This document shows, in pieces, positions 1-64,000 of a DNA stretch of 64,000 nt. The first letter of the stretch is position 1, and every line of letters starts with the position of its first letter. The notes below the pieces were generated by a model. It was not told where the DNA came from and ran no database searches. It saw only the letters and a program-made list of their open reading frames with translations. Origin of the DNA: Ostrinia nubilalis (taxonomy: Eukaryota; Arthropoda; Insecta; Lepidoptera; Crambidae); NCBI RefSeq assembly GCF_963855985.1, contig NC_087109.1, positions 5,662,001 through 5,726,000 of the forward strand, given 5' to 3'. Both the position numbers and the translations under genes were made by a program.

Positions 1-350
1 ACAATTATAATTATCGGCTGATAAATCAATATCCTTAAGTGCGAAATTATTCTCCTTGCTAGCCTCAGCTGTATCGAAATAGTGTGGAATTAGACGACAT
101 AAGACTGCAAGTATACAGGATGACAGGGAAAACTCGATCTTCCTTGAAAAGCCAAAATGTAATTTATAAATTTTTAATGTTATAAATATAATGTTAACAA
201 TATTTGCATGCCAGCTTCTGGTGGACTGTGCGGACATCTTAATATTGTAAGAACTTGTAGACCACTTTTCACGCAAATAAACTGATTTGATTTGATTTGA
301 TTTGAAAGGGTTATACTAGAGATGATTAGCATTCAAAATTAAAAAAATCT
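1..350. other. Non-coding flank ending in a LINE-like 3' tail
   Basis: No ORF is visible. The stretch from about 200 ends with an AATAAA-type signal (cAAATAAAc near 274) followed by a pentanucleotide run of TTTGA repeats (about 281-305). That arrangement is typical of the 3' end of an insect non-LTR retrotransposon, but a 3' UTR with a microsatellite is also possible. The 11 bp at 351-361 that follow are the left target duplication of the Penelope composite. Confidence 0.4.
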
Positions 351-487
351 AAGGCTGAGTTATATTTTAAACTATTATGTTGCATTTTTTACTATAAAAT
401 TATCACTTCACGGGATTTATTGCAACAATATCTATTTTAACGGTAAATAATATTTACCCTTCCGACGTTTCGGCTCGGTTGCACGAG

Positions 488-3040
488 TCATGGTCGCGGG
501 CAGACTGAAGAGATGCGGCGTCGTCTGCTCCGGCGCAATGAGTTTTCTTCACCCACCCGCATTTGCACAATATTTTCGTCAGTGGTACAGTCAGTCCGAC
601 AAACTACACTAACAGTGTCCGGGTTTCTCTGAGACGGCCTAGAACGCGATTTGTACTTCGTTATCACCGGATTCCACGCTGATGATAGGTTAAATCCATC
701 TTCTCGATTGAAATTCTTATGCTTTTTAATTTCAATGGCTTCACGTATCAACCTAACATGGTAATGCCTATCAGTTGAGAGGATTTTCGGGTCATGAAGC
801 TCCATCCAGTGATTAACGTCCGAAGTTAACAAATGTTCAGCTATCGCAGATTTGCACGTCTGTTGGTTCTTTACAGCCGCTATGTGTTCTTTGACTCTTT
901 CAGCTATAGACCGCTTAGTTTGTCCTATATAAGAACTACCACAGCTGCAATCGATCTTATAGACACCCGGCGTCTGAAGAGGTATAATATCTTTTGGCGA
1001 GCGAATTTCCTTCGTTACTTTTGACAACGGACTATATACAGTCTTAATGGAGTATTTGTTGAGTACTGTTCCAATTTTATCCGTTACCCCTTTCACGTAC
1101 GGAAGGAAAGCTGGTTCCCTGCTCACCATTGGTTGTTTATCCCTCTTGAGCCTCCTCTCCATTTGTCTTGTGGTAGCACTGTAGCCATTCCTTCTTAGTA
1201 CCTCCTTCACATGTTTTAGTTCCCCTTCCACATGTTCAGGGTCGCATAGGTTATATGCCCTATTAACCAATGAGGAAATAACTGCTTGAAGATGACGGGG
1301 ATGGTGATGAGAAGAGGCGTGCAGATATCTGTCCGTGTGGGTCGGTTTCCGGTAAACAGAGTGGGCCAAAGCCCCATCCGGTCTCACTGTCACAAGAACA
1401 TCAAGGAAAGCCATGGATCTGTTCCTCTCCATTTCATACGTGAACTTAACCTTTGGATGAACAGAATTTAAGTGCTGTAGATATTGTTCCACTTCTGTTT
1501 GGTTTCCGTTTATGATGCAAAATATATCATCAACATATCTCTTCCAGAACTTAACAATACCGGGGCCGCTCGCTAATGCTTTTTGTTCGAAATGTTCCAT
1601 CCAAATGTTGGCAATCACTGGTGCTACAGGACTTCCCATAGCAACGCCATCAATCTGGAGGTAATATTGGCCTCGATACAAGAGATAGTTTCCGTCCAAA
1701 CAGTTTTGCAAAAGGACAATATATTCATCGGGCAGCTCATTGTCAAACAATCTGTCCTTGATGACTTCCAGGCAATCCTTCAGTGGCACATTGGTAAACA
1801 GTGACTCGACATCGAAACTTACCATTATGTCACCCGGCTCCACTGAGATATTCTTGATAAGCTCAATAAAATGCATCGAGTCTTTTACGTAGGACGATGT
1901 CTTCCCAACTAATGGCTGCAACACTCCAGCAACATGTTTTGCCAACTTATATGTAGGTGAATCAATTTGACTCACGATCGGCCTAAGTGGAACGTTGCTC
2001 TTGTGTATTTTAGGCAGACCATATAGTTTTGGTGGCTGTACGTTTTTTGCTTTATGCAAGTATGTATACACGTCTTCTGTAAATAGCTCTCGGTGCTCCT
2101 GGATGAGGGCGCGAATGCGTCGTGTCACTCTGGCAGTAGGGTTGTATGACACTGGTTTGTATACTGTCGTGTCAGCTAGCATATTTCCAATTTTACTGGC
2201 ATAGTCCTCAGTATTCATAATTACAGTGGCGTTGCCTTTGTCAGCTTTCAGAACGAGTATATCCTGGTTCTGTCGCAGGTCTTTAAGTGCTTGGCGCTCT
2301 TCTGCAGTTACGTTACTTTTCGGGAGCCTAGACTTTCGCAAAATCACTGCTATATCCTGCCTTAAAATGTCAGCATCCGTTGGCGGAACTTTATTGCGGA
2401 TAATAGTCTCCTCTACGCCACAGATTATGCTCTCATACGGTATTCTCTTAGGAGTTAAAGCAAAATTCATCCCCTTCGCCAACACGCTTCGTGCAGCACT
2501 GTCCAATGAAGTATTCGACAAATTGATAACTGTGTGAGTATTTAATGTGTCCGACTGTACCTGAGTGTTCGCACAAATCTCATTCCGCGAAAAATTATCA
2601 CGAAGTTGGCGGGTACACAGCTTTTCGAATTTTCGATTATGACCATTCTCACACAGAACATAAGTGCGGGATGCTTGTAGGTACGTTACCCGATCACATC
2701 TGTCAAAATCCTCACGAGACCACACTACACTGCATTCCAGATGTAAAACATAAAGCTCACTCTGTACCTTGTCTAACTGGCTATACGTATTTTTAATAAG
2801 CTGTTTTAGCAAACGAACACTCGCGTTCCTTAGAATTCTATCCGAAAATGCAATCCCAATACGCGGTTTCAGACGCACACACGTAGGTAATAAGTTCAAA
2901 TCGCGACAGTTTTTTAAAAATGTCAACGATGTTTCAAGGCGCACTTTTTTGTTTCGGAGTAATTCTAGATGTTTTAATTTTGTTACACATTCCGACCCGT
3001 ATCGGTTTGCTATATAATATTTTAAACTATTATGTTGCAT
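488..3040 (-). CDS. Penelope-like reverse transcriptase with GIY-YIG endonuclease
   Basis: This is a single uninterrupted ORF of about 850 aa, a normal PLE length. The frame stays open upstream to an ATG at 3079, but those first 13 residues are antisense of the inverted copy. The native start is the ATG at 3040, whose start is preceded in frame by TAA in the 27-bp restart copy. In numbering from 3079 the domains are: a KADKG block (278-282); RT motifs YGLPKIHK (353-360) and RPIVS (366-370); motif A SFDVESLFTNVP with catalytic D423; motif B GVAMGSPVAPV (478-488); motif C YVDD (515-518); a motif E-like VYRKPTHTDRY; then GIY-YIG as GVYKI (705-709) and SYIGQ (716-720) with a CSCG cysteine pair, R723/R728 and E731. 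The tail RRSRRRR (849-855) is basic and could be nuclear-targeting. RT copies element RNA at a nick made by the endonuclease. All key residues are present, so the protein could be active. Confidence 0.93.
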   Translation of the reverse strand: MQHNSLKYYIANRYGSECVTKLKHLELLRNKKVRLETSLTFLKNCRDLNLLPTCVRLKPRIGIAFSDRILRNASVRLLKQLIKNTYSQLDKVQSELYVLHLECSVVWSREDFDRCDRVTYLQASRTYVLCENGHNRKFEKLCTRQLRDNFSRNEICANTQVQSDTLNTHTVINLSNTSLDSAARSVLAKGMNFALTPKRIPYESIICGVEETIIRNKVPPTDADILRQDIAVILRKSRLPKSNVTAEERQALKDLRQNQDILVLKADKGNATVIMNTEDYASKIGNMLADTTVYKPVSYNPTARVTRRIRALIQEHRELFTEDVYTYLHKAKNVQPPKLYGLPKIHKSNVPLRPIVSQIDSPTYKLAKHVAGVLQPLVGKTSSYVKDSMHFIELIKNISVEPGDIMVSFDVESLFTNVPLKDCLEVIKDRLFDNELPDEYIVLLQNCLDGNYLLYRGQYYLQIDGVAMGSPVAPVIANIWMEHFEQKALASGPGIVKFWKRYVDDIFCIINGNQTEVEQYLQHLNSVHPKVKFTYEMERNRSMAFLDVLVTVRPDGALAHSVYRKPTHTDRYLHASSHHHPRHLQAVISSLVNRAYNLCDPEHVEGELKHVKEVLRRNGYSATTRQMERRLKRDKQPMVSREPAFLPYVKGVTDKIGTVLNKYSIKTVYSPLSKVTKEIRSPKDIIPLQTPGVYKIDCSCGSSYIGQTKRSIAERVKEHIAAVKNQQTCKSAIAEHLLTSDVNHWMELHDPKILSTDRHYHVRLIREAIEIKKHKNFNREDGFNLSSAWNPVITKYKSRSRPSQRNPDTVSVVCRTDCTTDENIVQMRVGEENSLRRSRRRRISSVCPRP

Positions 3041-3043
3041 TTT
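3017..3043 (-). repeat. 27-bp 5'-terminal repeat of the Penelope element (second copy at 362-388)
   Basis: An identical 27-bp segment beginning AAAATGCAACATAATAG on the minus strand is found at the 5' end of the full copy and again directly after its 3' end. It contains the native start codon. The second copy marks where a downstream tandem unit begins and is then cut off at the target duplication. Confidence 0.85.
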
Positions 3044-3045
3044 AA

Positions 3046-4044
3046 CAATATCTACAGCACTTAAATTCTGTTCATCCAAAGGTTAAGTTCACGTATGAAA
3101 TGGAGAGGAACAGATCCATGGCTTTCCTTGATGTTCTTGTGACAGTGAGACCGGATGGGGCTTTGGCCCACTCTGTTTACCGGAAACCGACCCACACGGA
3201 CAGATATCTGCACGCCTCTTCTCATCACCATCCCCGTCATCTTCAAGCAGTTATTTCCTCATTGGTTAATAGGGCATATAACCTATGCGACCCTGAACAT
3301 GTGGAAGGGGAACTAAAACATGTGAAGGAGGTACTAAGAAGGAATGGCTACAGTGCTACCACAAGACAAATGGAGAGGAGGCTCAAGAGGGATAAACAAC
3401 CAATGGTGAGCAGGGAACCAGCTTTCCTTCCGTACGTGAAAGGGGTAACGGATAAAATTGGAACAGTACTCAACAAATACTCCATTAAGACTGTATATAG
3501 TCCGTTGTCAAAAGTAACGAAGGAAATTCGCTCGCCAAAAGATATTATACCTCTTCAGACGCCGGGTGTCTATAAGATCGATTGCAGCTGTGGTAGTTCT
3601 TATATAGGACAAACTAAGCGGTCTATAGCTGAAAGAGTCAAAGAACACATAGCGGCTGTAAAGAACCAACAGACGTGCAAATCTGCGATAGCTGAACATT
3701 TGTTAACTTCGGACGTTAATCACTGGATGGAGCTTCATGACCCGAAAATCCTCTCAACTGATAGGCATTACCATGTTAGGTTGATACGTGAAGCCATTGA
3801 AATTAAAAAGCATAAGAATTTCAATCGAGAAGATGGATTTAACCTATCATCAGCGTGGAATCCGGTGATAACGAAGTACAAATCGCGTTCTAGGCCGTCT
3901 CAGAGAAACCCGGACACTGTTAGTGTAGTTTGTCGGACTGACTGTACCACTGACGAAAATATTGTGCAAATGCGGGTGGGTGAAGAAAACTCATTGCGCC
4001 GGAGCAGACGACGCCGCATCTCTTCAGTCTGCCCGCGACCATGA
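3046..4044 (+). pseudogene. 5'-truncated inverted copy of the Penelope-like ORF
   Basis: The frame starts just after a TAA at 3043-3045 at the junction and runs to the same TGA stop as the full copy (about 332 codons). It lacks the N-terminal domain and RT motifs through YVDD. It keeps the late palm/thumb (FLDVLV onward), the linker and the complete GIY-YIG domain. From the first internal ATG at 3100 its protein is identical to the C-terminal 314 residues of the minus-strand ORF. Alone it could encode only a thumb plus endonuclease fragment, and no promoter for it is evident. Confidence 0.9.
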
Positions 4045-4070
4045 CTCGTGCAACCGAGCCGAAACGTCGG
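4042..4070 (+). ncRNA. Hammerhead-ribozyme-like motif at the Penelope 3' end (mirror copy about 462-490, minus strand)
   Basis: The stop codon TGA is followed by a 4-bp stem (CTCG 4045-4048 with CGAG 4055-4058), then CGAAAC (4060-4065) and GTC (4066-4068). This matches the second half of a type I hammerhead core. Hammerhead motifs are reported in the terminal repeats of many PLEs. The first core box should be CTGATGA but reads ACCATGA, so this may be a decayed or inactive version. A palindrome GGTAAATATTATTTACC lies just downstream. Confidence 0.35.
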
Positions 4071-4138
4071 GAGGGTAAATATTATTTACCGTTAAAATAG
4101 ATATTGTTGCAATAAATCCCGTGAAGTGATAATTTTAA

Positions 4139-4251
4139 GGCTGAGTTCACCTCCTTACTATAACTGTGTGTATAAAGATATCCGGTGTTTTTTGTATATT
4201 GAGTTTGACAGATTTTTGACGTTTGTTAAAGTAAGATGGTGCAACCCAGCC
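4139..4251. mobile_element. Harbinger-type MITE, GGCTGAGTT family (copy 1)
   Basis: The ends are GGCTGAGTTCACC and GGTGCAACCCAGCC in inverted orientation, flanked by the 3-bp duplication TAA (4136-4138 and 4252-4254). Four related copies lie at 13421, 29377, 46593 and 47458. The 3-bp TAA duplication suggests PIF/Harbinger mobilisation. The Penelope composite is inserted after the first 9 bp of this element, so the tip also forms part of its target duplication. Confidence 0.75.
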
Positions 4252-4254
4252 TAA

Positions 4255-4556
4255 GGACGTTTTTAAAAGACCTCTGGTTTACTATAGACTTAATTTGTTG
4301 TTAATGACCTCTTGTATAATTTTTTTCAAGGTAGGTCGACTTTCCCTGTAACCCTGTAGACTGATGTAGAAACTATGCCACATTCTCTAATCTTTCACAT
4401 ACGAGTAGTAAGTATATCCACTTTTCATTCCTTATAGTGCTCCTTTAAATGGACTTTGTAAAGTCTCATATAGAAATAATAACACTCAGGGTATAAATAG
4501 TTTAAGTTTTTTTATGCAGAACCAGGCAGGAATTTGACCGCAATCGCAGATGATGT
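4255..4556. other. Short non-coding spacer
   Basis: AT-rich DNA between two MITEs. I see no ORF, RNA gene or repeat in it. Confidence 0.6.
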
Positions 4557-4559
4557 TAA

Positions 4560-4763
4560 GGCTGGTTTTAGTGTCACGCGGACCGTCCGGTACGGACCCG
4601 CTCCGCACGGCCAATCTGTATGAACTTCTAGGGAGCGTTTTAGAGTAATACCACAAAATGCGGTCCGAAGGAACCGCTCCGAAGCTTCGCTCCCTAGCAA
4701 TTCATACAGATCGGCTGTGCGGAGCGATCCGCACTGACAGTCCACGTGACACTAAAACCAGCC
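4560..4763. mobile_element. Harbinger-type MITE, GGCTGGTTTTAG family
   Basis: Perfect 19-bp terminal inverted repeats (GGCTGGTTTTAGTGTCACG and complement) are flanked by TAA at 4557-4559 and 4764-4766. The interior is also partly self-complementary (AATCTGTATGAA near 4613 against TTCATACAGATC near 4700) and GC-richer than its surroundings. It has no coding capacity. Confidence 0.8.
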
Positions 4764-4766
4764 TAA

Positions 4767-6090
4767 GAGAGATGCTGTCTAGGATGGTACATATCTGCCC
4801 TATAAGTGCTTATTCACTCTCGCATTGAAAACCAAATATCTATATGGGAGCTATAAAATCACCCACAAATATGAAAGCAGTAAAAACCTTTGCACCATAC
4901 CCCATCGGTATCACTTACGTGCTCGCCTTAAAGACGCTAAGTATAAGCGCAAATTGCCATGACCCCGGGGTTTCCTGAAATCACGACCTATATGCGCACG
5001 CGCGGGTCTGACGGTAAAAGACTAAAAGTACTTATTACGGGAATTCGAAGTTCGTAAATTGTTGAGCAATTACAAGAGTTTGGGGTGTTTGGGTGTTATT
5101 GCGATGGTTTATGTAAGTTTTAGTAGGTAAATTAAAGAGTTTTTATGGTCTTTTGTGTGTGGAAAATAGTTTTTTGATTTTTCGAATAGTTATTACCTAT
5201 TTCCCAAAATTCTTAAGGTTTTCTACATGAACTATCTAAAATATAGTACGCTGTCGTGCGTGCATAAAATTATGTCACATTAAAATCTCTTGCCCGAATT
5301 CTGAAATGACTCTAAAACTTAAGATATACTTATATTATATTGAATTAAATGTACTCTAATAGTAATTACTCTGTATTAAAAAGGTGTTTAGTGTAATAGT
5401 TTTAAATTGACACGTTACATGCGAATGATGCGAAGAATAGTTTCAGCTCAGTGAGTTCAGAGACTCAAATAGATTTTACTGGAGGTAGGTAACATCTATT
5501 TCAGTCCATTATGGTCCAGTGCCTAAATCGAAACGGCCACCCATCAACTTATGACCACGGCGTGGCTTGCTTAGCTTCGGTAAGCTGTATCGCATGCACC
5601 TCTATTATTTCTTTTAACATCGTGTCATGTAGAGTCACGCGTACGCAGGCAAATTAAGAAGGCACGTAGACTCTTACAATTTAGTTGGCAGCCTTGGGCA
5701 CTCATGTTTGCCGCGCATGACCGCCGCGAGTGGTGGGTAGTCTAATTATTGACGCGTATTGGTCCTCCCTGAGACCCCAAATGGTCAGTCAGTGGTTCAT
5801 TTGCCTCTGGTAAATTAGAGAGGGTCATGTTCCTGCAGTGGAGACTAAATGACCATGATGATATAAATGACAATGAGAGATAATAATGATTGGCTAGGAA
5901 TTAAACTAACATTCACACTCTTTGTCTATCTGTTAAAAAGGTTATAGGGGCCATGGCACATCAACTAAATATACAGTACCTACCGTCTACTTCGAAACTC
6001 TATTTCCGTAACTTAATTTTTTACTCTTCCCTATGACAGCATTTCAAGTATAGTAAAAGAAATGTAGAGTTTTGAAAAATGAGGACTTAC
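4767..6090. other. Non-coding spacer
   Basis: About 1.3 kb with no supported gene. CpG-richer patches occur near 4960-5000 and 5640-5760, but no ORF or repeat boundary can be drawn. Confidence 0.5.
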
Positions 6091-6093
6091 TTA

Positions 6094-6194
6094 GACCCGT
6101 TTTCACCATCAATCCCTAATTTTTAAGTGATGGTAACAACTAATCAGGAATTTTGTTTTCATCAAAAATTAGGGATTGATGGTGAAAACGGGCA
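6094..6194. mobile_element. Short Harbinger-like MITE
   Basis: A 29-bp inverted repeat begins CCCGTTTTCACCATCAATCC (6096-6124) and its complement lies at 6164-6192. TTA occurs at 6091-6093 and 6195-6197 and is read as a 3-bp duplication. The two outermost bases of each end differ. The element folds into a near-complete hairpin of about 100 bp. Confidence 0.65.
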
Positions 6195-6232
6195 TTAGTC
6201 TTATGAAGATGAAGTAGACCCATAGGTACGGA

Positions 6233-6561
6233 TAGGGTTGCCAGGCGTCCGGATAAAGCCGGACATAGTTAGGCTTTTTGATTGCGTGTCCGGCCAAAAT
6301 AACCGATGTCCGGCCTGTCCGGCTTTTGTTAGGCTTTTTATCGCGCCAGGCGAAAGTCGAGACACAGAATAAGGCACGCACGCATCAGGACGTTAGGCAA
6401 CCAATGATAATACTATCACTCGTGAGCTCACTAAAATTGCACCCCCCCCCCCCTCGCATGTCCGGCTTTTAGGGTAAAATGTCCGTTCCTTTCTATGATC
6501 TGAGGTCCGGCCAAATGAAGCACATAGTCCGGCTTTTGTGTTTTTGGACCTGGCAACCCTA
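6233..6561. mobile_element. Non-autonomous hAT element (TAGGGTTGCCAGG ends)
   Basis: Both termini read TAGGGTTGCCAGG inward and are flanked by the 8-bp duplication GGTACGGA (about 6225-6232 and 6562-6569). Terminal CA/TA-GGGTTGCCA ends with 8-bp duplications are diagnostic of hAT. Internally the motif TCCGGC(C/T)TTTT recurs several times near both ends, as transposase subterminal sites often do. A run of 12 C lies at 6442-6453. There is no transposase ORF. Confidence 0.85.
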
Positions 6562-6569
6562 GGTACGGA

Positions 6570-7263
6570 CTATACAACGCTACAAGGTAAACACTGTGGC
6601 ATCTTACTTAGTCGCAATAGATGCTATTTTGCAATAAAACTATACTCCGATGTCCTGTCGACTGTACAATCGTAAAACGTACGTAATAACAATGAGGCGA
6701 GTCCAGGTCCTGCGCAGACGCACGGCCTAAGGCGCGCGTGTCCCACTCGTCATGACCGCCGCGAGTGTCCCAATTAGCGTCCCGTCCCGGCAGCCATTTA
6801 GATCGGATAGACTAATTATGAAACGACTTCTGAAAACTTTGTGGGAATGTGAGCGTGGGATATTCCGGTAACGATCGATGGGAATCCGTTTGCGGGTTTG
6901 TTTTCGCACGCACGTTTTTTTGGGGCTATGGCCTCCGACAAATTAGACTGATTTAGTCTGTAGTTAAAGAAACGCGCTTCGGCAATTCGATATTTCAAAT
7001 TCGCTTGGCAAATTTTTTTTCAGTTACAACATAGGTACAATGTAAGTTAAGTAGATGTCGTGATCCTGCATTCATCATATAATCTTGGCTGAGGAGAGCC
7101 AAAAGCAGTCCACTGTAAAAGGTATCCTACACAAGAGTCACCTTAGTAAAACCGTAATTTCTTTTTAAAGATTATGGGATACTATACAGAGAGTAAGCCA
7201 GCATATTGCACCATCCGATGGCGTAGTACTAATACGGGAATCAACTTCTAAGTAACAAGAACT
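6570..7263. other. Non-coding spacer
   Basis: About 0.7 kb without a supported gene. Only short chance frames are present on both strands around 6730-7000. Confidence 0.5.
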
Positions 7264-7428
7264 ATTCTTGCAACTCACGAAGGCGAGTGAGCTTTACTTG
7301 TGTGTACGTGTACAATATACATACATGCACATAAAGATAGTGTAATGTCTATCAAAATTTTGAAAAACGAACAGTAGTGAGCCACCACACATGTAAAGCT
7401 CACTCGCCTTCGTGAATTGCAACAACTA
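7264..7428. mobile_element. MITE, TTGCAACTCACGAAGG family (copy 1)
   Basis: The ends TTGCAACTCACGAAGGCGAG (7268 on) and its complement (to about 7421) are inverted repeats of roughly 40 bp. A second copy in opposite orientation is at 34674-34807. The shared interior GTCTATCAAAA followed by AAACGAACAGTAG confirms the family. I could not settle the target duplication. Confidence 0.7.
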
Positions 7429-7535
7429 CACTAGGGTTGGTGTTTCATAGGGTCAATTATAGAAATCAATTAGTCTCAATTGGTTGGTGTATTCAATCGA
7501 AATTGAATATGCCCTTGGCACAATTCCCCTGTATA

Positions 7536-7917
7536 TACGGGGTATCCTAAAATCAATGGATAACCTTACAACTATCGATTGGCCACCTCAAGATCTCTAT
7601 AATATCAAAATTTTGACCTTACCACAGACTTAAAAATTATTATTTTAAGAAAATGCCAAATGTGTTTAGTTTGTCTCATGAAATTCAACAAACTAGTTCC
7701 AAAGTATTTAAAAAAAAATGAAAAAGCAGTAAAGGAAAATTTAATTCGTAATCTCGCATCACGATCGCATGTGACAATTTTATAAAAATACGAGTACAAA
7801 AAAACTTAAAAATCGTGATATTTTACCTGGACAAAAATTTAAATTAGAAAGTGCGGCTTATCGATTAGAGATTCGAGTTAGAATGTTATCCATTTTGTTG
7901 TTTGTAGACACCCTGTA
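7536..7917. mobile_element. Unclassified TIR transposon (TACGGGGTATCC / ACAGGGTGTCTAC ends)
   Basis: Imperfect terminal inverted repeats of about 35 bp: left TACGGGGTATCCTAAAATC then ATGGATAAC, right complement ACAGGGTGTCTACAAAC then ATGGATAAC. TATA occurs at both junctions. The interior is AT-rich with no credible transposase. The superfamily is not clear to me. Confidence 0.5.
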
Positions 7918-10182
7918 TATGAGGATACAGCTTCTTAGATTAGTTCCGATACATGCAATAGTAAATCCGAACCACACAATTTGTTGATCTAAGCGAGCAT
8001 TGTTCGCCGATAACTCTGTTTACTTTGGTTACTCATTATTTGCTGGCCGCCATTAACCTACTAGATGTGAGATACTGGATCGCCTCCAGTGCTCCCTTAA
8101 ACTTTAGTGTTTACTATTATTTTACTCACTTTCATGGTTTAAATCAAATTAACTTTCTCAGTTTATTGGGAAAACCTTCATTAAAGTTGTTATAACAGAC
8201 AACATGAAGAAATCTTTTTAAAATAAATCGTAGCTTATATTTCATAAAAGAGTTATTGAAAGTATTAATCATTCCATTCAAAACCTATAGGTAGGTTTGG
8301 TTCTTTGGTTTTGGACCTTAAAAACTATGTTATCTGCGATGCCCATTATTTTCTAATGCGTTGCATTTTACTGGTATTTATGACACCGGTCGACAAAAAA
8401 AAATTTTTTTGCGCATGGATTTTACTTATTATATTCTGATTATATAAGCAAATTTATATAAAAAAGTGCGATTACAAATCGAAAATATTTGCTTTTTAAA
8501 GAGTTATAGCGATTTGAATTTTCCATCTTCATAGTAGAATGTCTCTAAAGATGCAAGTCACATTCTCATTGGGATATATTTATAGATAATTATGGGGGCT
8601 TATTCGCAAGAACAAGGGGCACGCTTTCATCAAAATATAGTGGGATTTGAGAGACGACGTAATACGACGCCAGTAAACTGAAAGTATGATAGGGTTAGAT
8701 TTTTATGAGAAAAATCTTCTATGGAACTTGACAGGAAATTAGAACTATTCATTTTTAATAAATATTTGGACTCTATTTTAAATTTTCTCTTGTTGAGAAT
8801 GAATCTTAAATGGATGTTTGGTATGTTTTAATAATTAGAAAGAATGAAAGAAAGAAAGAAAAAAATATATTTGGCAACCAATTAAATCATCTCTATGTTC
8901 ATGTTTCATACATTCATTGATATGGATTTTTCTATTTTTTACACATAATAGCAAATTCAGAATTTTTTTTGTTGTTATTCTTATTTCTAGGTATTAAAGC
9001 AATAAAAATAAGCTATGCATAACCCGTGCGCAAAAATGCTGTAGACAGTTGTTATTAAAACAAAGTATCTTCAAACAAAGGTACTTACTTAACTTTTCTT
9101 ATAACCTGAAATTAATAAGTAGTATTTCCTATCCTACGAAAAATCCAGATCAATAAAACTAAAGTTCCAACTGCTTGAAATCTTCAATTGCGTAGTTCGC
9201 AAAGCGACGCATGCGCATCTGCGCATTACGTCGTTGTGAGAGCTTTCGGGTCACCTTGATGGGCTGCGTGAGTTATTATTGCGCGTTTGGAAAATTGATC
9301 CATTTGATGTGTGAACTGGGAATTCACGTGAAGAATGTATAATACAAACTCAAAATACTTTTGGTAAGAAGCTACTAATATTATAATCTTATCTTTGAAC
9401 CAATTACTAAAAAGATGTAATTATATGCATTTTTAAAGGTTTACAAAAATAATGGGCATAAAAATTTGGTAAACTTCTATTTTAACTTGTCCTCTAGCTA
9501 GATATTTCTGAATGTGAATTCTGGATTATTTTTATTTAGCAAATCCTACGTAGCAGAGGATATTAAGGACACTTCAATAAAGTTTGGCGACAATATAAAC
9601 TTTATGACATAAGTATTTATTTATAGGTAGATATTTGTAGTTGAACCACTGATAGAGCTGGGAAAATGGAAAAGCTATTATCACTCATTTTGTCCAGTCT
9701 TCTACCACGGTAAAGACAGATACATGAGTATTTCCAATCAGGTAGTTTTGCTCCATCCCAACAAAATATATTGAGTAATCTGTAACTTACGTCAAAAGTT
9801 TCGAAGAATGTAAAAATTTCGCTCGTTTCCGTGCTCTGCCTCCAGTGCAATGCAATTAGTTGATGCATTAGGCTCACATTTATCACCACAACTGTATTTT
9901 ACACTGTAGGATCATATGTACTTGTAATACGAGTGATTTTGCAAAAAAATTGTGTAGTCTGACGTGTTGTGTACGTGTGAACTCGGCCTTAGATCGCACG
10001 CACAACGTCGTTTAGCCCAAAATTGGTTTAAATGACCTCCTGATTCACTTAATCATTTTTGCTGTAACGTGAATGTCATAAATGTCAAGAAAAATCATTA
10101 AATATTAGTTATGCGCTTTTTTAACTTAATACTTTAAGGTCATCAAAACAAAAGACGGAATTTAGGGCCGTTTTCCACTAAA
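7918..10182. other. Non-coding spacer
   Basis: AT-rich DNA with an A-rich GAAA-type stretch near 8840-8865. A 90-codon minus-strand frame (9617-9889) resembles no family I recognise and has no initiation or splicing context, so I do not call it a gene. Confidence 0.45.
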
Positions 10183-10376
10183 AATTCTAATGGTTGCATT
10201 AAAACGAGATGTGTTTATGCAACCATTCATCATCATCATCATCATTTCAGCCACAGGACCTCCACTGCTGAACATAGGCCTCCCACAATGACTTCCACAT
10301 CGCACGGTTGGTAGCGGCCTGCATCCAGCGCCTTCCTGCTAAGTACCTTTAGAATGCATATGCAACCATTAGAATT
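10183..10376. repeat. Perfect 17-bp-stem hairpin split by an RTE insertion
   Basis: AATTCTAATGGTTGCAT (10183-10199) is the exact reverse complement of ATGCAACCATTAGAATT, which is reconstituted when the RTE insert (10228-10359) and one 11-bp duplication are removed. Before insertion this was a 17-bp stem with a 17-bp loop. It may be the core of a larger snap-back MITE, because CACATCTCGTG (10393 on) also complements CGAGATGTG in the loop. Confidence 0.6.
10228..10359 (-). mobile_element. RTE-clade LINE 3' end (copy 1)
   Basis: The minus-strand 3' end carries an (ATG)n tail (10228-10245). It is flanked by the 11-bp duplication ATGCAACCATT at 10217-10227 and 10360-10370, a clean target-primed insertion. 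The sequence corresponds to the end of the RTE ORF in the conserved block ending GEAYVQQWTS. Confidence 0.75.
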
Positions 10377-11588
10377 TGATTATATTAATTTGCACATCTC
10401 GTGTCAGTATCAGTTTTTTTTAACACATCGTTACTTATCGATCTCAAACATAATTAGTGTTTACTCGTAAGTGTAAAAATGTCTTTTAACGATCACACCT
10501 TATTTAATGTTAAATGTAATATGGCTAGTATGTAATAACCATAATGGTGGATATAGCTAATACAGCCAAAGACTAGTAACTAATGCCTGAACTAAATGTT
10601 TTAAATGACTGTAGGGATAGCCGCGGGGAACGCCTATTTAATATTGTTTTATATTATGCGTTTTTAAAAAGATCAGGGTTTGGTAACTTACACTGTGTAC
10701 TACTTAAAAAACAAGAACCACTGGAGTACCGTACTGGAATGTATCGCTACCTGTGTTTTCAAGTTGGAATCTTGCGAAAGATTCAAATCCATCACCAAGT
10801 CATAATAGTCTTCACTGCAGGAGCACAACCCTATCTAATTTATCAGAGCATAATGGAGGATTTGGTCTACACCCTCCTTGCTGGCCAGACAGATGGGTTG
10901 AAGAGACTTGATCTTCACACATCTTCGTCGATTTAAATATGGATGAAACAAAAAGACTATTCTACTGCTGTAACTTTCTTACAGAAGCAATATTGAAAGT
11001 CTAAAAAAAATATGATAATTTTCATAGAAAGATTTTTTTTGTAAGAGTTGAACTTACTTTTCTTGGGGAAAGCTGATGCATTTGAGCCGTAGAACCAATA
11101 CTCATTTGTATTTACTCTGGTAGAACCAATCCTTTTTTCTTTCTTTTTTTCATTGTATTCGTCGATTAGACAAACTGTTGCCAACCCCTGCTCTAGTTCC
11201 GCGCGATGAGTAATGACTCGTTTAGCGAGTGCGAATGCGCGGGCGCATGTCTCCAAGGAATAACAGGTGCGCCGCTTGATTAGGCTTAAATTATTATCTT
11301 TGATAAACTACGAATACTTATATTTATAAACTTTAATAGAAAAACTAATCCCTGTTTCCCTTGGTACCTACTTATTTTAAAACTTTTTATGTAGAAGGTA
11401 TAATGAAATCAACACTAATGTTTTATGCTGAAAAGTTTGGTTGTTTGACAGAACGCGCTTTATCGGGAGCTTTATTGGATAGTCCATTTATCGAAAAATC
11501 TATATTAGGCTATATACCTACCATCGTGCTGTGTCCATTAGGAAATGGGTCAATAAAAAATTTCGCAAAAACGGGAAAAAAATATTCA
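10377..11588. other. Non-coding spacer with doubtful ORFs
   Basis: A 117-codon plus frame (10583-10936) and a 99-codon minus frame (10957-11256) lie here. Neither matches a family I recognise, and neither has a visible promoter, polyadenylation signal or splice context. They are probably chance frames. Confidence 0.4.
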
Positions 11589-11596
11589 TATTAAGT

Positions 11597-12567
11597 CATG
11601 GACCTATAAAAAAAGTCGGACGGATTCTCATCAACAAAATACTGTGACATTAGGATACACCAGCTTGCCTGTACGTACAGGCCGGCACGCACACATTCAC
11701 ACCCTGACGCACCACTTCGAGTGCAAACTTCACACAGTTGACACATTTAGGCGGCGAAAAAACAACACGAATACGACATGTCTTGTGTGATGAAATTGTG
11801 TAAAAACCGTTCTGTTCGAACAAACAAAAATTAAGGAATCACATTTCACAGGTAAAATAATAACCCAATCACTTATTTCCCGACATTAAAATATTGAAAT
11901 TAATTGAAATCAAACGTCATTCACTCGAAAAAAATACGTCAAAGACCAGTGTTCTCAGTTATTTACGTGGGAAAATTACCCGAAATATGGGAAATTAATA
12001 ATAATTTTAGGACTTTTTTAGTTATTTATTACGCATACTATAGAAATAAAATAATTTATCATAATAATTGTGTTTTAATGGGATATATTTTCATAGGCAG
12101 ATTTGATCCTTCCCAAAAATGTGGAACTGCGAAATTCAAATTTTCTTACACTGCAAGTCAGTGTCAGGTTGTATGTTAATAAAATCTATCAGAGATAATA
12201 ATAATTATATTGATGATGCATAAGATTATGATTATAATGTACACAAGATTCGTAATTTGTAACTGCTTGAATCATTTTTGATCAACATTATGTACATACC
12301 CTGACACTGACTTGCAAACAATGTAAGAAAATTTGAACATTGAAAATTTCGCGCCTACCTCAACGCATTCACCTTTCATCCTTTTTAAATTCTGTCTACA
12401 TTTCCAAGTAACATCTGCCGATCTATGTTTTTCTTAAAATAAATGGGTAAAATGTTTTGGCTAACATGGCATCCCTAAATTCACTCACACAATAGACAGA
12501 CGCCAAAATTTTGCGTCACAGTTTTGTTGTAGCGCGAGTTCCGTCCGCCTTTTTTTATAGGTCCATG
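11597..12567. mobile_element. Non-autonomous hAT-like element, 971 bp
   Basis: Ends CATGGACCTATAAAAAAAG and complement are flanked by the exact 8-bp duplication TATTAAGT (11589-11596 and 12568-12575). Similarity between the ends continues, imperfectly, for about 55 bp. A second inverted pair lies inside: TTTTCTTACA...GCAAGTCAGTGTCAGG at about 12128-12172 against its complement at 12298-12351. There is no transposase; the 91-codon frame at 11904 overlaps the inner arm and is fortuitous. Confidence 0.85.
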
Positions 12568-12575
12568 TATTAAGT

Positions 12576-13042
12576 ATTTTAAATTGTACAAAAACGCAGG
12601 CACATCTAGTGCTTCAATCGTGCACAAGGACGCGTCACTTTGACACGAAATATTTGAGAATTGGGACAAATCGATTGTAGTAAATTGACAATAGCCCAGG
12701 CCCCAGAATTATTTTAGTGTCAACAAAACCATGCGAAGTAGCTGCTGTTGCACTTTTACTTATTACAATTTTTAACTAAAATAATTACATACTAGTTTGA
12801 ACTAAAAGCAATTCTATAAAAACCCGGAGGCTTCACCTTTTACAATATTATATTATGTAGGTATTAAATGTGGAAAAACGTTATCGACGATAACTAAAGT
12901 TATTGAGCTTCTTTTTTGTATACTATTAATTTTCCCGGTAAAAAAGTACTATAGATACGGCCAGCACTACATCCAGGTAACTATTGAGTTGTTAATGGTT
13001 AATTTTTTACCGACTGTACCATGATTTTCCATTTATCTTGAA
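12576..13042. other. Non-coding spacer
   Basis: AT-rich DNA with no ORF of interest and no recognised repeat. Confidence 0.5.
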
Positions 13043-13268
13043 CTAGCTTTCCGCCCGCGACTTCGCCCGCGTGGAATTTTGTCTGTCACAGAAAAACTTT
13101 ACCGCGCGCGTCCCTGTTTCAAAAACCGTGATAAAAACTATCCTATGTCCTTTCTCGGGACTTAAACTATCTCTATGACTTTCATCAAAATCGCTTCTGT
13201 GGTTTAGGCGTGAAAGCGAAACAGACAGACAGATAGAGTTACTTTCGCATTTATAATATTAGTATAGA
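13043..13268 (-). mobile_element. Non-autonomous Helitron (type I, copy a)
   Basis: On the minus strand it starts TCTATACTAATATTATAAA, ends in a GC-rich hairpin about 10 bp before CTAG, and sits between A and T as Helitrons do. The body carries the CTGT(C)n/GACAGACA microsatellite and the CTGTGACAGACAAAATTCC block shared by sibling copies. Confidence 0.85.
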
Positions 13269-13420
13269 TTCAGGCTGTTTTTGTCCATTAAGTCTAGGAT
13301 GTGCGCCGAAATAAACTTTTATCGCATCATTTTATCATTTTATGCAATAAGTACATTACATTAGTCGTCTAAAATCATCGAATTGGAAATTCAAAAGGTT
13401 TGGTTAAAAATGTAACACCT

Positions 13421-13543
13421 GGCTGGGTTGCTGCACAATCTTAAAATTCAACTTTAACAAATGTCAGAAATCTGCCAAACTCCATACATAAAACACAGGT
13501 TATTGTTATAGTCACGGTTAAAATAAGCTGGTGTAACTCAGTC
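13421..13543. mobile_element. Harbinger-type MITE, GGCTGAGTT family (copy 2, diverged)
   Basis: The ends GGCTGGGTTGCTGCAC and GTGTAACTCAGTC are inverted. The interior AAATGTCAGAAATCTGCCAAACTCCATAC is the family's conserved core (CTCCATACA also occurs in copy 3). The flanking TAA has decayed. Confidence 0.65.
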
Positions 13544-14740
13544 TTAAACATTTTAAAATTAGAAGGCAATAATTAGAAGTAGTTTCCCCATCAGCCAGAC
13601 AGTTTTGACAGTTCCAACTTCTTGCCAGACAGTTTTTTTAGGGTAGCTGCAAAAGCCACTATGACCCAAACTTCACGATTCACCAACATTCTATCTTATA
13701 TTGGGAACATACGCTGACAAATATTCAGCTTTTATAAAATGACGTAGGTCTGGCTGTTCACTAGCTCTTAGTCTATTAGGTTTCTACAGTCCACCTGAAG
13801 AATATTGCAATAGCTTTTCTCTGCTTGTAGAAATGTAGATAATAGTATGATACTATATGTACACATAATATAATGTACTTGTAATGCCCGGAGAGGCGTG
13901 GCCTCAACTCGGCCTACCAGTGTCCGCATCGAAGCCACTGCTAGTATGAAATTGTAGGAAAAGTTTTAAAATTACCAGTCAATTACTTCTTGATGCACTT
14001 TTTGTTGAAACGATCAGCCAATGCTCTTGTATCAGGTTACTATTTTGAATGGCTCCATATTCAATGAAATGTCTTTAGCAGTGTCACTTTCTTGACTCTC
14101 AGGAAGGATATGTGAAAGCTAGAGTTATTTTCTGGGGGATAAAACTGTATTTATCTTAGGCGCGCTTGAATCTCTCACTAAACGTATGATTCTGGTTCTA
14201 AACCCTTGGTATTCAATATGGCACTCATGACAGACAGAAGCCACTGCTTTAACCCCTCGGTGCGCTATTTTATTTACTTACTTTGGTGTGATAGAAAGAT
14301 CCGTTTAAAAAGTGATATTTTTTCGTGTAGAATAGGCTCCAACAACGCTGAGTGTTACAACATGATGATGTTACAGTTGTAGTTCCGAAATCTGAAATCG
14401 CTTCGCTCCGGCGTTTCTTTGTATAAAGTCACTTCGCTTCGTGAAGTAATTTTCAAATGAAAACTGTCTCGAATTTACTTTGACTTTGGCCCTCTTATGT
14501 CACATAAATGCTTTGAAACTGATGAAAACCGTAAGTTTCCCAAGATCCTCATTTCCCAGTCTACCCGCAACATCTGCCGGACATTCAACCTGGAGCTCGA
14601 TTACATCGTGGACTAGGCCGGACTTGTTTGAGAACGTCTAACGGACGGTAAATAAATGCAATAAATACTTTATTGTAGTTTAGTTTATTTATTCACAGAA
14701 AAATACAAAACTATAACAAAAATACAGAAAGTTTGACTTG
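13544..14740. other. Non-coding spacer
   Basis: About 1.2 kb with no ORF or repeat I can bound. Confidence 0.45.
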
Positions 14741-14931
14741 TCTATACTAATATTATAAAGAGGTAAAGTTTGTGTGTTTGTATGTTTGTTAAATTGTAAA
14801 GGGTAATCTCGGGATCTACTACGATTTAAAAAATTCTTTCACCAATAGATAGCCATATTATTGCTGAGTGTCATAGGTTATATAAAAATCCGAAAAATTC
14901 TACGCGGGCGAAGCTGCGGGCGGAAAGCTAG
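14741..14931 (+). mobile_element. Non-autonomous Helitron (type I, copy b)
   Basis: Starts TCTATACTAATATTATAAAG and ends GCGGGCGAAGCTGCGGGC then GGAAAGCTAG. The body differs from the other type I copies (GGTAATCTCGGGATCTACTA), so it is a separate subfamily sharing only the termini. Confidence 0.8.
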
Positions 14932-15964
14932 TAAACTATAAAGTAATACATTACACTACAAACTTCAGACATGTTAGCTTAATTCTAAAACTAACGGTAT
15001 TGGGAAGATGGACGCAGGGTCACTGAATATGAATAATGAAGAAAATTTTATCTTTACGGCCATTCTCAGATGAGCTAGTTTTTGCGTGTCCGGGCTGTTA
15101 AATCGTTAAAAATGACAAATTAGAGACATGCAAGTATTTTTATATGTTACTTAACAACCCCATCCAGTTGTGCATTAAATCATAGGCCTCTATTTTAAGT
15201 ATTTGTGACTTAATTAATTTCATGAACCTCTGTTCTCTAATTACCGTTACGCGTCCGCACACCGACTTAATGTTAAAACTTGGCAGTAATTTTTATGTCG
15301 TATTGATTTGGTTTACTCCATTCAACATTTTAAAGAGTACAAAAGATTGTCTTACGCATAGCAAAATATCTATTCAATAGAACCATTCTGTAAATAATTA
15401 GAATTAAAAAACTGCTTGTCCGAGCGAAAGTCCTAATTCCCGTGACGTTTTCTGTTTTTGGGCACACAAGCCTAAATAATAATATTTGATACATCATTTA
15501 CGCGCGCGGTGCGAGCCCTTAGTTAGTTCTAAGAACTGTTAGCAAGTTGACGTCTATTGCGTTGGCGTACCGTCGATGAATTGCGTAAGAGTATAATTAC
15601 CATATCTTTGGTTTTCAATTTTTCTATTTACCATGTCCTTATTTTTATACTCAATTTTTGAAGGTAGATCCACGTTGTTAATTTAAATAGATTCAGTACT
15701 TTGGCCTTCATACGTTGTAGTAAGACAGTATTTGCATACGCTGAAGATTTTGGAAATTTTGAAGAAAAACTATCGTTTTATAATTTCCATGTACTAATTA
15801 CCGTATATTTATAATCACCGTTGTATGAAATTGTTACCTACAAATTGCACTCACGATTGAATAAGTATGATGATAAAATATGAAATATACCTAGACTTTC
15901 GCATAACAATTGTACGGACTTTTCTTCCAATCTGACAATCAAAATTTTTAAAAACTTTCGTTAG
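14932..15964. other. Non-coding spacer
   Basis: No supported gene. CTAATTACCGT recurs at 15236, 15797, 18232 and 18261 but I cannot define an element from it. Confidence 0.4.
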
Positions 15965-16115
15965 AGTAACTTCGAAATAGATTCGATTTCATGACGAATG
16001 TTCAGCTTCAGTTGCTGCATGGTTGTTGGATTTAAGAGTATATTTTAACCCCTAAGGTGTCCCCACAAAAAGAAGTTACCTGGAGTGAAATCGGAGCTTT
16101 CTGATGGCCAGGAAA
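15965..16115 (-). pseudogene. Decayed mariner/Tc1-superfamily transposase C-terminus
   Basis: Minus-strand translation gives WPSESSDFTPGNFFLWGHL, which resembles the block around the last catalytic acidic residue in IS630/Tc1/mariner transposases (WP-RSPDLTPLDFFLWGHLK). A stop follows, and then the family-like NPTTMQQLKLNIRHEIESIS. Upstream sequence is frameshifted. No inverted repeats could be tied to it. Function is lost. Confidence 0.6.
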
Positions 16116-17090
16116 TGTCACCCCTGCATGAAACATGTCTCGTACCAGATATTTATTTTTACTATTGGTATAATTGATATTAACATCTTAAATCATTAAT
16201 TAATTCTAATATAATACCATTAACATCTATCTATAATACCTTTGCCCTAAGAAGATGAGATTTTCCAACAGTAACACTTACCTGGCGTGATCACATTAAG
16301 AACAAAAGAGAACAAATCAACAGACAATGGGACTTTTCAAGGCAAGAGTGTATAGGCACTTTGTACCATTCTAAACTGCATCCTACCTGCTTTGTTATGC
16401 ATAGAAAAAACTTCGTGATATGCAATGGGTACTGGACAGAAGAAGCTTGGAGAACAAACTATATACAAATGGATCCTAAAACCCATGTAGACATGGCATC
16501 GACTTAGCCTCGCAAATGTAGAAATACTTTAACGTTTTCAAAATAAAGTTTTAAAAATCTTGATCTGTGCACCTTGGTTTACAAAGTCCACTGAAGTGAT
16601 ACCAAACGTCAAAGAGGGTGTGGAAAATCCTGTAAAGCTTACAACCAAAGACTAGACCTTCATGCAATCTATTTGCTGCATCCCTTCTAAATTCTAAGAA
16701 TTCTGCATTTAGGCTCAGGAGAAAGCGAATAGCATCAATCTGAAAACTTATTGTAAAAGAATCGAGGTGACAAATTAAATCATGGGATATGCTGAGCTGG
16801 AACTGTCATTATTACAAATTCAATTTAATCTGATAATGGGTGATGGCTGATCGCAGATAGATTAAAAAGAGGAAAAATCACTTAAATCATTAATTAATTT
16901 TTCGATATATGCATATCCGAAAAATCAAATTTGTGAGATCTCCTGATCCATTATCTGTACGTTAAATAGTTTGTACCACATTGAAATCAAATAAATGATG
17001 ATTAAGATTCTGATGAAATGTGACACGTAGCCCCTTCTGGCCGAAACTAAGTGTTCCTGTTATAGCCTCGATTATTGCAGTATACTGAAA
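16116..17090. other. Non-coding spacer
   Basis: About 1 kb of AT-rich DNA with no intact ORF. It may include more of the decayed transposon at 15965, but no terminus is recognisable. Confidence 0.4.
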
Positions 17091-18073
17091 GAGTGTATAT
17101 CATAGTTGCGACAAACAAAGGTGCTACAAACGTAGTGGCGACAGTACGTTATGCCGACAATCGATGGCGCGACTGCACATTAGCTCGACGAACGTTAGCG
17201 CGACAGAACGATGGGGCGACAAACGAAAGCACGACAGTACTTTGGAGCGATAAACCTTAGCGCGACATTACTTAGGCTCGACAAACGATTGCACGACAGA
17301 ACCTCCGATCGACAAACTACACTGTGACACAACTTTTTACTCAACGACCTAAAGCATGACAAACATAGAAACAAGTTATTTAAAAAAATATGTATGTGGA
17401 TATTTAGGTTTATTTTTAATCTTACATTTTCAACTTAATGTTAATTATTTCAATTTAATTTGCCATAAGTACGTATCACTTAACTTTAAACTATTATGTT
17501 TACTTTAATTATACACAAAAATAGAATAAAATAAATTATAAAATAGAAATAATAAACGTTAACAAAAATGTACTCTCTGTATTTTTAATATTTTTGAAAT
17601 CACATTAATGTTATACGAAAAAATATTTGATAATGCATAACTAGGTTTTTTTTTTACTTTCATGTTTACTTTCACATTTTTATACAATTACATTTTTGTT
17701 AACGTTTATAATTTAATTTTAAAGTAAACATGTAATTAAAAAATAAACCTAAAGCCTAACTATTATTATACATTACTAATACATCCACATACATAATATG
17801 TTTGTCATGCTTTAGGTCGTTGAGTAAAAAGTTGTGTCACAGTGTAGTTTGTCGATCGGAGGATCTGTCGTGCAATCGTTTGTCGAGCCTAATTAATGTC
17901 GCGCTAAGGTTTGTCGCTCCAAAGTACTGTCGTGCTTTCGTTTGTCGCCCCATCGTTCTGTCGCGCTAACGTTCGTCGAGCTAATGTGCAGTCGCGCCAT
18001 TGATTGTCGGCATAACGTACTGTCGCCACTACGTTTGTAGCACCTTTGTTTGTCGCAACTATGATATACACTC
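17091..18073. mobile_element. Unclassified foldback element with 277-bp TIRs built of a 31-bp periodic array
   Basis: Arms 17091-17367 and 17797-18073 are inverted repeats, both 277 bp, with about four differences that I counted (roughly 98.5% identity). Within each arm a motif, CGACAAACG (A) or CGACAGNAC (B), recurs with starts at 17109, 17124, 17139, 17155, 17170, 17186, 17201, 17217, 17232, 17248, 17263, 17279, 17294, 17310 and 17325. The steps alternate 15 and 16 bp, and from 17139 on the motifs alternate B and A. The 429-bp centre is AT-rich and still partly palindromic (TATGTATGTGGAT and AACGTTAACAAAAATGTA have inverted partners). It has no ORF with transposase features and no clear target duplication. 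It could be a Foldback-like or MITE-like derivative of an unknown DNA transposon. Confidence 0.8.
17109..17333 (+). repeat. Left-arm 15/16-bp alternating motif array (15 units; mirror array in the right arm)
   Basis: Fifteen units of consensus gCGACAnnACgntnnc. Mean spacing is 15.4 bp and the higher-order A/B unit is 31 bp, close to 1.5 and 3 turns of B-DNA. The mirror array lies at about 17831-18055 on the other strand. It looks like an ordered set of protein-binding sites; that role is inference. Confidence 0.8.
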
Positions 18074-18760
18074 ATAAAATATCTTGATACAATAAATATT
18101 AGAAATGAGTGTTTTCCTTTTTTCAAAGGGTTATTAAGTGTACCTATAGCGTTTTTTATGACGCTATATATTTATATACAAATTTATCAATGCAAGATAT
18201 TGTTTTCTTGCTATTTTACATATTTTTTCTAATTACCGTTAGATTAAGTATTAGCCTTATCTAATTACCGTGACCATAAAATTTTTGGGTCTCATTTACG
18301 CGAAAACCGCTTGGAATAATTTGACGCCTTAACGATTGTTAAATTCGTACTTTTCATGTGTTTCATATTTAAATGCGTTTAAGTCAATTAAGCCAAATTT
18401 CAAAAATGATATGGTAATTAGGCTGAGAACGCCTAATCGTGAGAATGACCGTTTAATGCCTATATTTTAGCATGAACATCTTGGACATACGAGTATAAAA
18501 TGAAACTAGCTAATCAGGCTCCGTATATTCCCCACCACCCTGTAAGGTGGAACCATGCAAGATATCTATTACTTAAAAACGTTCTTAAATTAAACAAAAA
18601 TCACTTAAAGAAAAAAGTTTCTTGTAATTTTTGTGTAATTTTTAATTTTCTTTAATTTGTGTTTTGCTATCTACTATGAAGTTACTGTTGTAGACAACAT
18701 AACAGACAACACAGCATAACAGAAATACTTACAAAATGTGTTAAAATTTCAACTGTCTAC
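18074..18760. other. Non-coding spacer
   Basis: No gene. A short hairpin TATAGCG/CGCTATA lies near 18147-18169, and the two CTAATTACCGT copies are at 18232 and 18261. Confidence 0.4.
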
Positions 18761-18999
18761 CTAGTACGGTTCCTGAGGGATAAGCCGCTGAAAATCAGTT
18801 TCAAGACAAACTCTGGCGGTCTTGATGTACGCTGAGCAAAAAGACACCCTTTTTGTCAGAGGGGCACAAGCAGTTAATTGTCCACTTGTTTATTTCTCTC
18901 TGTTTGAATCTATGTCTTGGCTGCTTGTATACCTTTCTTGCAAATAAATAAATAAAAAGTTTTCTATTCTAGTACGGTTCATGAGGGATAAGCCGCTGA
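18761..18999. repeat. 31-bp direct repeat flanking a LINE-like 3' fragment
   Basis: A 31-bp segment starting CTAGTACGGTTC and ending AAGCCGCTGA occurs at 18761-18791 and 18969-18999 with one mismatch. Between them, sequence ends in AAATAAATAAATAAAAAG, a retrotransposon-like tail. Either an unusually long target duplication or a tandem duplication would explain this. Confidence 0.45.
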
Positions 19000-19380
19000 C
19001 AGTCACATCCAAAAGGATTTAACAGAGGGAAAGCATAGATAGATAGACTTAAATATAGTACCTTCGCGTGCGACTACTCGCACATGTCTGGATTTTCCTC
19101 CATGTGAGCGCGGTAGACTAGTGTAATCTGTGGCTGTTGGAAGGATGCCGTTTCTCGTACAGGGAGATATTATTCTAATGCGTCGTTATTCTTTCATCAT
19201 CTCATTAAAGATAATGTTAATCAGCTTAATTGCTACACGGTGTTAACATGAAATTTCTTCCTGAGAAAACTGTCCATTATGTCATAAACTATTTTTAACA
19301 TTCATCAAAATATTACATCAGAAGGTGAAAAAAGATAGAATGAGAATGAAAAAGAAAATTGAGTGTTAGGTTTTCTACAA

Positions 19381-19604
19381 AGGGCAGATTTTACCATCGT
19401 CGGATAACTTTTAACTGAAGAATAAGTTTGGCACATTGACAGTTTCAGTATGGGAAATATATCAATACTAGCGGCCGCCCGCGACTTCGTACGCGTGGAT
19501 CCCGTTTTACCTCTTTAGGGGTGGAGTATGCCTACGTCATAACATCTACTTGCATGCCAAAATTCTTTCAGTTATCCGACGCGCGACGATGGTAAAATGA
19601 TCCC
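19381..19604. mobile_element. Harbinger-like MITE interrupted by a Helitron
   Basis: The ends AGGGCAGATTTTACCATCG and complement (…CGATGGTAAAATGATCCC) are inverted. The left half carries AACTGAAGAATAAGTTTGGC and CAGTATGGGAAATATATC, matching the uninterrupted sibling at 26398-26535. The match breaks at the Helitron (19468 on) and resumes at about 19561. Confidence 0.65.
19468..19555 (-). mobile_element. Helitron fragment (type II, copy c)
   Basis: The minus-strand 3' end reads ACGCGTACGAAGTCGCGGGC then GGCCGCTAG, the same terminus as copies at 41928 and 63722. The 5' part is short and its start is uncertain. It is nested inside the MITE at 19381. Confidence 0.7.
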
Positions 19605-19623
19605 TTAAAGTTATTCAATTAAG

Positions 19624-19752
19624 AATCATGATGATTCGCCCGTTTCTGCCAAATGACGTGCACTGCTTGACAAAGGCCTTTCCCAAGGATTTCCATAACG
19701 AACAGTCCTGCGCTGCCCGCATCCAGGCACTTCCCGCGACCTTCACTAGATG
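19624..19752 (-). mobile_element. RTE-clade LINE 3' relic (copy 2)
   Basis: The minus strand keeps a readable ORF end: LVKVAGSAWMRAAQD, then SLWKSLGKAFVKQ, matching the RTE C-terminal block (VAG..WMRAAQDR..W..LGEAFVQQWT). The tail is short. The 5' end is truncated. Confidence 0.7.
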
Positions 19753-19755
19753 ATT

Positions 19756-20811
19756 AATTTTTTCAAAAGTGATAACTAATTATAATAGACATGTTGACAC
19801 CACCAATCAATTGACGTACTTTTTAAAATGTCAAAACGAAACTCTCCCATAGATTTTGTATGGTACTACAGGCAAGTGACGTCACTTTTTTGTCAACTCA
19901 ATTAAACTACTTTTTTCAATTACAATGCGACCAAAAATCGTAATTTACTTGTAATTTTAAATTAATTAAGTTTTTAAGACCAAAATGAAGTGTATTTTTA
20001 GAAATGTTGTGATTTCGAATTATTGGGGAATGGTGTCAAGTGGTCTATTTTATCCTTATGTCGCTCTCAATATACAACCATGACAATAGCATCAGGAATA
20101 GTGAGGTTACAGTTTGTCTTCGCCATACATGGGAAAATACAACACACTCCATGGGAAAATTACGTTTTGACAGCTCATAAAGGAATTTTCAACCACCCAA
20201 GCTCGCCTTTATTCCCATCCACCCCCTTTAAGCTTGCCACCGGGGTCGTGGCTGGCACTAAATATCAAGCAAGTAGAGCAAGAAAGTAACTGTACATTTT
20301 AAAATATACATCACTGTCTGGGCATTAAAACCTCTGTCCTCTTTCGAAAAACATTAATCGACTCTGGAACTTTTAACTGCAGATGAATAAAAATCAATTG
20401 TTACTAGTGTCATCGTGCCTATAGAATAACACGAACAAACAATCTTGACCATGATTCAGTATTGCGTAGCTAAGGGTGGCGGTGACAGCCTTGCCAGAGA
20501 TCAAAGGCGCGGAGGGCGCGTCCAATATGGCGGTGCACTGGCGCGCATGCAGGGCTGTGATTAACCTGTAAATAAAATCTCCTTGGACATTTTAAACTTT
20601 ATTTCACCTTTTTACTATGTAGGTACCTACATGAAGTCCACAATTTAGCTAGGATTTAAATTTTAAACCCGAACTCTGAATTTATTGATGTTTTTCTTTT
20701 AGATCAGCAATCAAGATCGAAATTGGAGCTAAGTCACTCGGTGACGGTAAGAGCATAGAAGCAAGCTTTATTCCAAAATTTTAGGACCACTTCTGGATTC
20801 AAGGAACTTAA
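19756..20811. other. Non-coding spacer
   Basis: No recognised gene. An 88-codon plus frame at 20023-20289 has no family resemblance. A CpG-richer patch lies at 20500-20560. Confidence 0.4.
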
Positions 20812-20853
20812 TTTTTTTTATGTGACACGAGGCAAACGAGCATCGACTTACCT
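20812..20853 (-). mobile_element. LINE 3' tail fragment
   Basis: The minus strand reads GATGCTCGTTTGCCTCGTGT then CACATAAAAAAAA, the same 3' end as the longer copy at 36686-36787 (GCTCGTTTGCCTCCTGTCAC then ATAAAAAAAA). It is a severely truncated non-LTR insertion. Confidence 0.6.
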
Positions 20854-21449
20854 ACTTAACTCTGAATCAAAATATTGTGTAACAGAATTTTTGCATTTGG
20901 TTTTAAAATTGAAAAAAATGTGTCTGTCCAGGTAATTTAATACAACGTCAACCTGCCTTAACTATGGTCATAATTTAAGTGATTCGTTAAATGACTAAAC
21001 TGAAATCAAAATGTAGGACCACAAAAAAAACTATTTAAAAATGTTGACATCCCTGTTCATGAAAACGAGTGCATTCTGACAGAATTTGTTTTTAATCGAC
21101 CTCAAATTGGGCGCGAAATGAGTGTCGGACCCTCTTCCCTCATAGATCGCTTTATTTAAATTAAAAACTAATTGCGCGGCTCTCCCCTCCCTCCCCTCGA
21201 TACCGTCTACCAGATGAATAATATTTTTGTAAATCAATTTGGAAAAATACTATTTTAAAACGAATTACTGCGTTACAATACTTAAGAATACATTATGGTT
21301 ATATTATTTTATCCAGTTGGTAAAATAAATTGAAAATTCATTTTTGAAAAGTCCGGCTGCTGAAGTTATCACGAACCCATCCTCTTATAGCGACCGCATT
21401 CATAAGTTTAAGTTAATACAAAAAAGATAAGAACCAATATAATAATAAC
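20854..21449. other. Non-coding spacer
   Basis: No supported gene; a 68-codon minus frame at 21031-21237 is low complexity and unconvincing. Confidence 0.4.
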
Positions 21450-21645
21450 TAGCTTTTGCCCGCGGTTTCACCCGCGTGGAATTTAGTTTGTCACAGATCG
21501 TCATAAATTATAGCCTATATGTTATTCTGGGTTATAAACAACAATATTGTAAAGTTTTATCAAAATCCCTTCAGTAGTTTTTGCGTGAAAGAGTAACAAA
21601 CATACAGACATCCAAACTTCTTTCGCATTTATAATATTAGTAAGA
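21450..21645 (-). mobile_element. Non-autonomous Helitron (type I variant, copy d)
   Basis: The minus-strand 3' end is GCGGGTGAAACCGCGGGC then AAAAGCTAG; the 5' end ACTAATATTATAAATGCGAAAG is truncated by a few bases. The body (ATAACATATAGGCTATAATTT) matches copy e at 30035, giving a distinct subfamily. Confidence 0.8.
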
Positions 21646-23589
21646 CATCATTATACAGTTACTTTGATAACAATAATCATCGCATCGGCAGCGATAGGTA
21701 ATGGAGAACTAAAATGGATATTTTAAATGAAACCCTCAATTAGCATCACCCTTTCAATTTCAATGTGTAATCGAACGAGCAAAAATAGGATACCAAAAAC
21801 AAAATGGACGACGACGTTAAAATAAATCACACACATTTCGAATTCCAAAATACAATAAAATTGTTTCCCTCCAAAATCTGACAGCTCAATTACATTGTCT
21901 GTGACGAGAGACATTTGTTCAAATTGCCAGTGTTTTATAGGGACTACAAACTCTTTGATTCGGATCACAGAGTAGCATGTGACATTTACTGCTTACAGAA
22001 TAAAATTGACTTTACAAAAGCAAGTTTATAAGTTTTGGTGAATAAATGTTGTTAAAAAAGGTCTTTTTTTACGTCCCATTTCGCGGTTAATATGGCGTGT
22101 AAATGAGTTCTTTATCGTGGCTTGTTTTAAACGTTCTGTTTGTATAGTTTTGGAGGGTGAATAAATTAAAATAATAGTGTTAGTTTTAGGCTTGAAGACC
22201 GTTTAGTAAGTATCGATCACAAAAAACAGATCTTAATGAACCTACCATCTGGGCATATAAAAAATAATTATTTACATTTGATTAAATGATTAACTAACTT
22301 TAAATATTAATTTACATAAATTACCTGTGTGTATACCTAGACCATTGCTAAAAACAAGTTCTTATCACTGAAAAAAGAAATTAATAGTTTCTGAATATTT
22401 ATCTGGCTGACAATAGCATCCTTTTGATTATGATTTGACTTTTTGCCTAGTTTAATTCAAATTAATATTTTCAATGCTTATAAAAAGATCAATAACAAAA
22501 AACAGTTGAAATAACACAAGTAACAGACACTCCTTTTCATTTAACCTGTACTTATTTGAAAAGTCGGAAAGCGAATGGAGTCGCAGGAAGTCTTGCAATT
22601 AAAAACACAAAACATTGTCATACACGGCGATATTTAATACAGATACAGTAAAGAGCAATGTGCAGGGTTGTCAGTAGAATATCAACCATACCTACTGTCT
22701 TATTTACTATCAATATAAAAAATAGGCAAGCAAAAAATTATTGTCAGCATCTTGTAGCTTAGAACCAAGACAACCAAAATACGAAGCTACAAAATATCTA
22801 TGTAGATATGTTTTTTTTTTCTTCTTTATGGCTCTACTTCTTTACTCTTTAACATTGTTACTGTTTTTTCAGATCTATCTTTCGTTAGCACTCATACCGG
22901 CATCTCTCTATAAGTAATAGAGAAAATGGAAAATAGGACAAATGGGAAAGCGATCGGAAAAATAAACACTATCTTAGGAAGTTGCCATATCATAGGAAGA
23001 CCACACTGTCGCAACGAAAGCTAGACAGTGGCTCTCCTTTCTCGTTTTAAAGACTGTTGGTGTCACTGGAAACACATAAACTGCTTTGGTTGAAGCGAGC
23101 TTATGTCAGACTTATTTTGTTTTGTAGAGCTCACCTCGTCAGAAGAACGAGGTATACTGTCTAAAATAAGGCTCTGCCACTCGCTTTAAGTGGGAGGAAC
23201 TCACAGTCTTCAAATACCACAGTCCCTCCCGGCATAGGCAGCCCTAGCCTAACGCACATAGCAGCTGCGTGCCGTATGTAAGTACATAAAGACATTTCGC
23301 ACCGAACATTACGTTCATATCATACACCTGCCATTCAAATCACGCCTACAAACAACAAGCACGATTCGTCATGCAATTGCAGACTTTAAGTGGTCCACAT
23401 AAGGGCTGCAAAACATCCAGATCGTAGTGAAAGATTGGCTGTAATAAGAACAACTGAGACAAAGAGTGGATTAGGACAGAAGTTCCTAAGCAGTGGACTT
23501 CAGTCTAGGTGTCTGTTTCTACATCATGAAACACGCGAGTGTATAGCATATTAAACTAATAAAAAAAACTACTTGATTTTACTTGTAAA
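21646..23589. other. Non-coding spacer
   Basis: About 1.9 kb with no ORF of interest. 22870-23500 is less AT-rich and could contain an exon, but no open frame with splice sites stands out. Confidence 0.4.
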
Positions 23590-23597
23590 ACAGGTAC

Positions 23598-25109
23598 CAG
23601 GGCCGGATCTACCTATGGGCTGATTGGGCTGCAGCCCAGGGCCCCTGGGTTACAAGGGGCCCCCAGATCCCGCTAAAAAGTAGGCAATAATTTGAAAAAA
23701 TAAGTTGACTGTAAAGTCGGTTTACGGACGATATTTTTACGTGACAACGTCATAAGAAAATATTGATTATTAATTGCATACTAAATTTTTGAGATTTTTT
23801 TAAAAAAAATTTTCTTCCAATTACTTCTTGTAAAGAAAACGTAATAACTTTTAAACTAAGAGGTATATCCTGATAAAATAAAAACAGTAATAATGGTAAA
23901 TAGCAGGCGATACTAAAAAAATACATAAAATACTCAGAAAATGGCAACAAATAATAAAAAAAATTATACATTTTGAGAAAAATCTGCATTTTAATTCGTG
24001 TTTTTTTTTGTTATTTGATAAATTTCTCCAAATAATGCCCCCATAACAGATTGTTTTTATTACTTTGTGTTATTCTTTATCGTATTACATTTGTAATACT
24101 AAAAATAGCATGTCTCTATCCCTATCACAATGTTTGCAATGATCGTTTGAACTAAGCCTCTCCGGGCGCGCCATTCAACGCTTCGTTAACAACAAAACTC
24201 AAAGTGGCTCTAGATTTGTAATTTTGATAAAAACAAGTTACATTTCAAATAAAAACAAAAGATTTGGAAGTAAAATAAGCATTTTAGTTAAAATTAAAAT
24301 TGTCTCTACCTGTAGCGGAGAATAATGTGGTGGCAGGCCTTTGTTCAAACGATCATAGCAAATGTTGTGATAGGGATAGAGACTTCCGATTTTTGGTTTT
24401 ACAAAATTAATACGATAGAGAATAATACAAAGTAATAAAAACCACCTGTTATGGGGGCATTTTTTGGAGAAATTTATCAAATAACCAAAATAACACGAAT
24501 TTAAAAGCAGATTTTTTTCAATAGTATAATTTTTTATTATTGGTTGGCATTTTCTGGGCATTTTATGTATTTTTTAGTATCGCCTGTTATTTAGCATTGT
24601 TACTGTTTTTATTTTATCAGGATATACCTCTTAGTTTAAAAGTTATTAAGTTTTCTTTACAAGAAGTAATTGGCAGAAAAAAAATAAAAAAAAATCTCAA
24701 AAATTTAGTATGCAATTTTTAATAAATATTTTCTTATGACGTAGTCACGTAAAAATATCGTCCGTAAACCGACTTTACAGACAACTATTTTTTTTTTAAT
24801 TATTGCCTACTTTTTAGCGGGATCTGGGGGCCCCTTGTAACCCCTCGGCCCTTACGTTACCTAACGTAAGTAATTGGCAGAAAAAAAATTTAAAAAAATC
24901 TCAAACATTTTTTGACCTCTTTTTTGTCGATAAAAATAGGTCTAGTTTCACCTATTTTCATATGTGCACTTTATCGTGACTCACACTGTATGTATAAGAA
25001 TAATATATCATTATAGGAACAGTTTTTTGGCATGGCTATTAGTTGAGTACTAAGATAGGCCCCCAAGTAGTTTCAGCCCAGGGCCCCACAAATTCACGAT
25101 CCGGCCCTG
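23598..25109. mobile_element. hAT snap-back element, 1.5 kb
   Basis: The ends CAGGGCCGGAT and complement (GATCCGGCCCTG) are flanked by the exact 8-bp duplication ACAGGTAC (23590-23597 and 25110-25117), classic hAT. Inside, arms of about 500 bp (23649-24152 and 24343-24843) are inverted repeats with scattered differences around a 190-bp loop. Right of the second arm, AAGTAATTGGCAGAAAAAAA recurs (24868) as a duplication of 24664. The frames on both strands fall within the arms and show no transposase features. Confidence 0.88.
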
Positions 25110-25117
25110 ACAGGTAC

Positions 25118-26394
25118 AAAAGAATTAAAGCAGAGTCAGCACATCATCAGAAAGCAGTGTCAGATTCACATACATAGCTACACAATATTCGAACATGGTC
25201 GCCATTAAGCTCTTATAGATACTCGTACTTAGTTGTAGAGCATGGCGATGTAAGATATAATTTTCATTAAAATTCACCTTTCTTCACTTTTATTATCAAT
25301 ATTTAAGATTTACCCATGTGACTCTATATGCCATTTTATAGTAGTTTCTTCATTATAGGTATCAACTAAGAATAGTGCTCTTCTGTCTTCAAAATAATCT
25401 TTGGCCACGCTGTACCGCTCGCTTACCGAAGTAGCAGTATGTAAGCCACAGCCTCGAGCCGTCACGACCAGCGATCATATACTGCAGAACACGGCACACA
25501 ATCTACGAGACCATTATTGAATTGTTCAGGGACCAACAGGTGGAAGAGACAATGGCACCAAAGGAGCTGCTGTGGAGATGATACTCGTAGGCTCGCCGAT
25601 AGATTAGGCAGAATATTATTAGATTGTCCCACCATTTGGAAACTAGTGATGATCTTTGGCAAATCGGGTATTCGGTAAGTATTTTTTGTGTTCTCAATTT
25701 AGAAATTTAAATGCCTGTTCTAAAAAGAGGTATCGTAAATGAAAGACACTTTTGTCGATGGCTACTTTGGCTAATTCACTCACTATAGCTCATTTGTATA
25801 TTGTTGCTATACTTATCCCATTTATATACAACAGTACCAGATAAACATACTCACGTGGCTTTTTTATAACAAAATGTTTTAAGCTTTGTAATATAAAGTG
25901 CGTAGTTAGTATCTTTTAGCTTTGTTTTAAATTAACAACCCTTATAAGTTCCTAGGTAAAACTTGTTTATATAATTTCGAACTTATGCAAAACTTGGCCT
26001 ATTTTTCACATACTATATTTTAAAATATGTATACTTTATGTAAGTAAAATCACGTATAAGTTCGGAACTCATTAAAATAATTTATTGGATATCAACAATG
26101 AGCACTCAGTTGCAAATGCAAGTGTAAGATATGGTCCGGCCGCGCATGAATATGTTATGCGGGACCGACATAATCGGGGATTCGGTTGGTACCGACAGCA
26201 GATCAAGCTTACCACAGACAATAAAACTAACCAAGAAGACCCAAAGGGAAATCGTGGTCTCTGAAAATAAGAATCTTCAACTCTATCTGTTCAGTACCAC
26301 CTCTCGCCAGTTATCAACGTGTAGCTCGCGCAGATCCATTGCTTGCAACTTTGTTTGCAGAGCGGTACCTGGAGCCAGACGATGGCATTATAAC
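25118..26394. other. Non-coding spacer
   Basis: No recognised gene. A 45-codon open stretch at about 25446-25580 precedes no obvious splice site, and overlapping minus frames are unconvincing. The 99-codon plus frame from 26131 runs into the MITE at 26398. Confidence 0.4.
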
Positions 26395-26397
26395 TTA

Positions 26398-26535
26398 GGG
26401 CTGATTTTTCAACTGTCAGATATCTTTTAACTGAAGAATAAACTTGTCACTTTGACATATTTCCCATACTGAAACTGTCAATGTGCCAAACTTATTCTTC
26501 AGTTAAAAGTTATTAGACGATTGAAAAATCAGCCC
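26398..26535. mobile_element. Harbinger-like MITE (uninterrupted sibling of 19381)
   Basis: The ends GGGCTGATTTTTCAA and complement are flanked by TTA at 26395-26397 and 26536-26538. Near-complete palindrome of 138 bp with arms containing CTTTTAACTGAAGAATAAAC. It provides the reference for the Helitron-disrupted copy at 19381. Confidence 0.8.
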
Positions 26536-26539
26536 TTAG

Positions 26540-29376
26540 AGAGAAAGTAGGTGATGCAAAAATTACAAAAACATTTTCTTTTTTATTAGTATGTAGACCC
26601 ATTTCAGGGCACTTAAAACTTCCCAAAAATAGCTTGCCCTACCATCACTTCAGGATAGGTATCGGGTGGTGCTGAGATGAAGTGCCAGAAGAAAATTATT
26701 TACCTGAGTAACGTATGTACAGGTATGTATATTATGTTGAGACGACAGCATAATTAAAAACCTGTGGTTTCTTCCTGGACATTTGGCATTGCGTCATATT
26801 CTCCCAGATACAGCAAACTTTGGATCATTTCAAGTTTAAGAACATTTCTTCAAGGAAGCGTCGCACATCTATTTCCATTTATTTTCCAATTTAGTACGGA
26901 ACATATTAATTTGTATCCGATTTAATTTCGCTGCTGTCGCTACCTAAGCCGCCGGCAGATCTGAATATTTAGGTCCGTCGAATTTCCATGTTCATCATTA
27001 TAATTACTTGCAAAATAGTGCGAGTACAGCAACTTTCAACCTTAGTTTCATGCAAAAACGCGAAACCCCCTTTCCATTCCTCCGGGATTCGTAATTATGT
27101 CAAAAACAAGATGTAAATTATTTCCACAAAGTGTGGAATAATTGATTTTTTTTACAAATCGCCTCTTTGTTACTTTAATTATATTAATACAAATTCGGAA
27201 ATTATTCCTTGTGCTGAATATTAAGCTTCATGACCGAAATGACGCGTTTAAAATTACTAAACGTCTTAAAAATAGCTGTAATAAGCCTACACTTACGCAA
27301 AGTTGGAATGAACTTTATTTAATTAAATTAATATAATGTTGGTATTGCTTAATTAATACAGTCTATGAAAGTGATATAATGGTCATTATTTATACATAAA
27401 AAAAAGAACTAAAAAAACTCGCTATCATAATTATTAATCATAGGAAACCAAGAAGTATTTATTCGTCTTCACAATTTGCATAATAAACTTAATCAAATAT
27501 TTACGTTTTCTATTATTAATGCAATTATCTCATACATATGTAATACGTATTTGTATGTTTAAAATTATTTTGAACATTTTTTTTGTTGCGTTCAACTATT
27601 TTTTTCTCCGCGCCCGAGCTCCTCCTGTAGACGCTAAGGAATTAATCATACGCAGCCTTTGTTTTCTTGCGTTACTCTTTTTAAATTCTCTATGGTTGGT
27701 GCCCGGTGCAGCCGCGCGTTGTTTTTTTTTTCTTTGTTACAGCAAGCTGAAATGAAGAAGGAATACATTATTATCGGCGTTAACGGAATATAGTATGGAG
27801 TAAAATGTTTATAGCGCACATTGTTGATGAATTTTGAGTAGAATGTCTACGAAAAATTGATTAAACATCAAGTCAGTAGAAAGAATGAAACTTTTGTACG
27901 CGTTCAAATTAATGTTAACCAATAGAAAAGAAAATGTAAAAACTAAACGTAAAAAATCCAACCAAGTTTTAGTTTTCTTTTGGTGAAATTATAAAAGTGG
28001 AAAAGTGGAAAAGTGGAAAATTGGAAAAGGAAAGAAGGTAAGTGTTATATTAGTATTTTTTTCTGGAATCTTTACGATGGTATCCCTATAGAGTCTATGT
28101 CTTTAGTTATTAATCATCTTAGTTTAAGGTCTAAAAGTATACCTATAGGTATACCAGCTCAGTTGTTCCAAGACTCTTCAAAAACTGTATAAAAAAACTC
28201 ATAAAACTCATTTATTTTTGCAAATAGGCTTTTAAAAAGCACTTTTACATCATTTATTATCATTTTACGTTACGTACCTGCTCTACAAAATGTACCCTCA
28301 AACGCTGTATCATTTTACACTCAGGTACAAACCTGCGTACCCTAGTATCATACACAGATATCACTTATCTGCGCGGGGCTAAATCAGCCATAGCCGTAGC
28401 CTATTCTTTCCTCGGCCCAACAAAACGACCGAACAGTTTACGTACGCTATGGATACGCAGCGAGGAATTTTCCCCTGAAATCGGGAGATTTGAGAATATT
28501 TGAACTTTTTCTTTTTAATTCATTTTATTTTCCATCAACTACTATAATTCAACTAGGACCAACTAACACCATCTAGTAATATAGAAATACTAATGCATTC
28601 TGGTTTCTGCAGACTAAGTAAGTATGTTATTAAACTAATCACAGCATTTAAACCGAACAGCTGAGCTATTAATTTAAATCATATTATGAATAATTATAAC
28701 GTTTGAAATATGAATACTAAGGAAGGATGTGCTCTATACTCTACAGCTGCTTTATAAGTGCACTTCCTCTTCTATCTTTAAAAAACATGTAAAAGTATTT
28801 TGTTTAAGCACCTACTATTGAAATTGGCTACTTATCTCATGGCGACTAAAATGCTGCGTATTCCACTACAATTTAATCACCACCTCTACCTTCCAAATTG
28901 TTTCTTAAGAAATTAGCAAACTAATAGACACACAAGTACCTACTGCGTATTCAGAAAATGTTAAACCGCCACCTCTAGCTTCCAAATTGTTTCCTATCTT
29001 TGAACGAACTAGCCTATGATTAGGGTGTTTGCAGTTCCTCGTATGGCAACCCCGGCACGCGGTAATAGCCGAGTGGCAGTCTGTGGCTGCGCGGCCGCCG
29101 CGGGCCGTCACGACGCGCCGTCCACGTGAAAAGACCCTTTATTCTTTTCAGTTTTTTGAAAAAAGAACACGGCTTGTTTTAAGACTGTATCACCGTTGGC
29201 TGTAAGATAGTGGTTACCTTCGTCTGTCGCGGATGAATGATGAAAGGTGGTTTGTTTTTAGGTTGGTAAGGAAAGGAAGCTTTTGAACGACAGTTTTTGT
29301 TGTACATCTCTAGACTAGCTTCATAGCTTGAATGACATAAAGGGTTTTTCTCTAATATAAGGCACATTTAGGACAG
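26540..29376. other. Non-coding spacer
   Basis: About 2.8 kb with no supported gene. CCACCTCTA(C/G)CTTCCAAATT is directly repeated at about 28880 and 28970. A CpG-rich patch lies at 29040-29130. The 78-codon frame at 27519 is hydrophobic but has no family match. Confidence 0.4.
27997..28029 (+). repeat. Short tandem repeat (GTGGAAAA)n
   Basis: Three perfect 8-bp units at 27997, 28005 and 28013 plus a degenerate fourth (TTGGAAAA). Confidence 0.85.
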
Positions 29377-29498
29377 ACTGGATTGTACAAGAGGGTGCAA
29401 CTTTAACTTTAACAAACCTTAAAAATCTTTCAAACTCCATACAAAAAGCACCGGTTATCGTTATAGTTACAGTTAAAGTTAGGTGACGCAACTCAGCC
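29377..29498. mobile_element. Harbinger-type MITE, GGCTGAGTT family (copy 3)
   Basis: The right end GTGACGCAACTCAGCC and core AATCTTTCAAACTCCATAC are intact; the left end is degraded (GGGTGCAAC at about 29393 is recognisable), so the left boundary is approximate. Confidence 0.6.
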
Positions 29499-30034
29499 CA
29501 AATATATGGATATATCGTCCAATTGTGTGAGTGTATTTTACAATGTAAACAAGTCTAATGACACTGGATTTTTAAAGCAATTTCTATCAGTAAAAATATA
29601 GATCAAAGTTTATTTAGCACATATTCTTGCGAAAAAGCTAGCTCTACCAAGGCTAGAGAATAGAAACTGTCTCAATCTCGCACCAAATGAACCGTTGTCT
29701 ATGACACACGGCGCGTTACCATAAACTAATAGGTGCTTTAACGTGCGCGTCGAATCCTGTCATTAGGCGAATTAGATCTGTGCCCGATACGAGGGAGGGC
29801 AGATAAAAAAGCCGATAGGGTTCCGTGATTATAGGCGGTGGGACCGCGTAATTTTGGGGTCCGTGGTGACTGGGGTGAGGTTTTTTAGCTAGCTTGCGGT
29901 TTTTGTTGTTGCCCCGTTGTCAAATGATAGAGATATGAACAATGACTTAAAGATTTATAGGACGGAGTATTATTTTAACAGTTGTATGAACTTGTAAGTG
30001 GAGTTTTTAAGAGTTTAGACTGTTTAAAGTGTTA
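29499..30034. other. Non-coding spacer
   Basis: No gene or bounded repeat seen. Confidence 0.45.
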
Positions 30035-30238
30035 TCCTACTAATATTATAAAAATGCGAAAGTTTGGATGTCTGGATGTTTGTTACTCTTTCACGCAAAA
30101 ACTACTGAACGGATTTGGATGAAACTTTACTGTAATATTGTTTATAAATTATAATCCAGAATAACATTATAGGCTATAATTTATGACAATCTGTGACAAA
30201 CGAAATTTCACGCGGGTGAAGCCGCGTGCAAAAGCTAG
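30035..30238 (+). mobile_element. Non-autonomous Helitron (type I variant, copy e)
   Basis: Starts TCCTACTAATATTATAAAAA after an A and ends CGCGGGTGAAGCCGCG then TGCAAAAGCTAG before a T. Full length, same subfamily as the truncated copy d (21450). Confidence 0.85.
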
Positions 30239-31471
30239 TTATAACCATAAATAGAAAACCTACTTACGTACAAAAAGCAATATAATACTGAATCCTGCGT
30301 TCGATCAGTATTGAATTTTTTATCCAAACCCGCATTATAGAAGCAAAACATTATAATTAGGTCATTAAATCCACTTATTCTCCGTTGGGTCCTAAATATT
30401 AAAAAGGCGACTAATCCAATCCATCCATGTCAAAAGTGTCCTTGAATTGCAATAGCCCAAAATGAAGTCGCATCGGCGGTCAATTATGTTAAAACGTGTC
30501 CCAATAATAATGAGGTCCTTCCTAACGCCTCTAAAACGCAAATTATCATATTATCACCTGTTAAATAATCGATAAACAAATGATTTGTCGGCGCCCGCTG
30601 CGCGCGGCGGGGCTCCGTCTCGGCACGACGCCATTGTCAGCGACACGTTTCGTTTTTTTATGTTGGTACTAAGTTGACAGCTACGTGCTTCTGGGGCGAA
30701 GGCATACTTATTGAGCGCTTGAAGTTGGTACACACTGCGGGTTGCTGGAGAAAGGGTGCATTTGCGGTGGTAATGGGTTATCAAATTAAATCTGACTAGA
30801 CTGAGCTCACGGCTCTGTTCTAATTTTTATTGATAGTTCTTGAATACAATTTCTAAACCAGTTCGTTAGACCGTGGAACCCCTAGATTAGGTAGGTACTA
30901 ATACGAAAAGTATTTCATACAATTCTCCTTTACGTCAGAAGAAATTCAATTTCCAGAATTGTTTTGGATAGAGGATAATCGAGCAACTAACGATTTTCCC
31001 AATCTCTACAACTAATAATTGTATTAAATCTACGTTACCTGTTACAAATAGCACACCTATTATTACCTCACAAAAACACAGTTACCACAGCTTGATGTGC
31101 CATCATTATTTCATGTAAGAGAAGTATTTTCAGCCAAAAAGCTTTTTCTAAGCTTTCAACATCAAACTTTACAGTCATGATTCATGAAACAAATGACTTG
31201 CATTGTTTTCAGTCAACAAGCTTTTCCTAAGCTTTTAACACCAAAATTCAGTCATGAAAAAATATTTGCATTATTATCAGTCAACAAACTTTTTCTCAGC
31301 TCTAAATCCTACACAATCATGAAAAAGTATGATCTGCAAAATACATATAAGGGTAAAAAACATTGCCCCTTCGCAAAGCCCCATTTTTGTACACTCTGAA
31401 AATATTACGTTTTACAAATACAACGAGCAACTTCACATGGAAAATAGGTATGTAATAAGATAAGTAAGGTA
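30239..31471. other. Non-coding spacer with a tandem repeat
   Basis: No supported gene. A CpG-rich patch lies at 30585-30640. A degenerate tandem repeat is listed separately at 31131. Confidence 0.4.
31131..31345 (+). repeat. Degenerate tandem repeat, three units of about 65-79 bp
   Basis: Units start at 31131, 31210 and 31278, each with CAG(T/C)CAACAAGCTTTT, then a CTAAGCTTTTAACA block, then CAGTCATGAAAAA and a TGCATT run. Units diverge by length and substitutions. Confidence 0.65.
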
Positions 31472-32446
31472 TAGCCTGACCAGGAACATAAAAACCCTGG
31501 CATAGAGGCGCGTCAATTGCATTTGATAGTGCAACACTGAGTACAGTCGTACCTGTGTTAAATTAATAAGCTAACTTTATGTATCAGGATTCAGGATTAC
31601 GGGCTAATTTGATATTTTCATAAATTAACAAAAAATATTATTATAGGTAACCTGATTTAAATAAATTAAATGAAACCATCAATCGAGCTAGTAGAATTTA
31701 TTTTATTATTCATCAATAATCAAATTCAGAACTTGAATATTCAACTGCAATGTCTGCTCATGAACGCTTCAAACTCGGTACTTCTTTCCCAATCCCATAA
31801 AATTCAACACTTAGAAAGTGACAAAAAAAATTAAAATAGGTAGTTGAAACAAACCACAGCTAATTTTCATAGTGGACTGTACTATACGATAAACATGTCA
31901 GTCAATTTGACAACCTTTGTCGGAAACATTATTCAATGAAAATATTGTCCGAATCCTTAGTATTTCTCTTCGACAAATACTTTAACACATTGTGAACCAC
32001 TTTTCTTTCACGACTATAAAAATATTTTAGCAATCCCAACTAATATTATAAATGCGAAAGTAACTCTGTCTGTCTGTCTGTCTGTTACGCTTTCCCGCTT
32101 AAACCTCGCAACCGATTTTGATGAAATTTGGCATAGAGATAGTTTGAGTCCCGGGAAAGAACATAGGATAGTTTTTATCCCGGTTTTTGAAACAGGGACG
32201 CGCGCGATAAAGTTTTTCTGTGACAGACAAAATTCCACGCGGGCGAAGCCGCGGGCGGAAAGCTAGTTTAATTCATAAAACCAATTGCGCACATTTAAAA
32301 TAAACTTTGTTTACACTTTGACAGCAATAGACTGACATGCAAGGTGACATGTCAATGAAGTTTTCAGTTACTGTTGCCATTAAAAGAAATTAGTACCATT
32401 AGTTTTCCGCAACATGGCGAGGGTTTTTATGTTCCCGGTCAGGCTA
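31472..32446. mobile_element. TA-flanked TIR element with nested Helitron
   Basis: The ends TAGCCTGACCAGGAACATAA and complement (TTATGTTCCCGGTCAGGCTA) give about 30 bp of inverted repeat, flanked by TA on each side. The 975-bp length includes the Helitron at 32034-32266, so the original element was about 740 bp. The TA duplication fits Tc1/mariner, but no transposase remains. Confidence 0.7.
32034..32266 (+). mobile_element. Non-autonomous Helitron (type I, copy f)
   Basis: Starts TCCCAACTAATATTATAAAT after A, contains a CTGT microsatellite, and ends CGCGGGCGAAGCCGCGGGC then GGAAAGCTAG before T. Nested in the TA-flanked element. Confidence 0.85.
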
Positions 32447-32448
32447 TA

Positions 32449-33639
32449 AATTATTAAGGCAAACAAACCATTGCCCCTTCACAAACCCTATTTTTATACG
32501 TTTCCTTATTAAATTACCGAAAATGTTACAATGCAGCGAGCGTGCCCTCCGAGCCTAATTAAGTCACCGGCTAACTAACGAGCGAATTAATAAAGTAGTC
32601 GGATCGAGTGTCCACACGTGCCGAATGTTTTTAACCCCTGTTTCGGTGTTTTATGCCTACCACAGGCTGAGGAGAACAGCTAGCTCATCAGTCAGTTGAT
32701 GGCTTTGATATAACTTTCTTTTCGTGTTGAGTCTTCTTAATGAAAGGTATGTGTCAATTCATAAAGTAATAATTACTTTATGAACGTGCAATAATAAATT
32801 ACATAGGATCTTCACGATAAGTAATCAATTCAGAATCAATTAAAAATCTTTTTTCAGAAACCGGGGTATGAGAACGAGTACAATGTGTGGTTATTACTTT
32901 ACTTTTCAAAATTCTTTATTTAAACAAAAAATATTATACAGTTACATTATAAAAATAATACCAGACAGTATAACTTACATCTAAATGCGAAAACACTTCA
33001 CCAGGCCAAAAACACCTCTCAAAGCTTAACTACACTGAATTTATAAAATGTGTGGTTATTGATATGACTTGAATCTATTAAACTATGAAATGTAGAATAC
33101 TATTTTTTTTATTTATAAAAGGGTCTAAGCTGGGAATCCATTTATAAGTACACAGTCAGTAATCCGCAGAATTTGTGCGTAATAGAAGGTATTCTTACTA
33201 GACAAAATAAACCAATATCCCAATTTTTCAAAAGTCCAATAACATTCTTGATCAAATTAAAACTGTCGGTTCTCCCTAAGCTGCGTTGAAACAACGCGCT
33301 AACGCACGGCGCGGCGCGTGGCGGGCCGAGTAGGTATTGTGCGCCCGCGACGCGACACGCGCGCGTAATGGATATCGAGGACCTGAGAATATGCTGCCAT
33401 GGAGGTAGATAGAAAAACTTTGGCAAGCTTGTAAATAGATTTTGAGACTCGTACGCAGCGAACCAAACCCCGAGTACCCAAGTATGTGCCATTTGTGACA
33501 CGAAACGCGCTCGTAATGGATATCGAGGACCTGAGAATATGCTGCGAGCCTGGGATGAAGGTGGAAAACTTCCCCTCTGCTAATCATACATTCTCTACTT
33601 GCTAGCGATTCCATTTGTTGCACTTGGATACACTACTCG
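32449..33639. other. Non-coding spacer with a local duplication
   Basis: A segment of about 50 bp (CGTAATGGATATCGAGGACC, then TGAGAATATGCTGC) occurs at about 33365-33400 and again at about 33511-33546. The flanking CpG-rich stretch (33280-33370) creates several overlapping minus-strand frames that are artefacts. Confidence 0.5.
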
Positions 33640-33766
33640 TTTCAACCGAATGCCGTCTACTGCTGGACAAAGGCATCCCCCAAAGATTTCCACAAAGACC
33701 AGTCCTGTGCGCTACCAGCATTCAGCTTCCCGCGATCTTCACCAGATCTTTGGTCCACCTAAACTA
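33640..33766 (-). mobile_element. RTE-clade LINE 3' relic (copy 3)
   Basis: The minus strand encodes a frameshifted RTE ORF end (GPKIW, AGS, then out-of-frame equivalents of LWKSLGDAFVQQ). A diverged subfamily with no tail. Confidence 0.6.
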
Positions 33767-34673
33767 TTTACATATTTGTAACTAACTACTCAATAACGTC
33801 ATACTAAGTTATTATCCCATCAAACCCCATACAGTCACTTTATAAAACCGCGTAACAATAAAATTGATTTAATTCTGATTCGATTCCCGGGGCTATAAGC
33901 ACAGAATACATAATAGTAGCAACAGAAATTGCACTCCTTTGTGTAGGATCAGATGCCGACATTTTAACGGTAATAATAATAATGCAAAATATCCAACGCA
34001 CATGGTGCATTCGAAATCGCACCTTACTATTACGCTCACAAGAGCGCACAATTTTTTTGTGTTCAGAATTCATCTACCTCACAGCTCAAGCGTCAGGGTT
34101 GTATAAGCAAAGTAAAATTAATAAAAACTTAATTTTAAGAAGCATTTATTGTATTTACGATTGGTAAACTTTAATCTAGTGGTGTTTGTATAATCGTACC
34201 ATCTCTAAAGTACCTATTAATAAACTTCAGTGTTGTGATAATTCGAAATTGGACACACAGTTTTAAAAGGTGTAGTGTCGGAAAATAGACACGGTGAAGT
34301 TAAGTTAATGTTTTTATTAGCTAAAATAATTTTTTTGCTACAGTATTTTGTCATATTAAGTATGTATTTCAAAATTATTTAAAAAGTGTAGTTTTTTTTT
34401 TCATTATTTAAATTACTACAGTTAATTTTATTCCAAAATATTACGATTTTCCAGTAAAGAAGAATAACAGTGCTGTTGGAATAATTAACCTTGATTGCGA
34501 CGATAATGGACCGAGCGTGTATAGAAATACGCGTGTGCTCACAGGCGCGTCACGGCGCGTGGCGGCCCTTACTGATTTGCAACTTGAAGTTGTCGCGCGC
34601 TGTAGGTAATTATCTCGGCCGGCATAGGCGAGTGACGGAGGCCTGCTATAAGTCAAATTATCGAAGAAGTATA
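33767..34673. other. Non-coding spacer
   Basis: No supported gene; CpG-rich patch at 34510-34570. Confidence 0.4.
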
Positions 34674-34807
34674 AGTTGTTGCAATTCACGAAGGTGTGTC
34701 AGCTTTACATGTGTGGTGGCTCTCTACTGTTCGTTTTTCAAAAGTTTTGATAGACATTACACGTATACACAAGTAAAGCTCACTCGCCTTCTTGAGTTGC
34801 AAGAACT
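34674..34807. mobile_element. MITE, TTGCAACTCACGAAGG family (copy 2)
   Basis: Inverted ends AGTTGTTGCAATTCACGAAG and CTTGAGTTGCAAGAACT; opposite orientation to the copy at 7264. Interior CTACTGTTCGTTTTTCAAAA then TTTTGATAGACATTAC is shared. TA occurs at both flanks. Confidence 0.75.
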
Positions 34808-35221
34808 ATACAAACTTAGAAGAAGACAAAATGTTAGTTTCATGTTTGTCTATTACAAGTATTGCCACACTTTCGCGCCAATATGCAAAATAAACATAAA
34901 GCACGCGCCACCTGCCACTTCAATTTGAATTTGAAATTCGAATAGAGCATTCGAATTTCGAAAGTTGCCAGTGATGCGATTTTCCGCACGCGAGTGTAGG
35001 GTGCGCCGTAATCGATGCTTGAAATCGTATTCGTATCTTGATTGACGATTTGATGCTTCAAAAGAAATCTTTGATGTTTAGCAATCTATTTGTACAAACT
35101 GTAGTGGGGTGAAAGTGATTTTTTATCTGTGAACGATCAAAATAAATAATAAAAATTGCTTACATTCCAATGTAGAGCGATTTTTAATGTTGATTAAAAT
35201 TAAAGCGAAATTTATGTCTAA

Positions 35222-35310
35222 AACTAAAATAGTAAGACACGGGTCTTAACGCGACGTTTATTAATGAGTTACATTATTATTAATGAGACCCATGTCTTAC
35301 TATTTTAGTT
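35222..35310. repeat. Short hairpin MITE-like palindrome
   Basis: AACTAAAATAGTAAGACA (35222-35239) pairs perfectly with its complement at 35293-35310, with further imperfect pairing inward (GGGTCT/AGACCC). Confidence 0.7.
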
Positions 35311-36133
35311 GAAATGGAACGCCAAAGTTTAAAATCTTTTATGTCTAAAAGTCAAAAGAGTATTTGCACAGGTATTTGATAGGTAAATCTTAGATAATAT
35401 TACCAATATTACCATAATTACACACTGTCGATATAACAGGAAATTCGGTTTGAACAAACTAAATCTTGACAACATTAAAAATTCCAGCGAAATCTTGCTG
35501 ATATCGTGCTCCGAGCACACCTGGATGTATCGATTTAGACCGAATTAGCATATCGATTATAGCAATTGGTGCAATATGGACGTGAACATCTGCGTTGAAA
35601 TACAGATAATGCTGTATAATGTGCACTTCCTTTGCCGGCCACGTTTTTCAAAGAAAACCCATGCTTTAGGCTGCATAGCTGTTTTGCATTGCTTTGCATT
35701 ACCCATGTATTCCACTTAAAAGTGATAAAACACGCATGTATTTAAATAATATCATACAATGCTACTTTTACTTTGGTAAATTTTGGAATTTTGATAGTAA
35801 AGAGATAAAGTAAATGATAAAATAAGGCTGTATTTGCATTCAAAATTTCGGCTGTTAACGCCTACGTAAACCACTTGGTTTAATGTTTTAGTATCGTTTC
35901 ATATAAACACGTTTTATATGAAACCGTACTCACTGATTAATTCAAACTTAAGAATTGCGAACACCAAAAATATATATTTTTTTAAAGTTTAAGTTGGCAT
36001 AAACCTTACTGTCACCACTGTAACAAAATACAAACATGCAAACTTAACAAAATACAATGTGTCCCTACAGTGTGTTTGGCCCAGAATAAGTAGGTAGTAG
36101 ATCATTTAGCAACATTTAGGTATGCAAATCAAT
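35311..36133. other. Non-coding spacer
   Basis: No supported gene. A 63-codon minus frame at 35329-35520 has no recognisable family. Confidence 0.4.
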
Positions 36134-36270
36134 TCATCATCATCATTTCAGTCATAGGACGTCCACTGCTAAACATAGGCCTCCCCCAATGCTTTCCACA
36201 ATGGCCGGTTGGTGGCGGCCTGCATCCAGTGCCTTCCTGCTACCTTTATGAGGTCATCAGTCCACCTTAA
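36134..36270 (-). mobile_element. RTE-clade LINE 3' end (copy 4)
   Basis: (CAT)4 tail, then TTTCAGTCATAGGACGTCCA and the consensus ORF end up to CTACCTTTATGAGGTCATCA. Less diverged than copies 2 and 3. Confidence 0.75.
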
Positions 36271-36685
36271 ATAAGATTATGTTACTTTAATTTGAAAGTA
36301 AGTGCTATTTTAAAGTTTTTTATATTATTACCAATTTGATTTGGCCATTTTGGCTCTACCTCTCTCTATTAATTCAAAGTTACGATCGTTCTTCACTAAT
36401 CATCCGTCATTTGCGATGCAATCCGCGAATTCACCGAGCCATAAATCACGGCTAATGTCCGAAACGACGGGATGCGGATGATGGCCGCGATATATCACAA
36501 TTTGGTATAAATAGTCCCAATTTTCGGAAAAAGTTGAAATTGTGAATATTTTTGAGACACGCAACGCTTTTGGGCGAGCGCGGAGATTGTAGAGAACGTA
36601 AAGTGGTTTGCCATTCGCTTTATGTTTATACAGGTATTTTTCATACATATTTTCAAGTATTTTTCATAAAACCATATTCATTCAT

Positions 36686-36787
36686 TTTCTGTAACGCTCC
36701 TGGGACTGCGGGTGTCTATGGGCGACGGTAATCACTTACCATCAGGTGATCCGTCTGCTCGTTTGCCTCCTGTCACATAAAAAAAAT
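36686..36787 (+). mobile_element. LINE 3' end with poly(A)
   Basis: GTGTCTATGGGCGACGGTAA, then ATCACTTACCATCAGGTGAT and GCTCGTTTGCCTCCTGTCAC ending in ATAAAAAAAA. A common lepidopteran non-LTR terminus; a shorter sibling is at 20812. The clade is not assigned. Confidence 0.65.
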
Positions 36788-37456
36788 CATGCCTTCTAAT
36801 GAAATTGACAAAGTTTTTAGTTTCTTAGGGATCGATCTGATTTAAAATCAGTAAATCACAACAAGTCCTATGATAGGATATGTGTAGTATGTGCAGGTAG
36901 CGCAGGACCGGTAATTGTGGAAACCCGTTGGGAATGCCTTTGTCATTAAGCTAAACGATAACGATACTGTGATTTACTCTCCACTACGTAGTGCCTTACC
37001 TTTTGGAACCAAATCCAAGCTTTTACTCGAGTGACCAAATCCCAAACCCTTAGTCCCAAGAGTTGCGCAGGCTCCGCAGCCCCTGTCTGCGCGTCGCTCG
37101 AGGCCGATTTATACGTCCCTGGCTGACGCAGCCCGACAATTTGACGCACGCGTAATGACGCACGTATTTTATTATAAGCACATCAAACAAAGTATTGGTA
37201 TTGTAGCATCTTATAAATGTTGTAATAGACGCTGTTTTCCAACAAAATGCAAGCAAAGTGAGTGATGTACAGCAGTATATACAAATACAGTGAAAGATAT
37301 ATTTCTAAGATTTTTTAAAAATAATCTTGTGATCGTCAGTTTAATTATGAAATGGAAGAGAAATAAGCATGTAGGTCAAGTGATATAAAGCTGTCGGTAA
37401 GCAAAAGTTCTTATTCAAAAGTTTTAAGCTTAAGACTTAGAGGAGATATTTTCAAA
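36788..37456. other. Non-coding spacer
   Basis: No supported gene; overlapping 67-68-codon minus frames at 36946-37256 are unconvincing. Confidence 0.4.
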
Positions 37457-37675
37457 CTAGCTTTCCACCCGGCTTCGCCCGCGTGGAATTTTGTCTGTCA
37501 CAGAAAAACTTGTTTCATAAACCGGGATAAAAACTATCCTATGTCCTATCCCGGAACTCAAACTATCTCTTTGACAAATTTCGTCAAAATTGGTTCATTT
37601 GTTTAGGCGTGAAAGCAAGACAGAAAAACAGACAGACAGACAGAGTTACTTTCGCATTTATATTATTAGTATAGA
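37457..37675 (-). mobile_element. Non-autonomous Helitron (type I, copy g)
   Basis: Minus-strand start TCTATACTAATAATATAAAT after A, end with a partly deleted hairpin (GGGCGAAGCCGGGTGG) before AAAGCTAG and T. The hairpin loss could impair termination. Confidence 0.8.
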
Positions 37676-39098
37676 TTCTTTATTAGTGGGCCCTTTTCAG
37701 GGCTTTAATCTTTCATGTGCTTTTTACCTGACTGCGCCAGAAGTAGGGATATTTGTATACAAGCAAACTGTACCTGAAGATTCAAAACCTACAAAAAGTG
37801 TTCTCAGTTGATAATTTCTCTGAAAATTTTTAGAAAAGTATGAAAATTTCCAAAGAACTTTTCATGATTCTATTCAAGCCATAGTCAATAAACTAAACTA
37901 TCTCAAGCTAAAATCCACGAAACAAGAAAACCTTGAACCGCCAGAAAAGATAATAACTACGAACAATACTTTTAAAGAACATAAAATATCCAAATGACTA
38001 TGTTTCTCAGGATTTAGAGGCAGGGGACTCTTAAACACGGGGTAAGAGGTGCAATTATAAAACGTTTTGTGGACGAAGCCGGGGCTTGCGTTAGGTCAGG
38101 TCAGTACCTTGGTTGTTATTTATTAATAAATAATAATGTTAAAGGTGAAATAAATGAGGAAATGTCAGCAATGTGAATCATAGGTATAAATAAAGTAGTG
38201 AGTAGGAGTCGGAGGTAGTATCTACTGAAAATAATAGTTTAGAAACTTCGCCAAATACTTGACGTTAAAATTAAATAACATTAAGATTTAAGTTAGGTAC
38301 TTAAATCAGCAATTAAATACTTGACTTGTTGGGAGATACATTAACAATTAATTTGATTGTTGGTATTGAAGCTGTTTTCGTAAATATAATAGCTTTGAAA
38401 TATTTAAATTTTCACTATTCAAATGTGTTCATAAACCTATTATAATAACAGATTCTTACTAACAAACTATGAATGAAAGTCTGAATTAAATATTTACTAT
38501 TACTACTATTATTTGATACCTCACGCTATTTATTTTGAAAAGTTACCTTTTAAAAGTCGAAGAGACAAACTGTTGTCCTGAACCCAAATTATGATGGTTT
38601 ATTTTATATTTTCAACCCCAAACTTAGGTAATAACTAACATTACCCCAATCTATTTTATACTTAATGCCTATTATTTAAGCCCAACCTTATTAGGACCCA
38701 TAATGTCCCCATAAAGATTGGAGATCAGGTCGATTTCCTCATAAAAACATGTTTTTTAATACACACTTCTGCAGTTAAGTATAGGCTGCGCCCGCGCCGG
38801 TATGTCTCACTGTCCATTACTATGTGATGATGCGGACATTTACATAATCGTGATATAAATCGGTATAGAAAAAGACCACGACAAAATTGGACGATAAAAA
38901 CTTAAAATAAGGATTTTTTGGACAATAGTGGTTAGCATACATTTTTAATTTTTTTAGGCTACCTTTAAAAGATATTTTACTTATGAAGTTGAGTTGACTG
39001 TTGAAAATAGCTGACTGCTAATATAGCAGTTAGTTTCCAATAGTCACTATTATAGTCTAATATACCTACTTCCTACGAAATAAGACGAATGATAAAAT
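37676..39098. other. Non-coding spacer
   Basis: About 1.4 kb of AT-rich DNA with no supported gene. Confidence 0.4.
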
Positions 39099-39421
39099 GA
39101 TCCCATCAAAAACAATACTTGTCAAAAAAAACCAAGTCTCGCAACTCAGTTGTTCTACGGCAAAAAGTTGTGAGATCCATGTAATACCAAGTCCAGGCCA
39201 GGAAATCTTTAACGTTTTACATAAATTATTGACTTGGCCATCGCACTAAATAATTTAATTTACACGTGTTTTCATGCGATGGCCAAGTCAATATATTTAT
39301 GTAAAACGTTAAAGATTTCCTGGCCTGGAATTGGTATTACATGGATCTCACAACTTTTTACCGTAGAACAACTGAGTTGCGAGACTTGGTTTTTTTGACA
39401 AGTATTGTTTTTGATGGGATC
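39099..39421. mobile_element. Foldback with 147-bp arms
   Basis: Arms 39099-39245 and 39275-39421 begin GATCCCATCAAAAACAATAC and are inverted copies with about four differences, separated by a 29-bp spacer. Near-perfect hairpin of 323 bp, no coding capacity, no clear target duplication. Confidence 0.8.
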
Positions 39422-39491
39422 TCATTTCTTTTTGTATTTTGTAGACAGCAGTTATGTATCTAGAAAACTGGACCGAAATTGAAAAATTTTA

Positions 39492-39868
39492 CTCGACTTG
39501 GCGGTCGCACTGCCGTGCCCCCAAATATTTTAGTTTTTCCTTGATTCATACACCAAACACTGCTTATATTCCAAATTTGGAGCTTCTAGGTCTGCTAGAA
39601 GTGCCTTAGAATTTTGATGATCGGTGAGTTAGTCAGTGAGTGACAAAATTAAGAAACTTTGACCCGTTATAAATCTTAAACTACTGGTTCAAATTGAATG
39701 AAATTTGAAATATACCGTGTCTTTACAATGCCTGCATAGCTAATGAAAATTCAGCCTTCTAGTTTTATCCACAACGAAGTTACAGGCGGTCGAAAATGGC
39801 CTGAATTGCTTCGAGAAAAGGATGGTACGGCCCTGCTCGACTTGGTGGGGGCACTGCCGTGCCCCCAG
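39492..39868. repeat. Direct repeat of a GC hairpin flanking about 310 bp
   Basis: CTCGACTTGGCGGTCGCACT then GCCGTGCCCCC at 39492-39522 recurs as CTCGACTTGGTGGGGGCACT then GCCGTGCCCCC at 39836-39866. The second copy is a palindrome (GGGGGCAC/GTGCCCCC). It may mark the ends of another rolling-circle or MITE family; not assigned. Confidence 0.5.
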
Positions 39869-39869
39869 A

Positions 39870-41927
39870 TATAATATGCCAAATACTGCGCGAATAAAGA
39901 AAAACATTCTTAAAGCTCTACCACTCTCTTATATCATTACAACAAACGTTTTGTAATCCATTCCTACTGTTTTCGGGTAGTTATGTCTTAAAAGGACGAC
40001 TTAAGGACAAATACACGAACTTCAGGCCTCTCCCTAAGCGTGGAAAGTGGAGGCTAAATCGTCCAGTTGGCTATGATATATATAGGAATCGAATCGAAAG
40101 GACTCGACTTCGAAAGGACGACTCATACTTAACCGGCTTTTTTCAAAATCTCAAACCCACACATCCCAATTCCCAAATAACTCAACGTATCGCAATCAAA
40201 GACCTCATTACGTCCGAAACAGCTGTTGTTCAAAAACAAACAAAAATGGCGGCCGAGCATTACATATATCAATCACAGCCTCGACCAAACCACCTAAATG
40301 GCGCCCAAAAAAGTGCCCAAATTATTATAATTCCAGCGGGGATCATCTGCACTAATCTGATAATGCCTTGATTGGCCCGGCCCTTTCATTTTTTGATTAA
40401 ACCACTTTGTAGTGACGGCACGATATCGTGTGATATGAAACGATACAGATAACCAATTGTGAATACAATAATCTACATACCATCTTAATAGGTAATACGC
40501 TCTCAAAGGGTGTATCTCTCATATGAAATGTGTGTTTAGTGAACTGTCCACTAGGACAACATGCATTATACTAGGTCTATGACAACTACATACGACGTCA
40601 TAGACAGAGTTTAGCTTAAAATACATTCGAAAAAAAAATGTAGAGTTACGGTCACCATTGCTGCATTGCTATCTAAAACTCAGATTTTGGAATTTGTATC
40701 GTTTTAATTTTTTTTATAATACAAGCTGTGAACACGAACAAATACTATTTTTAGTTGTTATTATATCAAATCCAAATCTTGAAGTTACATATCCAGTGAA
40801 TTCATACGCACTGCCCGATCCGAATCAGAGAAATGGTAGGCCCAAAGTAGCAGTAGTAACTAGTATTTGTATGAGAGATTACTACTAAATATTGAGTGAC
40901 TACTGCATCAAATATGAAACCAAACTCTTATTTATTTCGAACCTACATTCTCAAATTCGCAGTTAGATTACTAACCAGTAAAACCTGAAAAAAGTCCTAT
41001 TCCCACAATTTCCATTCCTCTAAATACCAAACCAAGTCCAGCTTAGCTAATCTTAAACGTATTAACAAACGACCGTCCATCTCGGCCAGATTGATCCCAG
41101 TCGTGTAACAATTTGACCGAGACAATATAATTTGAGTTTTGACTGAGTGATGGCCGCACGCGAACACGGGAATTTTGGAACAAAGAATTTAGATCGCCGG
41201 CGTATTAAATTCAATTACTTTAATTCACGATTGGTGTTCGATAAGTGCTTAAATCGATGATGACTTCACAGTACATCTTAATGAGAGACAATGTTGAGAG
41301 ACATGGAAGAAAATGGATTTACATTTTCCAAACAATTTATTTAAAATCAATGAAAAATATAATTTCTTTCAGACATTCTATCTAAGTTCATTATACAATG
41401 AGTAGAGTTAAAAACATACCAACAGTTAACTTTAACAATTTAAAAATGTCGTCTTGCATCTACTGTCTTTTCTGTTGCTTTCAAATGCTAAATAGGAGAT
41501 ACTGTGCTTATGGCATTATGTTATCTTTTTTTTAGCTCTTACATAAAGTTTTTGGTAATACATATCAGCCTGTACCGGTACGCAAACCGGCACTTTTAAT
41601 CGGTAACATTGGATAAATATAATTAAATGTCCTTCACTTTATACACAGCTATCTATTCCCAAACTAAGCAATGCTACGTATTTACATAATATTCTAGATA
41701 CAATATAATAAATATAAAAATATTAATATAATTAACATATTATGACACCAAGACATACTGGTCTTCAAACAGATACTTTTCTGAACACTTATTTGTATTT
41801 TGCAAGGATCAAAGCCACGCTCTCCTCTAGCTTAGTAGACTGGTACACAAACGACTAAACCAAGCGTCTCGTAGCCTCGCTAATATTGTGCCCAAAACAA
41901 GTATCTTGCTTCTTTAACCGACTTCTT
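39870..41927. other. Non-coding spacer
   Basis: About 2 kb without a supported gene. The 76-codon plus frame at 40658 and 70-codon minus frame at 40294 have no family resemblance. Confidence 0.4.
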
Positions 41928-42140
41928 TCTATATCTATAAAAGCGAAAGGTCACTGACTGACTGACTCTCTCACTCATCACGAAATCTCAGAAACTACAA
42001 GTGCTAGGACTTAGGAGTTTCGAATTTTGCATGGGGTTCCTTTTAGAACGTAGGTGCTCACTGAGACGGGATTGTGCAAAATTCAACCCCTAAGGGGGTA
42101 AAACGGGCTCCACGCGTACGAAGTCGCGGGCGGCCGCTAG
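41928..42140 (+). mobile_element. Non-autonomous Helitron (type II, copy h)
   Basis: Starts TCTATATCTATAAAAGCGAA with a GACT microsatellite, ends CACGCGTACGAAGTCGCGGG then CGGCCGCTAG before T. Full-length reference for the type II fragments at 19468 and 63722. Confidence 0.8.
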
Positions 42141-45019
42141 TCTCTATAGAGCTATAGAGAGAAAATTATTTTAATTATTATTCGGATTGTTCGCGTGCCG
42201 TAGCCCTGGCTTGTCTATAATGATGCTGGTGCTTTGTGGACAACACCTCCCATTACGCACAGCCATAATGCATATAAGATAGGGCTAGTATTAGCCGGGC
42301 AATGCGCGTAATGACGGATCGCGTGCCGCCCGGAGAAATACCGATGTAATTGTCCCATAGGCCAAAGCCCGGGGTGAACAGGCAGCTAAACTTGTTAACT
42401 TGTCAGAGAGCATAGATGCTACTTGGTCTGCTACTCTACTGAAAGAACTAAGAGGCACTAAGGTTGCCTAAAAATCAGTTACCTGCTGGATAAATATTTT
42501 TATACCTGGGATTAAGTACTATGTTTTTACAAGGGTCACAACTAAATGAAAATTAAGGAAAAGCTTTGGATTTGGAGATAATAATTTATTAGTGATGTCC
42601 AGACGAGTTGAGAACGGAATAATGCGTATTACTTGGCGAATGTAATTAATTGGTTGGCATAATTTAAATCTCTCAAACCATACCTACTTTTCCTATTTTT
42701 AGTCCCATGAGCTGGCTGTATACCCCTCGCGTGGGGCATTTTAGGTAAATGAGCCGGGGAATGTGGAGAATTCAGTCAAATTGCCCCGGATTACTGGGTC
42801 AGCCACAAAAACTTAAGGATCGTGTTCGGTATTTTAATGATTTATGCATAAGGGGTATTGATTAGAAAGCTAGAGGTGAATTAAAGGTTAACCTGTCTGT
42901 AGGGTAAAATAAGAAAATAAAAAACATGTGGACAGCGTATTTTTCCGAACTCTACACGTCGAATGAAGTCAGTTAAAGATCAAGCTATTTTTATACTTAT
43001 TTATTTACAAATCGACAATTTTATGTGTCATGTCGTGTATGTAGCCTGTAGGTCCTATCTCTACCTATCTTTTTTTTAATAAATGGCAACTAAACCTCCT
43101 TGTGGGAAAGTTTATTGCTATTCTACCAATGTCAAATTAACGACCTGTTTTCATTCGGTACCCAAAAATTTTGTAAAAACTAAGTAAGTTTGTTTCTCTA
43201 TATAACCTTTCTAATACCATTTTATAACGGCTAACTATAGCCAGATGAGAATATTCCGAGTTAAGCTATTCAAGAAATCTGTGAGAAACTATCTGACACG
43301 CGAACCATAGCGTATAATAGGTGTGATGTGATATAATTTCGTAAATGTGACTTATGCTTTTTTGCCTGCCAACACTTTAATGGAACGAATGAAGAGAAGT
43401 TGTTATTATGATAAATTAGCCTAGCCTAGATTATCCGCATACGATCACACGAATCGAAAACGAATCCTTTCTTTAATTTTAAATAGGTAGGTATGCAACA
43501 GATATTTAAAAAAAGAGAGTCTTCGTTTTTGTTACGACATTTGGTACGTTCGCTGAAACAATTTTGATAATTTTTGGTACCTAAGACATAAGTAGGTAGA
43601 TGGGAACTAGGTAGAAGAAGGTGAACATAGTACCTATGGAAATTCACACAAAGAGTATGATTCCAATGAGGATGGTGAAAATCCGTATAGAATATTTAAT
43701 AGTTGAAATATAAGACCATTACTATGAGGTCTCACAGTGCGCGTGGACGCACAGGGTGAGACACGAACCAATCACGAGCTCTTTTGAATACGGGCGTCAA
43801 ACACATAGTAAGGGCTTTCTTTAGCTTTCACAGCGGTTACGGATTCGAATCCTGCATAGGGCAACGCTTGAGTGATGAGCACTAGCAATTATTATAAGAT
43901 AAGAAAGATAAGATAAATATTTATTTATCCATATAAGTACATACCGATTATGTTTCCCGCATGTTTTATTTATTCCCGGAGTCACGGACATTTGTATGAA
44001 TTTATTATGAATTATTGTATTTTCATTATTATCTAGTTACTGTCAACGGCATATTAAGCTAAATACCGTGGTACATTGTGTAGTTGTAATAAGTGTGATT
44101 TTACAATAACATATAAAAGTTTGATATGCATTCTATAGCCTGTAAAAGCTCTGCGCAGTTTCAGTGATAATTGAAATAAAATTACTTGAGGTTGCTAGCT
44201 TCATCCACTGGTTCGTATTTGCTAACTAAGTGGTCTAACGTAGGTAAAACGTAATTTTCATTCAGTAAGTAGTTCGTATTTCCTAGGTGGTCTTACATAG
44301 AATTTAAAGGTTATCAAAACCATTTAGTAGAATTTGCGAGTACAACCTAACAGAATTACTTACTTGGTAAGTACGATTTGAAACACGCTTTTTAAAATCC
44401 TATCTTAGTTTATAAAATTAGTTATAAAATGTAATTAAGGACATAAATTTGATAATAATCATAAGTAATTTTATTTAGACCGTTCATGGTAGATATTCTG
44501 TAAGTAGTTTAAACCGCATAAAGCATAATGCACCAAACAGATTAATATCTCAAAACAATGCCCGCAGTCCACTAAAAAAACTGTGATCATAAAAAGACCG
44601 TTCCTAATTTATGTATCTTCGCAATCCGAAAATGGAATGACAAAAAATACCGTTACTGAATCCGAAATTACGTAACACCGAGCGCGTCGAATTGCCGCCA
44701 AAACAACACGAAAACCGCGGGAATTTATCAAAACCTTCATAATTTTTAATTGATGGCACCGGACCCGTGTTAAATTAGACACAAATGAGCTGTTAATGTT
44801 TTTTTTTATAACAATCGACGTCTTTAAAGGACTGCTTTTGTGAAATATTACTGTTTAATTCAGTTTTAATCGCTTCCTGTGTCGTAGATTGGACATAAAA
44901 AGTAAAGAGGAGATAGTCGAATATAAATACCAAATGTTAATTATTTTACTGTCTTGTCGTTAAGTTAGAACTACTCGTAACTTTAGCTTTTAGCTAGAAA
45001 TCTATTGCTGAACATAGTA
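42141..45019. other. Non-coding spacer with a possible SINE
   Basis: No supported gene across 2.9 kb. Around 43830-43865 a tRNA-like box B (GGATTCGAATCC) follows conserved-looking sequence, and a GATAA-rich tail lies at 43897-43915. This could be a tRNA-derived SINE, but an A box could not be placed. Confidence 0.35.
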
Positions 45020-45180
45020 AGCCATAGAACAGTGTAGTGAACAAGGGGCTCTACAGTATTTCGCTCATATCCAGCGGGTTTCTAGGCCCCTCATTAGGTC
45101 ATCTGTCCACTGGGTGGCTGGCCTACCCATTGTCTTTCTTCCAGAAAGTCCAGTGAACCTAAATTTCATCCCTATTCGTT
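45020..45180 (-). mobile_element. RTE-clade LINE ORF relic (copy 5)
   Basis: Minus-strand translation reads KTMGRPATQWTDDL, then RGLETRWI and a stop. GRP..(R/Q)WTDDL is the RTE C-terminal signature. It extends further 5' than the other copies and has lost the tail. Confidence 0.55.
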
Positions 45181-45438
45181 CATTCTTCAAACTAAGTGGC
45201 CTAATAGCTACTTTAACTTAGCAATTCGAAAACTTTAGGCCATCCTTTTGTCACAATTGATATAAGCAAGTACTACAAAAAAGATGCAATGTTGCCACAT
45301 GTCCAATACATAACATCTGCTGACTGACAATGTGTGGTCTGCTATTTCCTCAATTTTTCACTACAAAGCAATGCTCCAAAACAATTTTCCACCTTTCTCT
45401 GGAACTGCCGACGCGCCGAAGGCTGCGCCGAGGGCCTG

Positions 45439-45481
45439 TGACAGCTGTCATGCGTGTGTGGTCCAATTGTGACAGCTGTCA
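45439..45481. promoter_or_regulatory. Pair of TGACAGCTGTCA palindromes
   Basis: Perfect 12-bp palindromes at 45439-45450 and 45470-45481, 31 bp apart, each with a CAGCTG E-box core. TGACAG resembles TALE-homeodomain sites. No adjacent gene is visible. Confidence 0.35.
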
Positions 45482-45594
45482 ATTGACCGCGAAAGCGTTT
45501 CGGCACGAATTTGCAGAATAGTCTGGCTTTTAATGTGTTGTAGGTAGACACTGAGTTCATCTTTAGATCATAAGTTTAAAATCTGTCAGCTTAA

Positions 45595-45666
45595 AGCAAA
45601 CTAAGTAGGTTACGATACAATAACAAAGTAGGTTATTGTATCGCATTATACTAAGCAGAGTTTGCT
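45595..45666. repeat. 72-bp hairpin
   Basis: AGCAAAC at the left pairs with GTTTGCT at the right, and CGATACAATAAC pairs exactly with GTTATTGTATCG around a 7-base loop. A tiny MITE or an imperfect hairpin transcript are both possible. Confidence 0.5.
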
Positions 45667-46589
45667 ATTAAATAACTGATTATTCCACAAAACGTCCTAG
45701 TATAACTCATAAAACATGTAATAGAGACATCCATAGAAGGATTCTAGTACTTAAATTCTCATACTCATGATCATCACTCATCCTGCCAGCATTTACCCAA
45801 ATCCTGAACTAGAACTACGAGTCTAGTCAATATTGATCATTTAGCTCATCATGACTACGGAAAATATTATTTTTAATTGTGAAACATAATTAAAAAGTTA
45901 TTAATTTTCATAGATTTCGCCCCAACTTTTTTTTTGCATTTCAAAACGCCACATTGTTAGAAACTTGCTAAAAATCCTTAATCCCACCACACGCCCGCAA
46001 CAAACATTTTTACTTGAAAACGGACTGCTGGAAACACCCCGAGGTGGCAGACATTCGGTCGGAAAGTTCGGGGTTCATTACCGAGTTGATTCACCCTTTA
46101 TAATGATAGCTATTTCATTTGATTTGAATAGCCAAGTTAAATTGGCGCGCGTTGAAAAATTATTTCAGGGTTTCCCGTTCGAAACTTTTTATTTGTATTT
46201 TCTTATCAGCGTTCGTTTCAGTTCAAAATTTGTTTTACTTTTTTGTATGCAGCCAGTGACAAACTCTTTGCAAAATATTTATACGTCTACAATAGGTATT
46301 AGTCACCCTTTAGAAAATGAAAACGTTGAAAAACTATTTCAGTGATCCGGCGAGTTTTCCTACAACTTTATTGTGTAAATTTTATTTTATCTAACAGCGT
46401 TTAATATTTTTTATATAGTTTTTATTTTAATTTTCTATTTTGTTTACAGCCAGCCATATGCTACGAAAAGTAAGTAAGTAAAATAATTTGCAAAATACAT
46501 AATATGTAAGTAAGTATGTTTCTGTAGGGTTACGAGTATTTTAGGAAATATTGTTTGTTAGTTAGGTCCTAACTAAATTTCTTTCTTCC
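45667..46589. other. Non-coding spacer
   Basis: A 126-codon plus frame (45965-46345) has no family match and contains a degenerate internal duplication (GTTGAAAAA(T/C)TATTTCAG at about 46151 and 46324). I do not call it a gene. Confidence 0.4.
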
Positions 46590-46592
46590 TAA

Positions 46593-46721
46593 GGCTTAGT
46601 TTCACCATGTTACTATGACTTCAAGAAACGTCAAAAATCTGTCAAACTCCATATAAAAAGCACCGGTTAATTAAACCGGTTTTATAAAGTTACGGTTAAA
46701 GTAAGTTGGTGCAACTCAGCC
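46593..46721. mobile_element. Harbinger-type MITE, GGCTGAGTT family (copy 4)
   Basis: TAA at 46590-46592 and 46722-46724 flank GGCTTAGTTTCACCATG and TTGGTGCAACTCAGCC. Core AATCTGTCAAACTCCATAT present. Confidence 0.8.
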
Positions 46722-46724
46722 TAA

Positions 46725-47204
46725 CAATTTCATCCATGGATTTAAGAAAATGGGTGATTCTATCTCATGAAGCGACCGAGTGAATCTGTTTATTTTAGCA
46801 AGCTATTTCCCACATTTCAAAAGTGAATATGAAAACAACACATAAACTATTTATTTCTTTAAATAGATTCACAAATCAACTCCACCTTGAATTGACTTTA
46901 CATACGAATTTGGTCTGAATGCTCGTTTCATCCAAATCCGTTTATGCATTTAAGATCAAGATCTACCAACGTCTGGCACTTATTAGGAAGTAGGGTATAA
47001 ATTAAATAAATTCATGAATGTATAAACTTGGTAGGTTTCCTATCATGGTAAGAAAATGTGTCAGTATATATTTATTTACTTTTCAACCCATTATCTCAGC
47101 GTTACCATAAAAGTCCAGCATAATTCCATAACAAGACTTAGCTCTCGTATAATAATAGTACGAAAGACTACACAAATCAAGTTAAACAAGCATCATAGGT
47201 AAAA
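46725..47204. other. Non-coding spacer
   Basis: AT-rich, nothing recognised. Confidence 0.5.
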
Positions 47205-47446
47205 TCTATACTTCTTTACTAGTATAATATTATAAATGCGAAAGTAACTCTGTATGTCTGTCTGTCTTGCTTTCACGCCTAAACCATTGAAGCGATTTTG
47301 ATGAAATTTGGCATAGAGATAGTTTGAGTCCCGGGAAAGGACATAGGATAGTTTTTATCCCGGTTTTTAAAACAGGGACACGCGCGATAAGGTTTTTCTG
47401 TGACAGAAAAAAATCCAGGCTGGCGAAGCCGCGGGCGGAAAGCTAG
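47205..47446 (+). mobile_element. Non-autonomous Helitron (type I, copy i)
   Basis: Starts TCTATACTTCTTTACTAGTA after A and ends GGCGAAGCCGCGGGCGG then AAAGCTAG before T. The body closely matches copy f. The 3' end lies 8 bp from the TAA flank of the next MITE. Confidence 0.8.
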
Positions 47447-47457
47447 TGTAGTAATAA

Positions 47458-47569
47458 GGCTGGGTTGCACCATCTTACTTTAACCTTAACAAATGTCAAA
47501 AGTCAAACTTTACACAAAAACACCGGTTAAAGATAGTTACGGTTAAAGTTAAGATGCTGCAATTCAGCC
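47458..47569. mobile_element. Harbinger-type MITE, GGCTGAGTT family (copy 5)
   Basis: TAA at 47455-47457 and 47570-47572 flank GGCTGGGTTGCACCATC and GATGCTGCAATTCAGCC. The ends pair over about 30 bp. Confidence 0.8.
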
Positions 47570-47572
47570 TAA

Positions 47573-48000
47573 CTGTTATCTAAAAATGTGTGTTAGATTT
47601 AAGTGTTTCACTTCATAATTTGGCTTCGTTATAATTACTTACATAGGTAGTTTAAAAACCTATAATAATTATTTACTTCTATTGTATGTACTATGACGGA
47701 AATAAGTTATATTTCCTACAGCTCTGTAACATGGCAAATCTTGACGATCACGAAACCACGTCACTAAACTTGTAAGTTCATATCCTGCTAGGGGTAAATA
47801 CTAGTCTATAATAACATAAGCACAAGCATTTTATTGCTCAAAATATTCAAAATTGTTAATATTCCCGTTACTCCCTCAAGCTTAGCTGAAATGTTAACAG
47901 CATTGCTGTGTTCCGGCAGTTAGAGGTGAGATAGCCAGTTCCTCCGTGGTTGAGGATTCCGGGTGAAGCTCGCTTCCACCTTCGGCAAGATCATCACTTA
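47573..48000. other. Non-coding spacer
   Basis: No gene or bounded repeat seen. Confidence 0.45.
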
Positions 48001-48173
48001 GAGTAGGCGCACACTGTTGATTTTTTGTCGGCCGATAGTTTAGTCGGGCAGTTGATCAGTATGGGCATGTATGGGAGTGCGCACACTACGCCGATTCGAT
48101 TTGACCGATTCTTCATACAAATTAAAATCGGGCACAACTCGGCCAACTAAAAATCAAAGGTGTGCGCCTACTG
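48001..48173. mobile_element. Harbinger-like MITE (GTAGGCGCACAC ends)
   Basis: AGTAGGCGCACAC and complement, with continuing similarity through TTGATTTTT and GGCCGA, are flanked by TTA at 47998-48000 and 48174-48176. Confidence 0.8.
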
Positions 48174-48324
48174 TTACCATCATAGGTGAGATACAGGCCA
48201 TAACTAAAATTACTCTTTATTTGTCAGGTTATTTAGAGCTTTACAGACTTGAACAACATGATAATCCTAAGGCAGGGTTATATCGTTCTTCGAGAGGTCA
48301 ATTAGCTGTCCATTAAAAAAAAAT

Positions 48325-48525
48325 ATGCCTAGGACGGAAATTAGTGATAGTATTTATTCTGATTGTTCTTCTATCGATAGGCCATTTGTCCGTCCTATGG
48401 GACCGACGTGGCTCAATCAGCCCGACACTTGGACATCTAAATGGCCTTTCGAAGAACGAAATAATCTCCCTTTGGATTATCAAGGTGTTCAAGTCTGGAC
48501 AGTTCTGAATAACCTGGAAAATTAA
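48325..48525 (+). CDS. Possible 66-residue protein, unknown
   Basis: The ORF MPRTEISDSIYSDCSSIDRP… is rich in W, P and polar residues (GPTWLNQPDTWTSKWPFEER). Its composition is much more protein-like than other frames in the window. An open stretch in another frame just upstream (about 48200-48316: YLELYRLEQHDNP, GLYRSSRGQLAVH) looks similar, with a run of nine A at the boundary. The two could be parts of one decayed or spliced coding sequence, such as a retroelement gag piece or an orphan exon. I recognise no domain. Confidence 0.3.
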   Translation: MPRTEISDSIYSDCSSIDRPFVRPMGPTWLNQPDTWTSKWPFEERNNLPLDYQGVQVWTVLNNLEN

Positions 48526-49769
48526 CAGTAATTTTAGATGTCTCAGCTAGGATGCGATTCCTGGACCTCCAATTCGACAAATCTAACTAAGATGAGCCAC
48601 TGAATGGGACGAAATACTGACTTATTACATAGAGACGTTATGAAATAAACTGTCAAAGTACTGATGCTTTTCTACGAATAAACTTGATACAGAAGTAACT
48701 TCTTTTCTCTGACTGTTACAATGACTGATATAGTGCGATTTTCTTTTCAAACAGCGTCAAGCTCTTCAAACGTTTTTGACGTTTCATAAAATGTCACTGC
48801 AGATTTTATAATAAATCAGTTTTAATAAAAATATTTTTCATGTTTTCAGGACTAGAGTGAGTAGATAAATCAATTAGGCAGGTATGTAGAACCACTCTAG
48901 CCAACATTTAGGTTCACTTTTCATCAAAATATCTACCAAATAACCATATAATATCCCTAGTTCTTAAAAACATTCGTTTTAGTTCTTAAAAGCCATAAAT
49001 TACCTAATTAAAACCTTGTTTAACGTAGCCATTAGATCTTCAATTTACCTAAAACTTTGTTAAAAGGTTATTTTAAAAGTAAAAAAAATATATAAACAAG
49101 TAGAAAATAAATATCTCATTGCTAAGGTAAGTACTCGTCATTCGCCCTTATCATAGCTATTAGTCCTTATTTTAATTGCACACTTTTAATTTTTAATTGG
49201 CGTTTGCAATTATGAGTTCAATTATCTAGTCATAATTACATAGAATAATTCTATGTAGTTAAGTCAATAATACATATAATTACGCCTGAAATATTCTATA
49301 ATTCATGAGCACGACAAGGCAGGTGTATAAAATTATGTAGTTTATAGAAAAAATGTACCTATTATATCGTAAAATGTGAACGAAATCCACAAAATTGTTA
49401 AAATTTCCGTCTTGCAACATCAATGCTAATATTTTTGCGTAAAACTCGAACCATTTTTTTAATTGTGCAAACTAAACTCACTAGTAATGCATACAACCGC
49501 AAAAAATACAAATTCTCAAATTTTTCGGGACAATACATTCCAAAAAACCTTTTTCTCAACAAAAACTCTTCACTACTCCAAATAATCACCGAACAAACAC
49601 AACGCAAACAAGCTTTTCAAAGCTCATAGAGCAGAAGCGTTACGAATTAAATCTCAGACACGGCCTCGACAAATAACGACAAAAACTGACACAACCATCC
49701 ATACAAACTCACCCATAAGTGAGCAGTTAACCCTTACAATGGCGATAAAGAATTACAATTAATCGCCAC
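48526..49769. other. Non-coding spacer
   Basis: AT-rich; complementary 68-69-codon frames at 49398-49629 are two strands of the same low-complexity DNA and not genes. Confidence 0.45.
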
Positions 49770-50075
49770 GACATGGAATGCCACCGCGCGGGTAAAAATC
49801 GTCAAAATATTGCCTCGCGACACGTATCCCCACCGGGGGCAGGGGAGCCAATGGGGAGGCGCGGTGGGGGCCCCCTACCGCTTTTTGGCCAATGGGGCGC
49901 CCCGGGGCGGAGCCTCCAGCTACGCTCGGCGTTTCGCCCCCAGCGAAAACCTTTTCGCCTCCAGTCGTTTACCGATAAGCCTCAGGGATGGTCGATTATT
50001 ATTACGTTTGGTACGCGTGATTGTGTGATATACACGTCGCCCCCGGCGATCGATAGCGATGTACAGAGACAAGTG
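49770..50075 (+). promoter_or_regulatory. CpG-rich block with paired CCAAT boxes (candidate promoter)
   Basis: This is the most GC- and CpG-rich stretch in the window. It has two CCAATGGGG sites (CCAAT at 49848 and 49889, 41 bp apart) and a GC box GGGGCGG at 49904. Downstream DNA is transcribed-looking but non-coding, with a possible splice donor (GAG|GTATGT) near 50201. Frames of 72-102 codons overlap in different phases and look like GC artefacts. The plus direction is an inference from the donor. Confidence 0.35.
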
Positions 50076-53000
50076 TGCTAGTAATAGTTGCAAAAAACTT
50101 TTGTTGTTGTGATATGGGAAAGACATTCTGTGCTCTGTGATATGATTGCCTTAGTATAGATAGTATCGGCATGAACCTGTATATGCAGTGCCACCGTGAG
50201 GTATGTTGTCTTGCTTACTACCTAAGTGTATGGTGTACTTATGTGTTTTATGTACACAGTGGTTGTGCACTTGATTAACTTTAAGCTGATAAGTGAAACT
50301 TAGTTGAAGTTAAAACTTTAAGCTGTTAAATAAAGCTGTTCGGAACTTTTGATTTAGTGATTTTATAAACGCCTTGCATAATTAACTTATATTTTTGTGA
50401 AATGTTGAACGTTTTATAAATATTTAAGGCAGAATTTATAGATTTTTATTAAATTACGCGAGCTTTTATAAATGTTTAAAAACTATTTTTTAACTAATGT
50501 GATAAGTTATTTTATGTTTTCGTTTATTAATATTACATTAAGATGTATTTTTATAACGAAACAGGAAAATTAAAAACATTCAGAGAATACAATTTTTTTC
50601 TAACATTCTAATATTTCACGCGCTAAGGGTTAATAATATCCCAATTTCAACTCTTTTTAATCGACTTTAAAAAGGAGGTGGTTCTAAATTCGAATGCATG
50701 TTTTTTATATTTTTATTTCACATTACATAAAAAAAAATATAACAATTGAATGTCTTAATATTTTAAATGTGTTTTGAAGTTTAGCAGAGTAAAAAATACA
50801 TAGGTAGGTGTCATTATAGACCTACTTACGAAAAATTTTACTACTTACATAAGCCGTCGGCACCTTGATATTTTATCATCCACACATGTTTTTAGTTCAC
50901 TAAGTTATTTCTAAGAGCTTTATAAATCATTTTAAATGTATGATTATGCTTTAAGTCTCTTTTCCTCTTTTAATTTAATAACCACTACGAAGAAGACCAA
51001 AATCGTTAACTAGATAGTAAAAACCCTTTTACGAGTATTTCAATTCTCCAGCTCTAAATAATATAAAGCCGGTATAACAGCCTAACAGCTCATATACAGC
51101 CAGTGGTTTTACTAGCGCTGCAAAGTGCCACTTACAAGAGCGATCCTATGCGTGATTAGTGTCAAGGAATCAAATGTGAATGTTGAACCAGTTATTACTT
51201 GCTAGCTAATAAAAACTGTTAAGACATGTGTTTCAATTAATATTTAGTTTATTTGATTATTCACAAATGATTAAACTATAGTACTATATTATTGATAAAC
51301 ATTATTGATATCTTACAGCAATTTTTAATTTAATTAAAAGTCTAAAAACAATGATTTTCTATTATCAAATAGAGTCTTTTAAACTAGGTATTTGGTATAA
51401 AAATAAGTGATTATGAAAATTAATTAGGCGTAGTGCAGTGTTCACAATCAGCTATTATTGTTATAATTCGTATCTAATTATACTTAAAGAAATCTAAACG
51501 AACTATAGAATATTAGCATTTTAATTGGTGGACAACAAATCCAAAGCGCACATTCAATTATATTTTGTTATAAAAAAAAACAAGAAATAGATTGTATCAT
51601 TTCAAGATTCTTCCGAAGGAAAAAAGAAATACGCTCTACCACAACATTTAAAATAAATAATTCTCCCAACCATTACATCAATTAACTAGAGCTTAACTAA
51701 ACAGAGCTTGTTCTAGGGCGACGAGATAACGGCCAGACATATTTAAATACTTATAAACGTCCATGACTCAGTGCAGATAAAATCAGTGTGATATGTCGGT
51801 AGTAGAAGTTAATCTTGCATAGATAATTAAAAAATAAGTTAAACACTGGCAGCTCACTAACAAACTGCAAACATTAAAAAAAAATTGAGGTGTGAGACAA
51901 AATAGCTTTTCAAAACAAAATAGGTTTACCTAGGCAGTGATTTTTATGTATTTGCCAGTCTAATAAAAAAATATTAGTTACTTACGTTCGGAATATGAAA
52001 ACACGCAAAAGCCATAAAAAATCGTGTAGCAACTTGAGGAATTTGATATTCAAACATACAAGGCACACAACCGCTAATTTGTAGTACGGAGCGCGATTCT
52101 GCAACTTGCCGCTCAACCGAAATTCAGTGATGTCACGCCACTACTGCAAGAAGTATCTCAAGCTCGTGCGTTGGTTCTTCTGGCGCGGGCAAAGACCTAC
52201 TTCTTACACATTTTCCGCGATATACAAAAAATGCCTATAATTTGTCATGAGCCAGTTTTGTAAACGAAACGTTGTTGTTTTTTTTATCGCAATTTGTTTA
52301 TTTATTCGCTGTTTTTATTTATATTTTTTTAACTATTTCATTTTAAAGTTACTGACTATGTGACGCTAAGACTGTCCACGAATAACGCTTGTTACACAGC
52401 ATAATAAGAAAACACAGCCTATTTACTAAGCGCCATTCAGAATAACGACAACGCCTCTAGCGGTCGTAGCAGGAACTACGATGTGCCAAACAAAAATTTG
52501 CCGCGAGGTACGATTGCAACGAGTTTAATCTTAGCTTGAAGCAACAGATAGATCTGGATTTTAGGCTCTTAACTATTCACAATGTTTAACTGGGACGTGT
52601 AAAAGCCTACTTGCAAAAAATAATATGTTTAATGAGTTTTGAGTTTTATGAACATAGGAAGCATCAAATACAGGCCTTTGCTTAATATTAAACATACGTT
52701 TAATGAAACAAACTATCTTATTTCGCTGTATATTATTGGTAGAGCTCATTGGGAAGTGTGTAAGTATCTCTTTTGAAATGACACTCAAGTAATATGTTCC
52801 ATTGCAAAATAAGTTCCTCAAGTGAATGATCATAATATTCAACAATCACAGACTTGAATGCTTAAAAAAATAATGCTTGCGACTGAATCGAGTTACGTTG
52901 TAGAGTTGCCATATTCCAGTAAGTTATCTGACATAAAAAGACTAAAATATCAGTGCACCAGGGAGATAATTGTATAATAAGCACTATGCAGTTATAAAAA

Positions 53001-54053
53001 ATAAATCCTTGCTACATACAAACACGGTCTTCAGCTATTATTTCATCAAACTAATATTCTACTTTGAAAAGTGGTGACTAGGCTTTTTAAGTCCTATTTT
53101 TTAAAATAATTGTATAAAAAAACACCTACATAGGTACCTAATTATAATAAATTAGATATTTGGCTAAGTCATAGTGGATAGATAGTGGTTTGGACAAGTC
53201 ATATAAATTGGTACGAGTGACATAGTTATTTTTAAAGTTATTTACCTACTAATGGTTCGTATGTCTTGTTTGGCTTAAAACTTTGTTCTGGTAAAATATT
53301 ATTCAGAGAAGACGTGTTCCATAGAAATCGAATCATTTCCCAAAGAAACAAATTCTCTGCATAGGTATCCAAATTCGAGCTAATTATTGTTTTATAATAA
53401 TGCAAGTTGTATTTGCCTGTAAATGTTTATTACGTTTAATATTTGATCAATTACTTTTATGTAGTTATTCACGTGAAACTAATATAAAACAGACGTTGGT
53501 AAATCTAATAAAATAAATAAATCCAGCAAGTAATGGTTTTCTCAAACCGCCACGGAACCTTGAGATGCGACTGTCATTTTATAAATAGAGCCAATCGTCG
53601 TGACTGTGACAAACAATCTTGTGAAACAAAGTTAAACGGTAAGGCCGCGGACACATTGCTGCGTTGGTAGCTGTAGCAGACAAATCAAATTATGAATGAA
53701 AACACTCGCAATTAATCAATAAACTGTGTAAGTAAATTAAATTAATACTTACTTTGGTACATTTAAATGTATTGTATGTTTCCTCAGCTGAAATTAGCTC
53801 TGAATACTGAGATACCTACTCTTGATGATTTTAGGTAGTATAAAGTCATCAGAAAATGTAATATTTTCCAATGAGATGTAACTTTAATAAACGAGGAAAG
53901 TCTTACCAACTGGCACTAGCACTTGAAAATGAAAAATCTTTATATAATTTAGATCAATATTTGGCACTTATGAGTGATCAAATTAAATAATAAATCTTCT
54001 CTCCTTATCTTTTGGGTTCTACCAGAGTTTTGAGACAAACATAAATGGCAAAA
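50076..54053. other. Non-coding spacer, possibly a large intron
   Basis: Almost 4 kb, strongly AT-rich, without a recognised gene. A 90-codon minus frame at 52573-52845 resembles nothing known. If 49770-50075 is a promoter, this would be the first intron. Confidence 0.35.
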
Positions 54054-54061
54054 CTTGTACC

Positions 54062-54667
54062 CAGTGTTGCCAACTTAGTGGATTTTCCACTAAATCTGGT
54101 GGTTTTGACTTACCTACTAGCGGACAAATATGGGTTTTAGTGGCTAGTGGATTTATCTAGTGGAATTTAAGAATTAAGGCTTTTTTTTCTTAAACATTGG
54201 AACAACGATTATATGGTCCACTCGTATCGTTTTTGGAGTTTAATTTCATCGTGCAGGCAACACTGTTCGAGCTAGCGAGTAAAGAGACCTAAGAAAAATG
54301 ACAATAAATTATTATCGGGGATTCCCTGAGTTCCCTTTCCTAAAGTCGCAATTTTCGTTCGCGCTCATTGTGTTGGTGGCTTAGATTAATAAAACGTTGG
54401 TGGTTTTGACGGTTTTGTTTCATGTTTCGTCATTGATAACTATTCCAAAACCACAGTATACGCAAAAGTTTCGGGATTCTTGGTAATAAATCTTAATAAA
54501 TATATCTTAAAAATATTGTTTTCTTTCAAAATGACCACAAATCTGCCAGACAAAAAAATAGTGGAAAATTTAGCGATTTTTACGATGGTGCGATTTTTAT
54601 TAGTGGATTTCTGGTGATTTTAGAGGTCAATTCTGGTGGGGAGCTTGATACTTCGTTGGCAACACTG
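54062..54667. mobile_element. Non-autonomous hAT element (CAGTGTTGCCAAC ends)
   Basis: Perfect 13-bp inverted ends CAGTGTTGCCAAC are flanked by the exact 8-bp duplication CTTGTACC (54054-54061 and 54668-54675). The motif TAGTGGATTT and TGGTGGTTTTGAC recur near the ends, probable transposase sites. No transposase ORF. Confidence 0.9.
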
Positions 54668-54675
54668 CTTGTACC

Positions 54676-55010
54676 ATTGCACTACAATAGCGTGAACTCG
54701 CCCTAAGTAAACCGAGAAACTGAAGGTCGATATTTAAAAGATTCCACAAAGGATATAATTATGGGTAAAAAATAAAAATATATGTTCGTGTGCTTGCCTA
54801 AGTTATATTTTAAGGTTATAATTACAGGGCACGGCGAAAATTACTCTGAGACATCACGGCTTTGAGGTATTCTGTTGAAACTGTTCTTTTTGGGATGTGG
54901 TATTTTTTAATTTATTCTAGATATTGAAGTCATTTTAGATTCTGCAATGCTGACTGTTGTTGTTGTTAGGAGTCGTATCATAAGTAAATGTATAATAATT
55001 TTATTACTAA
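54676..55010. other. Non-coding spacer
   Basis: Nothing recognised. Confidence 0.5.
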
Positions 55011-55208
55011 CTAGCTTTCCGCCCGCGGCTTCGCCCGCGTGGAATTTTGTCTGTCACAGAAAAACAATATCGCGCGCGTATTTGCTCACCGTTTAGACCT
55101 ACCCTGGACTACGACAAACATTTTGAAACTAAAATCAGCTCAATCGGCCCAGCCGTTCTCGAGTTTTAATCAGACTAACGAACATCAATTCATTTTTATT
55201 TATATAGA
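55011..55208 (-). mobile_element. Chimeric Helitron (copy j)
   Basis: The 3' third (GTTTTTCTGTGACAGACAAA to CTAG) is type I, but the 5' part (TCTATATAAATAAAAATGAA, GTTCGTTAGTCTGATTAAAA, CTCGAGAACGGCTGGGCCGA) belongs to a different family. It abuts copy k with no intervening base. Confidence 0.75.
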
Positions 55209-55428
55209 CTAGCTTTCCGCCCGCGGCTTCGCCCGCGTGGAATTTTGTCTGTCAAAGAAAGACTTTATCGCGGCGTCCCTGTTTGAAAAACCGGGATAAA
55301 AACTATCCTATGTCCTTTCCCGGGACTATAACTATATCTATGCCAAATTTAATCAAAATCGGTTCCGTGGTTTAGGCGTGACAGCGAGACAGACAGAGTT
55401 ACTTTCGCATTTATAATATTAGTATAGA
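55209..55428 (-). mobile_element. Non-autonomous Helitron (type I, copy k)
   Basis: Minus-strand start TCTATACTAATATTATAAAT after A; its 3' CTAG (55212-55209) is immediately followed by the TC start of copy j, forming a head-to-tail tandem. Confidence 0.85.
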
Positions 55429-55664
55429 TTAGTATAGAAGTATAGATAATTAGTTTGCCGTGTGTTTTGGCAGTTATAATAGGACCACCCTCACTCTTTC
55501 TGTGGATGCCGTAAAATGCGACTAAGAAACCAACCCGTTTGGCCAAGATAAGGGAGTGTATGCCAAATCTTTATTTCCATCTGGTAACTTAAAAGAAGGT
55601 CGTGCTTTTGGAGTAGAGACTACAGATGCTGATGATGATAATTAAATAATAATAATAAATAAAT

Positions 55665-55805
55665 AATAAAAAATCCCACCCACAAGGTCGACCGACAACA
55701 TCATAAAGGTAGCAAGAAGGGCCTACCAATCGATCAACATGGAAATCGTTGGGGGAGACATATGTTCAGCAGTGGACGTCCTATGGCTTAAATGATGATG
55801 ATGAA
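55665..55805 (+). mobile_element. RTE-clade LINE 3' end (copy 6)
   Basis: Plus-strand ORF end PTRSTDNIIKVARRA, then a frame-decayed stretch to CAGCAGTGGACGTCCTATGG and an ATGATGATGATG tail. Confidence 0.7.
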
Positions 55806-55992
55806 AATAATAAAGATATCAGAATATCTTCAAAAACATGAACAACTAATATATTCTTATTTAATTTCGCAGCAATTGAAAATACTTGAGACATTAAAGT
55901 TTCAATTATTAACTAGACTTATTAAGACATTGTTAATGAATCGAAATAATTCAGCCTGAGGCGTTGTCAACCAATCCAAGCTGGCTGTAGAG

Positions 55993-56413
55993 TAGGGATG
56001 TTGGATATGTAGTTTCGGTTATGGATACGGTTGCGGATATTGGAATAATATTATACCGGTTTCGGTTACGGTTACGGATATTTTTTTATTTCGGATATCC
56101 GAAAGTTACGGTTACGGATATCTGTGCTTTAGAATGCAATTTGCAATAGTAATCCAACACGGTTCATTCATCGCCGCGCACACTTTACATCGAATAAAAA
56201 GTAATAAAAAAAATAAAAATTGATACTAGATGGCATTATAAAGGTAAATCAGGCTGTTATGCCGTTACATATAATGCTATACAAAAAAAAACAATTTAAA
56301 CTGCCTACATCCGAAACTATCCGAAACCTTTGAATCGGTTACGGTTTCGGATATTTTTTTTATTTCGGATATCAAAGTTTCGGTTACGGTTACGGATATC
56401 CATAACATCCCTG
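55993..56413. mobile_element. Non-autonomous hAT element rich in CGGTTA repeats
   Basis: Ends TAGGGATGTTGGATAT and complement of CAGGGATGTTATGGATAT; flanks CTGTAGAG (55985-55992) and CTGTGGAG (56414-56421) differ by one base and are read as the 8-bp hAT duplication. Both subterminal regions carry repeated CGGTTACGG and TTTCGGATAT units in inverted orientation. Confidence 0.8.
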
Positions 56414-56421
56414 CTGTGGAG

Positions 56422-59400
56422 CTCTTGTGTACTCTATAGAGTACACACCAACTAATTAGGATAATCACGTAATTGTTATTGACTGAAGAAACCTCCTCGT
56501 TTATTATAGGTGTACCTATTTCCTGATTGGATGATACGTTAATTATATGTACTTCGAATTAAAAGAAAACACATAGGTGGGATCTGTTTAAATAAACATA
56601 TTCTTATTTGGGTTTTTTCAAATAAATGAACGTAATAATTACATGTATTTTCTTTACTTATTTAAACAAAAAATCATTAAGCTGATAAAAAACAACCAGT
56701 CGGCCGTGAAGTAGACCGCAAACAGTGCAATGAATTAAGTTCATTATTAAAAACTTTATTATTTTCTTTAAACAATCCTTTATTTATTCGATTCTCAATT
56801 ACATACATAACATCACTACGAGTATAACATAAAAATAAAGACTTGAGTAAAACATAATTTAACACTACTTTCGGAGAAACAAGAAAAAGTCCTTTGTCTT
56901 TACAATCGACCGCCATTGCTATAAAAAATGACCCTTTATTGTCCGCGGAGGCACAGAATATAAGTTCGGTAATATTTCACATTCGAATAGCCATAAATTA
57001 ATTTCCTTGGCCTACGCGAACGGATTAAAAAATAAACCGCACCAAAAAGGATTACTTCTTAAAAACAACCGGCGATCCCATTATGCCGCTGTCATCGCCG
57101 CGTTGATAAGATTTAAATTAGGAACACAATAAAGCTGCTGTCAAATCCGCCATTAATTTCGAATTTCAAATTTGGAACGGGAGCGGTCATGAAAGTGTGG
57201 ATGAGAACAGCCGGGACATACGGCCAGCTTAAATTAATTCCAACAATTAAATTCAGTTCGTTCCTTCATTTTATGGGTTAAATTACAATTAAAATCTATC
57301 GAAGATTGCTTTAAATTATGCTATAGTTCAGAAACTGAATGTTTTCCCTACATCTTTCATCCTACATATCCTCAAATGTCCCTTTAAAGTTGAATCTTAA
57401 GGATCAGTTCTTAGTAACCAAAACGACTCTATAAATCTTCATACTCTATTCTGATGTACGCTACTCTAGTTTCAGACCCCAATGTATGTATGTGTTTTAA
57501 GCTTTTAATCCATTGCAATGAAGTCCATAGGCTGTGTGGTTTATTTAATTTATTGCAACGATATCCTATATTATTTTTTAAAATATTCTTCATCGGAACA
57601 GACTGGTTTAGTTTGTTCTCTTTGGTCTACACCGCGCTGCCTTTTCGTGGTCGTTGTCGGTGCACAGGCACAGTTATTGAATGTAATTCTGACAAATTAA
57701 TTTTGCGAGCAGCGGACTCTGTGGCTGTTTTGACTGCATTGTCTGGCTCTGGCTGCCTGAATCTCATTACGGGTTTGTTCGATCGCAATATTGTGAGGTG
57801 TTGAGCTTCATTTGTTATTCTTTTAATGTATTTTCATGTGTACAAAAATTGACCTGAAATCAAGAGAGCTAGCTAGTTCTATTACGGTGTTCCCACCTCT
57901 CTAGTTCCCACTACTGCATCCTACGTAGCCAGAATTGATTTGCAGCTTGACCGCCAATATAAAATCAACCTAATAATAAGAATAAAGAATAAATTTATTA
58001 CTTAATAAAACTTAGCCTAGATACATTTGAATTCACTTACGTAAATTAAGGTTAGTGTGCGAAGGTAAAATTATTAATACCTAAACTAAGCAAAATTGTT
58101 TGCCTGTGTCTTAGGTATTTTATTAAAAGTAGGTTAGTGCATACTAAACATTATCACAATAATCAGAAAGGCACATAAATAATAAATACAGATAGTGAAG
58201 GACAAGTTAAGGCTCCCCTTCCATCCAGTGCAAAGAGGAGTGCTGAAAATAGAACTGAAAAAAGCTTTTACTTCAACCCTACCACGCTTAGATACAATAA
58301 ATTGACCAGCCTGAGAAGAAGCAGCACAAAAAACTTAGTCACTTGTGTATTCAATATCAATATTGTCGTAGTTTAATGACATTTATGTGAAGGACAAGCA
58401 TCCCACATTACTGCCGCCAAAGTGCATTGCTATATTGCTCCTAATATAACTGTCACCTACACAAGATGTCTAAGCACAAAATCAGTTTGAATGATAGATG
58501 ATAGTTCACCTTACATGTCAATGAAACATCAATGACAAAACAAGCTCTAGGTCTACATTACAGCTACAATTATTAATAATAAAAACCATTCACACGAAAA
58601 GGCCACAGCTTATTTTAGCGCTTATTACTTATTATCGTATGATTATGTGATTATCGCCACATTATATTATTTAAACTACAATTACAACTATATTATCAAT
58701 ATGGAGGACATTTTATTTTTAACTAAATTACCTACTTAATATCACTTCTTAAAAAGCTAACCTGAAGAATGGCACATCAAGCTTAACACTATGGAGTCTT
58801 ATGTCGTCGGAATAGGTCCGGTTTTGCAACAAAAAAGTACAGTCTGATGTGGACACTGTACTTTATGCCGTTCACATCAATTTAAGGTAAGTTATCATTA
58901 AAAAGTGAAGCGAAAAACAGGTATTTTTCCCGGTTTGCTAGACGACAAACATTAACAGCTTGTTAAGCAAGTGTTAACACGTCTGGACCAATCACAGCTA
59001 TGAATGAGTCGGCAGTAAACGTGTTAATTTTATTTCGCCTTGCTCAACGAGATTTGAATCAAATATGACATTTCTATTACTTATGAGCTATCAAATATTC
59101 AACTGTATTATGAAAGAAACCAAATTCAGACACGAGATCTTTTAGTAGATTTATTTTTTATAAATAAAAATAGTGGCGGAGTTTCTTGCTCTGCTTCTTC
59201 TCAGCACTGGCTCTCATTATTGTCCTCAAGCAGTGGTAGAATTTAAAAGCGGACGTGTCAAAGCGCTTTTTAAAAGCTTGATTGCAAAATATAAATGACT
59301 TTCATGAAATCATGACTTTTAACATACAAATCTTGAAATGAAACTAAATCAGTCTCTACTTTTGAACGGAATTAAGAATAAGTTTGATTAAAATTCTTAA

Positions 59401-61965
59401 TGCTACTTAGAATAAAATCCGTTACCTGCTTCATTCATTAAGTTCGATGGACAAAACAATTAAAAAAAATGAATAACTCTAAACAGGTTGTATCACTTGT
59501 CACAGTCGCAAAAAAAATAAACGATATGTCACTCCAGCCCCGCCCACCTCGCAATAATCTATAATCGCATTCAAAACGCGGGTCTAATTGGCTATTTCGA
59601 AATTCGAATTTCAATAAGCATTGCTGATATTTTAATAGGTTATGAGCATGATTCGGACTGCTTTTGTTTTTATGATTTAGGGATCGGTAGAGTGTGCGGA
59701 GTGATAATGAAGCAATAATTAGTTTGGGATTCCAAAGTTTATGTAAAACGTATTACAACGAGTATTAATTTAAAACAGAGTTTAATAACCATTAGTTACT
59801 GCTTAAAAACAAGTTGGCCAAGTTGTACATCCAACGCAATGTAAAAATAAGTAAATATTGCATATAAGTTACTAAAAAAATGTTTAATTTCAACATTCGG
59901 TACTTTTTCGCAAAATATTTTTCGAATTTCGACGACATTCCAAACACGCGATTAAAAAAATTATTTCCAAAAACTTTCACGAAACAAAATACAAAGTTAC
60001 GGGCTTGAATACATCATGGCGGCCACGCGCTTGACCCGTTTTCTTTTTTTAAATAGTGCGCAGCGCACTGGCAGCCAAATGAGCGCGTTCCTTTTTTAAA
60101 ATTCATGATTTACAAGCAATGAATTGTGAACACAGCTAATGAAGAATTGAGTAATGTCGCAATGGACTAGCCTTATTTTAGCGATTAATGGCCGACCATA
60201 ATCGTAACTCTTTGCTGGGCTTCTTAAGTATAAGTGCAAATAAGAAGGTTTTTAAATTATAATACCTACTTAAATATCGTTAAGGTAGTTTTTTTCAATT
60301 CCATTCCTTGTGTGTTGTCGTAAGTACACTGATTAATGTTAGTAAATTATACTTATGTGTTCGTTAGCCCATGCTAAATATGTTTTGTTAATTTTATTCA
60401 GTTACCAATTAAATTGTTTTATTTTCCCGGATTTTGTAAGGGCTTTCGTGTAAGACGCAAGCACGGCATTCCGAATTGGTGTTTCATTGAACAAATTTTG
60501 ATTTGAAATTTGAAATAGCCACCTAGTGCTTCGTTATTTGCTAACTCTAACAAAGCGTTTATTGATCACCCAAAGTAACTGACCCCATACGATCCACGTT
60601 TCCAAAACACTGCACCACAGACAACACACAATACGGCAATCAGTTTCCGGAAATAAACTGCCAGAGAGGACTGACCCACAAATGATCGTCTATTTAAACA
60701 AGCAAGCAAAAAGGCCCGAACTCATTTCTCATCGTCTATTTTTTTCCGCTGGCAATTTGTTATGGTAAATAAAATCCATTGTCAGCCGGAGTCCCGATAT
60801 CTCTAAGGCCATAACAGGAATTTATATCTGACATTATTCATTATATCCTCTCAGGTTGTTTTCCCTAATTAGAATCCATTCAGCCGGGCCCATTAAAACT
60901 CGTCTAAATTAAAATTCGAATAACTTACTAACTAGATGTATAAATCAGTTGCGTACAGAAACACAATAAAATATATTGTCCGACGCTGCGGCGGTGTATT
61001 TAATACAATACCCCATGCGGTAATTAAAATAAACTAATTCCTTCACGTGTCTGCGGCTGTGAATGGATGACGTAACGGTGACCTTTTTTAATGATAGCAA
61101 CATTTGGGTAATACCTACTCGGCGACGAATGTGCAATGAAATTATGGCTTGACATTGACTGTCCAAACTCCAAACATTCGAGCTGTAGTGACGACAACTG
61201 ACAGCTTAATTTGTGAATAAGTTTATTCATAGTACATATATTAAAGAAGCTAGAAATTGTTCACGGAAAAGGTGAAAATGTTTCTTAAAGATGCTTCTGC
61301 CAAGTTAACACTTCAGTTAATTCAAAAACGATGTTCAAACATTCCTTTATTGATATCGTAAGAATTTAGTACTTTTACAGCCAGCGTAAGTGTGGCGGGA
61401 GTGATAAAAAATAATTTCTGCTATCGTAAACTCCATGATAATAGGCCCCAGTATACTACACAATAATAGAACTTGAGGTTAACCATCAGGCAAGCGTAGT
61501 TAATTAAAACCACAATACCCAACAGTAATTAAAATAAACCAAATCCCAAACACGCGTCAAGTTTATGAATGAACGCTCTACTATAGTTTTTTTAGCACTG
61601 GCAACATTTTTCAACCTGTCAATACTACTGACAGCTCGGTTGACGTTGTGTTTAGGGACCTCTAGGCAAAAGCAAGTATCTCTAGAACTCATTATGTGTG
61701 TAATATGTCTTTTGTTGCTGCATGGAATAGATACGTTTACGAGTAGAAGTGCAGTTAATTGTTTGAAAATTGGTTTGTAAGTATATCACTGTTGAATATT
61801 ATTATGGGACTGAATTAAGGGAAAATTTTGAGAAACTGTAGCAAGCGCAGATGCACTATCTCTATCTATAGTGACCACAATCGGTAGGCCAACAATCTAC
61901 CTAATTAGAGTTTTGAAGTTTCGACTTTTGGACCCAGCTTGTGTGTGACAAGCCGTAGAATGGAT
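56422..61965. other. Non-coding spacer
   Basis: 5.5 kb of mostly AT-rich DNA with no supported gene. Frames of 60-116 codons (for example 57454-57804) have no family match. 58200-58340 and 59170-59250 look like fragments of unidentified repeats. Confidence 0.35.
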
Positions 61966-62165
61966 ATCATCATCATCATCATTTCAGCCACCACAACGCC
62001 CACTGCTGATCATAGGCCTCCCCCAATGGTTTTGGTTAGTAGCATCCTGCATCCAGTGCCTTCCTGCTACCTTTATGAGTTCACCTACGAGGTGATAGGA
62101 AGGATAAGAGGCACATATTAGGAGTAGCCTATGCCCAGCAGTGGACTTCTAATATACTTATGATT
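61966..62165 (-). mobile_element. RTE-clade LINE 3' end with inverted second fragment (copy 7)
   Basis: A minus-strand copy with (CAT)n tail (61966-62109) is followed by a short plus-strand piece (about 62121-62158, GTAGCCTATGCCCAGCAGTG), the same ORF end in the opposite orientation. Confidence 0.65.
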
Positions 62166-63185
62166 TTGATGCAATTTTAAAAACAATTGACCATTTAATT
62201 ATACAGAACTCCTCACTAACTTGGTCTACCAAAACCGGCGGGTCTAAGGCGCGAGCTCTCCGCGGGACGCCGGCGCATCCGTGCGTTCGAATTAACTTAT
62301 TTTAATCCGGCGGCACCGCACTTTGGGCTATGGCGATAATTCACAACTCTCCGAAGCCTCTCGAATCAACTTATTTCACGGGTTTAATTGTTTTGAATTA
62401 TTTCAACGCCGAAAATGACCATTCATAAAACCTTTGTCATTGAGTTGCGTTTGAAAAAGTTTTGGGATGTTTCTGGTCTGGTTGGAGGAGTCGATTCGTA
62501 GCCTTCAAAGGATTGATTAAAAAATAAAACCCTCCTTCTGGCGCAGTCGAGTAAATATTACCTACTCAGTAAGTATTAATTGACAAAATAGAAAAAAAAT
62601 AAAACTACAACCAGAATTTCTTTAAATGCGTTAAACTCAAATCACATGATGTAGGTACCCACGGCCTCAAATCGATATCAGACGCCAATTACAAGAATGC
62701 ACGACTCCAAAAATTCCTTACACGAAGAACAAATCGCAGACAGTTCTAATTTCGGTCTCAAAATCTTTCCCTTTCTCACGCTAAACAAAAGATATCCCGA
62801 CTCCCACGAATTAGTAGACTAATTTTTATTTCTGGCAACATCGGATCTGGATGGACCAATCAGCACGCGTAATTACAGACCTGTAGGAATTTGGTAGAGC
62901 CCGCCGCGTGCACAGTAGCAATAACGTACAATTTAAATGTTTCGAATTTCGAACGTGATAATATGTTTTTTTTTTCGCAAATCCTCCTTGCGTGCGTATC
63001 CCGAATAAAGGAGGCTCAATGCCAAGATTAAGTTGTTGTTATTTACATATTTCTCTGGAACGGTTGATATATTGCGGACGGGGATGTCGTTTTGATATTT
63101 TTAATTAAATTAAGAAAACGGTTTTATGAAACCAGCTGTGAAATATGCACGAAACACGACATACCAAGAGGACTATGATCAACCT
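62166..63185. other. Non-coding spacer
   Basis: About 1 kb without a supported gene; GC-richer at 62230-62290. Confidence 0.4.
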
Positions 63186-63343
63186 TATCATTTCAGCCAT
63201 AGGTCGTCCACTGTTAAACAAAGGCATCCCCCAATGATTTCCATTTCTATAATGACTGGTTCGTAGCGGCCTGCATCCAGCGCCTTCCTGCTACCTGAGG
63301 TCGTCGGTCCGCCTTGTGGGTGGACGTCCTACGCTATGATAAG
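63186..63343 (-). mobile_element. RTE-clade LINE 3' end (copy 8)
   Basis: TTTCAGCCATAGGTCGTCCA through GGCCTGCATCCAGCGCCTTC to GGTGGACGTCCTACGCTATG on the plus strand, that is, the complement of the RTE ORF end including GRPP..WTDD. One of the longer relics. Confidence 0.7.
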
Positions 63344-63721
63344 CATGAGGACTATGATAAGTACCTATTATCCTATTATAATATCTACAGTGATTCATTC
63401 TTGACATTCCAACAAATAGGTATTATTTTGTAATTTCATTACAGGTTACGAAATTACAAACAAAGTTATAGGCCTACCAGACTGCACGTCACGTCCGTAC
63501 AATCCAGCCAAATGACACAGTCACGTAGCGCAAATGAGGCTCCTTCAGCCACACCTGTCATTTTGTCTGATTCATATTCTGGGCACTGTTCATGTCATTA
63601 CGAATGTTCTTTCTTTGCCTACTGGCTGAATTTCTAAAATATACGAGTGCAGAAAAGTCACTGAACTGGTAAAAATATCAGATTTTGTTCATTAGTAAAT
63701 TTTCTAACTTAAGCGCTGTAA
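63344..63721. other. Non-coding spacer
   Basis: AT-rich, nothing recognised. Confidence 0.5.
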
Positions 63722-63918
<197 letters not shown>

Positions 63919-64000
63919 TAAATTACCATAGGCATGATATTGTTATGATAAAAATTATAGAACAGACAGATGGAATCATAATGACAATCACCTCAAAGTT

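Follow-up and report, generated by a model that had tools for sequence, protein, structure and literature searches.

The window analyzed here, a stretch of 64,000 nucleotides of Ostrinia nubilalis DNA, contains a foldback element without a gene of its own (table 1), the arms of which are reverse complements that align without gaps and are 98.6% alike. Each arm opens with an 18-bp terminal stretch, GAGTGTATATCATAGTTG, and continues into a series of 15 CGAC-like units. The interior lying between the arms has no similarity to four MULE proteins in tblastn comparisons, and an Rfam search of the window returned no match above the gathering score.

Table 1. Coordinates of the foldback element and its parts, numbered from the first position of the window.
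Feature	Position	Strand	Description
Whole element	17091..18073	.	983 bp; termini GAGTG...CACTC; ends common to copies at other genomic sites
Left arm (terminal inverted repeat, TIR)	17091..17367	+	277 bp; 4/277 mismatches versus right arm
Right arm (terminal inverted repeat, TIR)	17797..18073	-	277 bp; mirror of left arm
Left terminal stretch, outside the array	17091..17108	+	18 bp; the 26-mer from 17091 is the query of the genome family search
Right terminal stretch, outside the array	18056..18073	-	18 bp; sequence and 26-mer genome search
Left-arm array	17109..17333	+	15 units; steps of 15/16; two alternating types; 31-bp dimer
Right-arm array	17831..18055	-	15 units; mirror copy
Interior	17368..17796	.	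AT-rich, non-coding; common to other short copies
Left flank 9-mer	17082..17090	.	5/9 mismatches versus right flank 9-mer (18074-18082), hence no target-site duplication

In arm coordinates the units start at positions 19, 34, 49, 65, 80, 96, 111, 127, 142, 158, 173, 189, 204, 220 and 235, and the steps between them are the same in both arms, namely 15,15,16,15,16,15,16,15,16,15,16,15,16,15. In the left arm 12 of the units open with an exact CGAC, the exceptions being unit 2 (CTAC), unit 10 (CGAT) and unit 15 (TGAC); unit 10 reads CGAC in the right arm. From the third unit onward two types of unit, CGACAGNAC-like and CGACAAACG-like, take turns. An initial annotation, made from the letters of the window, had given the same list of intervals and the same two alternating motif types, and had estimated at about four the differences between the arms, of which there are exactly four.

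The regularity of the array is far beyond that of shuffled sequence. At lag 31 the identity of the window arm with itself is 0.57 to 0.58, as obtained with two slightly different stretches, and none of 2000 dinucleotide shuffles reached this value, either at lag 31 or at the best lag of the shuffle (lags 5-99 were scanned for one stretch and 8-64 for the other). When single units were followed from random starts with steps free to vary between 12 and 19, the 15/16 alternation was recovered in 10 of 11 adjacent step pairs of the window element, the best of 25 shuffles having one alternating pair. The equivalent walk by dimers, with steps free between 26 and 36, gave 31 in all five steps of each window arm; its 40 control shuffles gave at most two steps of 31, with lower scores. 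Tandem Repeats Finder assigned periods of 31, 15 and 62 to the array, so that both the tandem-repeat and the autocorrelation analyses suggested by the initial annotation sustain the period it had described.

The window contains other repeats besides the foldback element. A reverse-transcriptase frame (Pfam RVT_1) lies on the minus strand at 488-3082, positions 395-1488 and 3044-4137 form an inverted partial copy (99.9% over 1094 bp), and the frame at 3046-4044 includes a stretch that looks GIY-YIG-like by eye, with no Pfam match; the whole of 395-4137 is in our reading probably a Penelope-like element together with a partial copy of itself in inverted orientation. Another inverted pair, of about 515 bp and 90% alike, occupies 23647-24159 and 24335-24843; both of its sides open with GGGTTACAAGGGGCCC, and its best lags do not include lag 31. 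Copies of a further repeat, dispersed and about 230 bp long, are found at 13041, 32039, 37454, 47219 and 55194 in both orientations and are approximately 79-92% alike.

The assembly containing the window (495 Mb in 52 contigs) was searched with the terminus and, as the initial annotation had proposed, with the arm, and other copies were found. The 26-base terminus gave 44 genome matches with three mismatches or fewer (its reversed control gave none), and the arm gave at least 42 matches at E 0.001 or better (40 of 50 candidates scored). For the comparison of long arms we used 16 elements, the window copy and L009-L023, the 15 further copies occupying other genomic sites; L024, L053 and L057 were excluded from this count because their second arm is truncated. 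Alignment of these copies shows that their ends are shared and that five of the 16 (L010, L014, L017, L018 and L021) lie between perfect 9-bp target duplications, with L012 having one mismatch in its 9-bp duplication and L013 showing by eye a possible duplication with a short insertion. The remaining ten long-arm copies have no perfect or one-mismatch duplication; they include the window copy, and in L011 the left terminus itself has been replaced. Loss of the duplication in many copies suggests rearrangement or deletion beside the ends. Swapped target duplications, a sign of inversion, were not seen among 45 distinct ends, where all matches were pairs from the same element; with no flank pairing between different copies, nothing points directly to exchange between sites.

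The longest copies, L009 (6.6 kb, contig C10) and L010 (5.5 kb, contig C4), were considered as candidates for an autonomous element and rejected, since their long frames are by eye nested retrotransposon proteins; neither copy matches the MULE proteins. The nested frames comprise one of 1362 aa that is gypsy-type gag-pol-like and two, of 512 and 895 aa, that are non-LTR-like. Viral contigs were searched as well: a 24-base portion of the terminus had no exact match among them, and the transposases described below had no relative there.

The similarity of the two arms can be followed through the variants that are private to single elements. Over arm positions 1-240 the 16 elements hold 27 private variants, 22 of them in one arm and five in both arms of their own element; copying between the arms is the simplest explanation for a private change that both arms of one element have. 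Among the nine copies of the window type (36 pairs) the divergence between copies is 1.4% in the arms and 2.5% in the interiors, and within a copy 0 to 4 positions distinguish its two arms. The interiors of nine copies have a mean GC content of 19%. Recent spread combined with some arm-to-arm conversion accounts for the similarity of the arms, in agreement with the earlier description of a foldback, non-coding element with recent or homogenised arms. The two arms of L014, in contig C19, hold different mixes of window-type and L020-type variants, as if recombined.

One decayed relative still lies beside transposase sequence. This element, L055 in contig C43, has the same terminus as the window family, followed by an arm that is shortened by a 7-bp gap and then undergoes a 62-bp shift of register, equivalent to two dimers. 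Inward of the arm is a 156-residue open frame corresponding to the N-terminus of a transposase and oriented as in two relatives with long frames, L030 and L031; the frame's upstream end lies 620 bp from the terminus in L055, 787 bp in L030 and 722 bp in L031. By E-value, the best other genome matches of the fragment are L031 (42% identity, 2.8e-22), L030 (36%) and L032 (30%). The fragment stops before the MULE domain, its FLYWCH match (E 0.0014, 19.2 bits) is below the Pfam cut-off of 23.6 bits, and neither THAP nor PHD is matched within this N-terminal portion. In the comparison with the four MULE proteins L055 was the sole match among L001-L028, L049-L061 and the window, several of these loci extending just a few hundred bases past the element, and no intact autonomous partner with the termini of the window family was found in the same set. 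The search for an autonomous element that the initial annotation had recommended has therefore yielded only this decayed one.

The inner arm end of L055 is 100% identical to L020 over 68 bp, and an 86-bp stretch of its interior is 94-97% identical in L020, L021 and L022. Because this 86-bp stretch also resembles a dispersed genome repeat (mostly 74-87% among the matches listed), the comparison is support, short of proof, for an origin of the L020-type copies by deletion from an L055-like element.

The relatives L030 and L031 possess both FLYWCH and MULE domains above the Pfam cut-off, and L032 possesses FLYWCH above the cut-off. From their sequence L030 and L031 look complete: they are flanked by perfect 9-bp duplications (CCAGCGTAC and ACCGAATCC, respectively), have TIRs of 208 and 155 bp and contain one long frame each, of 490 and 495 aa. 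The single other frame of at least 100 aa listed for L030 is one of 121 aa that runs across its arm. With one long frame in each relative, the two-component transposase considered in the initial annotation is not indicated. Two matches came from a PDB search, one to FLYWCH with an E of 0.012 and the other weak and unrelated.

The arms of these relatives have the same dimer period as the window element. Lag-31 identity in L030 and in L031 was reached by none of 2000 shuffles each, and the dimer walk gave steps of exactly 31 in both arms of L030 (5/5), in the left arm of L031 (4/4) and in the left arm of L020; the right arm of L031, read beyond its 155-bp TIR, gave dimer steps of 30, 31, 34 and 28. 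When single units were set free from random starts, the steps in L030 and L031 jittered around 15.5, and we thus rely for these two elements on the 31-bp dimer result only. A strict single-unit alternation in L030, and a near-strict one in L031, had been obtained with a walk seeded with 15.5-bp steps, and was discarded after random starts failed to reproduce the strictness. The locus L062, which surrounds the L032 transposase (39% identical), has a one-sided 16-bp array that none of 2000 shuffles equalled, with no strict dimer; a second arm of the L032/L062 element was looked for and not found. In L063 (contig C27, 984-1127) inverted arms of 97 bp, 96% alike, overlap a repeat of 47 bp, close to the length of three 15.7-bp units, next to a transposase piece that is 40-50% identical to the other relatives. 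L062 and L063 are probably also on the 15-16-bp step.

Other MULE loci of this genome have different periods or none. There are periodic tracts, at most candidate TIRs, of 59 bp in L064 (contig C43, approximately 121-310, flanking another relative) and of 50 bp in L041 (contig C23, approximately 321-480, beside MULE sequence); L029 and L065 have no comparable periodic array; and the distant MULE lineage of L038, L039 and L046 has 38-bp tandem repeats, L038 and L046 having in addition the terminus CCCTTCGGCCGTTAAGG and duplications of 8 bp. The 31-bp register is accordingly a property of the window family, L030 and L031 and not of the genome's MULEs at large; it recurs in families with transposases that are 36-63% identical (the lowest value being that of L055 versus L030). 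A scoring matrix of the units applied across families gave a score for L031 (type A) that was reached by 11 of 500 shuffles and a score for L062 (pooled) that was reached by none of 500, the type A score of L062 being higher on the reverse than on the forward strand. The result for L030 was not significant, and its unit sequence is not recognisably common with that of the window family.

These data bear on whether the array has a function at all. It could be a passive minisatellite that grew from a 15+16 dimer through slippage or unequal exchange, the alternation of types being a matter of pedigree with no role in binding. Changes by whole units are what such a process would leave, and they occur: one arm of L019 has a 46-bp deletion (15+16+15), L055 is shifted by two dimers, and the 47-bp repeat of L063 lies near three units. 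Relatives with other repeat lengths exist, and within the family the unit motifs are not more conserved than the spacers (9 events in 126 positions versus 6 in 91). Against this account, units of the same type, as placed by the walk seeded with 15.5-bp steps, differ on average at 36-49% of their positions (window and L030) and yet keep an exact 31-bp step, and the register recurs among the diverged families described above. Distinct indels are also fewer in arms than in interiors (one interval per 17 substitutions versus 32 per 75; Fisher p 0.04), a deficit that is weak, with p rising to 0.30 once indels near homopolymers or AT runs are dropped. Variation within the family thus leaves constraint on the array not proven, and a passive origin of the array is in our judgment possible, though not the probable explanation.

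With regard to classification, the initial annotation had known of no superfamily with this architecture, a view that has to be revised since the Phantom/Muta group has it, as in Muta1 (PMC5225508) and in L030 and L031. Muta1 of Aedes aegypti is described as having nine 12-bp repeats separated by 3-4-bp spacers, duplications of 8-9 bp and a FLYWCH transposase, whereas Muta5 has nine copies of a 15-bp repeat; subterminal tandem repeats are reported there for 10 of 12 Muta families with long TIRs (PMC5225508). A review places Muta within Phantom, which is its group 20 (PMC6446971). The elements studied here resemble Muta1 and Muta5, as those are described, in having a terminal motif followed by tandem units at a 15-16-bp step, a FLYWCH transposase (Muta's own; here in the relatives) and many non-autonomous derivatives. 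They differ from Muta1 in the 15 units of two alternating types with an exact 31-bp dimer, the spacers of Muta1 being given in the text available to us just as 3-4 bp, and the palindromic terminal motif reported for Muta1 is not evident by eye in the window element. Of the features that characterize Phantom/Muta elements, the duplication of 8-10 bp corresponds to the 9 bp of this family (five perfect cases and one with a mismatch in 16) and is absent at the window copy, while the long TIR with tandem units, a frequent rather than universal feature, is present.

Further parallels are found in Tm1 of root-knot nematodes, for which 13-15-bp units, mostly 9-bp duplications and a 496-aa transposase with FLYWCH and MULE domains are described (PMC3169594). 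Tm1 shares with the present elements the composite TIRs of tandem units, the predominance of 9-bp duplications and the domain combination of the transposase; unlike the window arms, its units are of 13-15 bp, mostly 14, and their number is given as unequal between the two ends. Tetris of Drosophila virilis, a foldback element with no known transposase, was assigned to Mutator by its duplications of 8-10 bp (PMC4079207).

Membership in the Rehavkus or NOF-FB group of long-TIR elements, rather than in Phantom, is a rival assignment that we find very improbable. Rehavkus is listed with 9-bp duplications and TIRs of 26-400 bp (PMC6446971), and the arms of Drosophila FB have repeats of similar length to the dimer, in blocks of five repeats of 27-31 bp (PMC7642927); FB as described differs from the window element in having several such blocks and long end sequences. 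Against the assignment stands the L055 fragment, the relatives of which are FLYWCH+MULE transposases and which itself matches FLYWCH weakly, Rehavkus and NOF having been weighed by description. The PHD finger that characterizes the Rehavkus transposase had no match in L055, as far as this N-terminal fragment extends. Very improbable, too, is the reading that the array acts as RNA, read-through transcripts forming a stem of 277 bp and so supplying small-RNA silencing: inverted arms so nearly identical would suit it, but it accounts for neither the regularity of the steps nor their recurrence in other families. A Galileo-like foldback of the P superfamily, in which the long TIRs would hold THAP binding sites, is hardly credible, because Galileo, although similar in its long TIRs, which are repetitive within and offer several binding sites to the transposase (PMC3688188), has a P-type transposase with THAP domain, whereas the present family has 9-bp duplications and a partner fragment that is related to MULE transposases and, as far as this N-terminal fragment extends, has no THAP match.

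The element is therefore not a new superfamily but an example of the known Mutator/Phantom kind, and is best filed as Phantom/Muta, a placement that rests on domains and architecture, the Phantom/Muta proteins themselves having been weighed by description. We consider it very likely that it is a non-autonomous, foldback-type Phantom/Muta MULE, mobilised by a FLYWCH/MULE transposase made elsewhere, with an array that is most likely bound repeatedly. Precedents exist for both parts of this reading: non-autonomous copies of Muta1 were mobilised in yeast (PMC5225508), the long arms of Galileo have multiple transposase binding sites (PMC3688188), and in plant Mutator elements the long TIRs are said to contain binding sites of the transposase (PMC3310237), even if in 2013 such a role for the arm repeats of Foldback and Phantom was stated to be still untested (PMC3688188). 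The idea of a docking array for a transposase, already voiced in the initial annotation, is plausible.

In the mechanism that we propose, the element, having no gene of its own, would be moved in trans by a transposase with a FLYWCH zinc finger and a MULE domain, the finger being, from the domain content, the natural candidate for contacting DNA. The transposase would most likely bind the units of the array repeatedly, probably with one subunit per 15-16 bp and in pairs, the two unlike types of unit being half-sites of a 31-bp dimer site. Such repeated binding would bring the two ends together, after which the transposase would cut at the GAGTG/CACTC ends and insert the element with a 9-bp staggered cut.

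Helical arithmetic qualifies the geometry of this binding. At 10.5 bp per turn neighbouring units are about 154 and 189 degrees apart, and they do lie on roughly opposite faces of the DNA, as the initial annotation had supposed; its further notion that each type forms a face-aligned row along the whole arm does not hold, since every dimer drifts by -17 degrees, or about -103 degrees over six, and the dimers would remain in phase only near 10.33 bp per turn. Local pairing of units fits the helical numbers better than one face-aligned row.

A more specific proposal, which we put forward as a conjecture and judge rather unlikely, is that the 15/16 alternation, that is the 31-bp dimer, is itself a conserved recognition feature of this Phantom lineage that outlasts the sequence of the units, since non-identical half-sites of 15+16 bp would be the docking place for an asymmetric dimer of the transposase or for a filament of such dimers. 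We found no description of a strict 15/16 alternation in the titles and abstract openings of mainly open-access literature, a silence that is weak evidence of novelty. The exact 31-bp register recurring in diverged families is possibly the new part of these observations.

What initially could not be named may now be called a MULE derivative of Phantom type, one of whose relatives, though decayed, has remained beside transposase sequence. A structural curiosity thereby turns into the idea that in foldback arms the spacing of units can outlast their sequence, and L030 and L031, with their long open transposase frames, offer material for trying the idea that the array is bound. The exact 31-bp register shared by diverged families is the part that deserves the attention of specialists.
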